Positions 1 through 55,326 of a DNA stretch of 55,326 nt are shown here, piece by piece. Each line of letters begins with the position of its first letter. Positions within the stretch are counted from its first letter, which is position 1. Origin of the DNA: an uncultured Methylococcaceae bacterium (lineage in GTDB: Bacteria; Pseudomonadota; Gammaproteobacteria; Methylococcales; Methylococcaceae); contig CAIODU010000113.1 in the NCBI GenBank assembly GCA_903857165.1, positions 1 to 55,326 of the forward strand, read 5' to 3'. The notes under the pieces were generated by a model. The model worked only from the letters and a program-made list of their open reading frames with translations, was not told the origin of the DNA and did not search any database. Position numbers and translations under genes: made by a program.

Positions 1-167
1 ATGTTGCCCCCCTGCTGCTGGATGGTCGCCTGGCCGGAGACAACCTGCCCGCCGGTGGGCAGGGCGTTAGTCGAGGGGTCGGCCATGGCGGCACCGGCCA
101 GTGCCAGGTGAACGGCAAGGACGATGGGTTGAAGGCGAAAACTATGGCTGTTGGGGTTGGTGTCCAT
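1..167 (-). CDS. TpsA two-partner secretion exoprotein, N-terminus only
   Basis: The gene begins at the ATG complementary to 165-167 and runs off the left edge, so about 55 residues are visible. They show a signal peptide (LAVHLALAGAAMA) followed by the segment NALPTGGQVVSGQATI. That is the typical opening of the filamentous-haemagglutinin N-terminal domain used by TpsA proteins to engage their TpsB transporter. A GGAGA ribosome site precedes the ATG. It lies 60 bp downstream of tpsB on the same strand, the usual tpsB-tpsA order. What the exoprotein does (adhesin, toxin delivery, other) cannot be told from this fragment. Confidence 0.78.
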   Translation of the reverse strand, partial: MDTNPNSHSFRLQPIVLAVHLALAGAAMADPSTNALPTGGQVVSGQATIQQQGGN

Positions 168-227
168 GACAAATGTCTCCAAAATATATTAATTGGTTCT
201 GTGACACCTTAGTTGATGTCACAGGTT

Positions 228-2048
228 TTAAAAATACTTACTCAATTGCGCCCAGAAATGCGGGGTGTCATAGGTGCCGTCAACATCCCTTCCGTTAGCT
301 TGGGGATTCGGATTAGAGCCAATGCGCTGGGCGACGCTGAGCTTGACGGCAAAGTCGCCGGGGGAAATCCAATTGATGCCGAACCCGCCGCCGCTCAGGG
401 TGTAGTTGTTGGGGCCAGGGCCTATGCCTGGCCACGGGTTGTTGTGCAAAGTCACCCCGCCATGGTCTATGAAACCAACCAATTGCACGTTGTTGTACAC
501 ATCGTAACGCAGCTCAAAGTTCATTAAATAGCCTTCGTCGGCCAGCGCTTCGTTGACCGGATAAGCGCGCACGCCGAAGGGTCCGCCTAGGCTGAATTTC
601 TCTGAGGAATCGAGGTTTTTGGTGGACAATTGCCCGACAAAATTGGCCCAGAAACTAACCGGCCCATACACTTTTTGCAGGCGGGAAAAGGCCAAGGTGA
701 ATTTCTGATAAGAACCCGCCGTTCTGGGGCCTGAATTTAAGGTATTAACGATGGCTGGGTTATCACTGATGCCCTGGTCAGCATTGAAGTAAGCTTGATT
801 GCCAGTGAGATCCACATCGCCCGCGCTCAGGTAGAAGCTGGCATTGTTAAACCCTCCCCCTAGCAGTTGGTCGCGAAGGTCGCCTTGCAAGCCGACAAAC
901 CCAACGTTGATGGTCTTGTCGCTGACTGGGTGATATCCATCATCAAAACGGGATACGTTGTGGTAGCGCCGGGTGTCAAACCCAGCCAAGCTGTAAAGAT
1001 TTTTGCTGCTGCTGCGTACCCACGGATAGCTGGCGAAAGTCCCACCAACCCAGGCATCGCCATCGGCATCCAATTTGCTGAACTGGGCACCTGGCACATC
1101 GCTAAGCACGTAATACATGCTGGATGCCGCCACGCCGACGCGCAAGCCACTGTATCCTAAGGGCACTGTGTAAGTCATGCGTCCGTACACGTTGCCGGAA
1201 CCGCCTTGCAAGCGTAATGTGGCCTGGTCGCCAACACCAAAAGCGTTGTTGATGAACAGCGAACCTCCGAATTGGTGTTCGCCGACTGCGTTGATGCCGG
1301 CATTGGCATAGTCGAGGCTGCCGTTAACCAACGGGCGCGATTCGATGTCTAGTTTAAGCTGGGTGGTCCCGAGCTTCGATCCTGGCTCAAGGGTTGGAAT
1401 GGCGGAAACGCCTGGCAAATCGTTGAGCAGCAAAACCCCGCGATCCAAATCGTCCATGCGCAAAATTTGTCCCTTAGGTTGGGCGTTAAGGATGGTTTGC
1501 TCCGCAATATCGTGTGTCCACCAGTAATTGGATAATACGCCCTTCTGGTCATTGACTTTGACCTCATCCAACCTCCCTTCTAGCACACTGATTTCGACCA
1601 CGCCGTTGCGGATTTCTTGTTTGGGTAGCCAAGCGCGTGCCAAATAGCCCCGTTCACGGTAGTACATGGCCACTTTCTGTGCCGCCTCCCATAAACCTTG
1701 TACGTCAAGTTCCCGGCCTAGAAGTTTTTGGCCTTGGTCATCAATAATGGCAGATTTCAACTCTTCCTCGGAAATCAGCTTGTTATCCGTTATTTTCCAG
1801 TCCTTTACAGTGATCTTGCCGCTTTGGCCCGCTGCCGGGGCGGTAGGTTGCGGGACTTTCATCTGCGGTTGGACGGGGGGAGAGGGGACCATCGGGCGTG
1901 GCTGGTTACGCATGATCGCTCCGGCATCTGGAATATTCGATGGCAGGTCAGGGGCGGCCAAGGTTTGCGGGCCAACCGCAAGACAGGCCATCCCAATGGC
2001 AAGGCGAATTTTTTCCATTCTATTCCGTGTGGTTACAAGCATAATCAT
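228..2048 (-). CDS. TpsB outer-membrane transporter (ShlB/FhaC/HecB family)
   Basis: Outer-membrane pore that exports the TpsA protein encoded just downstream. The 606-residue length fits the family. In order it shows a signal peptide (ending QTLAA), a proline-rich linker to about residue 75, POTRA-type modules to about residue 230 (ITVKDWKITDNKLISEEEL, then VVEISVLEGRLDEVKV), and a beta-barrel of alternating polar and aromatic strands ending in a terminal Phe (WAQLSKYF), as expected for Omp85/TpsB barrels. The start is uncertain: the first ATG (2048) follows an AGGGG stretch, while a second ATG at 2018 gives a cleaner signal peptide (MEKIRLAIGMACLAVG). The 60-bp gap to tpsA holds a short palindrome (TGTGACA/TGTCACA). 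Family assignment is firm; the cargo is unknown. Confidence 0.93.
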   Translation of the reverse strand: MIMLVTTRNRMEKIRLAIGMACLAVGPQTLAAPDLPSNIPDAGAIMRNQPRPMVPSPPVQPQMKVPQPTAPAAGQSGKITVKDWKITDNKLISEEELKSAIIDDQGQKLLGRELDVQGLWEAAQKVAMYYRERGYLARAWLPKQEIRNGVVEISVLEGRLDEVKVNDQKGVLSNYWWTHDIAEQTILNAQPKGQILRMDDLDRGVLLLNDLPGVSAIPTLEPGSKLGTTQLKLDIESRPLVNGSLDYANAGINAVGEHQFGGSLFINNAFGVGDQATLRLQGGSGNVYGRMTYTVPLGYSGLRVGVAASSMYYVLSDVPGAQFSKLDADGDAWVGGTFASYPWVRSSSKNLYSLAGFDTRRYHNVSRFDDGYHPVSDKTINVGFVGLQGDLRDQLLGGGFNNASFYLSAGDVDLTGNQAYFNADQGISDNPAIVNTLNSGPRTAGSYQKFTLAFSRLQKVYGPVSFWANFVGQLSTKNLDSSEKFSLGGPFGVRAYPVNEALADEGYLMNFELRYDVYNNVQLVGFIDHGGVTLHNNPWPGIGPGPNNYTLSGGGFGINWISPGDFAVKLSVAQRIGSNPNPQANGRDVDGTYDTPHFWAQLSKYF

Positions 2049-2646
2049 GGCCCCTGGGTTTCCCCGGTAAATAAAATGTTACGATTTCTCCAGCAAGCCA
2101 AACCTATTTGGATATTCCGCAGGTTTGGGAGTGTGGAAATTCTACTCTCAATCACTGACAAAGGGAACAGAATCCAATGCAACATTTATGACTGTCGTTC
2201 CGGTGACAGTCTTCATGCTTGCCCATGCATCCAACATGTCGGGGCGTTATAAATTAACTTAAGGGCTGATGTTACGCATGGACCTATGGCTGGAGCGTCA
2301 AAGCTTGCTTTGACATCAAGGCGAAGCCTTGACGGATACGTTGCCAAAGCAAGCTTTGGCGCTCCAACCCGGGCCAAAGCAAGCTTTGGCGCTCCCTGCG
2401 TAACATCAGTTAAGGGGTTGAAATGCTTGGCTCGGCGGTACTCCTGTTCGACCCATGCCTGGGTGGCGACGTTGAGCAGGCCCAGCGTCAGTTCCGCCGC
2501 GCCAGCGGGGAGTGTGGTCGCCGCGTCCATGCGTCGCTTAGAACGCCTCGCGGCGGCGTAAGAGTTCGCGGTTGATGGCTCACATGGGTCTACAATCCAC
2601 GAGGTGGCCTGTGATTGTTTAAACAGGCAAGATGCCCGCCGGCTGA
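2049..2646. other. Intergenic region upstream of tpsB with a MITE and a gene scrap
   Basis: About 600 bp without a convincing intact gene. It should hold the tpsB promoter, although I could not pick one confidently. It contains MITE copy A1 (2266-2409). Next to it, on the minus strand at about 2418-2565, is a short coding-like stretch containing LGLLNVATQAWVEQEY. Its upstream continuation is in another frame (NRELLRRREAF). This resembles the end of an integrase-core transposase domain, but it is broken by a frameshift and cut by the MITE. Confidence 0.4.
2266..2409. mobile_element. MITE-like repeat, family A copy 1 (144 bp)
   Basis: It starts CTGATGTTACGCA and ends TGCGTAACATCAG, a perfect 13-bp terminal inverted repeat. 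It is flanked on both sides by the 7-bp direct repeat TTAAGGG (2259-2265 and 2410-2416), as a target-site duplication would be. The core holds three palindromic modules around AAAGCAAGCTTTGG and a SphI-free GCGAAGCC stem. There is no transposase inside. Related copies lie at 29557, 33953, 34527 and 51028. Confidence 0.9.
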
Positions 2647-3618
2647 TTACTCCTCCAACTGCTGGATGCCGTCAAGGAACCACGTCGGTTGTTTGCTGTT
2701 TTGCGAACGGATGAAATGCCAAACTTCTTTGACGGATGCCGGGTCTTGCCCAGGGGTTTCACGCAGCAAAACGTCGAACAGAACGGTGGCCTCCCGTTCC
2801 TCTCCCCTGTCATTGACTTCCAAAATCTCCGCTTCAACTTTTAACAAATCCGTGCGGTTGTCGCCAACACGTTGTTTGATCTGATCCTGCAACTCGCCAA
2901 ACACCTTGTCAGTGCATAGGCCGCGCAATTCAGCCAAATCGCCACTGTCCCATGCCTGCTGTAGATGGGCATAAGCCGCCTTGGCGCCTTTGAGGAAAGC
3001 CGCCGCATCGAAATCGGCGGGAAAGGCAATGGGTCCGGTAGGTTTGAATCCTTTGCCTTCACCACTTCCGCCTCGGTTGAATAATAAGTCGGTATTGAAC
3101 CCGGCACGGCCCGAGGCTCGGTCGGTTGGCTCTGCATTGCGCTGATAGGCTTGGTCAAAACCTGTGTCTGCCGGTTGACCATGGGGCTGGCTGGTGGCCC
3201 GGCCCATTCCACTCTGGGTGCGGGCTGAAAATAGTTTAAACAGCAGAAAGGCGATTCCAGCAAATAGGAGGATATCCATGAAATTGATACCCTCGAACGC
3301 CCCGCCGAAAAACATCGCGCCCAATAATCCGCCCAACGCCAAACCGCCGAGCATACCCATCATTCCTCCGCGTCTGCCCATGGCATCACGGGCCGCCTGA
3401 TTTCGTTGCGCAGCCATGCCCGGCTGCTGGTAGGCCGGTTGTTGCGTGGGGCTTGCCTGATTATATCCACCGGATCGGTTGTAGGGTGTGCTGTAGGAGG
3501 GCCTGCCCCCAAAAGACTTGCCCCCGCCCAGACGCGCTGCGTAGGCTTCGCCTATTCCGGCAGACATCAGGCAAAGTGCGATCATTAAGCTCAGCAGAAA
3601 TCCGCTTGTTTTATTCAT
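2647..3618 (-). CDS. Tim44-like domain membrane protein
   Basis: A 323-residue protein with a signal peptide (SAGIGEAYAA), then a Gly/Gln/Pro-rich low-complexity segment (about residues 30-85). A glycine-rich hydrophobic stretch and a transmembrane helix follow (GLALGGLLGAMFFGG, MDILLFAGIAFLLFKLF, about 90-130). The C-terminal Tim44-like domain spans about 195-320 (AFLKGAKAAYAHLQQAWDSG, then VEAEILEVNDRGE). Bacterial Tim44-domain proteins are widespread inner-membrane-associated proteins of uncertain function; the mitochondrial homologue takes part in protein import. It sits 40 bp after the TIGR01777 gene on the same strand, so co-transcription is plausible. Family call is strong; no specific role can be assigned. 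Confidence 0.88.
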   Translation of the reverse strand: MNKTSGFLLSLMIALCLMSAGIGEAYAARLGGGKSFGGRPSYSTPYNRSGGYNQASPTQQPAYQQPGMAAQRNQAARDAMGRRGGMMGMLGGLALGGLLGAMFFGGAFEGINFMDILLFAGIAFLLFKLFSARTQSGMGRATSQPHGQPADTGFDQAYQRNAEPTDRASGRAGFNTDLLFNRGGSGEGKGFKPTGPIAFPADFDAAAFLKGAKAAYAHLQQAWDSGDLAELRGLCTDKVFGELQDQIKQRVGDNRTDLLKVEAEILEVNDRGEEREATVLFDVLLRETPGQDPASVKEVWHFIRSQNSKQPTWFLDGIQQLEE

Positions 3619-3658
3619 GGTTTACTCTGTTGTGGGTGATTTGTTCAAAACTGTCGTT

Positions 3659-4555
3659 TCAACCGATAATATCGGTCAGTGCGCGGCCAAGGTCAGGATA
3701 GCGAAACTCGAATCCAGCTTCCTGCAACCGTTTGGGGATCGCCCTTTGACCTTCCAGCAGCAATTGCCCCATCTCGCCCATCGCCGCCTTCAGCAGGAAT
3801 GCAGGGACGAAAAAGAATGCCGGTCTGTTGAGTGCCTTGGCCAAACCGGCGGTGAACTCACGATTGGTGACGGGGTTGGGTGAAACGCCGTTGAACACAC
3901 CGCTTAATTCCGGGTTTTCCAGCAGCAATTCAATCATGGCGATCAAATCAGCGCAATGAATCCACGGCATCCATTGTCGCCCGTCCCCTATCCTCGCGCC
4001 CAACCCGAAACGGAACGAAGGCAGCATACTCTTCAACATACCGCCATGAGACATCAGTACAAGGCCAAACCGGACAATGCAAAGCCTCACGCCATATTCC
4101 TCCACCCTGCTCGCGGCTTTTTCCCAGCCATCGCAGAGAGTATGCGCAAAGCCGCCCGCACCAGGGCTGTCCTCGTCAATGACGTCGTCGCCACCGTTGC
4201 CGTAGAAGCCCACGGCGGAAGTGTTGATCAACACTTGAGGCTTTATTTCCGCCCTACTGATGAAATCCACCAGTTGCCCAGTTAAGGTGACGCGACTGTC
4301 CCAAAGTATTTTCTTTCTGGTTGCGGTCCAGTACGGCCCGATGACAGCCTCTCCCGCTAGGTTGATCACGGCATCGAAGCGTGCCGATGCGGGCAAATCC
4401 GCTAGCGAAGAGAGGGCGGCTATGCCTTCGCCGCAGATTGCCTTGACCTTCTCGGGCCTACGGCTCAATACCGTCAGCCCGTGGCCCTTTTCTTTCAATG
4501 TCCTGCATAACACGCGGCCGATTGAGCCTGTTCCGCCAGTGATTAATATATCCAT
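3659..4555 (-). CDS. TIGR01777-family epimerase/oxidoreductase (YfcH-like)
   Basis: A 298-residue NAD(P)-binding Rossmann protein of the extended SDR superfamily. The N-terminal nucleotide-binding motif is ITGGTGSIGR. Further family landmarks are the SAVGFYG segment (about 113-119), WMPWIHCADLI (about 195-205), and a C-terminal DUF1731-type region (FVPAFLLKAAMGEMGQLLLE) ending near DLGRALTDIIG. Length and all landmarks match the family, close to E. coli YfcH. The substrate is unknown for the whole family. It is upstream of the Tim44-like gene on the same strand. Confidence 0.93.
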   Translation of the reverse strand: MDILITGGTGSIGRVLCRTLKEKGHGLTVLSRRPEKVKAICGEGIAALSSLADLPASARFDAVINLAGEAVIGPYWTATRKKILWDSRVTLTGQLVDFISRAEIKPQVLINTSAVGFYGNGGDDVIDEDSPGAGGFAHTLCDGWEKAASRVEEYGVRLCIVRFGLVLMSHGGMLKSMLPSFRFGLGARIGDGRQWMPWIHCADLIAMIELLLENPELSGVFNGVSPNPVTNREFTAGLAKALNRPAFFFVPAFLLKAAMGEMGQLLLEGQRAIPKRLQEAGFEFRYPDLGRALTDIIG

Positions 4556-4823
4556 GTTTTATCTCGATGAGTGGCAAACACCGCCAAAGGCGGGCTTTAT
4601 TTCAATTGTATGGCCAACTGCCCTGTTTCCAAGGCAGGAAGGCCCGCGAAATCGCTCTGTTGCGAGAATAGACAGGCCTCGCCCGGGTTTATATCCCCAA
4701 ACCCCTCACAAATCCCTCGCAGCAAGGAACATCCAGAAGGCCAAACCCGCAGCCAAGAAGCCTCCCGCCAGCGACCAGGAAACCGGGATCTCGAAATTTT
4801 CAAACAGGAAAAAATAGCTTATC

Positions 4824-4916
4824 TTAGGTTGGGAACCATTGCATCGCCCGCTTGAAAAGAAAAAAACAGAATTCCAATAACAGCAGAACCAAGACGACAT
4901 CCAGCACTTTGCGCAC
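4824..4916 (-). CDS. Small single-helix membrane peptide (30 aa)
   Basis: A GTG-started 30-codon frame preceded at good spacing by GAAGGGGG. The peptide has a basic start (MRKVLD), one hydrophobic helix (VVLVLLLLEFCFFLF) and a KRAMQWFPT tail, the usual plan of small inner-membrane proteins. Immediately downstream, in another frame and ending at 4706, is a second hydrophobic stretch (VSWSLAGGFLAAGLAFWMF) with no good start codon. It could be a second small protein or the frame-shifted remainder of one gene. No family recognised. Confidence 0.4.
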   Translation of the reverse strand: MRKVLDVVLVLLLLEFCFFLFKRAMQWFPT

Positions 4917-5193
4917 AGCAACCCCCTTCGTTGAAAATTGTGCCGCCATTATAACCCGAAGCGCGATAGGCCCATGAATTTCCGTATTATTGTCGGCGAA
5001 GTAGGCGTAAAATAAGCCTCGACGGGAAAATCCAATAAAATTTTCTCACTGGCAATCAATCTGTGAATAGGCCATTTTTCAAGCACGCTTGCCAGTCTTG
5101 CGAAAGTTTAAGACTGTTTCCCTTGACTCAACCCACCCTTCTATATTAAATGCCCGCATATCCACCAAAACAACGCAACCACTGACATGTATC

Positions 5194-5628
5194 ATGCATA
5201 AGGAATCTTTCAACTGGCTAGGCTTCTTCATTCGCTTGCTTTTCGCCTTGGTGCTGGTTTACGCAACCTATAATCCTGAGGGCTATTCCTATTTTCACTG
5301 GATTCAAGCCAGCTTGAACCATCGGGAAACCGGCCTGTTCGGTTCGGATGCCTTAAAGTTTGTGGCTGGCATCCTCCTGCTGGCGGGGTGGCTCATCTTT
5401 GTCAATGCCACCCGCGACTCCTTGGGGTTCGTAGGCATTTGCCTGATCTTGGCCTTGTGCGGTGGATTGATCTGGCTGGCTGCCGACATGGGCTTGTTTG
5501 AACCTACCAATGTGAGGCTAATCGAACATCTAACGGAAATAGTGGTAGCCATTATTCTTGCCTTTGGCATGTCCTGGTCCCACATTCACCGCCGCCTGAC
5601 CGGGCAGGTCGACATTGACACCCGGTAA
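5194..5628 (+). CDS. DUF6524 family inner-membrane protein
   Basis: I start the protein at the ATG at 5194 (MHKESFNWLGFFIRL), because the upstream in-frame stretch has no family character and reads as leader DNA. The 144-residue product has four predicted membrane helices: LLFALVLVYATYNPEGYSYFH, FVAGILLLAGWLIFV, LGFVGICLILALCGGLIWL and IVVAIILAFGMSWSHIH. The YATYNPxGYSYFHW segment is characteristic of the DUF6524 family, whose function is unknown. It is a stand-alone gene 85 bp before a secreted unknown on the same strand. Confidence 0.85.
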   Translation: MHKESFNWLGFFIRLLFALVLVYATYNPEGYSYFHWIQASLNHRETGLFGSDALKFVAGILLLAGWLIFVNATRDSLGFVGICLILALCGGLIWLAADMGLFEPTNVRLIEHLTEIVVAIILAFGMSWSHIHRRLTGQVDIDTR

Positions 5629-5713
5629 GGCGGCTCGTTTGCCCGTGCCCCATTGATCACGGGATTTAATCCTAGGCTCCGCCTATTTTAAAATTCATAC
5701 TTGAGGAAACAAT

Positions 5714-6403
5714 ATGTTGAAATTGACCACACGCTCCATTCCCTGCGTCACCCCGGCACTGTTGGCGATGACTTTGATGGGCTTCGCACCCTTAAGCTGG
5801 GCGGAAACTCAGCCAGTGGCGCAAGAACACAAAGATGTCCCGGTCGTGTCCGATGTCGCCGAACAGAAGATCATAGAACACATGATGGAAGCCAGCTTGG
5901 GTCGGCTTAAAGGTTGGCCCGGCATGATTTTTTATTGCCCCGCCGAGGAATCCAAATCAACCGCATTGAAACAAATTTGCCAAGACAGTTATAAAAACTT
6001 GGAAGCCTTGTCGGTGCAACACAACGTCAAGTTCCACAAGGCCCGCAACGCCAACGACGTTGCCTTGTTGCCCCATCTGACCGGCAGGTTGAAAGTCATT
6101 ATTGATGTCGTCGGCACCGAACCGGGCGTCGAACCATCGGCAATCTCCGCCCGCATCAGTGTGCTGGCCCACTATGCCCACGCGGTCAATCGGGCCACCG
6201 AAATTGCCGCCCCACAAGATTCCAGCCAGCCCAAACACCCCACTAGCATTCCCCAACATGTGGATGCCGTTCTATGGGAAAGCACGGTGGTCAAAGCCGG
6301 AACGGGCGGTCAGGATGCCTTGGCGCAGCCGGTGGCCCAGGAGATCAACGAAAGGCTGAAGACTTTCTTCGCCGATTACGACAAGGCCAACAAATTGCCT
6401 TAG
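5714..6403 (+). CDS. Secreted/periplasmic protein of unknown function
   Basis: A 229-residue protein preceded by GAGGAAAC, with an N-terminal signal peptide (LLAMTLMGFAPLSWAE, cleavage near residue 30). The mature part has two cysteines (FYCPAEE and KQICQDSY), enough for one disulfide. It also has a mixed alpha/beta-looking stretch (GRLKVIIDVVGTE, ISARISVLAHYAHAV) and ends in a charged helix (INERLKTFFADYDKANKLP). I do not recognise a family. It could be co-transcribed with the DUF6524 gene just upstream. Confidence 0.75.
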   Translation: MLKLTTRSIPCVTPALLAMTLMGFAPLSWAETQPVAQEHKDVPVVSDVAEQKIIEHMMEASLGRLKGWPGMIFYCPAEESKSTALKQICQDSYKNLEALSVQHNVKFHKARNANDVALLPHLTGRLKVIIDVVGTEPGVEPSAISARISVLAHYAHAVNRATEIAAPQDSSQPKHPTSIPQHVDAVLWESTVVKAGTGGQDALAQPVAQEINERLKTFFADYDKANKLP

Positions 6404-6488
6404 TCGGTTTGGCCTGGGGCGGGGGTTCTTGAAGGATCGGCCCCAACCTAACGCAGACTAGGATCGCCCAAGGGATATGTGGCGGGAT

Positions 6489-6513
6489 CGGCCCGGTCAT
6501 CAAGACCGGGCCG
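6489..6513 (+). terminator. Hairpin downstream of the secreted unknown
   Basis: A perfect 10-bp stem (cGGCCCGGTC / GACCGGGCCg) with loop ATCAA, 85 bp after the stop codon. No clear T-run follows, so it may be a weak terminator or just a palindromic repeat. The rest of 6404-6663 shows nothing else I can call. Confidence 0.35.
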
Positions 6514-6663
6514 GTCCGGGTATCCGTTTCCGCCGTTTCACCCTTGCGGCGAGTATATTTCTCGAAATGTCAAAATCATCCATGCCCTAAACTGATACCA
6601 TAACCGCTGTTATGCAGCGTTTACCTGTGCGCCACCCACTTAATCATTCCAGGAGAAACCGAT

Positions 6664-8046
6664 TTGAAGCAGGCGTTGGAAATTGATACCCCGATGACAC
6701 GCACTGAATTGCGTGCCAGCCTTTCCCTCGCCGGGATTTACATGCTCCGAATGCTGGGGCTGTTCATGATCCTGCCGGTTTTTTCAATCTATGCCCGCGA
6801 ATTGGAAGGTTCCACCCCTTTCCTGATCGGACTCGCCATCAGTGCCTATGGGCTGACCCAGGCACTGCTCGGCATACCTTACGGGCTTTGGTCCGATCAT
6901 GTGGGCAGAAAGAAGGTCATCGCCTTCGGCCTGCTCGTCTTCGCCCTCGGCAGCGTGGTCGCCGCATTGGCCGACTCCATCTGGGGCGTCATCCTAGGCC
7001 GCTCCATCCAAGGCGCAGGCGCGGTGGCTTCCGTGGTCATGGCCTTGGCCGCCGACCTGACCCGCGAGGAACACCGCACTAAAGCCATGGCCCTGATCGG
7101 CATTAGCATCGGCATCTCCTTCGCCGTCTCCATGGTTGCCGGGCCGATCCTGGAAGGCTTGATTGGCGTGAAAGGCATTTTCTGGATTATTGCCGGTCTC
7201 GCGCTCACTGGCATCGCCGTGCTTTACCTGGTAGTGCCCACGCCTGTCATCAGCCGCTTCCACCGTGATGCCGAGGCGCAACCGGCACAATTTGGCAAAG
7301 TATTGAAAAACCCTGAATTGCTGCGGCTTGATTTCGGCATATTTTCCCTTCATGCGATTTTGACTGCCACTTTTGTGGTCATTCCGCTGGTGCTGCGTGA
7401 CACCGTGCAATTGGCAACCGCCGACCACTGGAAGGTTTACTTGCCGGTGTTCCTTCTATCCCTGTTTGCGATGGTGCCATTTGTGATTTTGGCGGAAAAG
7501 AAACGCAAGATGAAAGCCGTGTTCGTTGCTTTCATCATTGTCATCGCAATCGCCGATGCCGGTCTGTTTGTCAATGCCAACAATGTCTACGCCATTGGTT
7601 TCCTGCTCTTCGTGTTCTTCACTGGCTTCAACCTGCTGGAAGCGACACTGCCTTCGATGATTTCCAAAGTCGCCCCTTCTGAATTGAAAGGCACGGCGAT
7701 GGGTGTCTATTCCGCCGCGCAGTTTCTCGGCGCCTTCGTCGGCGGAGTCAGTGGCGGCATTATCTACGGTGCTTTAGGCAAGCCTGTCGTGTTCGCCTTC
7801 TGCGCCATTATTGCCTCGGTTTGGGCCTTGGTGGCCCTGCGCATGGCCCCGCCACGGCATCTCAGCTCCCTGTTAATCAACTTCGGCAACTTGACCGTAA
7901 ATGAAGCCATTGCAATGTCGGCCAAACTTCGCCTAGTCCCCGGCGTTATCGAAGCGGTGGTATTGGCTGATGACGGGGTGGCTTATTTAAAAGTGGAAAA
8001 GGACAAACTGGATAAGGTGGCGCTGGAGGGGTTGTTGCCGGAGTGA
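6664..8046 (+). CDS. YajR-like MFS transporter with C-terminal YAM domain
   Basis: A 460-residue inner-membrane transporter. The TTG start is chosen because AGGAGAAACC sits seven bases upstream; an internal ATG at 6694 is the alternative. Twelve hydrophobic helices are visible. The MFS signature between helices 2 and 3 is GLWSDHVGRKK, and ADLTREEHRTKAMALIG follows, both close to E. coli YajR. After the last helix (about residue 395) comes a soluble ferredoxin-like tail (INFGNLTVNEAIAMSAKL, GVIEAVVLADDGVAYLKVEK) matching the YAM domain of YajR. The substrate is unknown; drug or metabolite efflux is only inferred from the family. Confidence 0.92.
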   Translation: MKQALEIDTPMTRTELRASLSLAGIYMLRMLGLFMILPVFSIYARELEGSTPFLIGLAISAYGLTQALLGIPYGLWSDHVGRKKVIAFGLLVFALGSVVAALADSIWGVILGRSIQGAGAVASVVMALAADLTREEHRTKAMALIGISIGISFAVSMVAGPILEGLIGVKGIFWIIAGLALTGIAVLYLVVPTPVISRFHRDAEAQPAQFGKVLKNPELLRLDFGIFSLHAILTATFVVIPLVLRDTVQLATADHWKVYLPVFLLSLFAMVPFVILAEKKRKMKAVFVAFIIVIAIADAGLFVNANNVYAIGFLLFVFFTGFNLLEATLPSMISKVAPSELKGTAMGVYSAAQFLGAFVGGVSGGIIYGALGKPVVFAFCAIIASVWALVALRMAPPRHLSSLLINFGNLTVNEAIAMSAKLRLVPGVIEAVVLADDGVAYLKVEKDKLDKVALEGLLPE

Positions 8047-8088
8047 GCGATAACGCACGACTTGATTAGAAAGATGTCGCAGCTATTC

Positions 8089-8119
8089 CGTCATTCCGGC
8101 ATGGATCGCCGGAATCCAG
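8089..8119. repeat. Family B repeat, end fragment
   Basis: One palindromic end (ATTCCGGCATGGAT-CGCCGGAAT) of the family B element seen in full at 17013, 23719 and 33636. The inner part continues for a short way (CCAAGGACGG) and is then replaced by the DUF29 scrap. Confidence 0.7.
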
Positions 8120-8140
8120 CGTCCAAGGACGGCAAACTTT

Positions 8141-8221
8141 GACAAAAAAACGTTCCCGCCATCCTGCCCCTATTCGACAGAGGAATTGTTTGATATGGGT
8201 TTTTATCCAGATGGGTCTTGA
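8141..8221 (+). pseudogene. Remnant of a DUF29 gene (3' end only)
   Basis: These 81 bp align without gaps to the last 81 bp of the intact DUF29 gene (9373-9453), with about ten substitutions. They keep its reading frame (FPPSCPYSTEELFDMGFYP) and end in the same TGA stop. The rest of this gene copy is absent, and the upstream side is a repeat fragment. The VapBC-like pair therefore lies between a DUF29 remnant and an intact DUF29 gene. Confidence 0.85.
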
Positions 8222-8283
8222 ATCTAACTTTCGCAAAGTCTATCCTGAACACATCACCGTTAGCTATCAAGGAAACCAGCCCA

Positions 8284-8535
8284 ATGTTGCAGGCCGTTGA
8301 AGCCATTCTGGAACCCTCTGGCGAAGTTCGCTTGTTGGAGAACATTCGCGTCACCGCACCCACGCGGGTTGTCGTCACTGTCATCGAAACCGCCAGTACT
8401 ATAGAGCCTACCGGACAAGGCGACATAAAATCCCTGCTTGAATTCCTGAGCGGGAATCGCCTTCCCAAGCAATGCCGCTTAAGCGCCGAGGAAATAGACG
8501 CCCAAGTTGAGGCGGAGCGTAACGCATGGGAATGA
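8284..8535 (+). CDS. Putative antitoxin of a PIN-domain TA pair
   Basis: An 83-residue protein started at the ATG at 8284, which has AAGGA upstream. The N-terminal half (MLQAVEAILEPSGEVRLLEN, then RVVVTVIE) looks like the swapped-hairpin beta fold of small antitoxins related to DUF104/AbrB-type proteins. The C-terminal half is an acidic helix (SAEEIDAQVEAERNAWE), as in antitoxins that wrap around a PIN toxin. Its stop overlaps the start of the PIN toxin gene. It should neutralise that toxin and repress the operon; this is inferred from context. Confidence 0.75.
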   Translation: MLQAVEAILEPSGEVRLLENIRVTAPTRVVVTVIETASTIEPTGQGDIKSLLEFLSGNRLPKQCRLSAEEIDAQVEAERNAWE

Positions 8536-8954
8536 AGCCATTGATATATCTCGATACCTGTATCGTGATTTACTTGGTCGAGGAGCATCCAATATATCAG
8601 CCTACCATTGAAGCTGTTTTGTCAGATAGCTTTGGTGTGGTTTGCCATAGTCCATTGGTGGAGTTGGAGGCATTGGTATTGCCCCTGCGCCTTGAACGCA
8701 ATGACCTATTGGCAAAATTTCGTATATTTTTCTCGATTAACCGCAGCTTGCATATGCCGTATGAGGTTTTTCAACACGCTGCCGAATTGCGTGCCCGGTT
8801 TTCGCTAAAAACTCCCGATGCACTGCATCTAGGCACTGCCCAATATCATGGTTGCACCGAATTTTGGACAAACGATGACCGCTTGCGAAATGTTGCTGGA
8901 AGTCTTGCGGTCAATGTGTGTGGTGGTATGAGCAAGACAACTTTGTCTTCCTAA
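8526..8954 (+). CDS. PIN-domain toxin (VapC-like ribonuclease)
   Basis: A 142-residue PIN nuclease. The acidic residues expected for metal binding are in place: the first Asp in LIYLDTCIVIY near the N-terminus, Glu in VELEAL, the Asp of LKTPDALHLGTA, and the last Asp pair in WTNDDRLR. Two in-frame ATGs are possible (8526 and 8532); the second forms an ATGA overlap with the antitoxin stop, indicating translational coupling. Family members cut RNA, often tRNA, when freed from the antitoxin. It is probably functional, because no key residue is missing. Confidence 0.88.
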   Translation: MGMKPLIYLDTCIVIYLVEEHPIYQPTIEAVLSDSFGVVCHSPLVELEALVLPLRLERNDLLAKFRIFFSINRSLHMPYEVFQHAAELRARFSLKTPDALHLGTAQYHGCTEFWTNDDRLRNVAGSLAVNVCGGMSKTTLSS

Positions 8955-9012
8955 TCATCAACACCGAAAATGCACTGCAAACACGATGCAAATCCAACAA
9001 AACGGGTAAGAT

Positions 9013-9453
9013 ATGGCCGCAAACCTACACGACAAAGACTTCCACGCTTGGGCCATCGAACAAGCAAACTTGCTGAAAGCCGGAAAATTGGGCGAGATCG
9101 ACTTGGATAACCTGATTGAGGAAATCGAAAGCATGGGGGCCAGTGAGCGAAACCAGTTGCAGAACCGGCTCAAGGTGCTGATAGGCCATCTGTTGAAGTG
9201 GCAATTCCAACCGGCCTACCGGTCCAGAAGCTGGAATGCAACCATCGAAGAGCAAAGGCTTTCGGTCATCGGCCTGATCGAAGACAACCCAAGCCTAAAA
9301 AGCATTTTGGAAGAGCGCATAGCCAAGGCTTACCCCCAAGGCGTGTTGCTGGCGGTCAAAGAAACCAACCTGGACAAGAAGACCTTCCCGCCATCCTGCC
9401 CCTACTCGGCAGAGGAATTGTTTGACATTGGCTTTTATCCAGATGGGTATTGA
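9013..9453 (+). CDS. DUF29 family protein
   Basis: A 146-residue protein opening with the DUF29 hallmark: LHDKDFHAWAIEQANLLKAG, then the acidic DNLIEEIESMG. A segment rich in aromatic and basic residues follows (HLLKWQFQPAYRSRSWNATI), and it ends near SAEELFDIGFYPDGY. Length and landmarks match the family. DUF29 proteins are common in cyanobacteria and methanotrophs and are often found near TA genes, but their function is unknown. A remnant of a second copy lies at 8141-8221. Confidence 0.9.
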   Translation: MAANLHDKDFHAWAIEQANLLKAGKLGEIDLDNLIEEIESMGASERNQLQNRLKVLIGHLLKWQFQPAYRSRSWNATIEEQRLSVIGLIEDNPSLKSILEERIAKAYPQGVLLAVKETNLDKKTFPPSCPYSAEELFDIGFYPDGY

Positions 9454-9480
9454 GGAGTTTATGCAAGAGCATCAATGGCA

Positions 9481-9562
9481 TTTTAGCGTTATGCGCCGTA
9501 TGGATAAGGTAATCAATCATTCGGCGGAATATGCTAAATCGCTATTTCGCACTACGCGGGCT
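9481..9562. repeat. Direct repeat C1 flanking the HEPN-motif gene
   Basis: This segment (TAGCGTTATGCGCCGTATGG, GCGGAATATGCTAAATCGCT, ACGCGGGCT) resembles 10654-10732 in the same orientation, with scattered substitutions. The two copies bracket the AT-rich gene at 9633-10589. Repeats of this look (GCGTAATGCGCC / GGCGGAATA) are dispersed palindromic elements. Confidence 0.7.
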
Positions 9563-9632
9563 ACGATTACGCCTTACCTCGTTGACTAATTAATTTTTTT
9601 AAATCGTCTAACAAAGCACTCACTTCTGATAT

Positions 9633-10589
9633 ATGACAGACTACATCGCCCGCTTTATTATTACATTAAAACAAGCTATATCCACATCAGAAGATTCGCT
9701 CCAAGAGTTAAAAATAAATCCAACTCTAGGATACATTAATAGCATCAAAATAACACCCTTTATTGATCAATCAAAACTACTCTCTAAACTGTATATAGAA
9801 GCCATCTATTCCAGTGATGATATTTATCACTTATGCAATGGTTGGGGCGATAACCTAAATCCACAAGATGGAATTTACGTCATTCAGCCAGTAAATGGAT
9901 GTTTAATGTATTTAGTCCCACCATGGGATATTACTGAAATACTGATAATGCCGTTGCTTAACTACATCTCAGCACTCACCCTGCAAGCTCATGTCTACTG
10001 GGATATGCGAGAAAACCTACAGAAATATATTTCTGATTTCACTTGGATACTTCCAGATGGAACCGAAGCACCACCCGTTCCCAACCAATACCCAAGACTC
10101 ATATCTGTCCGATCCCCTGAACTATTAGGCCGACCGATTAACGCATCCGACTGGCAACTGATACAAGACAAATATAATGGAAATAACCAAGAATTACCAC
10201 TCTGGCGAGTCATCCTAGCCTATGCTCACCGCGAACAAGAAAACTCTATTAGAAACACAGTTGTCCAATGCGCTACTGCATTAGATGTAGGTATTCAATC
10301 TCAACTTCCAAATACAATTAATTTTGATATGCGTGTACTCAATGGATATTTTAAAAATAAAGGAATTAGAACCCCCGATTTAAGGATAACGGATCAGGCT
10401 TTATTCAACACTTTAAGTCAGCTTTGGTATACGAGACATTCAATCATCCATAAAGGTGAAGCTATGATATATGACAGAAATCCTCAAAGTGGTGGTCAGC
10501 CAATACGTCCTCTTCAAGCCCAAGATACAACAGAATATCTCAAAGCTGTCCCTAAAGGAATAGAATATGTCGAGAATAATCCACCATAA
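9633..10589 (+). CDS. AT-rich gene of unknown function with a HEPN-like Rx4H motif
   Basis: A 318-residue protein with no family I can name. The DNA is plainly more AT-rich than its neighbours and uses many AAT, ATA and TTA codons, a sign of recent transfer. The N-terminal 200 residues are mixed alpha/beta. The C-terminal third is helical: a long helix (YAHREQENSIRNTVVQCATALDVG), then LFNTLSQLWYTRHSIIHKGE. The RHSIIH segment fits the R-x4-6-H active-site motif of HEPN ribonucleases, in the right helical setting near the end of the domain. HEPN proteins often act as RNases in TA and anti-phage systems; no antitoxin partner is adjacent. Similar DNA repeats lie on both sides. Confidence 0.6.
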   Translation: MTDYIARFIITLKQAISTSEDSLQELKINPTLGYINSIKITPFIDQSKLLSKLYIEAIYSSDDIYHLCNGWGDNLNPQDGIYVIQPVNGCLMYLVPPWDITEILIMPLLNYISALTLQAHVYWDMRENLQKYISDFTWILPDGTEAPPVPNQYPRLISVRSPELLGRPINASDWQLIQDKYNGNNQELPLWRVILAYAHREQENSIRNTVVQCATALDVGIQSQLPNTINFDMRVLNGYFKNKGIRTPDLRITDQALFNTLSQLWYTRHSIIHKGEAMIYDRNPQSGGQPIRPLQAQDTTEYLKAVPKGIEYVENNPP

Positions 10590-10653
10590 TTTCATCAAAA
10601 ATTTCTATTATTATGGCTTTGCAAGCCATGTAGGGCCGTAGGGCGCATTAGCG

Positions 10654-10732
10654 TTTTAGCGTAATGCGCCGTATGTATCGGTAGTCATTCGCGGCGGAAT
10701 ATGTTAAAACGCTATTCTGCCCTACACGGGCT
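10654..10732. repeat. Direct repeat C2 flanking the HEPN-motif gene
   Basis: Partner of the repeat at 9481-9562, same orientation (TAGCGTAATGCGCCGTATGT, GCGGAATATGTTAAAACGCT, ACACGGGCT). The surrounding 10590-10886 holds only this element and a short leader for the next gene. Confidence 0.7.
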
Positions 10733-10886
10733 GGAATATTGGGCAACTGCGCCTATGCCCAACCCATGAAGCTAAGATGAAAAATCTGATTATATGCCAG
10801 AAATACAACCGAGCGTGGCACATATCGCGCACCTAATTACTGCCTTTACCCCAAAGTTGGAAATGACTCAAATCGGGAGATTCTCC

Positions 10887-11147
10887 ATGGCAACTTTAGT
10901 ATTAAACGATATATCCGATAATCTTTACCAGCGGCTTGGAACGCTCGCGGAAGCGCACCGCCAATCCGTAAACCAAGAAGCGATGAATGTGCTGGAAGCC
11001 GCCCTTGCACCACTAGACGATATGCCTAAACCTAGCGTGGAAGAAACCCTAGACTGGCTGCGCCGGGAAGTATGGACATTGCCGATGTTGGATAATCGCA
11101 ATTCCGATGAGATCATAGGTTACAATGAACATGGACTATTCGATTGA
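10887..11147 (+). CDS. FitA-type antitoxin, apparently without its toxin
   Basis: An 86-residue protein started at the ATG at 10887, preceded by GGGAG. The N-terminus (MATLVLNDISDNLYQRLGTL, then HRQSVNQEAMNVLEAAL) is the ribbon-helix-helix DNA-binding fold of FitA-like antitoxins. The C-terminal part should bind a PIN toxin. The expected FitB-like PIN gene is missing: a 71-codon frame that overlaps the end soon becomes the palindromic repeat at 11170-11238. It is therefore probably an orphan antitoxin left after loss of the toxin. Confidence 0.78.
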   Translation: MATLVLNDISDNLYQRLGTLAEAHRQSVNQEAMNVLEAALAPLDDMPKPSVEETLDWLRREVWTLPMLDNRNSDEIIGYNEHGLFD

Positions 11148-11559
11148 TTTGGATGGCTTCAAAAGAAGGTCTCATGCAACGCCGCAAAGGCGCAACGTAA
11201 AGCGGTTCTTCGTTACGCCTTTGCGTCGTTGCGTGAAACCTCTTCTTGCTGTTCGTGTGGTGAGATGCCCGCACTCCAAGGGTTTGCGCCAAAATGAAAA
11301 TTGCTGGCTGTTGCCCGATCTTGGCTCAAAACATTTATAATTGAATAAAATTCAACCTATGCCGACCATACTTGTCCTTCTCTTGTGGAGATCATATTTG
11401 AACATTTTGATTACATTGTTAACCAGTGGCAAGAACAAAAAAGGGGTTGACTATGAATAGACTTTATCGGAAACCATTTTCTGATGCAGCAATGTCTCGA
11501 TGTTTAACAAGGTTTCGATAAAGCCTAACGACTAAAACTCAATTTACCGGAGTGACGCG
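11148..11559. other. Gene-poor stretch with a large palindrome
   Basis: No gene that I can support. It carries an imperfect inverted repeat (arms about 11170-11197 and 11211-11238, around CAACGCCGCAAAGGCG / CGCCTTTGCGTCGTTG), where a FitB-type toxin gene would be expected. A 22-codon frame at 11453-11521 has AAGGGG upstream but nothing else in its favour. Confidence 0.5.
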
Positions 11560-11817
11560 ATGTCAACTACACTGTCCATTGAAATACCCTGCGAAATCGC
11601 CCATGCAGCGAAAATGACACCGGATGAATTGCGCCGGGAATTGGCTATACATTTGTTTAGCGTCCATAAACTGTCCTTTGGCAAGGCTAGGGAAATGGCC
11701 GGAATGACGGTTTGCTCATTTCAACAACTGTTGGGAAGCCGGGAGATTTCACCGCACTATGACATTTCCGAGTACGAAGAAGACTTGGCAACATTGTCCA
11801 GGCTAGACCGGATATGA
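11560..11817 (+). CDS. UPF0175 family antitoxin
   Basis: An 85-residue protein with the UPF0175 layout: a short beta N-terminus (LSIEIPCEIAH), a helix (TPDELRRELAIHLFSVHKLSF), the helix-turn-helix-like GKAREMAGMTVCSFQQLLGS, and an acidic tail (DISEYEEDLATLSRLD). Members pair with DUF3368 PIN-domain proteins, and the next gene is exactly that, overlapping by four bases (ATGA). A 41-bp piece of this gene is repeated downstream of the toxin at 12318-12358. Confidence 0.87.
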   Translation: MSTTLSIEIPCEIAHAAKMTPDELRRELAIHLFSVHKLSFGKAREMAGMTVCSFQQLLGSREISPHYDISEYEEDLATLSRLDRI

Positions 11818-12302
11818 AAGTGGTCAGCAATACCTCTCCACTCATCAATCTGGCTTGGATTGGGCAATTGGGAATATTGCGTGAATTGTATGGCACAATC
11901 CACATTCCAGAAGCCGTATGGCATGAAATAGTCGTACAGGGTGATGGGCAACCGGGAGCCGAGGAAATAAGCAACGCCAATTGGATCAATACCTGCGCTG
12001 TTGACAACAAACTCCTCGCACTAGCGCTGCATCAAGAATTGGATGCCGGAGAAGCAGAAGCCATAGCGCTTGCCATTGAACAAAAGGCCGGACTGTTGCT
12101 GATGGATGAACGTCTGGGGCGAGAAACGGCCCGCTATTTTGGATTAAATTACACTGGCGTGATCGGCTTATTGATCGAAGCCAAACAAAAGGGACTTATC
12201 GGCTCGATAAGAGCATATCTGGATAGATTGCGGACGATAGCCGGATTTCATATCAGCCGGTCCCTATATCTCAAGGTATTGCAGGATCAAGGCGAACTAT
12301 AA
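11814..12302 (+). CDS. DUF3368 family PIN-domain toxin
   Basis: A 162-residue PIN-like ribonuclease. It opens with VVSNTSPLINLAWIGQL, the DUF3368 version of the first acidic/polar motif. It continues with HIPEAVWHEIV, then the acidic LDAGEAEAIALAIE (about residues 75-88) and LLMDERLGRETAR (about 95-107). It ends with the conserved GLLIEAKQKGLIGSI segment. Its start overlaps the UPF0175 gene by ATGA, so the two are translated together. Probable toxin of a type II TA pair; the RNA target is unknown. Confidence 0.88.
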   Translation: MKVVSNTSPLINLAWIGQLGILRELYGTIHIPEAVWHEIVVQGDGQPGAEEISNANWINTCAVDNKLLALALHQELDAGEAEAIALAIEQKAGLLLMDERLGRETARYFGLNYTGVIGLLIEAKQKGLIGSIRAYLDRLRTIAGFHISRSLYLKVLQDQGEL

Positions 12303-12317
12303 CCACTTGAACTTTGG

Positions 12318-12358
12318 GCAAGGCTAGGGAAATGGCCGGAATGACGGTTTGCTCATTT
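12318..12358 (+). repeat. 41-bp duplicate of an internal piece of the UPF0175 gene
   Basis: The sequence from GCAAGGCTAGGGAAATGG to TTTGCTCATTT is identical to 11681-11721 inside the UPF0175 antitoxin gene, in direct orientation 637 bp away. It lies just after the DUF3368 stop. The rest of 12303-12565 is intergenic, with a family-B-like palindrome near 12393-12425 and another around 12488-12515. Confidence 0.9.
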
Positions 12359-12565
12359 TGACCCCAAACCTCATCGGCCATGTTTCCTAGGTTCCGGCGA
12401 TCCATGCCGGAACGGCGGAATTGCAGTTTTGGCCGAAACAACTGGCCAATCAGGTTCCGTTAAATGGCAAGCAACAGATTTCCAGGTAAGGGTTCCCAAG
12501 CCTGAACTTGGGAACCTGTGACATGCTCCAATCCGTATACTCACATCGTCCTACGTTGCCGAAAC

Positions 12566-12841
12566 TCAATCGCACATGGTGGGGCCGCCGCATCTAGCCC
12601 GCACACCGGCCTTGCATTTATCGTAATACGCCTGGCATGCCGCAGCGTCATTCTTGCTGGCACACACCTTAAATTCACCATCGCATAATTCAGTCAATTT
12701 CTTTATGCAACTGTCACATTTGGCCTCGTCTTTGGCGACAACCAAGGGGCTGTTTAAAGGGGCTTCGCCTGCGAAGGCGAGCGATGGAATGGCTAACGCC
12801 AAGAATAACCCAAGAGTAAGTGCCGCGTTTCTGATGTTCAT
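12566..12841 (-). CDS. Small secreted cysteine-rich protein
   Basis: A 91-residue protein with a clear signal peptide (LGLFLALAIPSLAFAGE, cleaved near residue 25). The mature part of about 66 residues has eight cysteines (KCDSC, LC, VC, AAC, DKC, ARC, MC), an even number compatible with four disulfides or a metal/haem-free redox scaffold. The CxxC near the mature N-terminus (CDSC) is notable. No named family is recognised, and it is not next to any gene that explains it. Likely periplasmic or extracellular. Confidence 0.7.
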   Translation of the reverse strand: MNIRNAALTLGLFLALAIPSLAFAGEAPLNSPLVVAKDEAKCDSCIKKLTELCDGEFKVCASKNDAAACQAYYDKCKAGVRARCGGPTMCD

Positions 12842-12889
12842 GATATTGCCCTTTACTTTTTGTGAGATGTGGACGCCGATGCCGATTCT

Positions 12890-12906
12890 GTCGGGGCAAC
12901 CCCGAC
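12890..12906. repeat. Short perfect hairpin upstream of the Cys-rich gene
   Basis: GTCGGGG-CAA-CCCCGAC, a 7-bp stem without a T-run on either strand, 50 bp before the Cys-rich gene's start codon. Also in 12842-13123 is a pair of palindromic units around CAAGCTGGAGCTTGGGAACC (about 13004-13070), a dispersed repeat seen again near 17180 and 53890. Confidence 0.4.
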
Positions 12907-13123
12907 TAGCGCGTCATCAACCGTCAATGGAGGGTGTAACAAGCCTTGCCGGGCTTTTGGGATTTTTCCTTATGTTTATTTTTCTTGTTTGCCCGCTCCC
13001 CATCTCCAGCTTGGGAACGTGGTTTTAAATGCGCCGACATCATGGGTTTCCAAGCTGGAGCTTGGGAACCAAAAGGAAGAGGATTGTTTTCATTGCCATA
13101 CCTCAGTGTAGTAACGGTAGAAT

Positions 13124-13879
13124 TTATTTAAGATTGATTGTGCTTCGTTGTCTTACCGCCTCAAACAATAATATACCGGTTGCCACGGAGACATTCAAAC
13201 TTTCCACTTGACCTAGCATCGGTATCTTGACTAGGAAATCGCAATGTTCGCGGGTCAATCGCCTCATGCCTTTTTCTTCCGCCCCTAAAACCAAAGCCAA
13301 GGGCATGTTCAAATCAGTCTGGTAGACCGTCTTGTCCGCCTCGCCCGCCGCGCCGACGATCCAGATGCCGGCTTCTTTCAGCCAGCCCAAGCCACGGGCC
13401 AAGTTGGTGACTTTGAAGAGCGGCACGGTTTCCGCCGCGCCGGAGGCAACCTTGGCAACGGTGGGGGTGATGCCGGCCGATTGGTCTTTGGTGATGATGA
13501 CACCGTGAACGCCCGCCGCGTCCGCAGTGCGTAGGCAAGCGCCCAAATTGTGCGGGTCTTGCACATGATCCAGCACCAAGAAGAAGGCTGGCCCTGCCAA
13601 TGCGTCCAGCGCATCGCGCAAATCGGATTCGCCCAGTTCACGCGCCATTTCCACTTCGACAATCACACCTTGATGGTTGCGGCCCTCGGACAGGCGGTCC
13701 AGCTCCTTGCGGTTGGCAAGATGGATGCTGACCCCGGCAGCTTCCAATTCTTGTTTGATGCGGCTGAGGCGGGCATCCATGCGCCCGGCATCCAGCCAAG
13801 CGGTGGCTAGTTTGTCGGGGGTGTGTTCCAACGCGGACTGGGCGGCATGCAGTCCGACGATGCGACGTTTGCCGCTCAT
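13124..13879 (-). CDS. rlmB: 23S rRNA (guanosine-2251-2'-O)-methyltransferase RlmB
   Basis: A 251-residue SpoU-family (SPOUT) methyltransferase that 2'-O-methylates G2251 in the peptidyl-transferase region of 23S rRNA. The N-terminal RNA-binding substrate domain spans about 1-80 (VGLHAAQSALEHTPDKLATAWL). The catalytic knot follows, with the three SpoU motifs: DPHNLGACLRTADAAG, ALVLGAEEKGMRRL and IPMLGQVESLNVSVATGILL. Its start overlaps the end of rnr (ATGA), the familiar rnr-rlmB pair, so it is translationally coupled to RNase R. Confidence 0.96.
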   Translation of the reverse strand: MSGKRRIVGLHAAQSALEHTPDKLATAWLDAGRMDARLSRIKQELEAAGVSIHLANRKELDRLSEGRNHQGVIVEVEMARELGESDLRDALDALAGPAFFLVLDHVQDPHNLGACLRTADAAGVHGVIITKDQSAGITPTVAKVASGAAETVPLFKVTNLARGLGWLKEAGIWIVGAAGEADKTVYQTDLNMPLALVLGAEEKGMRRLTREHCDFLVKIPMLGQVESLNVSVATGILLFEAVRQRSTINLK

Positions 13880-16194
13880 GTCTTTTTGGTTCTCCTGCGG
13901 CGCTTGCGCGGTTCGCCTTCGGCCTGTTGGGTTTTCCCTTGCTCTTTGGCGGGGGCTTTAGCCGCCGGTTTCTTATCCGATGCCGCCTTTTTCTTTTTCT
14001 CCGAGGGGATCAATTCAAAATCTATTTTCCTCTCATCCAAATCGACGCGGGCGACCTTGACCCGTACCGTGTCTCCCAGCCGATAGACCACGCCACTGCG
14101 TTCGCCTTGAAGGCGATGGCCGATGGGGTCATAGTGGAAATAATCACGGTCGAGGTTGGAGATATGCACCAAGCCTTCGACAAAAATATCCTTGAGTTCC
14201 ACGAAAAAACCGAAGGAAGTGACGGTGGAGATGATCCCGTCGAATTCTTCGCCCAGCCGGGATTGCATGTACTCGCACTTGAGCCAGGACACCACATCAC
14301 GGGTGGCATCGTCAGCCCTGCGCTCGGCGGCGGAGCAGTGTTCGCCAAACTGCACCATTTGGGGTTGGGAATAGCCAAACGTCTCGGGGGGCCGGCCTTC
14401 GATGACATAGTTGATGCCACGATGGACCAGTAGGTCAGGATAACGGCGAATCGGCGAAGTGAAATGGGTGTAGCTTTCCAAGGCCAAGCCAAAGTGGCCT
14501 TTCTTTTCCGGCCCATAAACGGCCTGGGACAAAGAGCGCAATAGCACGGTTTGGATCAGGTGCTTGTCCGGCCTGTCGCCGATCTGCCCCAGTAAAGTGA
14601 AATAGTCTTTCGGGGATGGCTTTTCATCGCCGCCTAGCCTAAGGCCGACTCCGCCCAAGAACGTGCGCAGGTCGGCAAGCTTTTCGGCGGAAGGGCCGTC
14701 ATGGATGCGTAATAAATGGGGGATTTTTGCCTTGCCTAGGAATTTAGCGGCTGCCGTGTTGGCCGCCAACATGCATTCTTCGATCAGTCGGTGGGCATCG
14801 TTGCGATTCACCGGCACGATGTTCTCGATCTTGCGATCCGGGCCAAAGACAATCTTGGATTCTTGGCTGTCAAAATCCATCGCCCCGCGCTCTTCCCTCG
14901 CCTTATGCAGCACTTGGTAGACCGCATACAGATTCTCCAAATGTTTCAGCAGGGGCTTGCGGTCCGCCCGCAGTTTCTTGTCGCGATCGACTAGAATCTT
15001 GGCCACTTCGTCATAGGTGAGTCGCGCATGGGAGCGCATCACGGCGGGATAGAACTTAGTGCGGATGGTCTTGCCTTCCCCATTCAACAGCATCTCGCAG
15101 ACCATGCACAGCCGGTCTTCTTCCGGGTTGATGGAACAAAGCCCGTTGGAGAGGATTTCCGGCAACATCGGGATGACGCGCTCGGGGAAATACACCGAAG
15201 TGCCGCGCTTCTGCGCCTCCCGATCCAACGCAGTGCCGGGGCGGACGTAATGGGACACATCGGCAATGGCGACAAATAACCTCCAGCCCTTCGGGGTGGC
15301 TTCGCAATACACCGCGTCGTCAAAGTCGCGGGCATCGTCCCCGTCAATCGTGACGAGCGGAAGTTTGCGAATGTCCACCCGGCCATCCTTGGCTTCGTCC
15401 GGCACTTCCGTGCTCAAACTGGCGATTTCCTGATCGACTTCCTCCGGCCATTCATTGGGAAGGCCGTGGGCGCGGATGGCCACTTCGATTTCCATCCCAG
15501 GTGCCAGATGGTCGCCCAGCACCTCGACGACGCGGCCTATCGGTTCGCGGCGGCGGGAGGGATATTCAAGGATTTCCACCACCACGATTTGCCCGTGCCG
15601 GGCATCGCCCATCCCTTCTGCGGGGATCAATATATCGTGGGTGATGTGCTTGCTGTCGGCACTGACGCTGCTTATGCCACGTTCACAATAAAGCCGGCCG
15701 ACCAAGTGCTTGGTATTTCGCTCCAACACTTCGATGATGCTGGCCTCGCGCCTGCCGCGCCGGTCCACCCCGCGCACACTGGCCACCGCACGATCCTCAT
15801 GCATCAACTGGCGCATTTCGGCGGGCGGGATGAACAAATCGTCGCCGCCCTCGTCGGGACGGAGAAACCCGAAGCCATCGGGATGGCCGAGAACCCGCCC
15901 GGCAATCAAGTCCTTTTGGTTGACTTGGCAATAGCGGTCGCGCCGGTTGCGCAGGATTTGGCCATCGCGCTCCATGGCTTTGAGCCTTCGGTGCAGGGAT
16001 TCGACGTCCTCCTCCTCGAACACCCCCAGCAAGGGTGACAATTCTTCCAGTTTTAGCGGAACGCCTTGTTCCTTCAAAACTTGGAGAATGAGTTCCCTGC
16101 TGGGAATGGGGCGTTCGTATTTTTGCGCCTCCCTTTCAGCAAAGGGGTCGGTGTACTTGAAGTCTTTGGCCTTCGTTTTAGAAGGTGATGTCAT
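13876..16194 (-). CDS. rnr: Ribonuclease R (3'-5' exoribonuclease)
   Basis: Degrades structured RNA from the 3' end. I start it at the ATG at 16194 (MTSPSKTKAKDFKYTDPFA); upstream in-frame codons have no family character. The roughly 772-residue protein has an N-terminal winged-helix segment (ELILQVLKEQGVPLKLEEL), two cold-shock domains, and the RNB catalytic domain with the metal-binding aspartates in TIDGDDARDFDDAVY. A C-terminal S1 domain follows (GIISTVTSFGFFVELKDIFVEGLVHI), then a Lys/Arg-rich tail ending KRRRRTKKT. All active-site residues are present. Forms an operon with rlmB. Confidence 0.97.
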   Translation of the reverse strand: MTSPSKTKAKDFKYTDPFAEREAQKYERPIPSRELILQVLKEQGVPLKLEELSPLLGVFEEEDVESLHRRLKAMERDGQILRNRRDRYCQVNQKDLIAGRVLGHPDGFGFLRPDEGGDDLFIPPAEMRQLMHEDRAVASVRGVDRRGRREASIIEVLERNTKHLVGRLYCERGISSVSADSKHITHDILIPAEGMGDARHGQIVVVEILEYPSRRREPIGRVVEVLGDHLAPGMEIEVAIRAHGLPNEWPEEVDQEIASLSTEVPDEAKDGRVDIRKLPLVTIDGDDARDFDDAVYCEATPKGWRLFVAIADVSHYVRPGTALDREAQKRGTSVYFPERVIPMLPEILSNGLCSINPEEDRLCMVCEMLLNGEGKTIRTKFYPAVMRSHARLTYDEVAKILVDRDKKLRADRKPLLKHLENLYAVYQVLHKAREERGAMDFDSQESKIVFGPDRKIENIVPVNRNDAHRLIEECMLAANTAAAKFLGKAKIPHLLRIHDGPSAEKLADLRTFLGGVGLRLGGDEKPSPKDYFTLLGQIGDRPDKHLIQTVLLRSLSQAVYGPEKKGHFGLALESYTHFTSPIRRYPDLLVHRGINYVIEGRPPETFGYSQPQMVQFGEHCSAAERRADDATRDVVSWLKCEYMQSRLGEEFDGIISTVTSFGFFVELKDIFVEGLVHISNLDRDYFHYDPIGHRLQGERSGVVYRLGDTVRVKVARVDLDERKIDFELIPSEKKKKAASDKKPAAKAPAKEQGKTQQAEGEPRKRRRRTKKT

Positions 16195-16455
16195 TGCTCG
16201 CTTGTCCTGTGATAGATCGAATGTCTGCCAAGACCGGCTTAGGTTTAAACCTAAGTCGGCCTTGACTTTTCCAATTGAATGTAATGCCGATGTGTAATGA
16301 TAAAACAGTTCGGGCCGTTTGGCGCGAAAGCGAAGAAAGAAATATGGAAATTTTAATCCCCGCAAGCGGCACCTTGCCCGCCCCTGACGATTTCAAGATT
16401 GCCCACGAACCGAAAAGCGGCTCGCTGCCGCCCATGCCACCCGTTTGGCCAACTA

Positions 16456-16579
16456 CCATTAAGTTAAGCTTGGTAGGAGCGGGCTTGCCCGCGATTCATC
16501 TCGGACAGCCCTTTATTTTTGGGCATTTTATCGCGGGCAAGCCCGACTCCTACAGCAACATGAAGGGTTAACTTAATGG
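16456..16579. repeat. Palindromic element with 12-bp ends CCATTAAGTTAA
   Basis: The ends CCATTAAGTTAA (16456-16467) and TTAACTTAATGG (16568-16579) are perfect inverted repeats. Inside are two further arms (GTAGGAGCGGGCTTGCCCGC and its near complement), giving a long stem. A 13-bp direct repeat ACCCGTTTGGCCA lies outside it (16439-16451 and 16585-16597). The 380 bp between rnr and this region otherwise contain only a weak frame starting at about 16343 that I do not trust. Confidence 0.75.
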
Positions 16580-16890
16580 CAGTGACCCGTTTGGCCAGTG
16601 CGAAAAGCCATGAAGTGCAGATGGCCCCCATTGACCCGGCCAATGAAGACACCGGAAAACCGCCACCCCCTCGGCAACCTGACCCCACGGCACTGGCGCA
16701 GATCGACGCGCCTGAAAAATCCCAGGACTTCGGGCAAGTGTCGAAACAGGCGCTCTCCGATCTCGTTTACGGTAAGGACGTGACCATCGAAGTCGAGACT
16801 ATCGACAAATACGGGAGGACGGTCGGCAAGGTGCTGGTCGGCGGGGTTGATGCGAACTTGCAGCAAGTAGCCAAAGGCTTGGCATGCTCA
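16576..16890 (+). pseudogene. Broken thermonuclease (staphylococcal-nuclease-like) gene
   Basis: Codons about 16699-16885 read QIDAPEKSQDFGQVSKQALS, then LVYGKDVTIEVETIDKYGRTVGKVLVGG and VDANLQQVAKGLA. This is a clean match to the central part of SNase/TNase-like secreted nucleases (IDAPEKxQxFG, DKYGRxxG). The N-terminal strands with the first catalytic residues are missing, because a palindromic element lies in their place. The C-terminal end changes into repeat sequence right after GLACS. It is therefore cut at both ends and should be inactive. Confidence 0.8.
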
Positions 16891-17012
16891 AACATGATAA
16901 GCCATTCGACAACACCCGTTTTTATGCCATTCCGATTTCGGTCGGATAGCATAAAAAAACGTCTCGATAACGTTGACTTTGAACAGAGTATCTACCGGGC
17001 TGATAGACAACA

Positions 17013-17152
17013 CGTCATTCCGGCATGGATGCCGGAATCCAGTCACAAGGATGTGAATCTAGGGGTCGCCATCAAGCCTTTTTCAAACGCTTACGCAACC
17101 GACAAGTCACCGTCCTTAGGCACTGGATTCCGGCATCCATGCCGGAATGACG
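17013..17152. repeat. Family B palindromic element, copy 1 (140 bp)
   Basis: Begins CGTCATTCCGGCATGGATGC and ends GCATCCATGCCGGAATGACG, an inverted repeat. The core contains CACAAGGATGTGAA and CAAGCCTTTTTCAAAC. It is nearly the same as 33636-33774 and related to 23719-23860. Copies 1 and 3 are both followed by GGCCTCTTACACTTGTGTAT, so the real unit may be larger. 16890-17012 shows a smaller palindrome and no gene. Confidence 0.85.
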
Positions 17153-17241
17153 GGCCTCTTACACTTGTGTATAACGACGAGAGCCGGAGCTTGGGAACCA
17201 GCCAAACTCGGTTGGATGCGCTGCAATAGTGTTATTGCAGT

Positions 17242-17348
17242 ATCGTTTCGCACCAACGGAAATTTACTGAGCCAGTGGCGCGGTTATAGTGCTTTGGGCA
17301 AAGGAGTCAGCATAGGGTTCGATCCAGATACCTTATCGGCAACGCTAA
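17242..17348 (+). pseudogene. Remnant of a DUF2971 gene upstream of purE
   Basis: This stretch reads SFRTNGNLLSQWRGYSALGK and then GVSIGFDP, nearly identical to residues about 97-123 of the intact DUF2971 protein at 54221-55105. It then jumps, out of frame, to the last codons of that gene (CAGATACCTTATCGGCAACG, TAA). The joint lies at CCAGA (17324-17328). The intact gene has CCAGA at both corresponding places, 494 bp apart, so the missing part was lost between two short direct repeats. The 5' part is also missing. Confidence 0.9.
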
Positions 17349-17393
17349 AAATCAGGTAAAATTGCCTATTTTGTGTTTAATGGAGTCATCGGC

Positions 17394-17885
17394 ATGGTTC
17401 AAATCGGTATCGTCATGGGCAGCAATAGCGACTGGGAGGTTATGCAACATGCGGCAAGGCAATTGAAGGATTTAGGGATAGGCTACGAGGCGCGGGTCGT
17501 TTCCGCCCACCGCACCCCGGATTTACTGTTTGAATATGCAGAATCCGCCTCCTCCCGTGGATTGTATTGCATCATCGCCGGCGCGGGCGGTGCGGCCCAT
17601 TTGCCTGGGATGCTGGCGGCGAAGACCACCCTGCCGGTTTTGGGCGTGCCGGTGCCGTCGAAATATCTCAAAGGCGTGGATTCGCTTTATTCCATCGTGC
17701 AGATGCCCAAAGGAATACCGGTGGCGACTTTTGCCATCGGCGAGGCGGGTGCAACCAACGCAGCTTTGTTTGCGGCGGCGATGCTGGCCAACCATGACTT
17801 TGAGCTGAGGGACCGATTGCAAGCCTTCCGCCAACGCCAAACCGACACGGTGTTGGCAATGCAGTTGCCGGAGGTGGCAGGATGA
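17394..17885 (+). CDS. purE: N5-carboxyaminoimidazole ribonucleotide mutase (PurE)
   Basis: Converts N5-CAIR to CAIR in purine synthesis, using the product of PurK. I start it at the ATG at 17394 (GGAG eight bases upstream), giving 163 residues, normal for class I PurE. Motifs: the phosphate loop [11 protein letters not shown], the catalytic SAHRTPD (about residues 37-43) and [11 protein letters not shown] (about 62-72). Its stop overlaps the purK start (ATGA). A copy of the first half is found at 53927-54174 in inverted orientation. Upstream DNA is shared with that copy. Confidence 0.97.
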
Positions 17886-19018
17886 GCCTACACCTATTGC
17901 CGACTGCCATGCTGGGCATCTTGGGCGGCGGTCAACTGGGGCGGATGTTTACGATGTCAGCGTTGTCCATGGGATACCGCGTCACCGTGCTAGACCCCGA
18001 CACCGAAAGTCCGGCGGGGGCGTTGGCCGATGTCCACCTATGCGCTGCTTTTGATGACTCTGAAGCTTTGCAACAATTGGCGGACACCTGTGTGGCGGTG
18101 ACCACCGAGTTTGAGAACGTCCCGGCGGAAAGCATGGCGTTCCTAGAACGGCACATTCGCGTCAGCCCCTCGTCCGAGGCTGTCGCCATCGCCCAAGACC
18201 GCATCCGTGAAAAGCGTTTCATCTTCGGGGCCGGTCTGCAAGTCGCGCCGTTCTTAGCCATTGAAAGCGTGCAGGACTTGGAGCAGGATTTGATCGGCCA
18301 TTTGCCCGGTATCTTAAAAATCGCCCGACTAGGCTATGACGGCAAGGGACAGATCCGGGTCTTTTCTTCCGAGGAGGCCAAAGCTGCCTTTATTGAAATG
18401 GGCAGTAAACCCTGTGTGTTGGAACGCAAGCTGGATTTGCAAACCGAAATATCGGTGATTGTCACCCGCAGCGGAACCGGTCAGTCGGTTTGCTTTCCAG
18501 TGGCGGAAAACCAACATGCAGACGGCATTCTCGACATCAGCATAATACCGGCCCGAGTCGAAGATGCTGTCGCCGACCATGCCCGGCTTATGGCCTTGCA
18601 ATTGGCCGAGTCGCTGGATTATGTCGGCGTGTTGGCAGTGGAGTTTTTCGTGCTGGACGGCGGCGAATTGCTGATCAATGAAATCGCCCCGCGCCCGCAC
18701 AACAGCGGCCATTACAGCTTGGATGCCACCCTGTTCAGTCAGTTTGACCAGCAAGTGAGGTCTATGTGTGGGTTGCCGCCGGGCGACACGCGATTGCTAA
18801 CCCCGGTGGTGATGGTCAACCTGCTAGGCGACATCTGGGGCGACGACGAGCCTGCTTGGGATGTCCTGCTCAGTCAGCCGAATGTCCACCTGCATCTTTA
18901 CGGCAAGAAATCCGCACGGATTGGCCGCAAGATGGGGCATTACAATGTCCTCGCCGAAGAGGCTGAATGGGCGTTGCGGCAAGCGTTGGAACTCAAGGGC
19001 AGACTCAAGAAAGAATGA
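17882..19018 (+). CDS. purK: N5-carboxyaminoimidazole ribonucleotide synthase (PurK)
   Basis: ATP-grasp enzyme that carboxylates AIR with bicarbonate to N5-CAIR for PurE. It has 378 residues, in the normal range. Seen in order: the N-terminal pre-ATP-grasp Rossmann-like domain ([11 protein letters not shown]), the ATP-grasp region ([20 protein letters not shown], about 140-160), the metal/ATP-binding [20 protein letters not shown] (about 258-277) and GHYSLDA. Translationally coupled to purE by ATGA. Confidence 0.97.
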
Positions 19019-19024
19019 AAAATG

Positions 19025-19094
19025 GTAGGGGCGGGTTCCAAACCCGCCCGTGTTGCGATGCGGGTTGTTGGGCGGGTTTGGAACCCGCCCCTAC
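19025..19094. terminator. Large hairpin between convergent purK and FMN reductase genes
   Basis: GTAGGGGCGGGTTCCAAACC... (19025-19049) and its perfect 25-bp complement (19070-19094) enclose a 20-base loop. It lies seven bases after purK and four bases after the end of the oppositely transcribed reductase gene. It could end both transcripts, although no T-run is present. The GTAGGGGCGGGTT motif is also a known kind of dispersed repeat. Confidence 0.6.
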
Positions 19095-19098
19095 GGTG

Positions 19099-19707
19099 TC
19101 ACATCCCGAATGGATACTCCTTCCGATTCAACACCCCGCTGGCGCGAACCGACTGCAAGGCTTTCGCATATTCGGCCAGCACCGACAGGCTATAGTCCAG
19201 GCGTTTGCGCAAGAGGCCATCATCCTCGGACTGCGGGGCGTCTTCGTTCAACACATCGCCCACCTGACGGACGATGACATGCTCGGAAATGTATTGAAGA
19301 TGGGTATTCTTGTAACTGCTGACACGCAATTCCGCGACCGGGTAAGCGCCATTGCGGGCGGCGGAGACGCCTACGATCAAGCCCGGCTTGTGGTATAGCG
19401 AACCGTCGGCGGCAAACAAAAAAAAGTTTTTCAAGGCGGCCGGCACCATGCCGCCCCATTCCGGCGCGATGACAATGGCTGCATCGCAGCTTTTCAATTC
19501 AGTGGAAACTGGTTTCCAGACATCGAGAATTTTCGGGTCGCCCTGCCAGATGCCCTCGTCCCATAATGGCAGCGGGGTTTGCCCTAGGTCCACGATATGG
19601 CTGGACGCTTCGGGACTGATCGCCGCAAGCCGTGCGGCAATATAGCGGGCAACTTTGCCGGATTGGGATTGTGTGCGATGGCTACCTGAAATGATGGCGT
19701 ATTTCAT
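19099..19707 (-). CDS. NADPH-dependent FMN reductase family protein
   Basis: A 202-residue flavodoxin-fold oxidoreductase. The FMN phosphate-binding loop is at the N-terminus (IISGSHRTQSQSGKVARYIA). The second FMN contact is APEWGGMVPAALKNFFLFA (about residues 81-99), the family's P-E-(Y/W)-x-G motif. VGVSAARNGAYP (about 112-123) is the third loop. Such proteins reduce quinones, chromate or azo compounds using NAD(P)H. Convergent with purK; single gene. Confidence 0.9.
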   Translation of the reverse strand: MKYAIISGSHRTQSQSGKVARYIAARLAAISPEASSHIVDLGQTPLPLWDEGIWQGDPKILDVWKPVSTELKSCDAAIVIAPEWGGMVPAALKNFFLFAADGSLYHKPGLIVGVSAARNGAYPVAELRVSSYKNTHLQYISEHVIVRQVGDVLNEDAPQSEDDGLLRKRLDYSLSVLAEYAKALQSVRASGVLNRKEYPFGM

Positions 19708-20121
19708 CTGTTGTTCCTGTGGGTTGAGGATGTTTGACTATTTTAACCCAAGTAACTCCCCAATCCCGCCACGGCGACAGCAATTCCCATCATGGCTCTA
19801 CAGAAGTAAAGCCTTGTTTTCCGTGTCTTCCGTGTTTTCCTTAGGTTAAGGCTTTTATGGACGTAGGGGCTTAAGGTGCTTTCCAATAACGAAACCACCA
19901 AAAGAATCGTCCACGAAAAACACGAAAGGCACGAACGAATCTTGCTTTTGTTCGTGCTTTTCGTGTTTTTCGTGGACTCTATTTTTTCCTACGGATCAGA
20001 TTCTTGATGGGATGTTCTTTCTCAGGAATCACCTAAGTTGGCGCGTATGAGAAAGCCCCCCCCCAAAAAATCGTCTAGGGGCTTCGCCCCTAGAGCCCCA
20101 AAAAGGGAAATAGAAAAAAGA
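19708..20121. other. Gene-free stretch with two hairpins
   Basis: No gene seen. It contains a 28-bp stem with one G-T mismatch (19909-19936 and 19950-19977, GTCCACGAAAAACACGAAAG... and complement, 13-base loop) followed by TCTATTTTTTCC. The terminator of the NACHT-FGE gene lies at 20065-20094. Short AT-rich runs (TTTCCGTGTCTTCCGTGTTT) lie upstream of the first hairpin. Confidence 0.7.
20065..20094 (-). terminator. Intrinsic terminator after the NACHT-FGE gene
   Basis: On the minus strand TCTAGGGGC-GAA-GCCCCTAGA is a 9-bp stem with a 3-base loop, followed by CGATTTTTT. It lies 27 bp after the stop codon. In DGR loci a short hairpin just after the variable repeat helps target recognition, so it could have had that second role. 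Confidence 0.75.
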
Positions 20122-22365
20122 TCAAAGGGAAAATGTCCTGGCAAGACGAAAGCCGAAATCGTAGTTGCGGTAGTCAGGCGTGCCCCTGCTGCGGGAAGCC
20201 GAACGCACGGCCTGAGTTTCGCCGTTCCACGAGCCACCGCGCAACACCCGGCTAACATTGGAACCGGCCTCGCTGGCTTGCCGTTCAGCGCCGCCATATT
20301 GCCCGTCATAGACCGAGGCGGTCCACTCCCAGACATTGCCATGCATGTCATGCAAGCCCCAAGCATTGCTCGGGAACTGGCCGACTTGCACCGTTTTTTC
20401 TCGATAAATACTTTTCTTGCCGTTGCCGTAAATGGTGTTTCCAGCGTAATTGGCTAACTCAGTGCTGATGCTTGCGCCAAAATGAAACGGCGTGGTCGTA
20501 CTGGCCCGGCAGGTATATTCCCACTCCGCTTCGGTCGGCAAGCGATACTCTTCCCCGGTCTTTGCCGATAACCAATCGGCGTAGGCGACGGCATCCTGCC
20601 AGGTTACATTGATGACGGGGTGCCGCCCCCGTCCCCAGCCTTGATCCCAGGGTTTGTACCGTCTGCTGGCATGCACAAAGCGGTCGTAGTCCTCAAAGGT
20701 GACGGCGTATTGGCCGATGGCGAAACTGGCAACTTCCACTTCATGTTGCCGTTCGTCGTTTCTTCGTCCGGCTTCATTTTCAGGCGAACCCATCAAGAAG
20801 CGACCACCGGGGATGATACTCATGACCGGACCCAAGCTGCCATCCTGCAAACGGTCGCGGAAATGCCAACCAGCCAAGCGTTCCACACTGACACCACGGA
20901 AATCCAATCGACTTATATCCGCCTTAACATTATACCGACAGTTCAAGAAAGCCAGGATTTGGTCGGTGGCGCGGAGTTTATTGCCTTGTTTCAGTGCCGG
21001 GACGGTATTCATCTGTTTGTCCAAACCCCCTGCAACCAGCGCATGGGCGACCAGAAACTCTTGGATGCTGTAATGGGCGAAGCGGTATTCACGCTGCGAA
21101 TTGCGGTTCAACAAAGACCGCCCACCGAAATCGAAATGCTCGATGTGGGCGATGGCGGGCAATGCCCCGACCAGCGAGCGCAACTGTTCTTGGGTGACGG
21201 TTTTTTCTTGCAGCCCCAAGGTCTGCATGTGCAAGGCCAGCACGGTGCATGCCGCCCACAAATCGTCTTTGCTCGGCAAAGGCTGGATGTTTTGTTGCGC
21301 CAGCTTCTTGCCTTCGCGCAGCAGCCAAGCCTCCAACAAGGCTTCATAGACGGTGTATTCGTTCCATTTCCGCTCCGAGGATTTGAGGATGTCGTCGATA
21401 TGGGCCAGCAGTAGCGGACGGAAGCGCAGGGAATGCATGGCAGCGAGAATCTCCTTGGCTTTTAGTCGGTTGGCCTTCACCTTGCCGAGGCTGAGGCTGT
21501 GCCAAGGCAGCGGGAAACGCTTGAGCAGATACTCGTCCACTTGTTTGTCATCGAACAGCGAGAGGAAAATCATCGGGCAGATGAAATTCCCCACTGCCAC
21601 CCGGCCCGGATTGCGGAACGGATCGGACCCGGTTTCCGGGAAGAACTGAGTGCGGCAGGAGATGAGGACATGGCGGAAATTCTCCGAGGCCAGCAGCAAC
21701 TCACTCAGTCGCTGCTCGAAGCGGCCCCAGGCGGTCGGGTCTTCATCCAGCGCGTCGAGCAGCAACACCGTCTTCGCCTTGTTTTGATGTAGCCGGAGCT
21801 TGTCTAGGGTGTCGGTGCCGAGTTTCAGTAACAGGCAGTCGTACTCAGGTTGCCAAAATTGGTACAGATGCACCAGCTTCAACATCATCAAAACAGAAGT
21901 CTTGCCCATGCCCGCATCGGCCAAAATGAACAGTTGATGGCCGCCATTGCGCAGGGTGATCTCCTTCTCCAGAAACTTGCTGATGTAGTCGAAAAACGGT
22001 GTCCTCAGGTCGGACCGGGCACCCTCGTCTTCATGGTAATCGGCGGGGTTGTGGTGCTGACAATTGGGGACGACGTAATATTTCGCCAGCAGTAAAGGAT
22101 CACTAAAGACATTGCCAATCTCGGCGATTTCCAGGGCCCTATCGTTGCGCCTTGCGGTCAGGCGTTTGAGCAAAGAGGGGAGGGAGTCTTTGGAAATGCC
22201 GGGCGGGGTGGGTTTGGGTGGCTTGTCCCTAATATGAAGCGCCCACCATGCCGCAACGATAGTTGAAAATCCACCACCGATTGTTTTAAGCGTTTCTTGA
22301 TTTTCAGATATGCGAAACCAATCCCAACATATATCAATTGATTTATAAACAAAGTCCAAATTCAT
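20122..22365 (-). CDS. NACHT NTPase with C-terminal FGE-sulfatase/C-type lectin domain
   Basis: A 747-residue STAND-type protein. One hydrophobic N-terminal segment (TIGGGFSTIVAAWWALHI) may anchor it in the membrane. The NACHT core has Walker A ILADAGMGKTSVLM (about 147-160) and Walker B TVLLLDALDEDP (about 197-208), then a helical arm region. From about residue 510 comes an FGE-sulfatase domain (MSIIPGGRFLMGSPENEAGR, YRLPTEAEWEY, LHDMHGNVWEW). It ends VLRGGSWNGETQAVRSASR, then GFRLARTF, the architecture of DGR variable proteins. Its C-terminal DNA does not match the template at 34261, so it is not that template's current target. It is last in an operon with two small membrane proteins. It could be a sensor in a conflict system; this is inference. 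Confidence 0.9.
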   Translation of the reverse strand: MNLDFVYKSIDICWDWFRISENQETLKTIGGGFSTIVAAWWALHIRDKPPKPTPPGISKDSLPSLLKRLTARRNDRALEIAEIGNVFSDPLLLAKYYVVPNCQHHNPADYHEDEGARSDLRTPFFDYISKFLEKEITLRNGGHQLFILADAGMGKTSVLMMLKLVHLYQFWQPEYDCLLLKLGTDTLDKLRLHQNKAKTVLLLDALDEDPTAWGRFEQRLSELLLASENFRHVLISCRTQFFPETGSDPFRNPGRVAVGNFICPMIFLSLFDDKQVDEYLLKRFPLPWHSLSLGKVKANRLKAKEILAAMHSLRFRPLLLAHIDDILKSSERKWNEYTVYEALLEAWLLREGKKLAQQNIQPLPSKDDLWAACTVLALHMQTLGLQEKTVTQEQLRSLVGALPAIAHIEHFDFGGRSLLNRNSQREYRFAHYSIQEFLVAHALVAGGLDKQMNTVPALKQGNKLRATDQILAFLNCRYNVKADISRLDFRGVSVERLAGWHFRDRLQDGSLGPVMSIIPGGRFLMGSPENEAGRRNDERQHEVEVASFAIGQYAVTFEDYDRFVHASRRYKPWDQGWGRGRHPVINVTWQDAVAYADWLSAKTGEEYRLPTEAEWEYTCRASTTTPFHFGASISTELANYAGNTIYGNGKKSIYREKTVQVGQFPSNAWGLHDMHGNVWEWTASVYDGQYGGAERQASEAGSNVSRVLRGGSWNGETQAVRSASRSRGTPDYRNYDFGFRLARTFSL

Positions 22366-22492
22366 CCCGTTTCTCTTCCCGGTGTATTTTGCGTGGGTGG
22401 GCTGGCGTCTGCGTGATTGCGCATAGCCAGTGGCCCGGATGGGGCGAAGCGTAATCCGGGGGATGGGGTTGCCCCCCGACTTTGCTCAATGA

Positions 22493-22621
22493 CTGATGTT
22501 GCGCAGCGATCACCTGTAGGGCGGCCTTCAGGCCGCTTTGGCTTGCGAGGTGGCACTGGCCTCAGTTGGCAGCCTGAAGGCCGCCCTACAACAGCCCGCA
22601 ACCGATGCCGCGTGACATCAG
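22493..22621. mobile_element. MITE-like repeat with family A ends but a different core (129 bp)
   Basis: Ends CTGATGTTGCGCA and CGCGTGACATCAG are two-substitution variants of the family A inverted repeats. It is flanked by TCAATGA (22486-22492) and TCAATGG (22622-22628), a 7-bp target duplication with one change. The core is unrelated to copies A1-A5: GTAGGGCGGCCTTCAGGC and its complement form one long stem. It sits exactly at the stop codon of the upstream membrane-protein gene, separating it from the NACHT-FGE gene. Confidence 0.8.
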
Positions 22622-23029
22622 TCAATGGCTACGCAAGGAACTGAGGAACAGCCCCAATCCGCCGATGGCAAGGACGAGTATGGTGAGCAAATCGAACAGC
22701 GACATATGATGCATGCTGAAGCGCAAACCAGCCAACACGCCGATGACCATTGCGCTGACCGATCCCACGACGAGCGCCCAACCGACCCTATTCCGCCCAT
22801 CGTAAAAGATCATGCCTATGCCGAACACGAACGGCACCAACAACATGCCGCTGGTAATCGAAGCCGTGTAGCCCATCACGGGCATTTGGTACAAACTCGT
22901 ACCCAAGGTGAAGCTATTGCTGACATCAATGGATTGCAGCAGTAAATAAAAGCCCGAACACATCATCACAAAACCAATAATGAAGGATCCGACCCCGCCC
23001 GGTGTGCCGCCCGCCCCTTGAAAGTTCAT
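22622..23029 (-). CDS. Four-helix membrane protein in the NACHT-FGE operon
   Basis: A 135-residue protein with a GGAGA site upstream. The N-terminus is Gly-rich (MNFQGAGGTPGGVGSFIIGF), with membrane helices IIGFVMMCSGFYLLL, SGMLLVPFVFGIGMIFY, WALVVGSVSAMVIGVLAGL and LTILVLAIGGLGLFLSSL. I do not recognise a family. It lies 26 bp after the DUF202 gene and before the NACHT-FGE gene, all on the minus strand, so the three are probably one transcript. The MITE at 22493-22621 begins right at its stop codon. Confidence 0.75.
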   Translation of the reverse strand: MNFQGAGGTPGGVGSFIIGFVMMCSGFYLLLQSIDVSNSFTLGTSLYQMPVMGYTASITSGMLLVPFVFGIGMIFYDGRNRVGWALVVGSVSAMVIGVLAGLRFSMHHMSLFDLLTILVLAIGGLGLFLSSLRSH

Positions 23030-23055
23030 TGCATTCTCCAGTTGAAGGGTATAAG

Positions 23056-23433
23056 TTAAACCGCAAACACCATATAAAGCATATAAATGCTCAGTAAAAC
23101 CGATATGAGCATTAAAGCCAGATTATTAAAGATAGGAAGAAATGTCCAGTATCTTTCGGGAATTTCGATAGGTTTCAACGTGCGCAGAAAGCGCCGGTGT
23201 TGAATCGTGGTCAGCAAGCAAAACACACCGCCGAGAATAATAAAGCTCAAGCCTAGCCAAGCTGAAATATTATGATAGGGCAATTGCTGGCTATTGGGGA
23301 CAAGTATCCTCAGAAACAGCCCGAAGCGTTCAATCATGAATCCAAAAGCCATCAGCGCTAGGCAAGTGCGGTTCCAAGCCAGCAAAGTTCGCTCGGCGGC
23401 AAATAATACACGGGGGTCGTTAAGGTCGGACAT
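23056..23433 (-). CDS. DUF202 (YidH-like) membrane protein
   Basis: A 125-residue protein with the DUF202 signature near the N-terminus (RVLFAAERTLLAWNRTCLAL) and three membrane helices: LALMAFGFMIERFGLFL, WLGLSFIILGGVFCLL and LALMLISVLLSIYMLYM. The family is widespread with unknown function. It is the first gene of the three-gene unit that ends in the NACHT-FGE protein. Confidence 0.9.
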   Translation of the reverse strand: MSDLNDPRVLFAAERTLLAWNRTCLALMAFGFMIERFGLFLRILVPNSQQLPYHNISAWLGLSFIILGGVFCLLTTIQHRRFLRTLKPIEIPERYWTFLPIFNNLALMLISVLLSIYMLYMVFAV

Positions 23434-23949
23434 ACTGAATTTTCAACATCTAAGAGGTATTGGTTGAGTTTTAATGAATTCTGGTTATTATAAAAAGATC
23501 GTCATACCGGCAGGGATGCCGGTATCCAGCATCCATGAATGGCAAACTGGCTGCATTCCCTGGTTCTGTATTGCCCTCGTTCCCGCGCTCCAGCGTGGGA
23601 ATGCCCCCCATGGCGCTCCTGCGCCGCCGAAACCTACCCTACCGCCGGAGCGGTAAAGACGGGGTTGCCACGCTGGAGCGCTCATCGTTATACACAAGTC
23701 CCGCCGACCCAAAAACGCCGTCATTCCGGCATGGACTGCCGGAATCCAGAGCCTAAGGACGGTAACTTGCCGCTTGCACAAGTGCTTGATTCAGGAAAGT
23801 TGCCAGCCCCTAGGTTCACATCCTTGTGACTGGATTCCGGCAGTCCATGCAGGAATGACGGGCCTCTTACACTTGTGTATAACGGCGAGCGCTGGAGCGT
23901 GGGAACCAGAATAATACTATTTCACTTGACTTTTGATTGGCCGATATAT
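23434..23949. other. Repeat cluster between DUF202 and the OLD-type gene
   Basis: No gene. From left to right: a palindrome around CATACCGGCAGGGATGCCGG, a unit with GTTCCCGCGCTCCAGCGTGG, the inverted unit CGCTGGAGCG / CGTTATACACAAGTC, family B copy 3 (23719-23860), then ACTTGTGTATAACGGCGAGC and GCTGGAGCGTGGGAACC. The nested order suggests that several repeats were inserted into one another. Confidence 0.7.
23719..23860. repeat. Family B palindromic element, copy 3 (142 bp)
   Basis: Ends CGTCATTCCGGCATGGACTG and CAGTCCATGCAGGAATGACG. The core carries CCTAGGTTCACATCCTTGTG, which is the inverse of the CACAAGGATGTGAA core in copies 1 and 2, so the inside is flipped relative to them. Confidence 0.8.
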
Positions 23950-25755
23950 TCATAATTCATTTGCCTTCTGAGCTAACCTAAAAATATCTAATAGCAAATC
24001 CAGTTTCTCCGACACTTCGGCAGGAATGGATGAAGGCTCTACAAAACTCACTAAACGATGTAATTCACCCTTGCGCAATAGCATGGTATGTCCTAAGCGT
24101 TGCGCCAACCGACGAAAAAACTCTTCGGCAAAGTCGCTTAACTTTACACGTTCAGTTTTACTGTTCCAAATTAAGCGGGCGACATCAGGTGCAGAATTTC
24201 GATAGGTGTGAAAATCTTCCTTTTCACCATCAAATACTCTTTGTAAAATCAATTCATCCAAGACTAATTCAATGTCTTCCTTGAATGAGTCGCTAAATAA
24301 ATCAATTTCATTAGTATAGGGCTGTTGGGCAAACCGTCGCAAAACGTCAGGTGTAATAAAGTAATTTTCTGCTTCATAACGTCGCCAGTAAACGATAGTC
24401 AAACCTCCATCCACATAGCTATGTCGATTGCGGCCATCGTTATCTAATATTCCTACGCCACGCAATTCAGGAACCAGTTGTCGCAATGGAAAGAAATGTT
24501 CTTTTGGGAAAATTCCGTATCCGCCTTCCACGCGCTCCAATTCACTTTCTAAAGATTGAATGGGATAATTATCTTGTACATAAAATGCGTTGACTCGTTC
24601 ATCCCATACCTTAAAAACTGGATGATTGATCCGTTCTGCCAAAGCGCGAATGATGTCAATGTCAGTACTGCCTTCCACATATAAAACATAACCACGTTCC
24701 CTCGCTTTTATATAATGCTCTGCACCAAATAGTCTAAGAGTATTCTTAATATCTCTTTTTGCCGCGAGATCGTCTGCCTGTCCTTCCAATAATAGCGTCA
24801 GATTCTTGTCCAGTGCTTCTTCCAGAATGACTTCAGAATGCGTGACTAAAATGACTTGGGAGCCATTTTCATTAGCTATGTCGCGCAGTAACAAATAGAT
24901 TTGCTTTTGGCGAAGGATTTCCAAATGGGCATCTGGTTCATCCACCAGTAAAACGCTGCCTTTGTGTGCATATAGGTAGGCAAAAATCAAAAGTATTTGC
25001 TGAAATCCCCGCCCTGATTGGGAAATATCCAAGCTTTCCTTAACCTTGGGTTGGCGGTAATACAGGTCAATAGAGCCACGGGCATTTTCCTTTGGTACGT
25101 CAACTTCAACAGAGAATATGCGCTTGATTAAAACTACGATTCGTTTCCAATCATCGGGGTTGGATTTTGCGACCATTAAGCAAAGGTTGCGCAATACTTG
25201 AGCCGTTTGTCCTTGTCCTAAAAGCACTTCGACTCGACCAGGTTGCAGTATGGGTTCTTCGGTTTCTAAGCCCGACATGGGATATAGTAATTCAACCTTG
25301 ATGGATGCTGCAAATTCAATGAATTCCAGATTTTCTAGGACGGATTCATCAGGTGTGCAATACACCAATTCGTCGCCTTGGTTACGGAATTTAATGGATA
25401 AAGGAAGTATTTGCTTGGTTTTATCCCACCATAGTCCAACGGTGATAATGAGTGGTACATCCTTGTTGCCTATGCGTACTTTGGTGTTATGCCAAAAATA
25501 TCGTGTGCGTTGAACGGGTACTGAGACTATGCTTAATCGGTTCATTGCAGTGGCAGGACGCTCCCTAGCGGATGACAACTTACGAGCATCAAACCAAGTT
25601 TTGAGGGCTTGCGACCATAAAGCAATGGCTTGTATGGCACTGGTTTTGCCGCAATTATTAGGGCCAATAATGACCGTTGGATGATCCAATTCTATGCGCT
25701 GGCGATCACCAAACCGTTTGAAATTTTCAATCTCGATATAATGAAGTAGGCGCAT
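23950..25755 (-). CDS. OLD-type ATPase-TOPRIM nuclease (candidate anti-phage gene)
   Basis: A 601-residue ABC/SMC-like ATPase: Walker A TVIIGPNNCGKTSAIQ (about residues 27-42), signature loop LDISQSGRGFQQILL (about 238-252), Walker B GSVLLVDEPDAHLE (about 262-275) and the switch His in ILVTHSEV. A TOPRIM-like domain follows (GYVLYVEGSTDIDIIRALAE, then GVGILDNDGRNR), whose E and D-x-D residues could bind metal. This layout and length fit class 1 OLD nucleases and the GajA subunit of Gabija. No GajB-type helicase is adjacent, so a stand-alone OLD protein is more likely. The DNA is more AT-rich than metH next door, hinting at transfer. Function by homology only. Confidence 0.83.
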   Translation of the reverse strand: MRLLHYIEIENFKRFGDRQRIELDHPTVIIGPNNCGKTSAIQAIALWSQALKTWFDARKLSSARERPATAMNRLSIVSVPVQRTRYFWHNTKVRIGNKDVPLIITVGLWWDKTKQILPLSIKFRNQGDELVYCTPDESVLENLEFIEFAASIKVELLYPMSGLETEEPILQPGRVEVLLGQGQTAQVLRNLCLMVAKSNPDDWKRIVVLIKRIFSVEVDVPKENARGSIDLYYRQPKVKESLDISQSGRGFQQILLIFAYLYAHKGSVLLVDEPDAHLEILRQKQIYLLLRDIANENGSQVILVTHSEVILEEALDKNLTLLLEGQADDLAAKRDIKNTLRLFGAEHYIKARERGYVLYVEGSTDIDIIRALAERINHPVFKVWDERVNAFYVQDNYPIQSLESELERVEGGYGIFPKEHFFPLRQLVPELRGVGILDNDGRNRHSYVDGGLTIVYWRRYEAENYFITPDVLRRFAQQPYTNEIDLFSDSFKEDIELVLDELILQRVFDGEKEDFHTYRNSAPDVARLIWNSKTERVKLSDFAEEFFRRLAQRLGHTMLLRKGELHRLVSFVEPSSIPAEVSEKLDLLLDIFRLAQKANEL

Positions 25756-25818
25756 GGTTATTGGGTTCTGATTGTGTTGATTAGGCCAACAGATATAAAA
25801 AATGGAAGTTCAACGAAA

Positions 25819-28800
25819 CTACTCAGCCTCATAAGCCAACACCGGCCCCAACCACTTCTCGGCTTCTTTGACGCTCATTCCCTTGCGTTTGGCATAATCA
25901 TCCACTTGGTCGCGGTTGAGTTTGCCGACGTTGAAATACTTGGAAGCTGGATGGGAGAAATACCAGCCGCTGACCGAGGATGCCGGGTACATGGCAAAGC
26001 TTTCTGTCAAGGAGATTCCGGCATTGTCCAGTGGGTTCAATAAGGAGAACAAAGCAGCTTTCTCGGTGTGATCCGGGCAGGCCGGATAGCCTGGTGCCGG
26101 GCGAATGCCCCGGTATTCCTCATGGATGAGTTGTTCGGGGGACAATGTTTCATCTGGCACATAACCCCAAAATTCCTGGCGCACTCGGCGATGCAACACT
26201 TCGGCAAAAGCTTCGGCGAGGCGGTCGGCAAGGGCTTTCAGCATGATGCTGCTGTAGTCGTCGTGATCCTTGGCAAACCGTGCCAAATGCTCTTCGATGC
26301 CCTGGCCGGCGGTCACCGCGAACCCCCCCACATAATCGGCAACTCCAACGGGGCCAACGAAATCCGATAGGCAATAGTTGGGTTGTCCGGGCGGTTTAAC
26401 CTGTTGCTGGCGCAAGTGGTGCAGGGTTGTCAACACCTCGTTGCGGCTGTCGTCGGTGTAAAGGACAATATCATCCCCGACCCGGTTGGCGGCAAAGAAA
26501 CCAATCACCGCACGGGGTTGCAGCCAATTTTCTTCGACAATCTTCTTGAGCATTTTCTTAGCATCGTCGAGCAGGTTGCGGGCATGTTCGCCGACTTTGG
26601 CATCGTCGAGGATTTTAGGGTAACTGCCGTTCAATTCCCAAGTGTGGAAGAAGGGCGTCCAGTCGATGCATTCGGCCAGTTCGGCCAGCGGGTAGCCGTC
26701 AAACACTTTGATGCCGAGAAAGCCCGGCTTCGGTGGGGTGTAGTCTTCCCAATCGCCATGGAAAGCATTGGCACGGGCCGCGTCCAAGTTGTGCATGGGC
26801 GTTTGTTGCTTGCGGCCGGTGTGGCGCAGGCGGACTTCTTCATATTCTTTTTTGATTTTCGCCGCGTATTCTTCGCGCAGTTCTTCGCTCAACAGGCTCC
26901 CGGCCACGCCGACGGCGCGGGAGGCATCGGTGACGTAAACCACAGCACCGGAGTAATTCGGTTCGATTTTCACGGCGGTGTGGGCGCGGGAAGTGGTGGC
27001 CCCGCCGATGAGCAGCGGCATGGTGAAACCCATCCGCTCCATTTCCTTGGCGACATGGACCATTTCATCCAGTGAAGGCGTGATCAGCCCGCTTAAACCG
27101 ATCATGTCGGCATTCTGGTCGCGGGCGGCTTGCAGGATTTTGTCGGCGGGTACCATCACGCCCAAATCAACGACCTCAAAGCCATTGCATTGCAGCACCA
27201 CGCCGACGATGTTTTTGCCGATGTCATGCACGTCGCCTTTCACCGTGGCCATGATGATTTTGCCGTTGGATTGGACCTCGCCAATCAAGGCTTTTTCCTC
27301 CTCCATGTACGGCATCAAAAAGGCCACGGCCTTTTTCATCACGCGGGCGGATTTGACGACCTGCGGCAGGAACATTTTGCCGACGCCGAACAAATCTCCG
27401 ACGACATTCATGCCGTCCATCAACGGGCCTTCGATGACATGCAGCGGTCGATCCGCTTCCAATCGGGCGGCTTCGGTGTCGATTTCGATGAATTCGTCGA
27501 TGCCTTTCACCAGCGCATGTTCCAGCCGTTTGCCTACGGGCCATTCGCGCCAAGCCAAATCCTCCTTCTTCTCGACCTGACCGCCGCCAGCGCGGTAATG
27601 GTCGGCGATGGCCAGCAAGCGTTCGGTGCCGTCCGGTCTGCGGTTGAGGATCACATCCTCCACCGCTTCGCGCAGTTCGGGCGGGATTTCATCATAGATG
27701 CCCAATTGCCCGGCATTGACAATACCCATGGTCATTCCTGCCTTGATGGCATGGTAGAGGAATACGGCATGGATGGCCTCGCGCACCGGATCGTTGCCCC
27801 GGAAGGAGAACGAGACATTGGACACACCGCCGGAAATCAGCGCGTGGGGCAGGGTGGCTTTGATGCGACGGGTGGCGTTAATAAAGTCCACGCCGTAATT
27901 GTTGTGTTCCTCAATGCCGGTGGCGACGGCGAAAATGTTCGGGTCGAAGATGATGTCTTCCGCCGGAAAGCCTATGCCGGTCAGTAGTTTATAAGCCCGT
28001 GTGCAGATTTCCACCTTGCGTTCTTCAGTGTCGGCCTGACCCTGTTCGTCGAAGGCCATCACAATCACCGCCGCACCGTAGCGGCGGGCGAGCTTGGCAT
28101 GGTGCAAAAAGGCTTCCTCGCCTTCCTTCATGGAAATGGAATTGACGATGCCCTTGCCTTGGATGCACTGCAAACCGGCTTCGAGGATTTCCCATTTGGA
28201 GGAATCCAACATGACCGGTACGCGGGCAATATCAGGTTCGGCGGCAATGAGGCTGAGGAACCGGACCATCGCCGCCTTCGAGTCCAACATGCCTTCATCC
28301 ATGTTGATGTCGATGACTTGTGCGCCGTTTTCCACTTGTTGCCGGGCCACGTCCAAGGCTTGTTCGTATTGCTCCTCGCGGATGAGGCGGCGGAACAGCG
28401 CCGAGCCGGTGACATTGGTGCGCTCGCCGATATTGACGAACAGCGAATCTGGCCCGATGTTCGCCGGCTCCAGCCCGGCCAAACGGCATTGCGCTTGGAT
28501 TTCCGGGATGCGTCGCGGCGGGAAATGTTCGACGGCATCGTGGATGGCCTTGATATGTTGGGGTGATGAGCCGCAGCAACCGCCGATGATATTCAGGAAG
28601 CCGTTTTCCGCCCAATCGGCGACTTCCTTAGCCATGGCTTCGGGGGTCAGGTCGTATTCGCCGAATTCGTTGGGCAGGCCCGCGTTGGGGTGGGCCGAGA
28701 CATAGGTATTGGCAATCCGGGAAAGCTCTTCGACATATTGGCGCAGCTTGTCCGGCCCTAGGGCGCAGTTGAAGCCAAAAGAAATAGGCTCGACATGGCG

Positions 28801-29514
28801 CAGCGAATTCCAGAAGGCTTCCGTGACCTGACCGGACAAAGTCCGGCCCGAGGCATCGGTGATGGTGCCGGAAATCATCACCGGCAGCTTAAAGCCGTGA
28901 TCCTCGAAATATTTCTCCACCGCGAAGACCGCCGCCTTGGCGTTGAGGGTGTCAAAGATGGTCTCGATCATTAGAATATTGGCGCCGCCGTCCACCAGCC
29001 CGCGTGTGGCTTCGTAATAGGCATCCACCAGTTCGGCGAAGCTGACGTTGCGAAAGCCCGGGTCGTTGACATCGGGCGACATTGACGCGGTGCGGTTGGT
29101 CGGGCCGATGACCCCGGCGACAAAGCGCGGCTTGGCGGGATTCTTCGCCTCAAACTCGTCGGCCACTTGCCGGGCCAGCCTTGCGGAGGCGACGTTGATT
29201 TCGTAGGCCAGTTCTTCCATGCCGTAATCGGCCATCGCAATGCGGGTGGCATTGAAGGTATTGGTTTCCAAAATGTCCGAACCCGCTTCCAAATAAGCCC
29301 GCTCGATGGCTTGGATGATGTGCGGCTGGGTCAGCGACAGCAGGTCGTTGTTGCCTTTGACATCGCGCGGCCAGTCGGCGAAGCGTTCCCCCCGATAATC
29401 TTTTTCCTCCAGCTTGTAGGTCTGGATCATCGTACCCATGGCCCCGTCCAGGAACAAGATGCGTTCGGCCAGGCGTTGTTGGAAAAGTTCGCTGCGTTGG
29501 GTTCGGTCGGTCAT
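25819..29514 (-). CDS. metH: Cobalamin-dependent methionine synthase
   Basis: Transfers the methyl group of 5-methyl-THF to homocysteine via cobalamin. I start at the ATG at 29514 ([15 protein letters not shown]), giving 1231 residues, as in E. coli MetH. Order of modules: homocysteine domain with zinc cysteines in FGFNCALGP and [10 protein letters not shown] (residues about 1-330); pterin-binding domain ([25 protein letters not shown], to about 640); cobalamin domain with [18 protein letters not shown], where His is the axial ligand, and [12 protein letters not shown] (to about 890); C-terminal reactivation domain ([18 protein letters not shown]). No B12 or SAM riboswitch was recognised; a MITE lies 43 bp upstream. 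Confidence 0.98.
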
Positions 29515-29556
29515 GTCGGGTGCTCTTTTTCGGGGGGCAAGGTGCATTGTAATTAA

Positions 29557-29706
29557 CTGATGTTACGCATGGACCTATGGCTGGAGCGTCAAAGCTTGCT
29601 TTGACATCAAGGCGAAGCCTTGACGGATACGTTGCCAAAGCAAGCTTTGGCGCTCCAACCCCAACCCGGGCCAAAGCAAGCTTTGGCGCTCCCTGCGTAA
29701 CATCAG
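29557..29706. mobile_element. MITE-like repeat, family A copy 2 (150 bp)
   Basis: Perfect 13-bp ends CTGATGTTACGCA / TGCGTAACATCAG; flanks TAATTAA (29550-29556) and TCATTAA (29707-29713) agree in six of seven positions. The core is nearly identical to copy 1 with six extra bases. It lies immediately upstream of metH and could carry or displace its promoter. Confidence 0.9.
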
Positions 29707-29818
29707 TCATTAAAATGACATTTTAACAGGCTATTGATAAACCCCTGAATTTTTCATGCGGAGGATTCTTGAAAAATGATAGGCAGGTAATGGGGAACAT
29801 AGGGGTGGGGGAAGCCTG

Positions 29819-30187
29819 TCAACTCGGATTACGCTGCGCTTCAACCGGGCTACCCGCTGTGACATTTTTTTTCCAAGCCCCCAATAAACGGCCTATTTCT
29901 TCTAGCAAACGGCTGGCATGTTCATAGCGGCGAATGTCCAATAGTTCCAGATCATGGCTTATTCGCAAGTAAAAGCGCAATTGCTTCAATTTGACATCGG
30001 CTTGGGCGAGTGCGGCGGTTTGACTTGGCTTGTCGGTTGCGTGATAAAGACACTCCATGAAATCCATCGCCGTGGCTTGCAGACGATGCGCCAACACAAA
30101 ACGCTGTTCGCGGGGGAATTTAACGGTTTGCGGGATTAACCAGCGGATGAAGTCGTAGGATTTTGCAAACAGTGGGGATTCTTTAAG
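29819..30187 (-). pseudogene. avd: DGR accessory protein Avd, joined out of frame to the RT remnant
   Basis: From SPLFAKSYDFIRWLIPQTVK through FPREQRFVLAHRLQATAMDF, TAALAQADVKLKQLRFYLRI and YEHASRLLEEIGRLLGAWKK, this is a typical Avd four-helix-bundle protein, the partner of DGR reverse transcriptases that binds RT and RNA. The body of the protein looks complete, but its own start codon is gone. The sequence just upstream is the RT fragment in another frame, so translation would need a chance start (for example in the RT region at 30319). I treat it as non-functional or at best a fusion product. Confidence 0.85.
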
Positions 30188-30489
30188 GTATTCTCGAAAA
30201 TGGTCTCGGTCACGTTGTTCAAGGCGTGATGCACCACCCGGTCGCGGAACGGCGCGGCGGACACCAGGCGCTGCTTCGGGTCGCGGATGGCGAAGGAATG
30301 ATACGCCCCCGGTTGCCATGTTTCCGTGGTCAATTCATCTTGGAGGCGGATTAATTCATCGGCCAGATTCGTCTCGAAGCGGGCGGCGGCAGGGTTGCCG
30401 CGCTTGCCTCTCGCCGCTTTGCGCCATGCGAGGTGAAGATTGCCGAAATCGGTCAATTGCGGGAACAAATTATCGAATGATTTAGCCAT
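30136..30489 (-). pseudogene. DGR reverse transcriptase, N-terminal ~100 residues only
   Basis: From the ATG at 30489: MAKSFDNLFPQLTDFGNLHL, AWRKAARGKRGNPAAARFE, ALQ-type helix LADELIRLQDEL, PGAYHSFAIRDPKQRLVSAA, PFRDRVVHHALNN. This is the conserved beginning of DGR and related RTs, up to about 30190. The catalytic palm with the YxDD box, and everything after ETIFEN, is missing. The reading frame continues a little and stops at 30136, while the DNA continues as Avd in another frame. No Shine-Dalgarno motif precedes the ATG, which directly follows the T-run of a terminator. The enzyme cannot be active. Confidence 0.88.
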
Positions 30490-30514
30490 AAAAAAAAATC
30501 GCGACTGCTTCGCG
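30490..30514 (-). terminator. Intrinsic terminator after the DGR target gene
   Basis: On the minus strand CGCGA-AGCAG-TCGCG is followed by ATTTTTTTTT. It lies about 90 bp after the target gene's stop and directly before the RT remnant's ATG. Confidence 0.6.
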
Positions 30515-30601
30515 GTATTACAAAGAGCAAAAGAAAAAATCAAAAGCAAGAGCAGAAAACAGCAAAGCAGGAACCAGAAATCAGAAGACAGAAATCAGAA
30601 A

Positions 30602-33517
30602 TCACCAGGGAGAACCCAACGCCAAGCGAAAGCCAATATTATCGATTCGATAGTTGGGAAGGAGCCTGTTGCGGAACGCACAACGGAGATTGATAGTAGG
30701 ACTGTTCCAAGAACCGCCGCGAATAACCCGCAGCGCATGGGCTTCCAAATTGTCACGCCGGACTTCTTGGCTGTCCCAGTTTTCATACGTAAACTCCGGC
30801 GTACCTACCTTTTTACCCCATTGGCTGCTGGTCCATTCCCACACATTGCCGCTCATATCGTATAGCCTGATGCCGCTTTCTGCAAAGGATTTCCCCGGTG
30901 GGAACAAGCCGACGCTGGTCGTCCGCCGCAAACCGGTGTCTACATAATTGCCCAGAGTCGGGTCAGGTTTCTCGCCCCACGCATAAGGCAAGCCCGCCAA
31001 ACCACGCGCCGCATATTCCCATTCCGCCTCGGTCGGCACGCGAACTTTGCCGGGATAGGCTTTGGTGGCATTGAGCCAGTTACAAAACGCCAATGCCTCA
31101 TACCAACTGATGCCCACCACCGGGTGGTTGGGGTTGTTCCATTGGCGCTGCTCCCAGAACCACGGCTGGAGGCGGGTCTTCTCCTGCGCCAGCCAGTCTG
31201 CATATCGTTTTTGGTAATCAGGGTTGTCATCCAACAGGGACAAGTCGGCTTTACTGCCCCTTAGCCAGGCCAAGGCCGCAGGGGGCGAAAGCCAATACTG
31301 TTCTTCCGTATAACCGCCTGCCTCGACAAAACAGGCGAATTGGGCATTGGTGACGGGATAGCGGCTTATTTTAAATGCCTCGACCGTGACCGGATGGGCG
31401 GGTTTTTCATCGGCATAGCCTTCATCGCCTTGCGTCCCCATCAGGAAAGTATCTTTGGGGATAGTCTCCCAAACAATATCTGGTAATTCCAGCCCATCAA
31501 ATTTTTTAGGTTTGCCGTCAGCTTCCTTGATGACCGTCACGCCGGGGCGCGGGTCGCCGAGTTCGCCCAATAGCCGGCCGGCCTCGGCGCGCAATGCCAC
31601 CGGCAGGTGGAATTCATCGCCGCGCTCCACCAAGGCCAGCAGGTGTTTTTCCAAACTATCGCGTAAGCGTGTGTAAGAGGGATTGGCATAGTTTCGCAGC
31701 GGTTTTTGCTGCTCCACCGCCGCCTTCGCCGCCAAAAACATCCGCTGCCAGTCGTCTTCTGGGTAAGTGGAATAATCGGGAATGGCATCCAGCACATAAT
31801 TGAGCATCAAACCAACGGCATCCGGCTTGCTGTTGCCTTCGACCTTGGCACTGACCAATAGCAGAAACACCTGTTCCCACCATTCCCGCCCGCCCTCGCT
31901 ACGAATTAGGCGGTCAATTTGTTCCTGCCAATCGCTTTGTTCGGTGATTTCCAGCGCCGCCAGATAGTCTTGGAATGATCTGTGGTAAAACTCAAAACTA
32001 TTGCCCTGCCCAGGCTTCAGTATGCCGCTGCGATAGCGGATGAAATCCAGCAAACTCCTGGCATTGCAATCCGCCGACAGATGGACCGAAAACAAGCCCA
32101 TGATTTGGGTGTCGGATATTTGCAGGGTTTTCTTCGACGAGGCATCCAGCGCCAATTTCTGCAACGCGGTATTGCGGGTGGCGGCGGTTTCAGCCAATGC
32201 CTTGCGCTCATAATCCTCCAGCGGATAAGCCGGGTTTTCCCGGTGAATGCGCTGGGTCCAGCGTTCCAGCATCAATTCCACCGTCTCCTGATAGAGCTTT
32301 GCACGGGAATGCGGCAAGATGCCACGGACAAAGTGCAAAGAGGTGAGCAAGGTTAAAATCAGCGGACTGCGGGCCGGGTCTAGCAAATAATCGCGGTCTT
32401 GCAGTTCCACAAACAACCTATGGGCTTCTTTGGTGGATTCTTCCGGGGTCCGGTTGCGGGTCTCGCGGAGCAGCAGATACCAATGGGTGATGAAGTCTTC
32501 GACTTGCGCATTGCCCATCGGCTGCAATTCGACACAGGCCAAGCCTTGCAACCACTCTTGGTGATGCTCGAATGCGGACGGGCGGCTGGTGATGACTAAA
32601 CGGGCTTGCGGACCCAATTCCCCAAGCAGATTGTCCACGGCCTTCAACATCGCGGAGCGCAAGCCGCCGGTCTCCGGCACTTCGTCCATGCCGTCCATCA
32701 AAATGATACCCTCGCGCAGCAGCGGGGTTTTGAGGATGTTCCATAAAGCCTCACCGTTGTCCTCACCCAGCAACGCAATGATCTCTTGGCGCATGGCCTG
32801 TTGCAGAAAATCATTGGCCTTCTCTTTCCCTTGCAACAACAGGGCGACCGAGCGCAGCCTAACCCGCACCACCGGCAAACGGCGGAACTCGTTTGGTAAA
32901 CGCTCGTCCACTTGGTTTAGATGAGTGCCGGCGATTTGCCAAGCCAGATTGTCCATGAACATGCTCTTGCCCGAACCGGCATCGCCAAGGATGACCAAGC
33001 GGCGATGTTTCTCTTCGGCACAGGCGAGGGTAAGCGGCTTGCGAGCATCCCCGCGCATCCCTAAGCGGTCTGCGCCGGCTTCATCTTGTTGCCTTTGGAC
33101 GGTGACGACATCCATTTCCTGATACACCACCGGCAGGGTGAGGGAATCTCGCATATGGGTGGCAAATTCGGTGAATTTCACATCCACCAAAGACAGGTCA
33201 ATCTGCTGGCAGCTTTTGCGGAGGGCTTGGTAGTATAAAGTGCGTAGCGAGTCGGGGTCTGGGGGTTTCTTCTCGCCTTCGGTTGGGGCTGTCTCCTTGC
33301 GCTTTCCAAGCAGTTTGAGCAAACCCCAACCAACACCGAGGATAGCACCAAGTTTTTCCCCTATGGACAGCCAATCGTTCAGCTTGGCGCGGTCAGCATC
33401 AGGCCAATTCCATAATTGCGTGAGCCATTGAAGAAAATACTGGCGGAAAACCCACAGCAGGATGACGACCAAACACAGTAACAGCGGTGCTTTCAGAAGT
33501 TTAATCAGTTTGTTCAT
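30602..33517 (-). CDS. Membrane-anchored NACHT NTPase with DGR-variable FGE/lectin domain
   Basis: About 971 residues; I prefer the ATG at 33517 (MNKLIKLLKAPLLLCLVVIL), since it begins a signal-anchor helix. A TTG at 33553 is possible. After the membrane helix and linker comes the NACHT NTPase: Walker A LVILGDAGSGKSMFMDNLA (about 173-191), Walker B GIILMDGMDEVPE (about 267-279), sensor LVITSRPSAFEHH. A helical region follows, then the FGE-sulfatase (C-type-lectin-like) domain from about 685 (KDTFLMGTQGDEGYADEKPA, VRVPTEAEWEYAARG, YDMSGNVWEW). Its end, VIRGGSWNSPTINLRCAFRN then [11 protein letters not shown], is the variable repeat and ends at the stop. Likely a ligand-sensing conflict or cell-recognition protein; the ligand is unknown. 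Confidence 0.92.
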   Translation of the reverse strand: MNKLIKLLKAPLLLCLVVILLWVFRQYFLQWLTQLWNWPDADRAKLNDWLSIGEKLGAILGVGWGLLKLLGKRKETAPTEGEKKPPDPDSLRTLYYQALRKSCQQIDLSLVDVKFTEFATHMRDSLTLPVVYQEMDVVTVQRQQDEAGADRLGMRGDARKPLTLACAEEKHRRLVILGDAGSGKSMFMDNLAWQIAGTHLNQVDERLPNEFRRLPVVRVRLRSVALLLQGKEKANDFLQQAMRQEIIALLGEDNGEALWNILKTPLLREGIILMDGMDEVPETGGLRSAMLKAVDNLLGELGPQARLVITSRPSAFEHHQEWLQGLACVELQPMGNAQVEDFITHWYLLLRETRNRTPEESTKEAHRLFVELQDRDYLLDPARSPLILTLLTSLHFVRGILPHSRAKLYQETVELMLERWTQRIHRENPAYPLEDYERKALAETAATRNTALQKLALDASSKKTLQISDTQIMGLFSVHLSADCNARSLLDFIRYRSGILKPGQGNSFEFYHRSFQDYLAALEITEQSDWQEQIDRLIRSEGGREWWEQVFLLLVSAKVEGNSKPDAVGLMLNYVLDAIPDYSTYPEDDWQRMFLAAKAAVEQQKPLRNYANPSYTRLRDSLEKHLLALVERGDEFHLPVALRAEAGRLLGELGDPRPGVTVIKEADGKPKKFDGLELPDIVWETIPKDTFLMGTQGDEGYADEKPAHPVTVEAFKISRYPVTNAQFACFVEAGGYTEEQYWLSPPAALAWLRGSKADLSLLDDNPDYQKRYADWLAQEKTRLQPWFWEQRQWNNPNHPVVGISWYEALAFCNWLNATKAYPGKVRVPTEAEWEYAARGLAGLPYAWGEKPDPTLGNYVDTGLRRTTSVGLFPPGKSFAESGIRLYDMSGNVWEWTSSQWGKKVGTPEFTYENWDSQEVRRDNLEAHALRVIRGGSWNSPTINLRCAFRNRLLPNYRIDNIGFRLALGSPW
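30609..30722 (-). other. DGR variable repeat (VR)
   Basis: 114 bp at the 3' end of the NACHT-FGE gene that align without gaps to 34261-34374. Read on the coding strand, 12 of 18 differences are at template adenines (changed to T, G or C), and six are elsewhere. The last 30-plus bases before the stop (GGCTTTCGCTTGGCGTTGGG...) are identical in both, as an IMH segment should be. Confidence 0.88.
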
Positions 33518-33635
33518 GTGATATAAAGCCATAAAATCAGGAATATCCACCAACCCCTATTTTGCCATAAATAAAGACATCAAACGTAGGGTGGGCAGCA
33601 GTTCTCATTATGAGCTAAAGTGCAGATAAACAACC

Positions 33636-33774
33636 CGTCATTCCGGCATGGATGCCGGAATCCAGTCACAAGGATGTGAAACTAGGGTTCGCCACCAAGC
33701 CTTTTTCAAACATTTTAGCAACCGACAAGTTACCGTCCATGGCACTGGATTCCGGCATCCATGCCGGAATGACG
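33636..33774. repeat. Family B palindromic element, copy 2 (139 bp)
   Basis: Nearly the same as 17013-17152, including CACAAGGATGTGAA and CAAGCCTTTTTCAAAC. It is nested within a second inverted repeat (33597-33615 with 33781-33800, around TTCTCATTATG / CATAATGAGAA). Confidence 0.85.
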
Positions 33775-33952
33775 GCAATGGAGCCATAATGAGAATTGCT
33801 GGCATAAGCGGCTCTTCGTTGCGTCGTTGCGTGAGGCTTTCTTTATGCTTTGATTTTGGGGTGCGAAAATAAATCCACGCCGCCACGATAGTGCTTCAGG
33901 TCAAACTGAGAATTGCTGTAGTGTGGGGTAGGTGCCACTGCGGATGAATTAA

Positions 33953-34079
33953 CTGATGTTACGCAGGGAGCGCCAAAGCTTGCTTTGGCCCGGATTGGGG
34001 TTGGAGCGCCAAAGCTTGCTTTGGCAAGGTATCCGTCAAGGCTTCGCCTTGATGTCAAAGCAAGCTTTGACGCTCCAAT
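33953..34079. mobile_element. MITE-like repeat, family A copy 3, one end lost
   Basis: Begins CTGATGTTACGCA with core order inverted relative to copies 1 and 2 (GGAGCGCCAAAGCTTGCTTT first). At the right side the element stops after GACGCTCCAA and runs into TACAGGGTTCG without the TGCGTAACATCAG end. It lies 3' of the DGR template, where an RT gene would normally be expected. Confidence 0.85.
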
Positions 34080-34260
34080 ACAGGGTTCGTTATTAAAATC
34101 CCCGCACCGTGCCAGGCAGGATGCGGGGCAAGTTTCAGTATTGGGCCGGCTGTTTGCACAGGCGCGACCTGGGCAGGTGCAAGCTGGTTTCGGCCTTGCA
34201 CCGCCGCCGGGCATCAGTCGAGATGAGGCCGGTTTGCCGGATGCAAGCCACAGAAACTAT

Positions 34261-34374
34261 GGAGAACCCAACGCCAAGCGAAAGCCAATATTATTGTTTC
34301 GATTGTCGGGATGGTTCCTGTTGCGGATCGCACAGCGAACATTGTCTGATTGATTGTTCCAAGAACCGCCGCGA
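34261..34374 (-). other. DGR template repeat (TR)
   Basis: On the minus strand this 114-bp segment would read [20 protein letters not shown], then [13 protein letters not shown]. The run of Asn codons (AAC/AAT) is the hallmark of a DGR template, because adenines are the mutable positions. It is not in a target gene; a TAG follows the match at once. By hand count, 12 of its 28 adenines differ in the VR, against six of the other 86 bases. It is separated from the RT/Avd remnants by the whole target gene, an unusual order. Confidence 0.87.
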
Positions 34375-34526
34375 GGGTTGCGCCAACCCGGCTCTAACTC
34401 TGAGGGAAAAAAAGGCATTTTGCAAATAAATGCCCAATATCCTGTTGGTTTGCCGGAAACGCCCGCTGGAAATAGCCTTAAACCCCCTTTGCAAAGTGGG
34501 GCAATACTGTACTGTTGAATTAAAGA

Positions 34527-34656
34527 CTGATGTTACGCATGGACCTAGGCTGGAGCGTCAAAGCTTGCTTTGACTGGCAAGGCTTGCCTTGCCCCTGCCT
34601 GCCTGTCTGCGACAGGCGGTCAAAGCAAGCTTTGACGCTCCCTGCGTAACATCAGT
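34527..34656. mobile_element. MITE-like repeat, family A copy 4 (130 bp)
   Basis: Perfect 13-bp ends and a perfect 7-bp target duplication TTAAAGA (34520-34526 and 34657-34663). The core is shorter and partly replaced by TGCCTTGCCCCTGCCTGCC and GTCTGCGACAGGCGG. This copy gives the clearest proof of the element's limits. Confidence 0.92.
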
Positions 34657-34751
34657 TAAAGAGTAGGTCGGCATCCCCATGCCGACAATGAACTTGTTCT
34701 TCCCTCGGCGGCAAAGGGTTGCCGCCCTACGGATTCTAAGGGTACGGCGCA

Positions 34752-36863
34752 TCAGGCCAGATAAATCCGCTCCAGCGCACCACGCGAAACATTGCCGCGA
34801 TTGTCTTCGGCCTCGATGAAATAGCGCACATCGCCCGCACCGACCGGCAATTCTGCGGTGAAATAATCGGCAGTGACGGTGGCGTCCGTTTTTGAAGGGT
34901 AAGCGCCGTTATTGTGCATTTCCAGCCGATTTTCACCCACGTTGGTGCGCAGGATGAGGCTGGCTGACTTGATGCCGGAAACATCGTAGATGAAGGTATG
35001 CACCGTGCCTTCGCGGGCGGCGTTCGTCAGGCAGCCCTGGCCCCATTTGTGGCCGCCCGGATTTTCCGGCGTGACCCAAGGCGCAAAAATAGTCGGCCCG
35101 GTGCGGTCACGCCCGGCATCGGCCAGTTCGCGGATGGCCGGTTCCAGTTCGGCGTAGGCTTTGTTGGCGGCATGGGTGACTTGCGCATCCCACAAGGTTT
35201 GCCCGGTCCAGTACCAGTAACAACTGGTTTCGGCGTTCAACAAAAGCCGGACTGCCTCGTTGAGATGGGGATGGCCGGGGTCTGCGTCCTCCAAGGTGTG
35301 GACGATATTTTGGAATGCGGTCAACACCGCCCAAGAGTTTAAATCAGGCGAATAGGGCTGGTCATAGCGGCTGAACCATTTCATGAACTGCGGATCGCCA
35401 TTGTCCGCGCCGGCCCAGGAACCCGGCTCGATATGCACGGCATTGGCCGGGTCGGGCGGGAATAGCTGCAAGTAGTCCTCGACGGTGGTCAGTTCAAAGC
35501 GAGGGTCTTCCTTCAGCCATTCCACTAATTTGGCGGTGTTGTTTTTGTAATAGCTGTCCGCCCCGCCACCGTGGTTGTCGCCGTCGGAATGCAGCAGGAA
35601 AAACGGCGGATGCTGGGGGTCGTAACTGCCGGTATTGACCATTTGGTCGTAAACTTGGCCCAACACAGCGGGATATTGCAATGCGCCGAAGCCGCCACGC
35701 GCGTCTTCGTTGCCAATGTAACGTTCGGCCGGCACGGCGATGATTTGCTGGCGTTGCCCGTCCGGGCCTTCGTAATAGACGTATTCAGGCCGCAACTGCG
35801 ACGGCGAAATCTTCGAACCGGCCCAGATGTTGTGCAGTTTTAGCCAGTCGTCCGCCGGTGGGTTGACTTGTTCCGCCGGGTTGGGCGGTAGCATCCCTTC
35901 GCCCATGCCTGCGTAAGGGTAATACTGGCTGGCGCGAAATCGGTGGATGGAATCGAAGATCACTGCGGTGACCCCGGCTTCAATCAAGGCCGGTATCATC
36001 CGCACATGGAAGGCGGTTTCAGGCGGGAACAACACGTTCGATGCCTCCACCCCGAAGGTTTCGCGGATGATGCCGCGATGCCAGGAGATTTGCTTGACGA
36101 TGTCGCGCGCCGGGATCAGGGCCATCAGCGGGTGGAAGAAGCCGAACGAGGAAAACGACAAGCGGGGGTTGCCAAGCGTGGTCTTGGCGTGGGCGATGTC
36201 ACGCAATTCATTGTTCCAGCCGATGAAGCTGTCTGCGCAAAGACCCTCCGTGGCGCAACGGTGGAGTTGCTCGATCAGCGACCCGCTCCAACTGGTGGAC
36301 AATCCCGCATGGGGCAGTCCCCCGCCAATGTATTGCCGGACTGCGGTGGGAATGAAAGTTGTGTAGTTGCCCACCCGCGAGCCGAAGATGGATTCTTTCT
36401 CGCCATCCCAATAGTTGCGGTCAGTGCTGTTGTAATAGGGTTGGTGCATATGCTTGTGGATGCCGAAGTAGATCTTCACATCCCCTTTGCGGTTGTAGTG
36501 CGACTTGACATGGTTGGGGCCTGACAGTTGCACCCGGTGGTAAGCCTTGATCCAGTCGGCACCGCTGGCTTGGCTCAGGTCGGCTTTCCTGCACCCCTCC
36601 ACCTGGATGCTGATGACGCCCGGCCCAAGCAGGCCCGCCGGGATGGAAGCCACATAGGCCCATTCCCCGGCCACCTCGCCTTTCAAGCGGATGGCGTCGC
36701 CGTTGATGAGTTTTTGCATCCCTTGCCCATGGATGATGACCTGTGGAAACGGGATGTCGCCGTCGGCGCAGAAAATCACATGGAATGCCGGGTTCATGCC
36801 CGACGCATCGCACTCAAGTTCGGTGGGGCACTCGATATACAACAAAGTGGCAAACACACTCAT
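34752..36863 (-). CDS. Glycoside hydrolase family 57 protein
   Basis: A 703-residue alpha-glucan-active enzyme. After a roughly 125-residue beta-rich N-terminal region, the GH57 barrel begins with the first conserved motif YFGIHKHMHQPYY. It also shows HAGLSTSWSGSL, SSFGFFHPLMALIP, the Glu-containing FPPETAFHVRMIP (about residues 290-302, likely nucleophile region) and the Asp-containing FFLLHSDGDNHGGGADSYY (about 435-453, likely acid/base). A C-terminal beta-sandwich follows (SASLILRTNVGENRLEMHNN). GH57 members are amylases, branching enzymes or glucanotransferases; which one this is cannot be told. It stands alone, not in a glycogen operon. No signal peptide seen. Confidence 0.9.
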   Translation of the reverse strand: MSVFATLLYIECPTELECDASGMNPAFHVIFCADGDIPFPQVIIHGQGMQKLINGDAIRLKGEVAGEWAYVASIPAGLLGPGVISIQVEGCRKADLSQASGADWIKAYHRVQLSGPNHVKSHYNRKGDVKIYFGIHKHMHQPYYNSTDRNYWDGEKESIFGSRVGNYTTFIPTAVRQYIGGGLPHAGLSTSWSGSLIEQLHRCATEGLCADSFIGWNNELRDIAHAKTTLGNPRLSFSSFGFFHPLMALIPARDIVKQISWHRGIIRETFGVEASNVLFPPETAFHVRMIPALIEAGVTAVIFDSIHRFRASQYYPYAGMGEGMLPPNPAEQVNPPADDWLKLHNIWAGSKISPSQLRPEYVYYEGPDGQRQQIIAVPAERYIGNEDARGGFGALQYPAVLGQVYDQMVNTGSYDPQHPPFFLLHSDGDNHGGGADSYYKNNTAKLVEWLKEDPRFELTTVEDYLQLFPPDPANAVHIEPGSWAGADNGDPQFMKWFSRYDQPYSPDLNSWAVLTAFQNIVHTLEDADPGHPHLNEAVRLLLNAETSCYWYWTGQTLWDAQVTHAANKAYAELEPAIRELADAGRDRTGPTIFAPWVTPENPGGHKWGQGCLTNAAREGTVHTFIYDVSGIKSASLILRTNVGENRLEMHNNGAYPSKTDATVTADYFTAELPVGAGDVRYFIEAEDNRGNVSRGALERIYLA

Positions 36864-36980
36864 CCGATCAACCTCATTCTGTAGTCAACGTGACGCCAAA
36901 TTGCGTCGTGTTCTATTTTACCAGTGTTGCAAGGCGGTGGATGTTGCAAAGGGCAATTGGCTCATTGGTTTATTGAAAAC

Positions 36981-38345
36981 TTACAGTTTCAATGCTTTTG
37001 CCAGGCTGTTTGCCTTCGCGTCCCGCTCCCCCAGTGGATCAAGGCCAAAGCGGTTTTCGATCAACTTGAGGATGGATGTGGTGTCGTAGACGGTGGCATC
37101 GACCTGTCCGTGCCGGGCGAATGGGGAGGCGATAAGGGTCGGAACGCGGCTGCCCGGACCCCAGCGGTCGCCTTTAGGGGGCGGGACGTGATCCCAAAAG
37201 CCGCCGTTTTCATCGTAAGTCACAATCACCACGCTGTCTTTCCAGAGTGCGCTTCGTTCAAGTTTGCCGAGTAAATCAGCAATATGCCGGTCGCCGGATA
37301 ACACGTCGGCGTAATTCGGGTGTTCGTTCAACGCGCCGATGGGTTTGTAGAAGACCACGGGGGGGAGTTCGCCCTTGTCTATTCCTGCCAGCAAATCGGC
37401 CAAGTCTTTAAGGTGCTTGGCCCGTTCCTCGGATTCTGCCGAGTAGCGTTTAAAATAAACGTAAGGTTGATGATGGAATTGAAACAGTGGGTCGGGATGG
37501 CCGGCGACGGCATCGTTCCAGCCACCGGCGTACCAAGCCCAATCCACGCCCTTCCCGGAAAGGCGGTCACCCAGTGTCGGTTCGATTAGCGGCGGCAGGC
37601 GTTTTTTCCCCGCCCCGCCCGGTAACGGCCCTTGTGACGGAAACAGGGTATTGACGGCAAAACCGTCTTGTGTCACGGGCGGGTCTTTCACGGGTTCGCC
37701 CCGGTCATTCACGAGCGCCCTTAATTCTTCCGGCGCATTGTCATAACGCGGCGTACAGGCACAGGCCAACCAAAGGTGGTTGAGGAACGACCCGCCGAAC
37801 GCCGCTTGGAAGAAATGGTCAGCCAAGGTGTAGCGTTTGGCGTACTGCCAAAGCGGTAATTTCCTGCCGTCGTAATACCCCATGACTAAGCCACCGGCAT
37901 CGGACACTTCGGCAAAGCGGTTCATTGCGCCGTCGTTGATTTGCATCTGGTGCTGGTGGAACCTGTGGACCAAGTCACCAATTTTTTGGTCATCCGGAAC
38001 ATATTGGTCGATCAAAAAGGGCCTGTTGGGCAGGTCTTGGGGAAACCGAGTGTCCAAAACAGGTGGCTGTCGCCTAGTGTCCATGACGCTAGGCAGATGG
38101 GTGTAGGCTTTGCCGTTTGCGTCCACTTGCAGGGTGTTTCCCGGTTTGGCTTGGGCAATTCCGTCCGCACCGGGAAACAAACCGTAAAGGTTGTCGAAGC
38201 TATGATTTTCCAGATAAATGACAATGATATGCCCGATCTTGTCCAGTCCTTTGGGGGGGGCCGCATCGGGCTTGGCATTGGCGGCTCCGACGCTGAACAA
38301 GGCGGTGAAGGCCGCCACGCAAGCAAGCTTGTGGTTCATATTCAA
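36981..38345 (-). CDS. Secreted phosphoesterase (acid phosphatase/phospholipase C-like)
   Basis: A 454-residue protein with a signal peptide (LACVAAFTALFSVGAANA). Motifs of the phosphoesterase family (AcpA and non-haemolytic PLC-like): the nucleophile region HIIVIYLENHSFDNLYGLFP (about residues 38-57), AAFGGSFLNHLWLACACTPR (about 183-202), and the metal-binding TYDENGGFWDHVPPPKGDRW (about 375-394). It should hydrolyse phosphate esters in the periplasm or outside. Its start overlaps the stop of ntrC by four bases, so it appears to be the third gene of an ntrB-ntrC operon, an unusual partner that suggests nutrient-linked expression (inference). Confidence 0.9.
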   Translation of the reverse strand: MNMNHKLACVAAFTALFSVGAANAKPDAAPPKGLDKIGHIIVIYLENHSFDNLYGLFPGADGIAQAKPGNTLQVDANGKAYTHLPSVMDTRRQPPVLDTRFPQDLPNRPFLIDQYVPDDQKIGDLVHRFHQHQMQINDGAMNRFAEVSDAGGLVMGYYDGRKLPLWQYAKRYTLADHFFQAAFGGSFLNHLWLACACTPRYDNAPEELRALVNDRGEPVKDPPVTQDGFAVNTLFPSQGPLPGGAGKKRLPPLIEPTLGDRLSGKGVDWAWYAGGWNDAVAGHPDPLFQFHHQPYVYFKRYSAESEERAKHLKDLADLLAGIDKGELPPVVFYKPIGALNEHPNYADVLSGDRHIADLLGKLERSALWKDSVVIVTYDENGGFWDHVPPPKGDRWGPGSRVPTLIASPFARHGQVDATVYDTTSILKLIENRFGLDPLGERDAKANSLAKALKL

Positions 38346-39757
38346 ACATCCAAATTCAACTCGCTGACCTTGCGGGTCAGGGTATTGCGCCCGTAGCCGA
38401 GCAATTTCGCCGCCTCCTGCCTGCGCCCACGGGTGAATTGCAGGGCAGTCATGATTAAAATGCTTTCCGCTTGGTCGATGGCTTCCTTGGCGATGTTACG
38501 GTCGCCTTTCTTCAACTGGGTATCCACCCACTGTTTGAAAACATCTTCCCAAACGGAGCCGACGGGGACGGCCTCGGGCTTGGCCTGCAACAGTTCGGGC
38601 GGCAAGTCGTCGACATGGACCTCCCTGCCTGCGGCCATCACCGTGATCCAGCGGCAGGTGTTTTCCATCTGGCGGACATTGCCCGGCCAGTCGAGCATGC
38701 AAAGCACTTCTTCCACTTCGGGAAGCAGACTTTTTGCTTCCACGTTGAGTTCGGTGCTGGCTTCTTGTAGAAAATGCCTCAGTAATAGAGGAATATCCTG
38801 GCGGCGCTCGCGAAGCGGAGGGATGTGGACACGGATGACGTTAAGGCGATGGAACAAATCCTCTCGGAAACGGCCTTCATGCACCAAATTTTCCAGGTTC
38901 TGGTGGGTGGCGGCGATGATGCGCACATCCACCTTGACCGTCGCGTGGCCACCAACCGGAAAGAACTCGCCATCGGCAAGCACGCGCAGCAAACGGGTTT
39001 GCAATTCCTGTGGCATGTCCCCAATTTCGTCCAGAAACAGCGTCCCCCCGTCCGCCTGTTCAAACCGCCCTGCCCTCCTTGCCTGTGCGCCAGTGAAGGC
39101 GCCACGCTCGTGGCCGAACAGTTCCGACTCCAACAAGTCTCGCGGAATCGCCGCCATGTTCAGGGCGATGAACGGCTTGTCAGCGCGAGGGCTGTGCCGG
39201 TGCAATGCGCGCGCCACCAGTTCCTTGCCCGTGCCCGACTCCCCGTTGATGAGCACGGTGATATTGGAGCGGGCAAGCCGGGCAATGGCCCGAAACACTT
39301 CCTGCATGGCAGGGGCTTCGCCGATGATCTCCGGGGTTTTTTCCGGGGCCGCCGGGGTGGACTTGGCCTGTCCCTTACGGTTCCTCTGGCCGTGGTTGCA
39401 CGCCCTTCGCACCAAGTCCACCGCATCGTCCACGTCGAAAGGCTTGGGCAGGTATTCAAACGCCCCGCCGTGGAAGGCCGACACCGCGCTTTCCAAATCG
39501 GAGTGGGCGGTCATGATAATGATGGGCAAGTCTGGCTGTTTCAGTTGTAGCCGGTCCAGCAATTCCAACCCGTCAATGCCCGGCATGCGGATATCGGTCA
39601 GTATTGCGTCCGGTCGGGCTTCCTCCAGCGCTTCCAATAGCAAGTTGGCGTTGGGAAAGCAGCGGGTCTGGATGGACGCTTTCTGCAGGGCCTTTTCCAA
39701 AACCCAGCGGATGGAGCGGTCGTCATCGACCACCCAGACTTGAGCCACGTCATTCAT
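38342..39757 (-). CDS. ntrC: Nitrogen regulator NtrC (sigma-54 activator)
   Basis: A 471-residue response regulator. Receiver domain 1-120 with the phospho-acceptor Asp in DAILTDIRMPG. Sigma-54 AAA+ domain about 145-380 with Walker A INGESGTGKELVAR, the sigma-54-contacting GAFTGA loop, and Walker B GGTLFLDEIGDMP. C-terminal Fis-type helix-turn-helix (GRRQEAAKLLGYGRNTLTRK). It activates nitrogen-assimilation genes when phosphorylated by NtrB. It overlaps ntrB by eight bases and the phosphoesterase gene by four. All functional motifs are intact. Confidence 0.97.
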   Translation of the reverse strand: MNDVAQVWVVDDDRSIRWVLEKALQKASIQTRCFPNANLLLEALEEARPDAILTDIRMPGIDGLELLDRLQLKQPDLPIIIMTAHSDLESAVSAFHGGAFEYLPKPFDVDDAVDLVRRACNHGQRNRKGQAKSTPAAPEKTPEIIGEAPAMQEVFRAIARLARSNITVLINGESGTGKELVARALHRHSPRADKPFIALNMAAIPRDLLESELFGHERGAFTGAQARRAGRFEQADGGTLFLDEIGDMPQELQTRLLRVLADGEFFPVGGHATVKVDVRIIAATHQNLENLVHEGRFREDLFHRLNVIRVHIPPLRERRQDIPLLLRHFLQEASTELNVEAKSLLPEVEEVLCMLDWPGNVRQMENTCRWITVMAAGREVHVDDLPPELLQAKPEAVPVGSVWEDVFKQWVDTQLKKGDRNIAKEAIDQAESILIMTALQFTRGRRQEAAKLLGYGRNTLTRKVSELNLDV

Positions 39758-40820
39758 GCTTCTTCTCCAAGGGCAGAAAAATTGAAAAAACCGTTTCGCC
39801 GGGCTTGCTTTCGCATTCGACCAGCCCGCCGTGTTGGCTAATCAAGGAGTGGGCGATGGACAGGCCCAGACCGGTGCCTTCGGCCCGTCCCGTCACCATG
39901 GGGTAAAAAATCTGGTTTAACAACTCCGGCTTGATGCCGGGGCCGTCGTCGATGATATCGATCTTGGCAACCAAAGGATGGCGGTTGAGGTTGATGGTGA
40001 ACTGCCGATGGATGCGGGTGCGGATGGTTATTTTCCCCCGATCCCCCAACGCCTGCGCGGCATTGCGGACGATATTGAGGATCGCCTGGATCAATTGGTC
40101 GCCGTCGCCATAAATAGCTGGCATGCTGGGGTCGTAATCCCGGATGAGTTGCACACCTGACGGAGCCTCCACCTGCACCAATTGGCGCACCCGTTCCAGC
40201 ACCCGATGGATGTTAAGCAGACTCTTGTTGGGTGGCTTGTTGGGTGCCAGCATACGATCAACCAGGGACTGTAGCCGGTCGGATTCTTCAATGATGATGT
40301 GGGTATATTCGCGCAACTCCGCATCGGGCAGTTCCCGGTCAAGCAGTTGCGCCGCACCGCGCAACCCGCCCAGGGGATTTTTAATTTCGTGGGCCAGCCC
40401 GCGCAGCAACATCTTGGCCGCGTTTTGCTGGGACATCAGTTGCTCCTCCATGGAAATGCGCAAATGCCGGTCAACCTGCTGAACTTCGACCAATAACAGG
40501 GGGGCTTGCCCGTCCTTAACCGGCGTCATGGTCACGTTGACGGTCATGGGATGCAGCGGCAGCGCCAACACCACGTTGCGCTTGGTCAGTGTGCTGTCGG
40601 AAGCAAGCACCCTGTGCATGTCATCTTCCATGCCCTGGTCGCTGAAGAAGAACACTTGCTGGGCACAGTTTCCCAACACATGCCGGGCGCTCCACGCAAA
40701 CATCATCTCCCCTGGCATGTTGATATACGCCAAGGTAAGCTTATCGTCGAATAAAAGGACCGCATCGGACAAGTTGTCCAAGATACGGCGGTAAAAAGTG
40801 GCGGGGGCTAAATCATTCAT
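39750..40820 (-). CDS. ntrB: Nitrogen sensor histidine kinase NtrB
   Basis: A 356-residue cytosolic kinase. I start it at ATG 40820 (MNDLAPATFYRRIL). A PAS domain spans about 10-110 (LDNLSDAVLLFDDKLTLAYI). The H-box has the phosphorylated His in LAHEIKNPLGGLRGAAQLL (about 143-161). ATP-binding N, G1 and G2 boxes are AILNIVRNAAQAL, DIIDDGPGIKPE and GRAEGTGLGLSIAHS. Under nitrogen limitation it phosphorylates NtrC; PII controls the balance. It has no membrane segment, as expected. Upstream DNA has candidate NtrC sites and a sigma-54-like promoter. Confidence 0.96.
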   Translation of the reverse strand: MNDLAPATFYRRILDNLSDAVLLFDDKLTLAYINMPGEMMFAWSARHVLGNCAQQVFFFSDQGMEDDMHRVLASDSTLTKRNVVLALPLHPMTVNVTMTPVKDGQAPLLLVEVQQVDRHLRISMEEQLMSQQNAAKMLLRGLAHEIKNPLGGLRGAAQLLDRELPDAELREYTHIIIEESDRLQSLVDRMLAPNKPPNKSLLNIHRVLERVRQLVQVEAPSGVQLIRDYDPSMPAIYGDGDQLIQAILNIVRNAAQALGDRGKITIRTRIHRQFTINLNRHPLVAKIDIIDDGPGIKPELLNQIFYPMVTGRAEGTGLGLSIAHSLISQHGGLVECESKPGETVFSIFLPLEKKHE

Positions 40821-40832
40821 AATCGGCAAGCA

Positions 40833-40847
40833 GCAAGATGTGGGCCA
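40833..40847 (-). promoter_or_regulatory. Possible sigma-54 promoter of ntrBC
   Basis: On the minus strand TGGCCCACATCTTGC matches the sigma-54 -24/-12 pattern (TGGC-N8-TTGC, with GG and GC ten bases apart). The predicted start would fall at about 40821, leaving almost no leader before the ntrB ATG. That is the main reason for doubt. Confidence 0.35.
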
Positions 40848-40960
40848 TAAACAAGGCTAGGCGGAAGTGATTTCTCAGTAATCCGTTATTTTAAAAACAA
40901 TAGGTTACAATATGATGCGCTGCCGTGGTTTTTTCTCTTTTACCCAATCCTGTCATTGTC

Positions 40961-40975
40961 GCACTATTTTAGGGC
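40961..40975. promoter_or_regulatory. Possible weak NtrC-binding site
   Basis: GCAC-TATTTTA-GGGC matches the NtrC operator GCAC-N7-GTGC except for one base. It lies about 140 bp upstream of the possible sigma-54 promoter start. Confidence 0.35.
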
Positions 40976-41058
40976 ATTTACGAATTGGAACTCACCGTTA
41001 ATGAGTGCCCGCCTAGCCTTGCATAGCTGCCTGTACTTAGAGGTAGGCACAAAGTTTA

Positions 41059-41073
41059 GCACTATTTCGGTGC
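41059..41073. promoter_or_regulatory. Possible NtrC-binding site
   Basis: GCAC-TATTTCG-GTGC exactly fits the NtrC operator rule GCAC-N7-GTGC. It lies about 98 bp upstream of the weaker site and about 240 bp before the ntrB start, a usual enhancer arrangement. It is also 186 bp ahead of aas on the other strand. Confidence 0.45.
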
Positions 41074-41120
41074 GATTTGTTGTGCGTTGACCGGAGGCGA
41101 CTGCAACCGTCACGGGGTAC

Positions 41121-41145
41121 AAAAAAGCCCACTCGTGGCGGGCTT
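41121..41145 (-). terminator. Hairpin with T-run on the minus strand
   Basis: On the minus strand AAGCCC-GCCACGAGT-GGGCTT is followed by TTTTG. There is no minus-strand gene just upstream of it, so it may shield ntrBC from antisense or read-through transcripts, or end an unannotated small RNA. Confidence 0.5.
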
Positions 41146-41258
41146 GTTTAGTTGGTTGGCGGTATCCTGCCGTTTTTCGTATGGCAATTGGGTATTCAGG
41201 CCGAACTGCTTTTTTGGGTGTTATAGTAAGCAGCATGAACACTAGGAGTTTATGCCAA

Positions 41259-43397
41259 ATGAACAAAACCGCGCTTCGCCTATTATTGAAGACTCTCGCC
41301 CGCTGGCTGTTTCGCGTTCGCATCGAAGGGGACTTGGGTCAATTGAACAACAAGCGGCTGTTGATCGTCGCCAATCACGAATCCTTTCTGGACGGGGTGT
41401 TGTTGGGCTTGTTCCTGCCCGTCAATCCCGTGTTCGTGGTGCATACCGCCATCGCTCAAAAGCGTTTCTTCAAGATGGTGCTTTCGTTCGTGGACTATCT
41501 GACGGTGGACCCAGCCAGCCCCATGGCGATGAAAAAGATTGTCCGCTTGGTGGAGGCGGGCCGCCCCGTGGTGATTTTCCCCGAGGGGCGAATCACCATC
41601 ACCGGTTCGCTGATGAAGGTTTACGATGGCCCCGCCTTTGTCGCCGCCAAGACCGGGGCAAGCGTGGTCCCGGTGCGCCTGGATGGCCCGGCCCGATCCT
41701 ATTTTAGCCGGCTGTCGGGCCGCTACCCGAAGCGTCTTTTCCCCCGGGTCACGCTTTCCGTGCAGCCGGCCACCACCGTGACCATGCCCGTGGGAGGCAA
41801 GGCCCGTGATCGCCGTCGGCAGGCCGGCGAGCATTTGCGCCGCATCATGCAAGAGATGATGTTTCGCTCGCGCCCGGCGCTGACTTTATTCTCTGCCTTC
41901 GTCGATGCCGGTTCTGTCTATGGTTGGGGCAGGGCAATGATGGAAGACATCCAAGGCGGCGAGAAATCCTACCGTGATTTATTGAAAATGTCCCTTGCCT
42001 TGGGCCGGTTGTCGGCCCGGCATACTGCCCGGAGTGAGAATGTGGGCGTGTTGCTGCCCAATCTCGCCACCACTTTCGGATTATTGTTCGGCTTGTCCGC
42101 GCAAGGCCGCATCCCCGCCTTGCTGAATTATTCCGCCGGGGCCGACGCGCTCTCCGCCGCGTGTGTCGCTGCTTGCGTGAAGACGGTGTTCACCTCGCGG
42201 GCATTCTTGGAGAAAGCCAAGCTAGGTTGGATACCGCAGGCGCTACCCGATGTTCGGATCATATTTCTGGAAGATTTAAAGACCGGATTGCGTTGGCAGG
42301 ATAAGGCATGGATAACCCTGGGGCTGCTATTCCCGCGTCTGGCAACGGGGACGGCGCAGCCTGACGATCCTGCCGTGGTGTTGTTCACTTCAGGCTCGGA
42401 GGGCCGTCCCAAGGGAGTGGTGCTGTCCCATCGGGCCATCCTGTCCAACATCGCGCAAATTTTGGCGGTGGTCGATTTCAGCGTGGAAGACAAAATGCTC
42501 AACGCGCTGCCGGTGTTCCATTCCTTTGGCCTGACGGTGGGCGGCCTGTTGCCCATCCTAGGCGGGGCCAATTTGTTCCTATATCCTTCACCCTTGCATT
42601 ACCGGGTCATTCCCGAGATCGTCTATGACCGCAATTGCACCGTGCTACTGGGCACCGGCACCTTTTTGGGGAATTATGCCAAACAGGCCCACCCTTATGA
42701 TTTTTATAGATTGCGCCATGTCGTTTCCGGTGCGGAGAAGCTGACGGAAACTGTGCGCGGGCTTTGGTTCGAGAAATTCGGCATCCGCATCCTCGACGGA
42801 TACGGCGCGACTGAAACCGCCCCGGTGCTGTCGGTCAACACGCCGATGGCCTACAAGACCGGCACGGTGGGGCAATTGCTGCCGGCGGTGGAGGGGCGCT
42901 TGGTGCCGGTTCCTGGCATTGAGTCCGGCGGCGAACTGCATGTGCGCGGACCCAACCTGATGCTGGGCTACTACCGCTTCGAAAAACCCGGCGTCATCGA
43001 ACCGCCCGTGTCGGAACTGGGCGAAGGTTGGTACGCCACTGGCGATATAGTGGACATCAATGCCGAAGGCTTCGTCACCATTGTGGGTCGCATCAAGCGT
43101 TTTGCCAAGGTCGCGGGGGAAATGATCTCGCTGGAGGCGGTGGAGCGCTTAGGTCTGGCCGCCTCGCCTGAAAGCCAACACGGCGCACTGGCCGTCCCCG
43201 ATGCGCAGAAAGGCGAAGCGATCATTCTCTGCACCACCGACCCCGAATTGACGCCCGACCGCTTGATCCAAACCGCGCGAACTCAAGGCTTTCCAGAATT
43301 GGCTGTCCCGCGCCGGATTGTATACTTAAGCGAATTGCCGTTGTTGGGTTCGGGGAAGGTGAATTACCCCAAGTTAAGGGAGATGGCGGGTGCATAA
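41259..43397 (+). CDS. aas: Aas-like bifunctional acyltransferase/acyl-ACP synthetase
   Basis: Re-acylates lysophospholipids at the inner membrane: the synthetase half charges ACP with fatty acid and the acyltransferase half transfers it. I start at ATG 41259, ten bases after AGGAG, giving 712 residues (E. coli Aas has 719). The PlsC-like acyltransferase has NHESFLDG (HxxxxD) near residue 38 and FPEGRITITGSLMKVYDGPA near 110. The AMP-forming synthetase has VLFTSGSEGRPKGVVLSHRA (about 378-397), LDGYGATETAPVLS, GEGWYATGDIVDINAEGFVT and GSGKVNYPKL. The MFS partner LplT is not adjacent. Confidence 0.94.
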   Translation: MNKTALRLLLKTLARWLFRVRIEGDLGQLNNKRLLIVANHESFLDGVLLGLFLPVNPVFVVHTAIAQKRFFKMVLSFVDYLTVDPASPMAMKKIVRLVEAGRPVVIFPEGRITITGSLMKVYDGPAFVAAKTGASVVPVRLDGPARSYFSRLSGRYPKRLFPRVTLSVQPATTVTMPVGGKARDRRRQAGEHLRRIMQEMMFRSRPALTLFSAFVDAGSVYGWGRAMMEDIQGGEKSYRDLLKMSLALGRLSARHTARSENVGVLLPNLATTFGLLFGLSAQGRIPALLNYSAGADALSAACVAACVKTVFTSRAFLEKAKLGWIPQALPDVRIIFLEDLKTGLRWQDKAWITLGLLFPRLATGTAQPDDPAVVLFTSGSEGRPKGVVLSHRAILSNIAQILAVVDFSVEDKMLNALPVFHSFGLTVGGLLPILGGANLFLYPSPLHYRVIPEIVYDRNCTVLLGTGTFLGNYAKQAHPYDFYRLRHVVSGAEKLTETVRGLWFEKFGIRILDGYGATETAPVLSVNTPMAYKTGTVGQLLPAVEGRLVPVPGIESGGELHVRGPNLMLGYYRFEKPGVIEPPVSELGEGWYATGDIVDINAEGFVTIVGRIKRFAKVAGEMISLEAVERLGLAASPESQHGALAVPDAQKGEAIILCTTDPELTPDRLIQTARTQGFPELAVPRRIVYLSELPLLGSGKVNYPKLREMAGA

Positions 43398-43422
43398 ACT
43401 GGGGGAATCCGTTCGGAAAGCG

Positions 43423-44481
43423 TCACAGTCTTCCCGTGCCTACCCTCCAGGATGCGCAACGTAACAAAAACAAACCTAGAAGCACCAGCACCAAACTGTT
43501 GGGTTCGGGGATTTCAGCCAGTAGGCTTCGGGCAATAATCGCATCGGCGGCGGTGGTCGGATGAATGCCATCCCAGAAGAAATAACCGCTTGCCGTGGTG
43601 GCATTGCCTACGCAGGCAGGATCAACCGCGCAGGGATCGGAGGCATTGGTCAAGCCGAAATTGGCGGGGTTGGCCACGATCTGATTAACCAGCCCAAATA
43701 TGTCGAAACGAGTCAGAACCAAGCCGGGATTCAATGAAACGCTGTCCAGCGCGGTATTCAATTGGCCATTCATCGTGGTCGTTAAATTTAGCGCCAGCGT
43801 AACGGCGGCAGGATCATTCAGGCTTTTAATCGCAGGGCTTACGCTCAAATCAGCGTTGTTCCAAACGACGAAATCCCGGCCTCCAGCGTTGTACAAGCTG
43901 GTCAACATGCCAACCATATTGGTGATGTAAGCATTGATGATGGCTGAGGCACTGCCACCCCCTGCAACTGCGGCAAAGGCATCGCGGACATCGTTGCCAC
44001 CCCCCTCAATGATATACAGCGCGCCGGCGGGGGCCGCAGGATGGCTTGCAAGAAATGTCGCCACCTGTGTAGGCAGCGGCAGGGGATATGAGCTATCGGT
44101 CGAACCGATACGGGCACCCCCAAAAGCATAATTATTGCCGCCCAATAATGACGGTGTTGCGCTGAACCCGGCCATTTGGGCGAATTGTTGAGACCAGACC
44201 GGGCCGTTGGAATAATTGTTCGAGGGCGTGTAGGGGTAGGTTGGCACATATTGCGCGTTGACCCCGTTCTGCCCGACCACAATCGGCACGGTGGTTCTTG
44301 GGCCACCGACGGTGTCGAATAAAATGGCATTGTTGCCGGAGTCGGCAAGGCTGTCGCCAAACACATAAAGACCGCTGTAGGGCAGTCCCCATGCCGAACC
44401 CGTCAGCGCAATGGCTAGCGCGGCTATGGAGAAAACAGAACGAATGTTAAAAATTCTAAAAATGTCCGACAAGTTGCCCAT
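43423..44481 (-). CDS. GDSL/SGNH hydrolase with PEP-CTERM sorting signal
   Basis: Start at ATG 44481, preceded by GAGGAT; 352 residues. After a signal peptide (SIAALAIALTGSAWG) comes a GDSL esterase/lipase domain: block I VFGDSLADSGNN with the catalytic Ser, NNYAFGGARIG (block II), IEGGGNDVRDAF (block III) and FFWDGIHPTTAADAIIA (block V, catalytic Asp and His). The C-terminus is a PEP-CTERM signal: IPEPNSLVLVLLGLFLL then RCASWR. It should therefore be processed by an exosortase and released or attached to the surface; no exosortase gene is in the window. Confidence 0.92.
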   Translation of the reverse strand: MGNLSDIFRIFNIRSVFSIAALAIALTGSAWGLPYSGLYVFGDSLADSGNNAILFDTVGGPRTTVPIVVGQNGVNAQYVPTYPYTPSNNYSNGPVWSQQFAQMAGFSATPSLLGGNNYAFGGARIGSTDSSYPLPLPTQVATFLASHPAAPAGALYIIEGGGNDVRDAFAAVAGGGSASAIINAYITNMVGMLTSLYNAGGRDFVVWNNADLSVSPAIKSLNDPAAVTLALNLTTTMNGQLNTALDSVSLNPGLVLTRFDIFGLVNQIVANPANFGLTNASDPCAVDPACVGNATTASGYFFWDGIHPTTAADAIIARSLLAEIPEPNSLVLVLLGLFLLRCASWRVGTGRL

Positions 44482-44679
44482 GGTATTTATCCTCACTGAA
44501 TCATTGATTAAAAAAACAGGCCGGGGGCTGAACTTAGGGATTGCCATACACCGGAACCACAATGTTAACCCACCCGCCAAGTTTTGTCTGTTTCCCAGTC
44601 TCCAGTCTGGCAGAACTCCAGCTTCCAAGCCCACGTTCCCAATCTGGGGCTTGGGAACGGGCATGATTAAATACAACAC

Positions 44680-44997
44680 TCAGTAACCCTGGAACAGAAA
44701 ATCCAGCGCATCGGTGATGACGGTTTGCCTATCCACTAGGGAAGCCAGCGGGTTTTTCAGTAGGCGCAAGGGAACGGCGGCTAGTTTTGGGGTTTCCATC
44801 AGGCACGCAACCCCTTCAATCTCAAATACGGGTGTCAAACGGTTGGGGAGCCGCTCGACGGGGAAGCTGTCCCGCCGACGCAATGGCACGACGACCCGCG
44901 TTTCCAGTCCGTGCAGCAAGTCGCTTTGCACATCAAGCAGATAAGGCACGGAACTCTGGTGCGGTCCGCTGTTGCGGTAGACATCGAACCGCGCCAT
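44680..44997 (-). CDS. ccdB: CcdB-family toxin
   Basis: A 105-residue protein starting MARFDVYRNSG, the classic CcdB opening. It continues PYLLDVQSDLLHGLETRVVV, PLRRRDSFP, RLPNRLTPVFEIEG and ends LASLVDRQTVITDALDFLFQ. CcdB toxins trap DNA gyrase. The C-terminal part that contacts gyrase in the F-plasmid protein is conserved in form (VITDALDFLFQGY). It starts one base after the ccdA stop, so the two are co-translated. Confidence 0.93.
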   Translation of the reverse strand: MARFDVYRNSGPHQSSVPYLLDVQSDLLHGLETRVVVPLRRRDSFPVERLPNRLTPVFEIEGVACLMETPKLAAVPLRLLKNPLASLVDRQTVITDALDFLFQGY

Positions 44998-44998
44998 C

Positions 44999-45238
44999 TT
45001 AAAAACTGCGCCATTCGTCCAGCGGCAAGCCTTCGGTTTCCACGCTGCGGTTGTACGCGGCGATGAATTCGGCATTTTCCTCCAACCAGCGACGTTCCCG
45101 CTCTTGGCGCACCAGTTTCCGCAGATATTGGTCGCAAGCTTGGGACAGGTTGATGCCCAAGGCTTTGGCTTCGCTCAACACGTCGGCGGAAAGGGTGATG
45201 TTGGTGGCTTTCTTGGGGGATGCAGGCATTGAATTCAT
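44999..45238 (-). CDS. ccdA: CcdA-family antitoxin
   Basis: A 79-residue protein with a ribbon-helix-helix N-terminus (KKATNITLSADVLSEAKALG, INLSQACDQYLRKLV) for operator binding. A flexible acidic C-terminus (ENAEFIAAYNRSVETEGLPL, DEWRSF) is the CcdB-wrapping segment, and its ending is characteristic of CcdA. It could also start at the Met three codons in. It forms a chromosomal ccdAB pair with the next gene. Confidence 0.93.
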   Translation of the reverse strand: MNSMPASPKKATNITLSADVLSEAKALGINLSQACDQYLRKLVRQERERRWLEENAEFIAAYNRSVETEGLPLDEWRSF

Positions 45239-45308
45239 GGCGAAACACCTTTAATGGCGGCTAATTATGCGCATAATAATCCAATATCAATTTTTATGCA
45301 ACGCCACG

Positions 45309-46331
45309 TCAACCCGCCATCAACACCACTTGCCCACAGGCCGCCGATTGCAAGATGGCTTCTATCGTCCGGCAATTGGCTTTGGCATCTGCAAAATTCA
45401 GCAAGGGGGTTTTGCCATTCAGCACGCAATCGCTGAAATGTTCGATTTCCAACACGAAATGGTCGGCCAAGGGCAATTTCTCCTCGCCGCCCTTGCCATC
45501 TTCCGTCCACCAGGAAATCACCGGCACATCTTCGGGCAAGCGCCACGCGGCATGGCATTTCACCCCGCCCTTGGTGCCGGTGACTTCATAAATGGACTGC
45601 CGCGCCCATTCGAAGCTGCAATCAAAATGCGCGCGTTTGCCTTCGCCAAAATCAATCACGCCGCTGGTGGTGATGTCCGCGCCGCTTTCGACATATTTGG
45701 CGATGGCCGTCACTGCGACGGGCGGCACGTCAAAACACCAGAGGGCGGAATGGATCGCATAAGGCCCGATGTCCCACATCGCCCCGCCACCCTTGGACAC
45801 ATCTTCGGCCAGCCGATAGAGGCGGGCCGGGCGCATCATGAACGAATAGCTGGACCGCACCGAGCGGACTTCGCCGATGATGCCGGAGGCAATCAACTCT
45901 TGCACCCTGGCATGTTGCGGGTGAAAGCGGTACATGAAACCTTCCATCACGGTCACGCCATGCTCCTTGGCCGCGTATTCGATGGCTTCGATATCAAGAA
46001 CCGTCAGCGCCATCGGCTTTTCAACCAACAGATGTTTGCCCGCCCGGATGGCACGCAAGGCCCATTCCTCATGTTCGTGGTTGGCCATGGGCAGATAGAC
46101 CGCTTGGACATCGGCGTCGGCAAGCAGTGCGTTTAAATCGTCATAAGCCCGCACACCGTGTTGATCCGGGGCGTATTTCGCCAAGGTTTCGGCGGCCGCA
46201 CCGGGCCTACGGCTGGCGATGGCAACCAGTTCGGCATTGGACGCTTGGATGATGGAGGGTATCATGCGTTCGTTGATGCGGGCCGCGCCAAGTATGCCAA
46301 GGCGCAGCTTTGGGGTCGTGGTCATGGTCAT
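45309..46331 (-). CDS. Gfo/Idh/MocA family NAD(P)-dependent oxidoreductase
   Basis: Start at ATG 46331 or 46325 (MTMTTTPKLRLGILGAARIN); 340 residues. The N-terminal Rossmann fold has the GILGAARIN nucleotide loop. The family's EKPMALT motif (Lys-Pro, about residues 97-103) and EGFMYRFHPQH follow. The GFO_IDH_MocA C-terminal domain contains GGGAMWDIGPYAIHSALWCF, with the catalytic Asp and His. Substrates in this family are mostly sugars or inositols; a dehydrogenase role on trans-diols is also known. The substrate here is unknown. It stands alone downstream of rsfS. Confidence 0.9.
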   Translation of the reverse strand: MTMTTTPKLRLGILGAARINERMIPSIIQASNAELVAIASRRPGAAAETLAKYAPDQHGVRAYDDLNALLADADVQAVYLPMANHEHEEWALRAIRAGKHLLVEKPMALTVLDIEAIEYAAKEHGVTVMEGFMYRFHPQHARVQELIASGIIGEVRSVRSSYSFMMRPARLYRLAEDVSKGGGAMWDIGPYAIHSALWCFDVPPVAVTAIAKYVESGADITTSGVIDFGEGKRAHFDCSFEWARQSIYEVTGTKGGVKCHAAWRLPEDVPVISWWTEDGKGGEEKLPLADHFVLEIEHFSDCVLNGKTPLLNFADAKANCRTIEAILQSAACGQVVLMAG

Positions 46332-46415
46332 GGTTGGTTTCCGTGGTGCTTGAGTGTTGGTTTTAATGCGTACATGATAGACGCTAGGTTCAGGCGTAGG
46401 GGGGCAGACGGTTTT

Positions 46416-46493
46416 GGGAACCCCAAGCACCAGCTTGGGTATGTGGTTTGGGGTTCCGTCGGCCCCATGCCCAAGCTGGTGCTTGGGGTTCCC
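46416..46493. repeat. 24-bp perfect inverted repeat between rsfS and the oxidoreductase
   Basis: GGGAACCCCAAGCACCAGCT... (46416-46439) and its exact complement (46470-46493) with a 30-base loop. It belongs to the dispersed GGGAACC / AAGCTTGGG type also seen near 13010, 44630 and 53900. Confidence 0.85.
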
Positions 46494-46583
46494 AGTCTGC
46501 GGTTCCCTCGATGTCGTAGGTCGGCAACCCTTTGCCGACGTGGGTCCCGCGCCGAGCGTGAACGGTCCGGTGCGTGACATTGG

Positions 46584-46940
46584 TCAATAATTGACGGAAA
46601 CCATGGCGGGTTCTGTGAAATCCCCCTGCCACAGCTTTTCCAATTGATAAAACTCGCGGGTTTGCGGTTTCATGACATGGATGATGGCATCGCCAAGATC
46701 AACCAAGACCCATTCCCCGGTGTTTTCGCCTTCCACACCGATGGGCGTGAGATGGTTCTCCTTCATTCTTTCCACCACACGGCCGGCGAGGGACACCACA
46801 TGCCGGTCGGACGTGCCGCTGGCGATGACCATGTAATCGGTGATGTTGGTTTTGTCCCTGACATCTATCACCTTGATGTCGTTGCCTTTGCCGTCGTCCA
46901 GTGCGGACAGCGCGAGAGTCAGTATTTGGTTGCTTTGCAT
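46584..46940 (-). CDS. rsfS: Ribosomal silencing factor RsfS
   Basis: A 118-residue RsfS/Iojap protein that binds uL14 on the 50S subunit and blocks joining of subunits in starvation. Conserved blocks: DDGKGNDIKVIDVRDKTNIT, DYMVIASGTSDRHVVSLAGR, GEWVLVDLGDAIIHVM and REFYQLEKLW. Length and ending are normal. The usual neighbours nadD and rlmH are not beside it here. Confidence 0.97.
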   Translation of the reverse strand: MQSNQILTLALSALDDGKGNDIKVIDVRDKTNITDYMVIASGTSDRHVVSLAGRVVERMKENHLTPIGVEGENTGEWVLVDLGDAIIHVMKPQTREFYQLEKLWQGDFTEPAMVSVNY

Positions 46941-47341
46941 TGCCTAGGTTTCGATTGCCGGTGTGATGTAAGGGGGTTGATGTCGATCAAAAAGCCGAAT
47001 TATGCGGACTTGCAACAATCAAAATGCCAGAACCTGTCCGATAAATCAACCCGACAAACGCAATCGGGTATGCAGGGGGAGTGCAAGGCTTTCGTGGACG
47101 ATTCTTTTGGTGGATTCATTATTGGAAATCACCCAAGCGGTATTTTGGGGAAAAAACGGGGAAAATGTTGGGGAATGTGCCATGGAATCATAAGCTTTGC
47201 TGTCAGAAAATATTTAATGCCTTCAACAGGCTTGCAATTGATTCGGTGAAAATGTTAGCATCAGGCAAATTCAGATTGGGCGGTTTTTGATAAAATTAAA
47301 CGAGTCCTTCTTTCTAACTTAGTTTCACGGGAGTAGCGCAC
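46941..47341. other. Gene-free stretch upstream of the HPr-rel-A cluster
   Basis: 400 bp between divergently oriented rsfS and the cluster. It should hold both promoters. One AT-rich segment with TTTGATAAAATTAA (about 47284-47300) could be part of the cluster promoter. Short frames here have no supporting signals. Confidence 0.5.
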
Positions 47342-47821
47342 ATGAACGATGGGAAATTAATTGACGAAACGGAAGCCTTGCCGCTTGTAAATAATGCCAG
47401 CAAAACAACGCTTGCCCCGGAAGGCCGGCAAGGTTTGGATCAACGGCGGCGGCGTCTGCTGCGCGGGGCGGCAGGGATTGCCCCGGTGGTGCTGACTTTG
47501 CGTAGCGGGGCGTTGGCGGCTTCGTCTTGCACAGGTGTGAGACTAAGGACCAATACCGATGTGAATGCCCAATTCACAGATACATCAGGCACCGTAGTTG
47601 CGGGAGACACATGCGTCATAGTATCAGACGAATTGCTCTGTCCACCCAATAAAATAAGGGCCGGGGCAAGCGGAGGGTATACTACAGTTACAGCTACGAT
47701 ACCAACGGTACCGGCTTCGCCAGCTTGGCAATGCAAAAATGCAACTGGGACCGATTTTGTGAGTAAAACAAATGTGGCGATACTCAGTAGCACTTCGGCT
47801 AGTTCACTTAATATTGTATAA
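47342..47821 (+). CDS. Exported protein heading the HPr-rel-A cluster (possible substrate)
   Basis: A 159-residue protein with GGGAG upstream. The first 40 residues are polar, then a twin-arginine-like signal RRRRLLRGAAGIAPVVLTL ending in GALAASS. The mature part of about 95 residues has four cysteines (SSCTG, GDTCVIV, LLCPPN, WQCKNA) and is rich in Thr, Ser and Ala, with a Ser/Thr-rich end (SSTSASSLNIV). I recognise no family. Its position 20 bp before the PqqD-like gene suggests that it is the substrate modified by the cluster or its exported product; this is inference. Confidence 0.65.
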   Translation: MNDGKLIDETEALPLVNNASKTTLAPEGRQGLDQRRRRLLRGAAGIAPVVLTLRSGALAASSCTGVRLRTNTDVNAQFTDTSGTVVAGDTCVIVSDELLCPPNKIRAGASGGYTTVTATIPTVPASPAWQCKNATGTDFVSKTNVAILSSTSASSLNIV

Positions 47822-47841
47822 TAGACTTCCATAGGTTCTTA

Positions 47842-48159
47842 ATGCAGGTTTTTTTTGGTTCAAAGACCCTGCTTTTGATGTCCGCAGGTAAGGAGTTAGT
47901 TTGGCAAACGTGGGACAATGTTTATATTGTGTATCAGGCTTCCTCTGCGGAAACCCATTTATTCAACGAAACCACCGAATTGATTTTGAAGTCCTTGAAA
48001 CATCAGCCATTGACTAGGGAGGAACTCAACAATTGCGTAGTGGCATCCCTTGGAATCACCGGAAGTGAATTGTTGGCTGAGGATATGGAATTTGCCGTCA
48101 GTCGATTAGTGGAGTTGGGCATTATTGATTGGTCGGCTGATGTCGAAACCGGCCCATGA
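47842..48159 (+). CDS. HPr-rel-A system PqqD-family protein
   Basis: A 105-residue PqqD-like protein. The fold is visible as beta segments (LVWQTWDNVYIVYQASSAET), then HLFNETTELILKSL, where the hydrophobic helix follows the typical L-F/L-N-x-T/S motif, then helices (REELNNCVVASLG, LLAEDMEFAVSRLVELGIID). PqqD-like domains bind leader peptides in many peptide-modification pathways (RRE). It overlaps the kinase gene by ATGA. An ATG at 47878 is an alternative start. Confidence 0.85.
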   Translation: MQVFFGSKTLLLMSAGKELVWQTWDNVYIVYQASSAETHLFNETTELILKSLKHQPLTREELNNCVVASLGITGSELLAEDMEFAVSRLVELGIIDWSADVETGP

Positions 48160-49073
48160 GGGTTGGCGAATTGATGCAAGGGGAATTGGAAAGTCGTCTG
48201 GCCGGTAAGGGATTAACCGTTCAGCTTGGCCCCTTCAATATCAGAATCCAAACGGATGTTGCGCCATTCCCCCTGCTTATCCACCAACTTTATCAGTCTT
48301 ACCGATTGACACCGACGGATGAAATTGGCGACTTTAACGTTCGAATTGCAAGGCCTAAAAGTCTGCGTCGATGGTTTCGGCAGCAGATATTTTTTTCCGT
48401 GGATGGTCGCTCTCCATTTGCCCCCTATTCCATCGAACATTCCTTTCCCGCCCTTGAATGGGGCATCAACTGGTGCATAGCCACCCGCGCCCACCATCTC
48501 CTAATGCTACACTCGGCGGTTGTCGAGCGCAATGGCAATGCCATTTTGTTTCCCGCTTGGCCTGGCCATGGCAAATCCACCTTATGCACCGCACTGGTTT
48601 TTTCCGGCTGGCGGCTTTTATCCGATGAATTTGGCCTAGTGCGCCCCGAGGATGGCTTATTGCTGCCGATACCCCGGCTGATTCCGCTGAAGAACGAATC
48701 CATAGACGTGATCAAAAACTTTAGGCCGGAGGCGGTCATTGGCCCTTCTTTCCTAAAAACCCGCAAAGGCACCGTGGCCCATGTCATACCGCCCGAGGAC
48801 AGTATTTTAAGATCGCAGGAACCGGCCAAGCCCCGTTGGTTGATTTTCCCGCGTTGGGTTGCGGGTGCGCCGCTTAGTTTGGAACCCATCCCTAAAAGCC
48901 AAGCTTTCTTGATGGTGGCCACCAATGCCTTTAATTATGAAGTGTTGGACCAAACTGCCTTCCGGCTCGTCACCGACATGGTGAAGGCTTGTGACTGTCA
49001 CTCACTGGTGTATTCCGACCTCAGCGAGGCAGTCGCCGCCATCGACGCATTGACACGGCCCACCGATGGGTAA
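48156..49073 (+). CDS. HprK-related kinase A
   Basis: A 305-residue member of the HPr-kinase-like family. P-loop FPAWPGHGKSTLCTALVFSG (about residues 130-149), then WRLLSDEFGLV with the acidic residues expected after the P-loop. The sequence before it (LLMLHSAVVERNGNAILF) has the conserved H-S/A-A that precedes the kinase core. True HprK phosphorylates HPr on serine; no HPr gene is nearby. HprK-like enzymes in some lasso-peptide clusters phosphorylate the peptide, so an exported protein or peptide substrate is a fair hypothesis. Overlaps both neighbours, so tightly co-translated. Confidence 0.87.
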   Translation: MRVGELMQGELESRLAGKGLTVQLGPFNIRIQTDVAPFPLLIHQLYQSYRLTPTDEIGDFNVRIARPKSLRRWFRQQIFFSVDGRSPFAPYSIEHSFPALEWGINWCIATRAHHLLMLHSAVVERNGNAILFPAWPGHGKSTLCTALVFSGWRLLSDEFGLVRPEDGLLLPIPRLIPLKNESIDVIKNFRPEAVIGPSFLKTRKGTVAHVIPPEDSILRSQEPAKPRWLIFPRWVAGAPLSLEPIPKSQAFLMVATNAFNYEVLDQTAFRLVTDMVKACDCHSLVYSDLSEAVAAIDALTRPTDG

Positions 49074-50211
49074 AGTGTCCTTGCAAACCGCCAGGGCAAA
49101 TCAAATATTGCTCGATGCCATCCTAACGCCGGAGAAACTCCCCTCCCTTCCGCCGGCAGACTGGGATTTGCTCATTCGCGTAGCCCGCCGCGTCAGATTG
49201 CTTGGCCGCTTGGAAGCCGACTTGTCCAACGCAGGTCTGCTAGGCATGATTCCGGCCAAGGCAGCGGAACATTTGCGGGCGGCGCGTAACGTGATCGAAC
49301 ATCGCAGGACTTTGGTGACCTGGGAAGTCAACCGCTTGCTCTGGGCGCTTAAGGGAACCGATGTCCCCATCATCTTGCTCAAGGGTGCTGCCTACATGGT
49401 GGCCGGTCTGCCCCCTGCGCCTGGCAGACTGTTTGCCGATGTCGATTTACTGGTCCCGGAAGAACGGGTTGCCGGGATTGAGGAAAAATTAGTCTCCAAG
49501 GGATGGTTTAAGATGGAAATCGACCCCTACGATGACCGCTACTACCGGGTTTGGATGCATGAAATCCCGCCGCTACGACACCGGGAGCGTGGCACTGAAA
49601 TCGATATCCACCATCGGATTCTGCCTAGGACAAGCCGCCTCAAGCCTGATCCGGCGTTGTTGTTTGAAGCGGCATTGCCGCTTGCCGACCCGCGTTTGCG
49701 CATCTTGGCACCTGCCGATTTGGTGCTGCATTCCGTGGTCCATTTGTTTTTGGAGGGCGACCCCACTGAAGGCTTGCGGTTTAGGGATTTGCTGGACCTT
49801 CACCTGCTGCTAGGTCATTATGGACAGGCACCGGGTTTCTGGGAAGGCGTGGTGCCCCGTGCATGCCGTCTTGGCTTGGCGCGTCCCCTGTATTATGGCC
49901 TGCGATTCACGCAACATTTTTTTGCCACCGGCATCCCGAAAACAGTCCTAGATGAAATCAACCGTCTACGCCCCGTCTGGCCGATCCGTGCATTGATGGA
50001 TTTTCTAGTCCCGTTGGCTATATTGCCCGGTCACCCCGACCACCCCAATCGGTTGGCAAGCTTGGCACGTTGGCTACTGTACATCCGCGCCCACTGGCTG
50101 AAAATGCCGCCGGTGATGTTAGTGCGGCATTTGTCGTACAAAGCCTACCTAAGATTTCGCGGCATCAACAAAAAGGTCGACTTGGCCCAGCTTGACCTTA
50201 GGCAGCAATAA
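49066..50211 (+). CDS. Nucleotidyltransferase-family protein of the HPr-rel-A cluster
   Basis: A 381-residue protein of the NTP_transf_5 type. The centre has the active-site pattern: PIILLKGAAYMVAGLPP, then RLFADVDLLVPEERV with D-x-D (about residues 125-127), and the third acidic site in GTEIDIHHRIL (about 178-188). Helical C-terminal domain with LHSVVHLFLEGD and LRFRDLLDLHLLL. It probably transfers a nucleotide to a protein or small-molecule acceptor. It overlaps the kinase gene by eight bases and ends the four-gene unit. Confidence 0.85.
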   Translation: MGKVSLQTARANQILLDAILTPEKLPSLPPADWDLLIRVARRVRLLGRLEADLSNAGLLGMIPAKAAEHLRAARNVIEHRRTLVTWEVNRLLWALKGTDVPIILLKGAAYMVAGLPPAPGRLFADVDLLVPEERVAGIEEKLVSKGWFKMEIDPYDDRYYRVWMHEIPPLRHRERGTEIDIHHRILPRTSRLKPDPALLFEAALPLADPRLRILAPADLVLHSVVHLFLEGDPTEGLRFRDLLDLHLLLGHYGQAPGFWEGVVPRACRLGLARPLYYGLRFTQHFFATGIPKTVLDEINRLRPVWPIRALMDFLVPLAILPGHPDHPNRLASLARWLLYIRAHWLKMPPVMLVRHLSYKAYLRFRGINKKVDLAQLDLRQQ

Positions 50212-50318
50212 GCAAAGGGCTTGGCTAAACACTCCCCGAATGGTTTACACTAAGCACCTTTTGGCGCATCCTGTGAGAATCGTTCTTTGGTCCAACCATC
50301 CTAAGCGAGAGAGAAAAA

Positions 50319-50951
50319 GTGGCTGAGCCAAGCAAGGGCAAATTAGTCTTGTGGAACGACGGGAAGGGTTTCGGTTTTGTCCGCCACGAGTCCGATGGGA
50401 AAGATTTGTTTCTCCACATTAGCGCGATCAGAAACTACCGTAAAGGCTTGAGCCGACGTCCAGCGGCGGGGGATATCGTCCATTACCAGCCGCTCAGCCA
50501 TGAAGAAGTCAAAGGCCCAAGGCGGATTAGTGCCGCGATGGTCATTGGCATCAACGATGCCATCTTTGGCATTGATGCAGAATCGGGGTCGTGGTGGAGT
50601 GTGCTGGGTTTGAAATTATTGGCCGGGACACCGATTTTGTTATCGTTCTACCTTATCTGGCGGACGGGCAACCTCATTCCGCTGGTTTCCTATATCTTCA
50701 TGAGTGCGCTGTCATCCCTATATTATGCGGTCGATAAGCGTAGGGCTTTGATGAATTCATGGAGGATACCGGAAATATACCTCCATTGCTTTGAACTGTT
50801 GGGCGGATGGCCGGGGGCTTTGCTGTCGCAGAAGGCATTTAGGCATAAGAAAAAAAAGGGGGATTACCAGCGGGTATTTTGGGAGATCGTCACCTTGCAC
50901 GGGCTGATATGGCTGGTGTATTTGTATTTCGATCTCACTAGGCATAAGTAG
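50319..50951 (+). CDS. Cold-shock domain protein with DUF1294 membrane domain
   Basis: A 210-residue protein with a GTG start (GAGAGAG upstream). N-terminal cold-shock domain with the RNP motifs GKGFGFV and DLFLHIS (about residues 15-35). A short linker, then DUF1294 with four membrane helices (LKLLAGTPILLSFYLIW, LIPLVSYIFMSALSSLYYAVDK) and the typical RRALMNSWRIPEIYLHCFEL and GGWPGALLSQKAFRHK. The CSD-DUF1294 fusion is common in proteobacteria, with unknown role. Single gene. Confidence 0.92.
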   Translation: MAEPSKGKLVLWNDGKGFGFVRHESDGKDLFLHISAIRNYRKGLSRRPAAGDIVHYQPLSHEEVKGPRRISAAMVIGINDAIFGIDAESGSWWSVLGLKLLAGTPILLSFYLIWRTGNLIPLVSYIFMSALSSLYYAVDKRRALMNSWRIPEIYLHCFELLGGWPGALLSQKAFRHKKKKGDYQRVFWEIVTLHGLIWLVYLYFDLTRHK

Positions 50952-51027
50952 GGGGAAGCCTGGAAAAACTCCACACCTTGCGGCAAGCTCGCAGGCTACG
51001 GCAAGCTCGGTGCGGACGCATTACTTA

Positions 51028-51177
51028 CTGATGTTACGCATGGACCTAGTGCTGGAGCGTCAAAGCTTGCTTTGACATCAAGGCGAAGCCTTGACGGATA
51101 CGCCGCCAAAGCAAGCTTTTGCGTTCCAACCCCAATCCGGGTCAAAGCAAGCTTTGACGCTCCATGCGCAACATCAG
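51028..51177. mobile_element. MITE-like repeat, family A copy 5 (150 bp)
   Basis: Ends CTGATGTTACGCA / TGCGCAACATCAG (one change). Flanks TTACTTA (51021-51027) and TTATTTA (51178-51184) agree in six of seven positions. It lies in the 340-bp gap between the CSD-DUF1294 gene and tex, where nothing else was seen except two AAGCTCG-type hairpin arms at 50985-51010. Confidence 0.9.
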
Positions 51178-51292
51178 TTATTTATTTGATCGCCCCTGCA
51201 CGGAGCAATAGGAACGATAGAACCCCGCTCGCCCACCGATATTGGTAAAATATCCACCTTTCCAACCAACCGAATTTATGGGTGTTTAACTG

Positions 51293-53596
51293 ATGGATGT
51301 CATTACGCGAATTGCGGAAGAATTGGGTGTACGCGAGCGGCAAGTCCAAGCCGCTGTGGATTTGCTGGACGAAGGCGCGACCGTGCCGTTCATCTCCCGT
51401 TACCGCAAGGAAGCCACGGAAGGATTGGACGACACCCAGTTGCGCACCTTGGAACTACGATTGGCCTATCTGCGCGAACTCAACGAACGCCGCGAGACCA
51501 TCCTCGCCAGCATCCGCGAGCAAGGCAAACTGACCCCGGAACTGGAGCAAGACATTCTTGCCGCCGACAGCAAGACGCTGCTGGAAGACCTTTACCTGCC
51601 TTACAAGCCGAAACGCCGCACCAAAGCGCAAATCGCCCGCGAAGCCGGCTTGGAACCTTTGGCGGACAATCTACTTGCCAACCCTGCCCTCGATCCACAA
51701 ATCGAAGCCTTGACCTTCATCAATGCCGAAAAAGGCATCGCCGATGGGGCGGCGGCGCTGGAAGGGGCCAAGCAGATTCTGATGGAACGCTTCGCCGAAA
51801 ACGCCGCCGTGCTGGCCGAGCTGCGCGAGCGCATCTGGAGCGAAGGCATCTTGGCTTCCAGCGTGGTAGTGGGCAAGGAAAACGAAGGTGCGAAGTTCCG
51901 CGATTACTTCGATTTCGCCGAGCCGATTGCGAAAATCCCCTCGCACCGCGCTTTGGCCCTGCTGCGGGGCCGCAACGAAGACGTGCTGAATATCCACTTG
52001 CACATCGGCAAGGATGAGGAAGCCAGCCATTCGGTGTGCGAATCCATCATCGCCCGTGCGTTTGGCGTACAGGACAAAAGCCGGCCGGCGGATCGCTGGC
52101 TATTGGATGCGGTGCATTTTTCCTGGAAAGTGAAATCCCTCACCCGCATCGACTTGGACTTGAAACAGCGTTTGCGCGAAGCATCCGAGGAAGAAGCCAT
52201 TCGCGTCTTCGCCAAAAATTTGCAAGACCTATTGCTGGCCGCGCCCGCCGGGCCGAAGGCGACCATGGGCCTGGACCCCGGCATCCGCACTGGCGTAAAA
52301 GCCGCCATCGTCGATGCCACTGGCAAAGTCTTGGACACCGCCACCGTCTACCCGCACCAGCCGAAAAACCAGTGGGATCAGTCTATCGCCATCCTCGCCC
52401 ATTTCATTAAATTGCACGGGGTGCAGTTGGTCAGCATCGGCAACGGCACGGCCTCGCGGGAAACTGACCAACTGGTTGGCGATTTGATGAAACGCCATCC
52501 TGACTTGGGCATCACCAAGATTACCGTGTCGGAAGCCGGGGCTTCGGTCTATTCGGCCTCGGAACTGGCGGCGAAGGAATTCCCAGAGTTGGATGTGACC
52601 TTGCGTGGGGCGGTTTCCATCGCCCGCCGTCTGCAAGACCCGTTGGCGGAATTGGTGAAAATCGACCCCAAGTCCATCGGCGTCGGTCAATATCAGCACG
52701 ATGTCAACCAGTCGCAACTGGCCCGCAGTTTGGACGCAGTGGTGGAAGACTGCGTCAACGCCGTTGGCGTGGACGTGAACATGGCTTCCGTTGCGCTGCT
52801 GAAATACATCTCCGGCCTGTCGCAAACCATCGCCAACAATATCGTCGAATTCCGCAACCAAAACGGCCCATTCAAAAACCGCGAGCAATTGAAAAAAGTC
52901 TCCCGGCTTGGTGAAAAAACCTTTGAACAGGCGGCGGGCTTTTTGCGCATCATGGACGGCGACAACCCGCTGGATGCCTCCGCCGTCCACCCGGAGGCTT
53001 ACCCGGTGGTGCGTCAAATTGCCGGCTCCAAGGCCAAGGACATCCGTGAGTTGATCGGTAACGTCAGTTTTTTACGGAGCGTGAATGCCGGGAACTTTGT
53101 CGATGAGCGCTTCGGCCTGCCCACTGTGACCGACATTTTGAAAGAATTGGAAAAGCCAGGCCGCGACCCGCGACCCGAGTTCAAATCCGTCACGTTCATG
53201 GAAGGCGTGGAAAAAATCACCGACCTGAAACCCGGCATGATGCTGGAAGGCGTCGTCACCAATGTCGCCAATTTTGGCGCATTCGTGGACATCGGCGTTC
53301 ATCAAGACGGGCTGGTGCATATCTCGCATCTGGCCGATAAATTCATCAAAGACCCCCGCGAAGTCGTCAAAACCGGCGACATGGTGAAGGTCAAGGTGTT
53401 GGAAGTGGATGTGCAGCGCCAGCGGATTGCCCTCAGCATGAAGAAGGATGCGGAAGTGCCACGAGAAAATGCTTCCGCTGCCGCGCCTGTTCAGAACCGA
53501 AGTGCTGGCGGCGGCAAGCGTGATCGCCGTGCAGCGGAAGAACCCAAGCCGCAAGGCGCGTTTGCCGATGCGTTTGCGAAGGCGTTGAAGAAATAG
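51293..53596 (+). CDS. tex: Tex family transcription accessory protein
   Basis: A 767-residue RNA-binding protein. N-terminal Tex region ([39 protein letters not shown]). YqgF/RuvC-like domain ([20 protein letters not shown], about residues 323-342). Helix-hairpin-helix modules ([40 protein letters not shown]). C-terminal S1 domain ([26 protein letters not shown]), then a short basic tail. Tex binds nucleic acid and influences transcription; the exact role is not settled. Length and order are normal. Confidence 0.96.
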
Positions 53597-53926
53597 CAGA
53601 AATCAGCCCATGAACCTAGGATATTTTCCGAAAATGCTGCAAATGCTAGGTTCTGGCTGGTGGTATTCTAGGCCGCACAGGAAAGGCTACGACCCCTCCG
53701 GGGTCGATATTTTATTCGGTTTGCCTTCCGGGGGTGTCGCTTCGCCCAACCATTAGGCTTTTGGCTTGAACCCCTTCGGGGTTCCTTAGGCTCCCGCAAC
53801 GACTCGTGTATAACGATAAGAGATCCAGCTTGAGAACCCATATCTTGCAAGCTTCGGCTTGCCATGCTAAAAGAAGCAGGAGCTTCAAATACTTGGGTTC
53901 CCAAGCCAGAGCTTGGGAACCAGCAT
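53597..53926. other. Hairpin-rich gap between tex and the truncated purE
   Basis: No gene. It carries a series of small hairpins: CGACCCC-TCC-GGGGTCG, CTTCCGGGGGTG, GAACCCCTTCGGGGTTC, then GTGTATAACG and the CAAGCCAGAGCTTGGGAACC unit, which ends exactly where similarity to purE begins. These are dispersed repeats of types seen elsewhere in the window. Confidence 0.6.
53690..53706 (+). terminator. Possible terminator of tex
   Basis: CGACCCC-TCC-GGGGTCG, a 7-bp stem followed by ATATTTTATT, 94 bp after the tex stop. Confidence 0.45.
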
Positions 53927-54174
53927 AAAACCGGCAGGGTGGTCTTCGCCGCCAGCATCCCTGGCAAATGGGCCGCACCGCCCGCACCGGCGATGATGCA
54001 ATACAATCCACGGGAGGAGGCGGATTCTGCATATTCAAACAGTAAATCCGGGGTGCGGTGGGCGGAAACGACCCGCGTTTCGTAGCCTATCCCTAAATCC
54101 TTCAATTGCCTTGCCGCATGTTGCATAACCTCCCAGTCGCTATTGCTGCCCATGACGATACCGATTTGAACCAT
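53927..54174 (-). pseudogene. Truncated second purE (first ~83 codons)
   Basis: The first 83 residues of PurE ([29 protein letters not shown] to KTTLPVL) are almost identical to the intact gene at 17394, with an Ala-to-Thr change near residue 33 (YETRVVS for YEARVVS). After that, the sequence becomes a palindromic repeat and an unrelated tail that runs to 53668. About 70 bp of upstream DNA are also shared with purE. With half the fold missing it cannot be a working enzyme. Confidence 0.93.
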
Positions 54175-54220
54175 GCTGATGACCCCCTATAAATACAAAA
54201 CGTGTGATTTTACCTGAATT

Positions 54221-55105
54221 TTAGCGTTGCCGATAAGGTATCTGGCAATAGGATATGCCAGCATTAACTTTGACGCGCATTTTTGAAAGGAACATGGTCA
54301 AGGAATTCATTGATAGATTGATATTGGGTGTCGGCCCCAAGACCACTTGCTCCAGTTCAATCGGTTCATCATTGCCAGCCCCGAGCTTAAATTCAAGATA
54401 GGGAACCAGCATGGAGGTGCCTTCCCGAAACTTAACCGGCGTTGAAACATAATCGACCAGCACGGGCGATACAATACGCCATTCCTCTTCCTCTTGGAAC
54501 GAGGGATGTTTCAGAATAGCCGCAATGCGCAGCAAATCACTTTCCAACTGTTCGAAAATAGCATAATACGACTGGGTGGGAGGGCGTTGTGTTTCATCGG
54601 TAGTTTCGCCATATTCCTCAGCCAAGCATTCCACCGATTCGATGACCTTTTTGATAAGCGCCTGTTGTTGTCCCGGGTCATAAACGCATTTTCCCAGTTG
54701 AAAGGACTGGCTTTGGGCGCAAGCCAATAAGTATTCTGGATCGAACCCTATGCTGACTCCTTTGCCCAAAGCACTGTAGCCGCGCCACTGGCTCAGTAAA
54801 TTTCCGTTGGCGCGAAACGATGCGGCGAACAGCATGTGTCCACTGATGATCCGGTTGGATACCCAATCGAGGAATTGCGCCAACAGCTTTTGGTTGGTGC
54901 GGTTATGGTCAATCCGCGCCGACACTTCTGCCTTAATCAAATCGACGGTATGGTTCATCTCCGCCGAATCATTCATATACAGAATATCACTGGCCCACAG
55001 CACCCGTTTTTCCACTATGCCAATCAAACCGGGGAAATTGGTGTAGTGGTATATGGTTTCTGTAGGCGTGTCGGAGTAGAGTTTTTCGGTGATGTTTTTG
55101 ATCAT
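54221..55105 (-). CDS. DUF2971 family protein
   Basis: A 294-residue protein with the DUF2971 opening: ETIYHYTNFPGLIGIVEKRV, LWASDILYMNDSAEMNHTVD. It continues with FAASFRANGNLLSQWRGYSA, LGKGVSIGFDP (about residues 95-122), later EEEEWRIVSPVL, and VVLGPTPN near the end. Function unknown; the family is often found in accessory regions and near defence genes. An internally deleted copy lies upstream of the intact purE (17242-17348), whereas this intact copy lies upstream of the truncated purE. It has no good ribosome site visible. Confidence 0.88.
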   Translation of the reverse strand: MIKNITEKLYSDTPTETIYHYTNFPGLIGIVEKRVLWASDILYMNDSAEMNHTVDLIKAEVSARIDHNRTNQKLLAQFLDWVSNRIISGHMLFAASFRANGNLLSQWRGYSALGKGVSIGFDPEYLLACAQSQSFQLGKCVYDPGQQQALIKKVIESVECLAEEYGETTDETQRPPTQSYYAIFEQLESDLLRIAAILKHPSFQEEEEWRIVSPVLVDYVSTPVKFREGTSMLVPYLEFKLGAGNDEPIELEQVVLGPTPNINLSMNSLTMFLSKMRVKVNAGISYCQIPYRQR

Positions 55106-55128
55106 TGGAGTTTATAGGAAATCTTTAG

Positions 55129-55326
55129 TATCGTTCCCACGCTCCGCGTGGGAATGCATCCATTGACGCTCTGCGTCTCAAATCGGTTCAATACCACGGA
55201 TCAATGGCAATCAAACCTTCCTGACCGTTTATATCGTTCCCACGCTCCGCGTGGGAATGCATCCCTTGACGCTCTGCGTCTTGAATCAGTTCAATACCAC
55301 GGATCAATGGCAATCAAACCTTCCTG
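55129..55326. repeat. 103-bp tandem repeat at the right edge
   Basis: Unit TATCGTTCCCACGCTCCGCG... starts at 55129 and again at 55232, with only a few changes over the 95 bases visible. Each unit begins with a hairpin (GTTCCCACGC-TCC-GCGTGGGAAT) and includes GACGCTCTGCGTCT and ACCACGGATCAATGGCAATC. The array is cut by the window edge, so its copy number is unknown. Confidence 0.93.

Follow-up and report, generated by a model that had tools for sequence, protein, structure and literature searches.

A Methylococcaceae DGR locus that has lost most of its RT by deletion, keeps its template and NACHT-FGE target, and is probably frozen

Degenerate DGR loci with possible use in trans have been described in Thiohalocapsa sp. 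PB-PSB1 (Dore et al. 2024, PMC10907252). In that account nine loci are classed by RT phylogeny together with the alignment of template repeat (TR) and variable repeat (VR), and one complete locus is reported for each class, so that the trans use described there stays within a class (PMC10907252). For the DGR of the Bordetella phage BPP-1, the hairpin that follows the VR is reported to be required for efficient homing (PMC3240598), and the target is described as having a tail-fibre role (PMC7159879).

Here we describe a DGR locus of an uncultured Methylococcaceae bacterium. The window, that is, the whole stretch of 55,326 nucleotides that was analysed, is the entire contig C113 of the genome G000 (4.9 Mb, 428 contigs), and the comparison set comprised seven genomes of the genus, G000 included (G000-G006). 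On the minus strand the order is TR, NACHT-FGE target with the VR at its C-terminus, RT remnant and Avd body (Table 1), and the VR falls at the C-terminus of the FGE domain of the target (PF03781, 189 bits, residues 698-978). On balance, we favour the reading that this is a recently RT-deleted, probably frozen DGR. The non-coding region 3' of the TR is conserved throughout in G003 and G001 and in its first part only in G002, and Rfam gave nothing at gathering scores over 29400-34900. A further C-terminal FGE domain occurs in a protein encoded 8 kb away (20122-22365), and a TR for it was not found within the window.

Table 1. Features of the DGR locus and their positions in the window
Feature	Position	Strand	Remark
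MITE-like repeat with terminal inverted repeats	29556-29707	.	between Avd and metH
Avd (bAvd, PF22296) body	29864-30184	-	without native GTG start
Deletion junction	30184/30185	-	blastn blocks of both intact relatives end and resume here
RT remnant, first 101 codons	30187-30489	-	similarity to the intact RTs of G003 and G002
VR 3' flank	30490-30608	-	boundary sequence and short hairpin (~30499-30516), then T tract
VR core, 114 bp	30609-30722	-	longer TR-VR alignment spans 30604-30722
DGR target, 983 aa	30602-33553	-	NACHT NTPase and C-terminal FGE-sulfatase (C-type-lectin-like)
MITE-like repeat, partial copy	33952-34078	.	between TR and target
Non-coding region 3' of TR	34092-34255	-	putative DGR RNA
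TR	34256-34374	-	upstream of target, same strand
MITE-like repeat copy	34526-34656	.	upstream of TR

What is left of the RT reads MAKSFDNL...ETIFENT (minus strand, 30489-30187) and is, over these first 101 residues, 88% identical to the RT of G003 (contig C528) and 83% identical to that of G002 (contig C251), in agreement with an earlier note on this DNA, which had put the remnant at about 100 residues. Past 30187 the RT frame runs on through unrelated residues up to a stop at 30136. The Avd body follows past 30185/30184 in another frame, as had also been noticed, within an open frame that spans 30334-29819, and it scores 75 bits to PF22296 (cut-off 40). The description of this body as otherwise intact stands for the PF22296 match and fails at both ends: the native start position, GTG in the relatives, is CTT here, the nearest in-frame start upstream is an ATG at 30319 within the RT remnant, and the C-terminus has been swapped for foreign sequence that carries the frame on to 29819.

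When the locus was searched by blastn against the genus, the matches broke at 30185/30184 both for G003 (positions 3896 and 4671 on the two sides of the break) and for G002 (448 and 1217), so that 774 bp are missing from the window relative to G003 and 768 bp relative to G002. The junction was placed from the BLAST blocks and the raw flanks because a MAFFT alignment of the three loci misplaced the N-terminal part. The missing stretch takes in the YVDD motif and the GTG start of Avd; the RT remnant therefore has no YxDD, the catalytic region being gone as first reported, and the genome-wide RVT_1 search reported no RT elsewhere in the window. The idea of an RT fused to Avd by deletion is right at the level of DNA, whereas a protein fusion is ruled out, since the remnants occupy different frames and the Avd start has been lost. 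An assembly of 428 contigs, rich in dispersed repeats, might in principle join sequences wrongly at 30185, but the junction sits within a coding region and neither of its edges has a long repeat, both of its sides are orthologous to the relatives' loci with the ancestral order kept, and a different deletion affects the same locus in G001; we regard an assembly error as highly improbable.

Intact orthologous loci are present in G003, with an RT ORF of 376 aa, and in G002, with one of 381 aa. Both RTs carry YVDD, and in both genomes the GTG start of Avd overlaps the stop codon of the RT. This is the RT-Avd order for which the earlier note had proposed looking in close relatives, and it defines the deletion: the machinery missing here has intact counterparts in two species. 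The ancestral cassette was complete, running from TR through the NACHT-FGE target with its VR to RT and Avd. About 770 bp were then lost, and with them two thirds of the RT, including its catalytic part, and the start codon of Avd, whereas the TR, the target, the VR and the recognition flank after the VR stayed; that template (34256-34374) and target (VR, 30604-30722) are kept had been recognized from the outset.

At the orthologous locus of G001 (C157, ~6470-6710), about 47 RT codons are joined to the last part of Avd. This deletion, of ~1,166 bp relative to G003, differs from that of the window; the RT and most of Avd are gone, and TR, target and VR are kept. The RT has been lost at two of the four orthologous loci found, through different deletions, and no such locus was among the matches listed for G004, G005 and G006 when the genus was searched by blastn. 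G001 has another complete-looking DGR RT, on contig C274. In G002 the VR region of the target orthologue is where the assembly breaks (contigs C251 and C572); VR copies that differ within the population, or that mislead the assembler, would have this effect. A broken RT lies near 3233-3631 of contig C317 of G006, with about 130 codons followed by other residues and no YxDD. The TR of that contig (3978-4104) is one site off the TR of contig C160 of the same genome, whose full-length RT has YMDD, and the arrangement resembles a DGR that was duplicated and then lost one of its two enzymes.

On the G000 branch, the unique substitutions in the RT remnant comprise 11 nonsynonymous and 12 synonymous changes, and those in Avd 10 and 20, respectively. 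The same counts in the intact lineages are 2/12 (G003) and 10/13 (G002) for the RT and 5/16 and 14/15 for Avd. The ratio in the RT remnant is above that of G003 and like that of G002, and these lineage-unique counts give no clear sign of relaxed selection on the RT remnant or Avd. Most of the branch therefore seems to have passed with a working gene, and the deletion would be recent, falling late on the G000 branch; the earlier proposal that the system died recently fits these counts. The deletions in G000 and G001 both look recent, which would also suit a polymorphic population, in which siblings keep an intact RT, diversify in cis and share the products by recombination, and in which our contig represents the deletion variant. 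There is precedent in the reported coexistence of strains with intact and with disrupted RTs for DGR 3 and DGR 7 of Thiohalocapsa (PMC10907252). However, when the genome was searched with the RT remnant, no intact second copy of its class came up, and we consider such a population quite improbable.

The TR and the local VR form an adenine-biased pair, with 20 mismatches over 30604-30722, of which 14 are at TR adenines; in the 114-bp core there are 18, 12 at adenines and 6 elsewhere. Over the same core the TR has 23 mismatches (18 at adenines, 5 not) to a VR on contig C306, in an nSTAND1-FGE protein. A VR on contig C141, in a DUF4062-NACHT-FGE protein, has 19 mismatches, all of them at the 28 adenines and none at the 86 other sites, a pattern with a chance of 3e-15 if mismatches fell at random. 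In the relatives, where the counts cover 118-120 bp and include two adenine mismatches that are a fixed end-of-repeat difference in every VR of that alignment, adenines account for 21/21 and 17/17 of the TR-VR mismatches in G003, 23/24 and 21/21 in G001, and 17/17 and 16/17 in G002. The sequence after the VR, together with a short hairpin and a T tract, is common to cis and remote VRs in four species. The hairpin was seen in nine of the ten aligned VR flanks, the tenth row having ended before it, and the window has both the recognition flank and the hairpin 3' of its VR.

The local VR and the C306 VR have three non-adenine differences from the present TR in common. At positions 26, 35, 40 and 68 the state of the local VR is also found in at least one relative's TR; its sites 29 and 37 have no matching state in the TRs of three relatives, and the C306 VR has one more unexplained site, 92. 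An older TR reconstructed in this way would be only partly mirrored in the TRs of the relatives. The C141 VR has the state of the present TR everywhere save at TR adenines. The pattern is most simply explained by changes in the TR that came after the last writing of the local and C306 VRs and before that of the C141 VR; replacement of the TR through recombination would be expected to leave the same picture. Since the TR would have changed at about five positions after the last writing of the local VR, and since the C141 VR has no non-adenine mismatches and the local VR has six, the local receptor was presumably already stale when the template, in its changed form, was last used, on the remote target at C141. 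This genotype is predicted to be unable to write its own VR in cis, and the NACHT-FGE receptor would therefore be frozen. The freezing suggested in the earlier note is thus favoured, with the correction that the local VR was apparently out of date before the last use of the template. The writing of C141 also seems to be recent, and the RT deletion could precede or follow it.

The locus would stay frozen unless the intact RT on contig C314 can accept its template. This RT is the sole complete DGR RT found in the G000 genome by the genome-wide search that had been recommended from the start. It is a 391-aa ORF with YVDD, accompanied by Avd, a TR of its own and two VRs that depart from this TR at adenines only (20/20 and 24/24), so that the C314 DGR looks active. 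The presence of a complete DGR makes action by a trans RT possible and, together with the pristine state of the C141 VR, allows for continued trans use: the RT and Avd of C314 would diversify the targets of the orphan template, and the local RT, being redundant, could be lost without penalty. The TR cores of C314 and the window are 81% identical over 83 bp, the RT-less G001 locus keeps near-perfect adenine-only VRs in a genome that has the C274 RT, and trans use has been proposed in Thiohalocapsa (PMC10907252). Set against this are the identities between RT classes, 52% between the C314 RT and the G003 orthologue of the deleted RT, from which it falls in a separate clade, and 44% between the C274 RT and the RT class of the window locus. 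Furthermore, the region 3' of the window TR does not match the C314 class over any length (comparisons with the other DGR classes gave dispersed repeats or short stretches that probably match by chance, and nothing else), the hairpin after the VR differs between the two classes, and the Thiohalocapsa precedent is described within class (PMC10907252). We keep trans diversification as a tentative alternative. The other RT invoked in the earlier note does exist as part of a complete DGR, but its class is a different one and its RNA flanks are unlike those of the window, and cross-class action of the C314 RT on the window template is possible, not favoured. A split system, in which after the loss a C314-class RT and Avd copy the orphan template and rewrite the scattered NACHT/STAND receptors of C141, C306 and C113, we hold to be unlikely; if it were true, the independent RT losses in two species would mean that the systems had been pared down until a single enzyme served several templates.

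A scan of named genomes gave five relatives of the C314 RT. Among the other RTs of G000, that of contig C114 (263-1519), also of DGR type and broken, is joined after YCDD to a CbbQ_C stretch in a single open frame and is unlikely as a helper, and that of contig C146 (4156-10866), an RT-Cas1 protein beside Cas10 in a CRISPR type III locus, was rejected. Contig C3 (1512-4837) has a NACHT-FGE protein followed by the remnant of a broken DGR-type RT, interrupted by a dispersed repeat; a genome-wide search gave no convincing TR match for this target (best E 0.03 over 21 bases).

With an RT-deleted, frozen locus as the preferred reading, the deletion probably represents decay, either deleterious or neutral, to which the MITE-rich surroundings contributed. 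Three copies of a MITE-like repeat lie at the locus, as is described for degenerate DGRs of Thiohalocapsa (PMC10907252), and a dispersed repeat at 33595-33801 has dozens of copies in G000 and the genus. In G001 the locus is flanked by what we take to be a bacterioferritin-like gene (bfr) on one side and a small ferredoxin-like gene (bfd) on the other, and in G000 these two genes adjoin on contig C121, with one copy of the window's MITE-like repeat between them. The right-hand neighbour of the locus in G003 is the same as in G001, and the matching flanks in G002 are split over two contigs. It is a fair guess from this arrangement that the locus was relocated through recombination between repeats. 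The genes on either side of it in the window, metH and that at 34752-36863, are found on separate contigs in each of the six other genomes of the genus that were searched, and because these assemblies are fragmented the relocation is something that we infer.

As far as the published description of Thiohalocapsa goes, that genome and G000 are alike in having several DGR loci, in having some RTs missing or broken near MITE-like repeats, in having NACHT/STAND targets with C-type-lectin ends, and in having remote VRs that match a TR at every non-adenine site (PMC10907252); the last likeness extends to the Thiohalocapsa DGR 1 VR, described as matching the TR of DGR 3, whose RT is interrupted (PMC10907252). 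The window differs from the cases described there in that its loss is a plain ~770 bp deletion defined by intact orthologues in two species, in that a third species (G001) has a separate deletion at the orthologous locus, and in that the local VR appears to be older than the remote one. With the DGR of BPP-1, as reported, it shares the adenine-directed TR/VR pair, RT, Avd and a hairpin just after the VR (PMC3240598). However, BPP-1 has a complete cis system with a phage target (PMC3240598), whereas the window has a deleted RT and a NACHT-FGE protein as target, with the TR upstream of it. In the FGS conflict systems with DGRs, as presented by Kaur et al. (2020, PMC7159879), diversification likewise falls on the C-terminal FGE/FGS domain of a conflict protein of the NTPase type and the TR may likewise sit elsewhere in the genome, but these systems are mainly MoxR-vWA ternary ones and the target of the window is a single NACHT protein. 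Degenerate DGRs that are candidates for trans use are already on record (PMC10907252), and the window is a further case, useful for its intact orthologues and for the second, different loss. It would be a relatively dated example of DGR decay, in which the enzyme is the first part to go, template and receptors persist, and the copy written last lies on a remote gene and not on the local one. Since one genus offers intact orthologues, two different deletions and, in another class, a complete DGR, template use across classes, beyond the within-class use described in Thiohalocapsa, can be tested directly here.

Follow-up and report, generated by a model that had tools for sequence, protein, structure and literature searches.

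The window analysed here is the whole of contig C113 (55,326 nucleotides) from a 4.9-Mb Methylococcaceae genome (G000) assembled in 428 contigs. On its minus strand lie, in this order, the parts of a diversity-generating retroelement (DGR): a template repeat (TR), a NACHT-FGE target gene with a variable repeat (VR), a remnant of a reverse transcriptase (RT) and an Avd. The TR is 114 bp long (positions 34261-34374) and is the donor in the comparison with three VRs, which differ from it in an adenine-directed manner. The target gene (30602-33553) encodes a protein of 983 aa with N-terminal hydrophobic segments (recognised by eye), a NACHT NTPase and a C-terminal FGE-sulfatase domain, which is C-type-lectin-like and spans residues 698-978. 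The VR of the window (VR113, 30609-30722, minus strand) makes up the last codons of this gene, within the sequence for its C-type-lectin/FGE fold. None of the known defence models of PADLOC was matched by the window target. Judged by their domains, this target and the two remote ones described below are putative defence (immune) sensors. A further FGE-domain coding stretch at 20140-20826 (30% identity) has no TR-like repeat and is probably not a DGR target.

TR and VR113 were aligned by a repeat finder over 114 bp with zero gaps, and a recount agreed, as the initial annotation had proposed. Its hand count was also exact: on the coding (minus) strand, VR113 differed from the TR at 12 of the 28 template adenines and at 6 of the 86 other bases, so that 12 of 18 differences fell on adenines, and the excess was upheld by the Fisher test (p = 3.9e-5). 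The TR is Asn-rich in the target frame, and 25 of its 28 adenines occupy codon positions 1-2. The VR, said to close at the stop of an FGE/lectin domain, ends 4 bp before the stop codon of the NACHT and FGE-sulfatase protein. When VR113 instead of the TR was taken as the reference, there was no adenine excess (3/19 vs. 17/100, p = 1, counted over 119 bp), which supports transfer in the direction from TR to VR.

Considering that FGE domains are multi-copy in this genome, the pair might simply have arisen when the 3' end of a gene was duplicated and the copies diverged, with chance or composition as the source of the adenine excess. We give this explanation practically no credence. A whole-genome search found more VRs of the window TR on contigs C141 and C306, and their presence makes chance untenable for the pair. 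The VR on C141 (VR141) already refutes a simple duplication, since it differed from the TR at 19 of 28 adenines and at none of the 86 other sites (p = 3e-15); the VR on C306 (VR306) differed at 18/28 and 5/86, respectively (p = 6e-10). Differences in the three VRs of the genome therefore lie mainly at TR adenines, with p from 4e-5 to 3e-15. Moreover, the excess is directional and appears from the TR only, an Avd and an RT remnant adjoin, and the same pattern recurs in three congeners. Chance and composition were ruled out as its source by the Fisher tests together with the directionality. The remote targets are a DUF4062-NACHT-FGE protein (C141) and a DUF4062-nSTAND1-FGE protein (C306).

The orthologous loci of three congeners (G003, G004 and G005, all lake MAGs) were compared, and each has an orthologous TR. 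Several VRs per congener track the TR of their own species. Against their own TR (adenines and other sites), VRs of G004 differed at 15/30 and 0/84 and at 14/30 and 1/84, those of G005 at 15/29 and 0/85 and at 19/29 and 1/85, and those of G003 at 19/28 and 0/86 and at 21/28 and 1/86. Five other congener VRs had 6-18 non-adenine changes. Such tracking of the own-species TR at non-adenine sites gives support to mutagenic homing in the past.

The six non-adenine differences of VR113 had been ascribed in the initial annotation to later drift between TR and VR. We found that they are mostly not random or independent, as five of the six are common to congener TRs or the third VR. VR113 has A at positions 26 and 68, like all three congener TRs; at position 35 it agrees with the TRs of G005 and G003, and at position 40 with that of G005. 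The non-adenine states 35C, 37C and 40T are common to VR113 and the unlinked VR306. VR141, on the other hand, shows no difference from the present TR outside the adenines (86 sites). With positions 26, 35, 37, 40 and 68 reset to the older state, the counts became 12/30 and 1/84 for VR113 and 20/30 and 1/84 for VR306, although the five sites were chosen after the data had been seen, and p values after the reset are descriptive only. Because the states of VR113 match those of congener TRs and VR306, the simplest reading is that the TR was altered after the last rewriting of VR113 and VR306, and that VR141 would have been rewritten after this change. A second TR, since lost, is a possible alternative source of the states shared by VR113 and VR306.

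The TR probably belongs to an RNA unit of its own (34100-34390, minus strand), consisting of ~16 nt on the 5' side, the TR and a 3' spacer of ~160 nt closed by a GC hairpin (CCCCGCA..TGCGGGG); its transcription is presumed. The unit is conserved as a block in four species, its outer flanks are not conserved, and G004 has an insertion inside it. This conservation fits a separate TR RNA. Searches of Rfam returned only sub-threshold matches, on palindromic repeats outside the TR. A sigma-70 promoter scan found none near the TR on the TR strand, and its matches were fewer than in shuffles. Several repeats surround these elements. A MITE-like palindrome with ACTGATGTTACGCA ends lies at 29548-29711; a MITE-like repeat at 33949-34077 adjoins the TR spacer and is 98% complementary to 29582-29707; and another palindrome of this type is found on the other side of the TR (34526-34659). 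The ACTGATGTTACGCA end of these palindromes has 166 exact copies in the genome. A palindromic CCGTCATTCCGGCATGGATGCCGGAATCCAG repeat pair is located at 33635-33775, and similar repeats occur near the C141 and C306 targets.

The RT is present as a remnant of residues 1 to ~101 (30185-30489, minus strand), 87% identical to the intact G005 RT over residues 1-102. The catalytic core (GLPIGNLTSQ, YVDD) is absent, so that the window lacks a DGR-type RT with catalytic YxDD and the motif GxxxSQ, while the orthologous loci of G004 and G005 have a full RT with both, as well as an Avd. At the deletion junction (30184/30185), 768-774 bp are missing relative to G004 and G005, with CTT shared at the break; the lost stretch begins at RT codon ~101, reaches into the very start of the Avd gene and leaves the RT fused out of frame to Avd. 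The Avd, a four-helix accessory protein (29846-30184, minus strand), matched Avd families, among them NF033474 with 105 bits (cut-off 80). Its own start codon is lost, and its open frame runs upstream into the out-of-frame RT. Among solved structures, the best match of the RT was 8ub7 and that of Avd was 4dwl (BPP-1 Avd). We therefore class the locus in the window as a degenerate and incomplete DGR. The DGR first proposed here is borne out by the adenine-specific differences, the Avd, the FGE target, the RT remnant and the intact orthologues of congeners; the locus itself is not intact, as the RT is deleted after residue ~101.

The deletion could be an error of the assembly or a structural variant confined to a minority, with an intact RT in most cells. 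The assembly is fragmented, the G004 and G005 orthologues are intact, and intact and RT-less variants coexist in aggregates of Thiohalocapsa sp. PB-PSB1 (PMC10907252). However, the junction is internal to a contig of 55 kb, the sequence on either side of it is homologous to the orthologues, and the rest of the RT is on no other contig. G003, moreover, has lost another stretch: about 1.17 kb are deleted in frame between RT residue 47 and Avd residue 76, which indicates recurrent loss at this locus. We therefore regard an artefact or minority variant as unlikely and favour a real deletion. The frames of the RT and Avd remnants are still open, and the RT remnant branch has 12 synonymous and 12 nonsynonymous changes, compared with a neutral expectation of about 26% synonymous. 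The open frames and the excess of silent changes support a recent RT loss but do not give it an age, as part of the scored branch is older than the deletion.

No second full RT of the window class was found in the 428 contigs of its own assembly, in which residues 1-102 are all that exists of the class RT. Elsewhere in the genome, the RT-like matches were an intact RT on C314 (54% identity), a truncated one on C114, a stop-containing piece on C3 and, more distant, one on C146. The C314 locus (L012, C314:8000-27000, positions 3794-11726) is a second DGR with an open RT. It comprises a MoxR-like AAA ATPase, an FGE target with VR, a TR, a divergent Avd and RT, and a second FGE target, in a neighbourhood resembling a ternary conflict system. 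Considering that this locus has an open RT and an Avd, and that trans diversification within a class was reported for Thiohalocapsa PB-PSB1 (PMC10907252), the window TR and its VRs might still be active, with the intact RT-Avd of C314 acting on them in trans. This seems rather improbable to us. C314 represents a different class, the two TRs align over ~84 bp only and not into the 3' spacer, the C314 VRs carry a different 3' block, and C314 has two targets of its own. Traces of other elements were seen as well. On C114 (L015, 263-1519), a DGR-like RT is truncated after the YCDD region and runs in frame into a piece of a CbbQ/MoxR-type ATPase at the contig start. At G000:C3:1595-1768, an RT N-terminal piece with one internal TGA is probably another dead DGR. 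On C166 (L017, 4680-5034), an Avd-like frame at the contig end is apparently frameshifted and probably a remnant of a further DGR; it was rejected as part of the window class, as the frame is broken and no evidence ties it to that class.

Immediately 3' of VR113 lies a class-specific pyrimidine-rich tract of 72 bp (VR-3' block, 30537-30608, minus strand), which is a candidate target-recognition element. Among the three unlinked targets its identity was 90-92%. The same targets had 52-55% identity over the 450 bp upstream of the VR and, more than 100 bp downstream, where short stretches could be aligned, 58-66%, little above random (random 72-bp pairs averaged 45% identity, maximum 57%). The 24-nt core of the block (≤2 mismatches) occurred 15 times in 4 of the 7 genomes searched, and the reversed control not at all. 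For 14 of the 15 copies, the distance to the preceding VR is 14-21 nt; the remaining one, at the start of a contig, comes after the final 26 bp of a VR. No copy away from a VR was found in the seven genomes. The two C314 targets have a common, different block in the same place. A BPP-1-like 3' hairpin, i.e., a GC-rich stem of 7-10 bp with a 4-nt GRNA loop 4-34 bp after the VR (PMC3240598), was not found; the window class has a stem of 5 bp only, ~95 bp after the VR and behind the conserved tract.

Two explanations of the block were considered. It may be a mere transcription terminator or a duplicated gene end with no part in homing, for which we see a chance somewhat short of even. The block closes in a short GC hairpin and T-run that is terminator-like (CGCGAAGCAGTCGCG-T9, 30491-30514, minus strand), and it could have travelled with targets spread by duplication. 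Terminator-like matches in the region were no commoner than in shuffles. Against a terminator or a duplicated end stand the 90-92% identity of the block beside strongly diverged upstream and near-random downstream sequences, the lack of any core copy away from a VR, and the TR, which has no block and so could not renew it. Alternatively, the block may be a sequence-specific address, such that any gene end with it becomes a legitimate remote target of the TR. We propose this tentatively, as possible rather than probable; a role in target recognition would be analogous to that of the BPP-1 3' element and to a suggestion made for cyanobacteria. If real, such an address would account for the use of one template by unlinked defence sensors with diverged flanks.

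Taken together, we hypothesize that this is a cellular DGR that has lost its RT: three targets were rewritten in the past, and a deletion of ~770 bp came later (probability roughly 0.85). This is the best explanation of what stands in the sequence itself, namely the repeats, the adenine bias, the remote VRs, the RT deletion and the intact orthologues. By analogy with BPP-1 and its relatives, from which the copying mechanism is inferred, RNA from the stand-alone TR unit would have been copied by an RT-Avd complex with errors at adenines. The cDNA would then have taken the place of the VR, both in the linked NACHT-FGE gene and in at least two unlinked ones, each time at the 3' end, and the ligand-binding face of these putative defence sensors would have changed with it. 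The deletion would subsequently have removed the RT core, leaving the TR, the Avd and the three targets, with no RT of the class in the assembly. Homing has presumably stopped, and the system looks recently frozen. An intact RT could nevertheless fall into a gap of the assembly or be carried by other members of the population.

None of the papers searched linked DGRs to Methylococcaceae. The present locus would extend the hypermutation of NACHT/STAND sensor proteins, seen in other bacteria, to lake Methylococcaceae. The four-species series, in which the locus is intact twice and RT-deleted twice in different ways, makes it possible to ask how fast template and targets drift after homing stops, and the conserved block beside every VR is a concrete, testable candidate for remote-target recognition. 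As in Bordetella phage BPP-1, which provides the nearest solved structures of RT and Avd, the transfer from TR to VR is adenine-directed and an element lies just 3' of the VR (PMC3240598). In contrast to BPP-1, the host is cellular, the target is a NACHT-FGE protein and not the phage Mtd, several targets are unlinked, and the 3' element is a long sequence-conserved tract, not a 24-bp hairpin element. Cyanobacterial DGRs likewise act on remote targets, which are CLec proteins with the VR at the 3' end of the gene, and shared cis elements near the 3' end were suggested there (PMC7517822); in the part of that study used here no explicit shared tract appears, and the present host belongs to a methanotroph family. 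The closest description is that of Thiohalocapsa sp. PB-PSB1 (Dore et al. 2024), which has clade 5 RTs, several DGR classes per genome and NACHT and nSTAND1-FGE targets, and for which RT-less degenerate loci and MITE-like repeats were already reported (PMC10907252). All these features except the RT clade recur here, together with remote targets and, at another locus, MoxR-ATPase neighbours; the likeness to clade 5 is one of targets and organisation, not of placement in an RT tree. Unlike here, every class in PB-PSB1 keeps one complete locus, whereas the window class has none in the assembly, and the window TR is found upstream of the target at a distance of about 3.8 kb from the RT. Beyond what was described for PB-PSB1, the window shows a whole class left without an RT in its assembly and offers a better-defined candidate target address.

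Follow-up and report, generated by a model that had tools for sequence, protein, structure and literature searches.

Gene content and enzymes of the cassette

The window, i.e. the whole stretch of DNA analysed here, comprises 55,326 nucleotides of a contig from an uncultured Methylococcaceae bacterium, and the locus of interest is a set of four forward-strand genes at positions 47342-50211. The first of these (gene 1; 47342..47821) is an ORF for an exported precursor of 159 aa that was recognized by a leader-profile match and is proposed to be the dedicated substrate of the remaining three. The next ORF begins after 20 bp and codes for a PqqD-like protein with a predicted leader-binding (RRE) fold (47842..48159; TIGR04353, 51.6 bits, cut-off 35). 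It is followed by the HprK-related kinase A (48156..49073; TIGR04352, 396.6 bits, cut-off 200) and an NTP_transf_5 transferase (49066..50211; PF14907, 186.5 bits, cut-off 31.2). Thus, the four-gene cluster of the original prediction is recovered in full, as are the overlaps that it described between the last three genes, which amount to 4 bp (48156-48159) and 8 bp (49066-49073). It had also held that a radical SAM enzyme, cyclase or protease is lacking, and indeed none was found adjoining the four genes among the ORFs and family profile matches of the window; the lasso-type B2 leader protease and C cyclase are likewise absent from the cassette and its immediate flanks. The flanking genes, rsfS (46584-46940, minus strand) and a CSD-DUF1294 gene (50319-50951), both look unrelated. 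As Proteobacteria and Planctomycetota both contain further loci with the identical four-gene order, the arrangement is not a product of chance.

Further afield, the window contains, all on the minus strand, a CcdA/CcdB-type toxin-antitoxin pair (PF07362 and PF01845; 44680-45238) about 2 kb from the cassette, a GDSL lipase/acyltransferase (PF00657; 43423-44679) with a weak PEP-CTERM-like tail that falls below the cut-off (E=0.09), and a purE-like ORF (PF00731; 53668-54174). The last matches just the first ~82 of the 148 profile positions and is probably frameshifted, either in the genome or in the assembly.

The predicted model of the PqqD-like protein (pLDDT 87.4) recovered, as its best Foldseek match, the lasso leader binder TbiB1 in its complex with the leader (6.9e-4). 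In VIA-align comparisons two structures headed the list together, TbiB1 (Z 9.5, rmsd 3.1 over 88 residues) and the portion of NisB that binds leaders (Z 9.6, rmsd 3.6 over 90 residues), and further RiPP enzymes were among the matches that followed. The protein is hence predicted to possess a leader-binding RRE-type fold, and a hand-over role would fit this fold, although a shared fold by itself does not show function.

The kinase retains H119, K140, D157 and E158 in 176/176 sequences, and in alignments with the HprK structures 1jb1 and 2qmh (E about 0.004) its catalytic His, Walker A Lys and Asp coincide with those of HprK. It differs from HprK in that only the P-loop core aligns, in that the second acidic residue, Asp in HprK, is Glu in 176/176 cassette kinases, and in having an exported protein as its genomic partner. 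In the transferase K106, G107, R121, D125, D127 and D180 are kept in 148/148 sequences, with D125, D127 and D180 forming a DxD motif and a third Asp. Searches of PDB sequences initiated with a single kinase or transferase sequence recovered no match, and one with a transferase profile recovered nothing meaningful. We also considered a toxin-antitoxin reading of the transferase and rejected it, the AbiEii match (E=0.083) being too weak and the partner genes unfitting. In two lineages, one of them in the Pirellulales (L023, L104), the kinase and transferase are fused into one protein. In several Magnetococcales loci, including L035, L043 and L046, the transferase was not found in the sampled flank, and thus the transfer step may be optional; in these three an ORF of ~566 aa directly follows the kinase instead, which implies that the second enzyme may alternatively be replaced or encoded elsewhere.

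A common leader on diverse exported proteins

Gene 1 matches no Pfam or NCBIfam family. The protein has four cysteines (C63, C91, C100 and C131) plus QRRRRLLRGAAGIAPVVLTLRSGALAA, and its AlphaFold model (pLDDT 56) is too poor to support a fold search. The four cysteines, which the original prediction had noted in the exported protein, are present and kept by close relatives, but they are confined to the passenger family of the window and are not a feature of the system as a whole; for instance, the Planctomycetota passengers L020, L023 and L030 have no cysteine at all. The part shared across passenger families is instead the leader, which in gene 1 occupies residues 36-61 (47447..47524, plus strand; the RRRRLLRGAAGIAPVVLTLRSGALAA region). 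Over the loci it is ~31 aa long, and in the window and 50 of 52 relatives it follows a consensus of roughly RRRxLxxGxxxxPVxLTLxSxxxxA, within which lies a near-invariant [TS]Lx[SN] stretch (T52 and S55 of LTLRSG in gene 1).

The leader probably doubles as an export signal of the Tat type. The twin-arginine-like signal of the original prediction fits gene 1 by eye, which displays an RR motif, a hydrophobic stretch and an AxA site, but the generic models TIGR01409 and PF10518 fail to call the window protein, and for this reason we infer the Tat route rather than assign it. Many relatives carry the canonical SRRxFxK motif, and TatC is encoded in the genome of the window. Tat export would also be in keeping with modification inside the cell, since this route carries folded proteins.

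A scan of GTDB contigs, by which alone Planctomycetota were sampled, recovered 52 relatives of the kinase. An upstream ORF with the leader segment was present in 50 of these and in the window; of the two exceptions, one is cut at the contig end (L019) and the other is divergent (L053). A leader profile built from this first set and applied unchanged to new loci gave a match immediately before the PqqD-like gene in 23/26 loci of a class-level sample, where one of the three misses (L075) has too little upstream DNA and one of the 26 (L077) duplicates L052, and in 24/29 loci of a later set, three of which (L181, L183 and L184) repeat earlier loci. Among the loci gathered before that later set, 171 had at least 900 bp of upstream DNA, and in 148 of them an upstream leader ORF scored at least 13 bits. 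In at least 12 of the remaining 23 a divergent leader ORF is recognizable by eye (L053, L060, L085, L086, L140, L142, L144, L145, L147, L148, L154 and L157). A substrate ORF was not found in the sampled flanks of L100, L101, L107, L150, L151 and L182; most of these flanks also lack an upstream PqqD-like gene. Conservation of the first gene beside the other three had been set in advance as a test that could refute the prediction, and the prediction withstood it: of ~200 loci, the large majority have the leader ORF next to the enzymes.

Whole-genome searches with a leader-only profile (A1) extend this association beyond immediate neighborhoods. In the window's genome the single significant match is gene 1 (E=8.1e-11; the next at 0.55). 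In 26 further genomes, a leader protein was detected in 13 of the 14 that possess the kinase, the only miss being G709, where L118 shows a weak candidate upstream (13.2 bits), and in none of 11 kinase-negative relatives; a twelfth (G718) with a marginal match interrupted by a stop (E=0.016) was left out. With the window's genome included, this amounts to 14/15 kinase-positive against 0/11 kinase-negative genomes (Fisher p=1.6e-6). All six kinase-positive genomes scored as lacking an upstream substrate encode a leader protein elsewhere: downstream of the kinase in G1094, G1132, G1024 and G861, and distant from it or on a different contig in G712 and G757. Hence, the anticipated co-occurrence of gene 1 with the enzymes holds across genomes, unlinked copies included, and the designation of the gene 1-type protein as their dedicated substrate is well supported. 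In an order-level sample the kinase was present in 76/201 genomes and 26/48 genera, with one copy above threshold per positive genome, indicating a patchy distribution. Cassettes are also borne on plasmids of Vibrio alfacsensis and Sphingomonas parapaucimobilis, where RefSeq annotates the substrate as a 'hypothetical protein'.

Behind the leader the passengers vary widely. The precursors with their export-type leaders range from 75 to 300 aa, and 162 substrates fall into 35 passenger families without BLAST similarity to each other at E<1e-4; none of the passengers matches a Pfam or NCBIfam family. A minimal version (L070) consists of the leader followed by ~14 residues ending in SCNASLI. On the kinase tree the passenger families need at least 34 changes. 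Identity between the window and its two closest kinase relatives (L002 and L003) is 69-80% for the kinase and transferase, against just 32-49% for the substrate and PqqD-like protein. The 35 families may nevertheless represent diverged homologues rather than replacements.

Serine motifs as candidate acceptor sites

Two kinds of serine motif recur in the passengers. One lies near the C-terminus, where it takes forms such as SCWGSFH, SCLTSF, TCYASL and SCNASL; its counterpart in gene 1, AILSSTSASSL (residues 146-156; 47777..47809, plus strand), is a candidate acceptor region that contains S149, which is invariant in the close passenger family of the window. The other (SxxxSGN or SxxxS[GA], e.g. 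CTVSGMMSGNLS and CNTTSAWGSA) directly follows the leader and belongs to the large SPGYWK-type family and the Roseateles family. The C-terminal pattern, which was partly drawn after looking at the sequences, matched 8/19 early and 8/16 later families as against 0.8 expected from shuffles. Once frozen, it matched 5/10 fresh substrates that were neither of the N-type nor repeats, and two unlinked substrates recovered by their leader alone have SCWASL near the C-terminus.

When passengers were labelled by N- or C-type acceptor motif, using slightly widened patterns, the type switched only twice on the kinase tree (minimum of 36 and mean of 43 in 50 shuffles); as inheritance alone can yield such clustering, we regard it as support and not as proof. 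A de novo motif search of whole passengers did not rise above shuffles at width 6 (86.3, equal to the null maximum), while at width 8 it did (120.4 against 112.5) with a mixed pattern that is not the proposed motif. The serine motif was thus not recovered in this way, and the case for it is accordingly based on the C-terminal test. Moreover, 13 of the 35 passenger families display neither serine pattern.

Proposed mechanism and relationship to known systems

The enzymes of the cassette are an already named system, HPr-rel-A, to which they are linked by the adjacent kinase (TIGR04352) and PqqD-like protein (TIGR04353, the PqqD-family peptide chaperone), both above the curated cut-offs. Among the NCBIfam models searched, only the enzymes have names, and none of the models matches the substrate. 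Four elements appear to be new as far as the libraries show, subscription papers and NCBI family notes lying outside that scope: the family of precursors, the leader that they carry, their occurrence together with the kinase and the serine motif that recurs in them. Neither the term 'HPr-rel-A' nor the passenger strings SPGYWK, TPGYWK and GYWKNH were found in the literature searched, which was likewise restricted to papers outside subscription.

The closest functional parallels come from tailored lasso peptides. According to two reviews (PMC9266682, PMC8498205), the HprK homologue PadeK acts on a lasso precursor by phosphorylating its C-terminal Ser, and PsmK does likewise in pseudomycoidin, where the 'nucleotidyltransferase' PsmN places one or two hexoses on the phosphate, with true nucleotidylation being considered possible. 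The PqqD-like PadeB1 binds its own leader at about 5 nM (PMC5067487). The cassette has in common with these systems an HprK-like kinase, a PqqD-like leader binder and a nucleotidyltransferase, likened to PsmK and PsmN by their description in those reviews, and the acceptor Ser near the C-terminus that they report has a candidate equivalent in cassette substrates. Lasso peptides differ in having a B2 protease, a C cyclase and a short precursor, none of which is seen in the cassette, the precursor of the window being 159 aa. A different kind of parallel is offered by the DUF2063-type RRE with DUF2282 precursors (PMC12710340), which similarly combines an RRE with a precursor carrying an export signal, but uses Sec-type signals and other enzymes, the paper mentioning no HprK-like kinase or nucleotidyltransferase. 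Of the features typical of RiPP systems, the cassette displays the predicted RRE fold and a dedicated precursor for its enzymes, the leader of which is conserved. The best reading of the cassette is as RRE-guided tailoring with an HprK-like kinase, applied to whole exported proteins.

In the scheme that we consider rather probable, the cassette modifies one dedicated exported substrate through leader binding, serine phosphorylation, decoration of the phosphate and export. Gene 1 would be synthesized with a leader that also serves as the export signal, probably for Tat. In the cytoplasm the PqqD-like protein would bind the leader region and bring the precursor to the HprK-type kinase for ATP-dependent phosphorylation of a Ser. 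For the family of the window, the likeliest site of this Ser is the C-terminal motif, and for the other main family it is the SxxxS[GA] motif that directly follows the leader. A hexose or nucleotide would then be attached to the phosphate by the NTP_transf_5 enzyme, and cleavage at the AxA site during export would remove the leader, so that the protein released from the cell would be modified and probably disulfide-bonded. This order, with leader-guided phosphorylation followed by decoration of the phosphate, is favoured on account of the lasso precedent and a fusion of PF14907 to a B2 protein in Deinococcus.

The most credible variation on this scheme concerns the last enzyme, which might transfer an NMP rather than a hexose, either onto the phosphate or directly onto the protein, or might work independently of the kinase. 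This is quite possible, if short of our expectation: the nucleotidyltransferase-type active site with its three acidic residues is kept throughout, and the pseudomycoidin review leaves room for PsmN as a true nucleotidyltransferase with a host enzyme adding the sugar. On the other hand, the in vivo product of PsmK and PsmN reported there bears hexose on the phosphate, and the kinase-transferase fusions imply coupled action. A more radical departure would place the modification in the leader, where the modified site could lie given that the leader is the sole part common to all substrates. The kinase and its PqqD-like helper might act on leader residues such as T52 or S55, holding or releasing the folded precursor while the mature protein stays unmodified. 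The near invariance of [TS]Lx[SN], in proteins whose passengers share little else, speaks for such a gate; we nonetheless deem it unlikely, as it offers no obvious job to the transferase, which is rarely missing and in some cases joined to the kinase in one protein. In addition, the enzymes of related lasso systems act on the core rather than the leader, and serine motifs recur in the passengers. Finally, the extreme variability of the passengers and their want of any recognized family could suggest that gene 1 encodes an ordinary exported protein that merely lies beside the enzymes, and that these target another protein. However, the near-universal linkage, the matching presence and absence across genomes, the unlinked copies recovered by the leader alone and the single copy in the window's genome make this highly improbable.

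The scheme of leader-guided phosphorylation and decoration has wider implications. In the libraries searched the enzyme families have no assigned substrate; with the leader profile, one can be named for almost all kinase-positive genomes checked, and the chemistry thereby becomes directly testable. Should the scheme be correct, the RRE/kinase/transferase logic of tailored lasso peptides would reach whole exported proteins, and the leader could be used to steer a phosphate-linked tag onto chosen proteins. More tentatively, the cassettes might point to a widespread, hitherto undefined class of exported proteins in Gram-negative bacteria, in which one leader precedes many unrelated passengers and the RRE, kinase and transferase place a phosphate-linked sugar or nucleotide on Ser prior to export.

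The Deinococcus fusion itself was recovered in a search with the transferase of the window as a plasmid protein of D. psychrotolerans, in which PF14907 is joined to a lasso B2 protein. On that plasmid (L232:762-7233) a PqqD protein, an HprK-like protein, a 63-aa ORF and the NTP_transf_5-B2 fusion are encoded together, possibly as a lasso-related cluster; these genes surround an ExeM/NucH nuclease gene.
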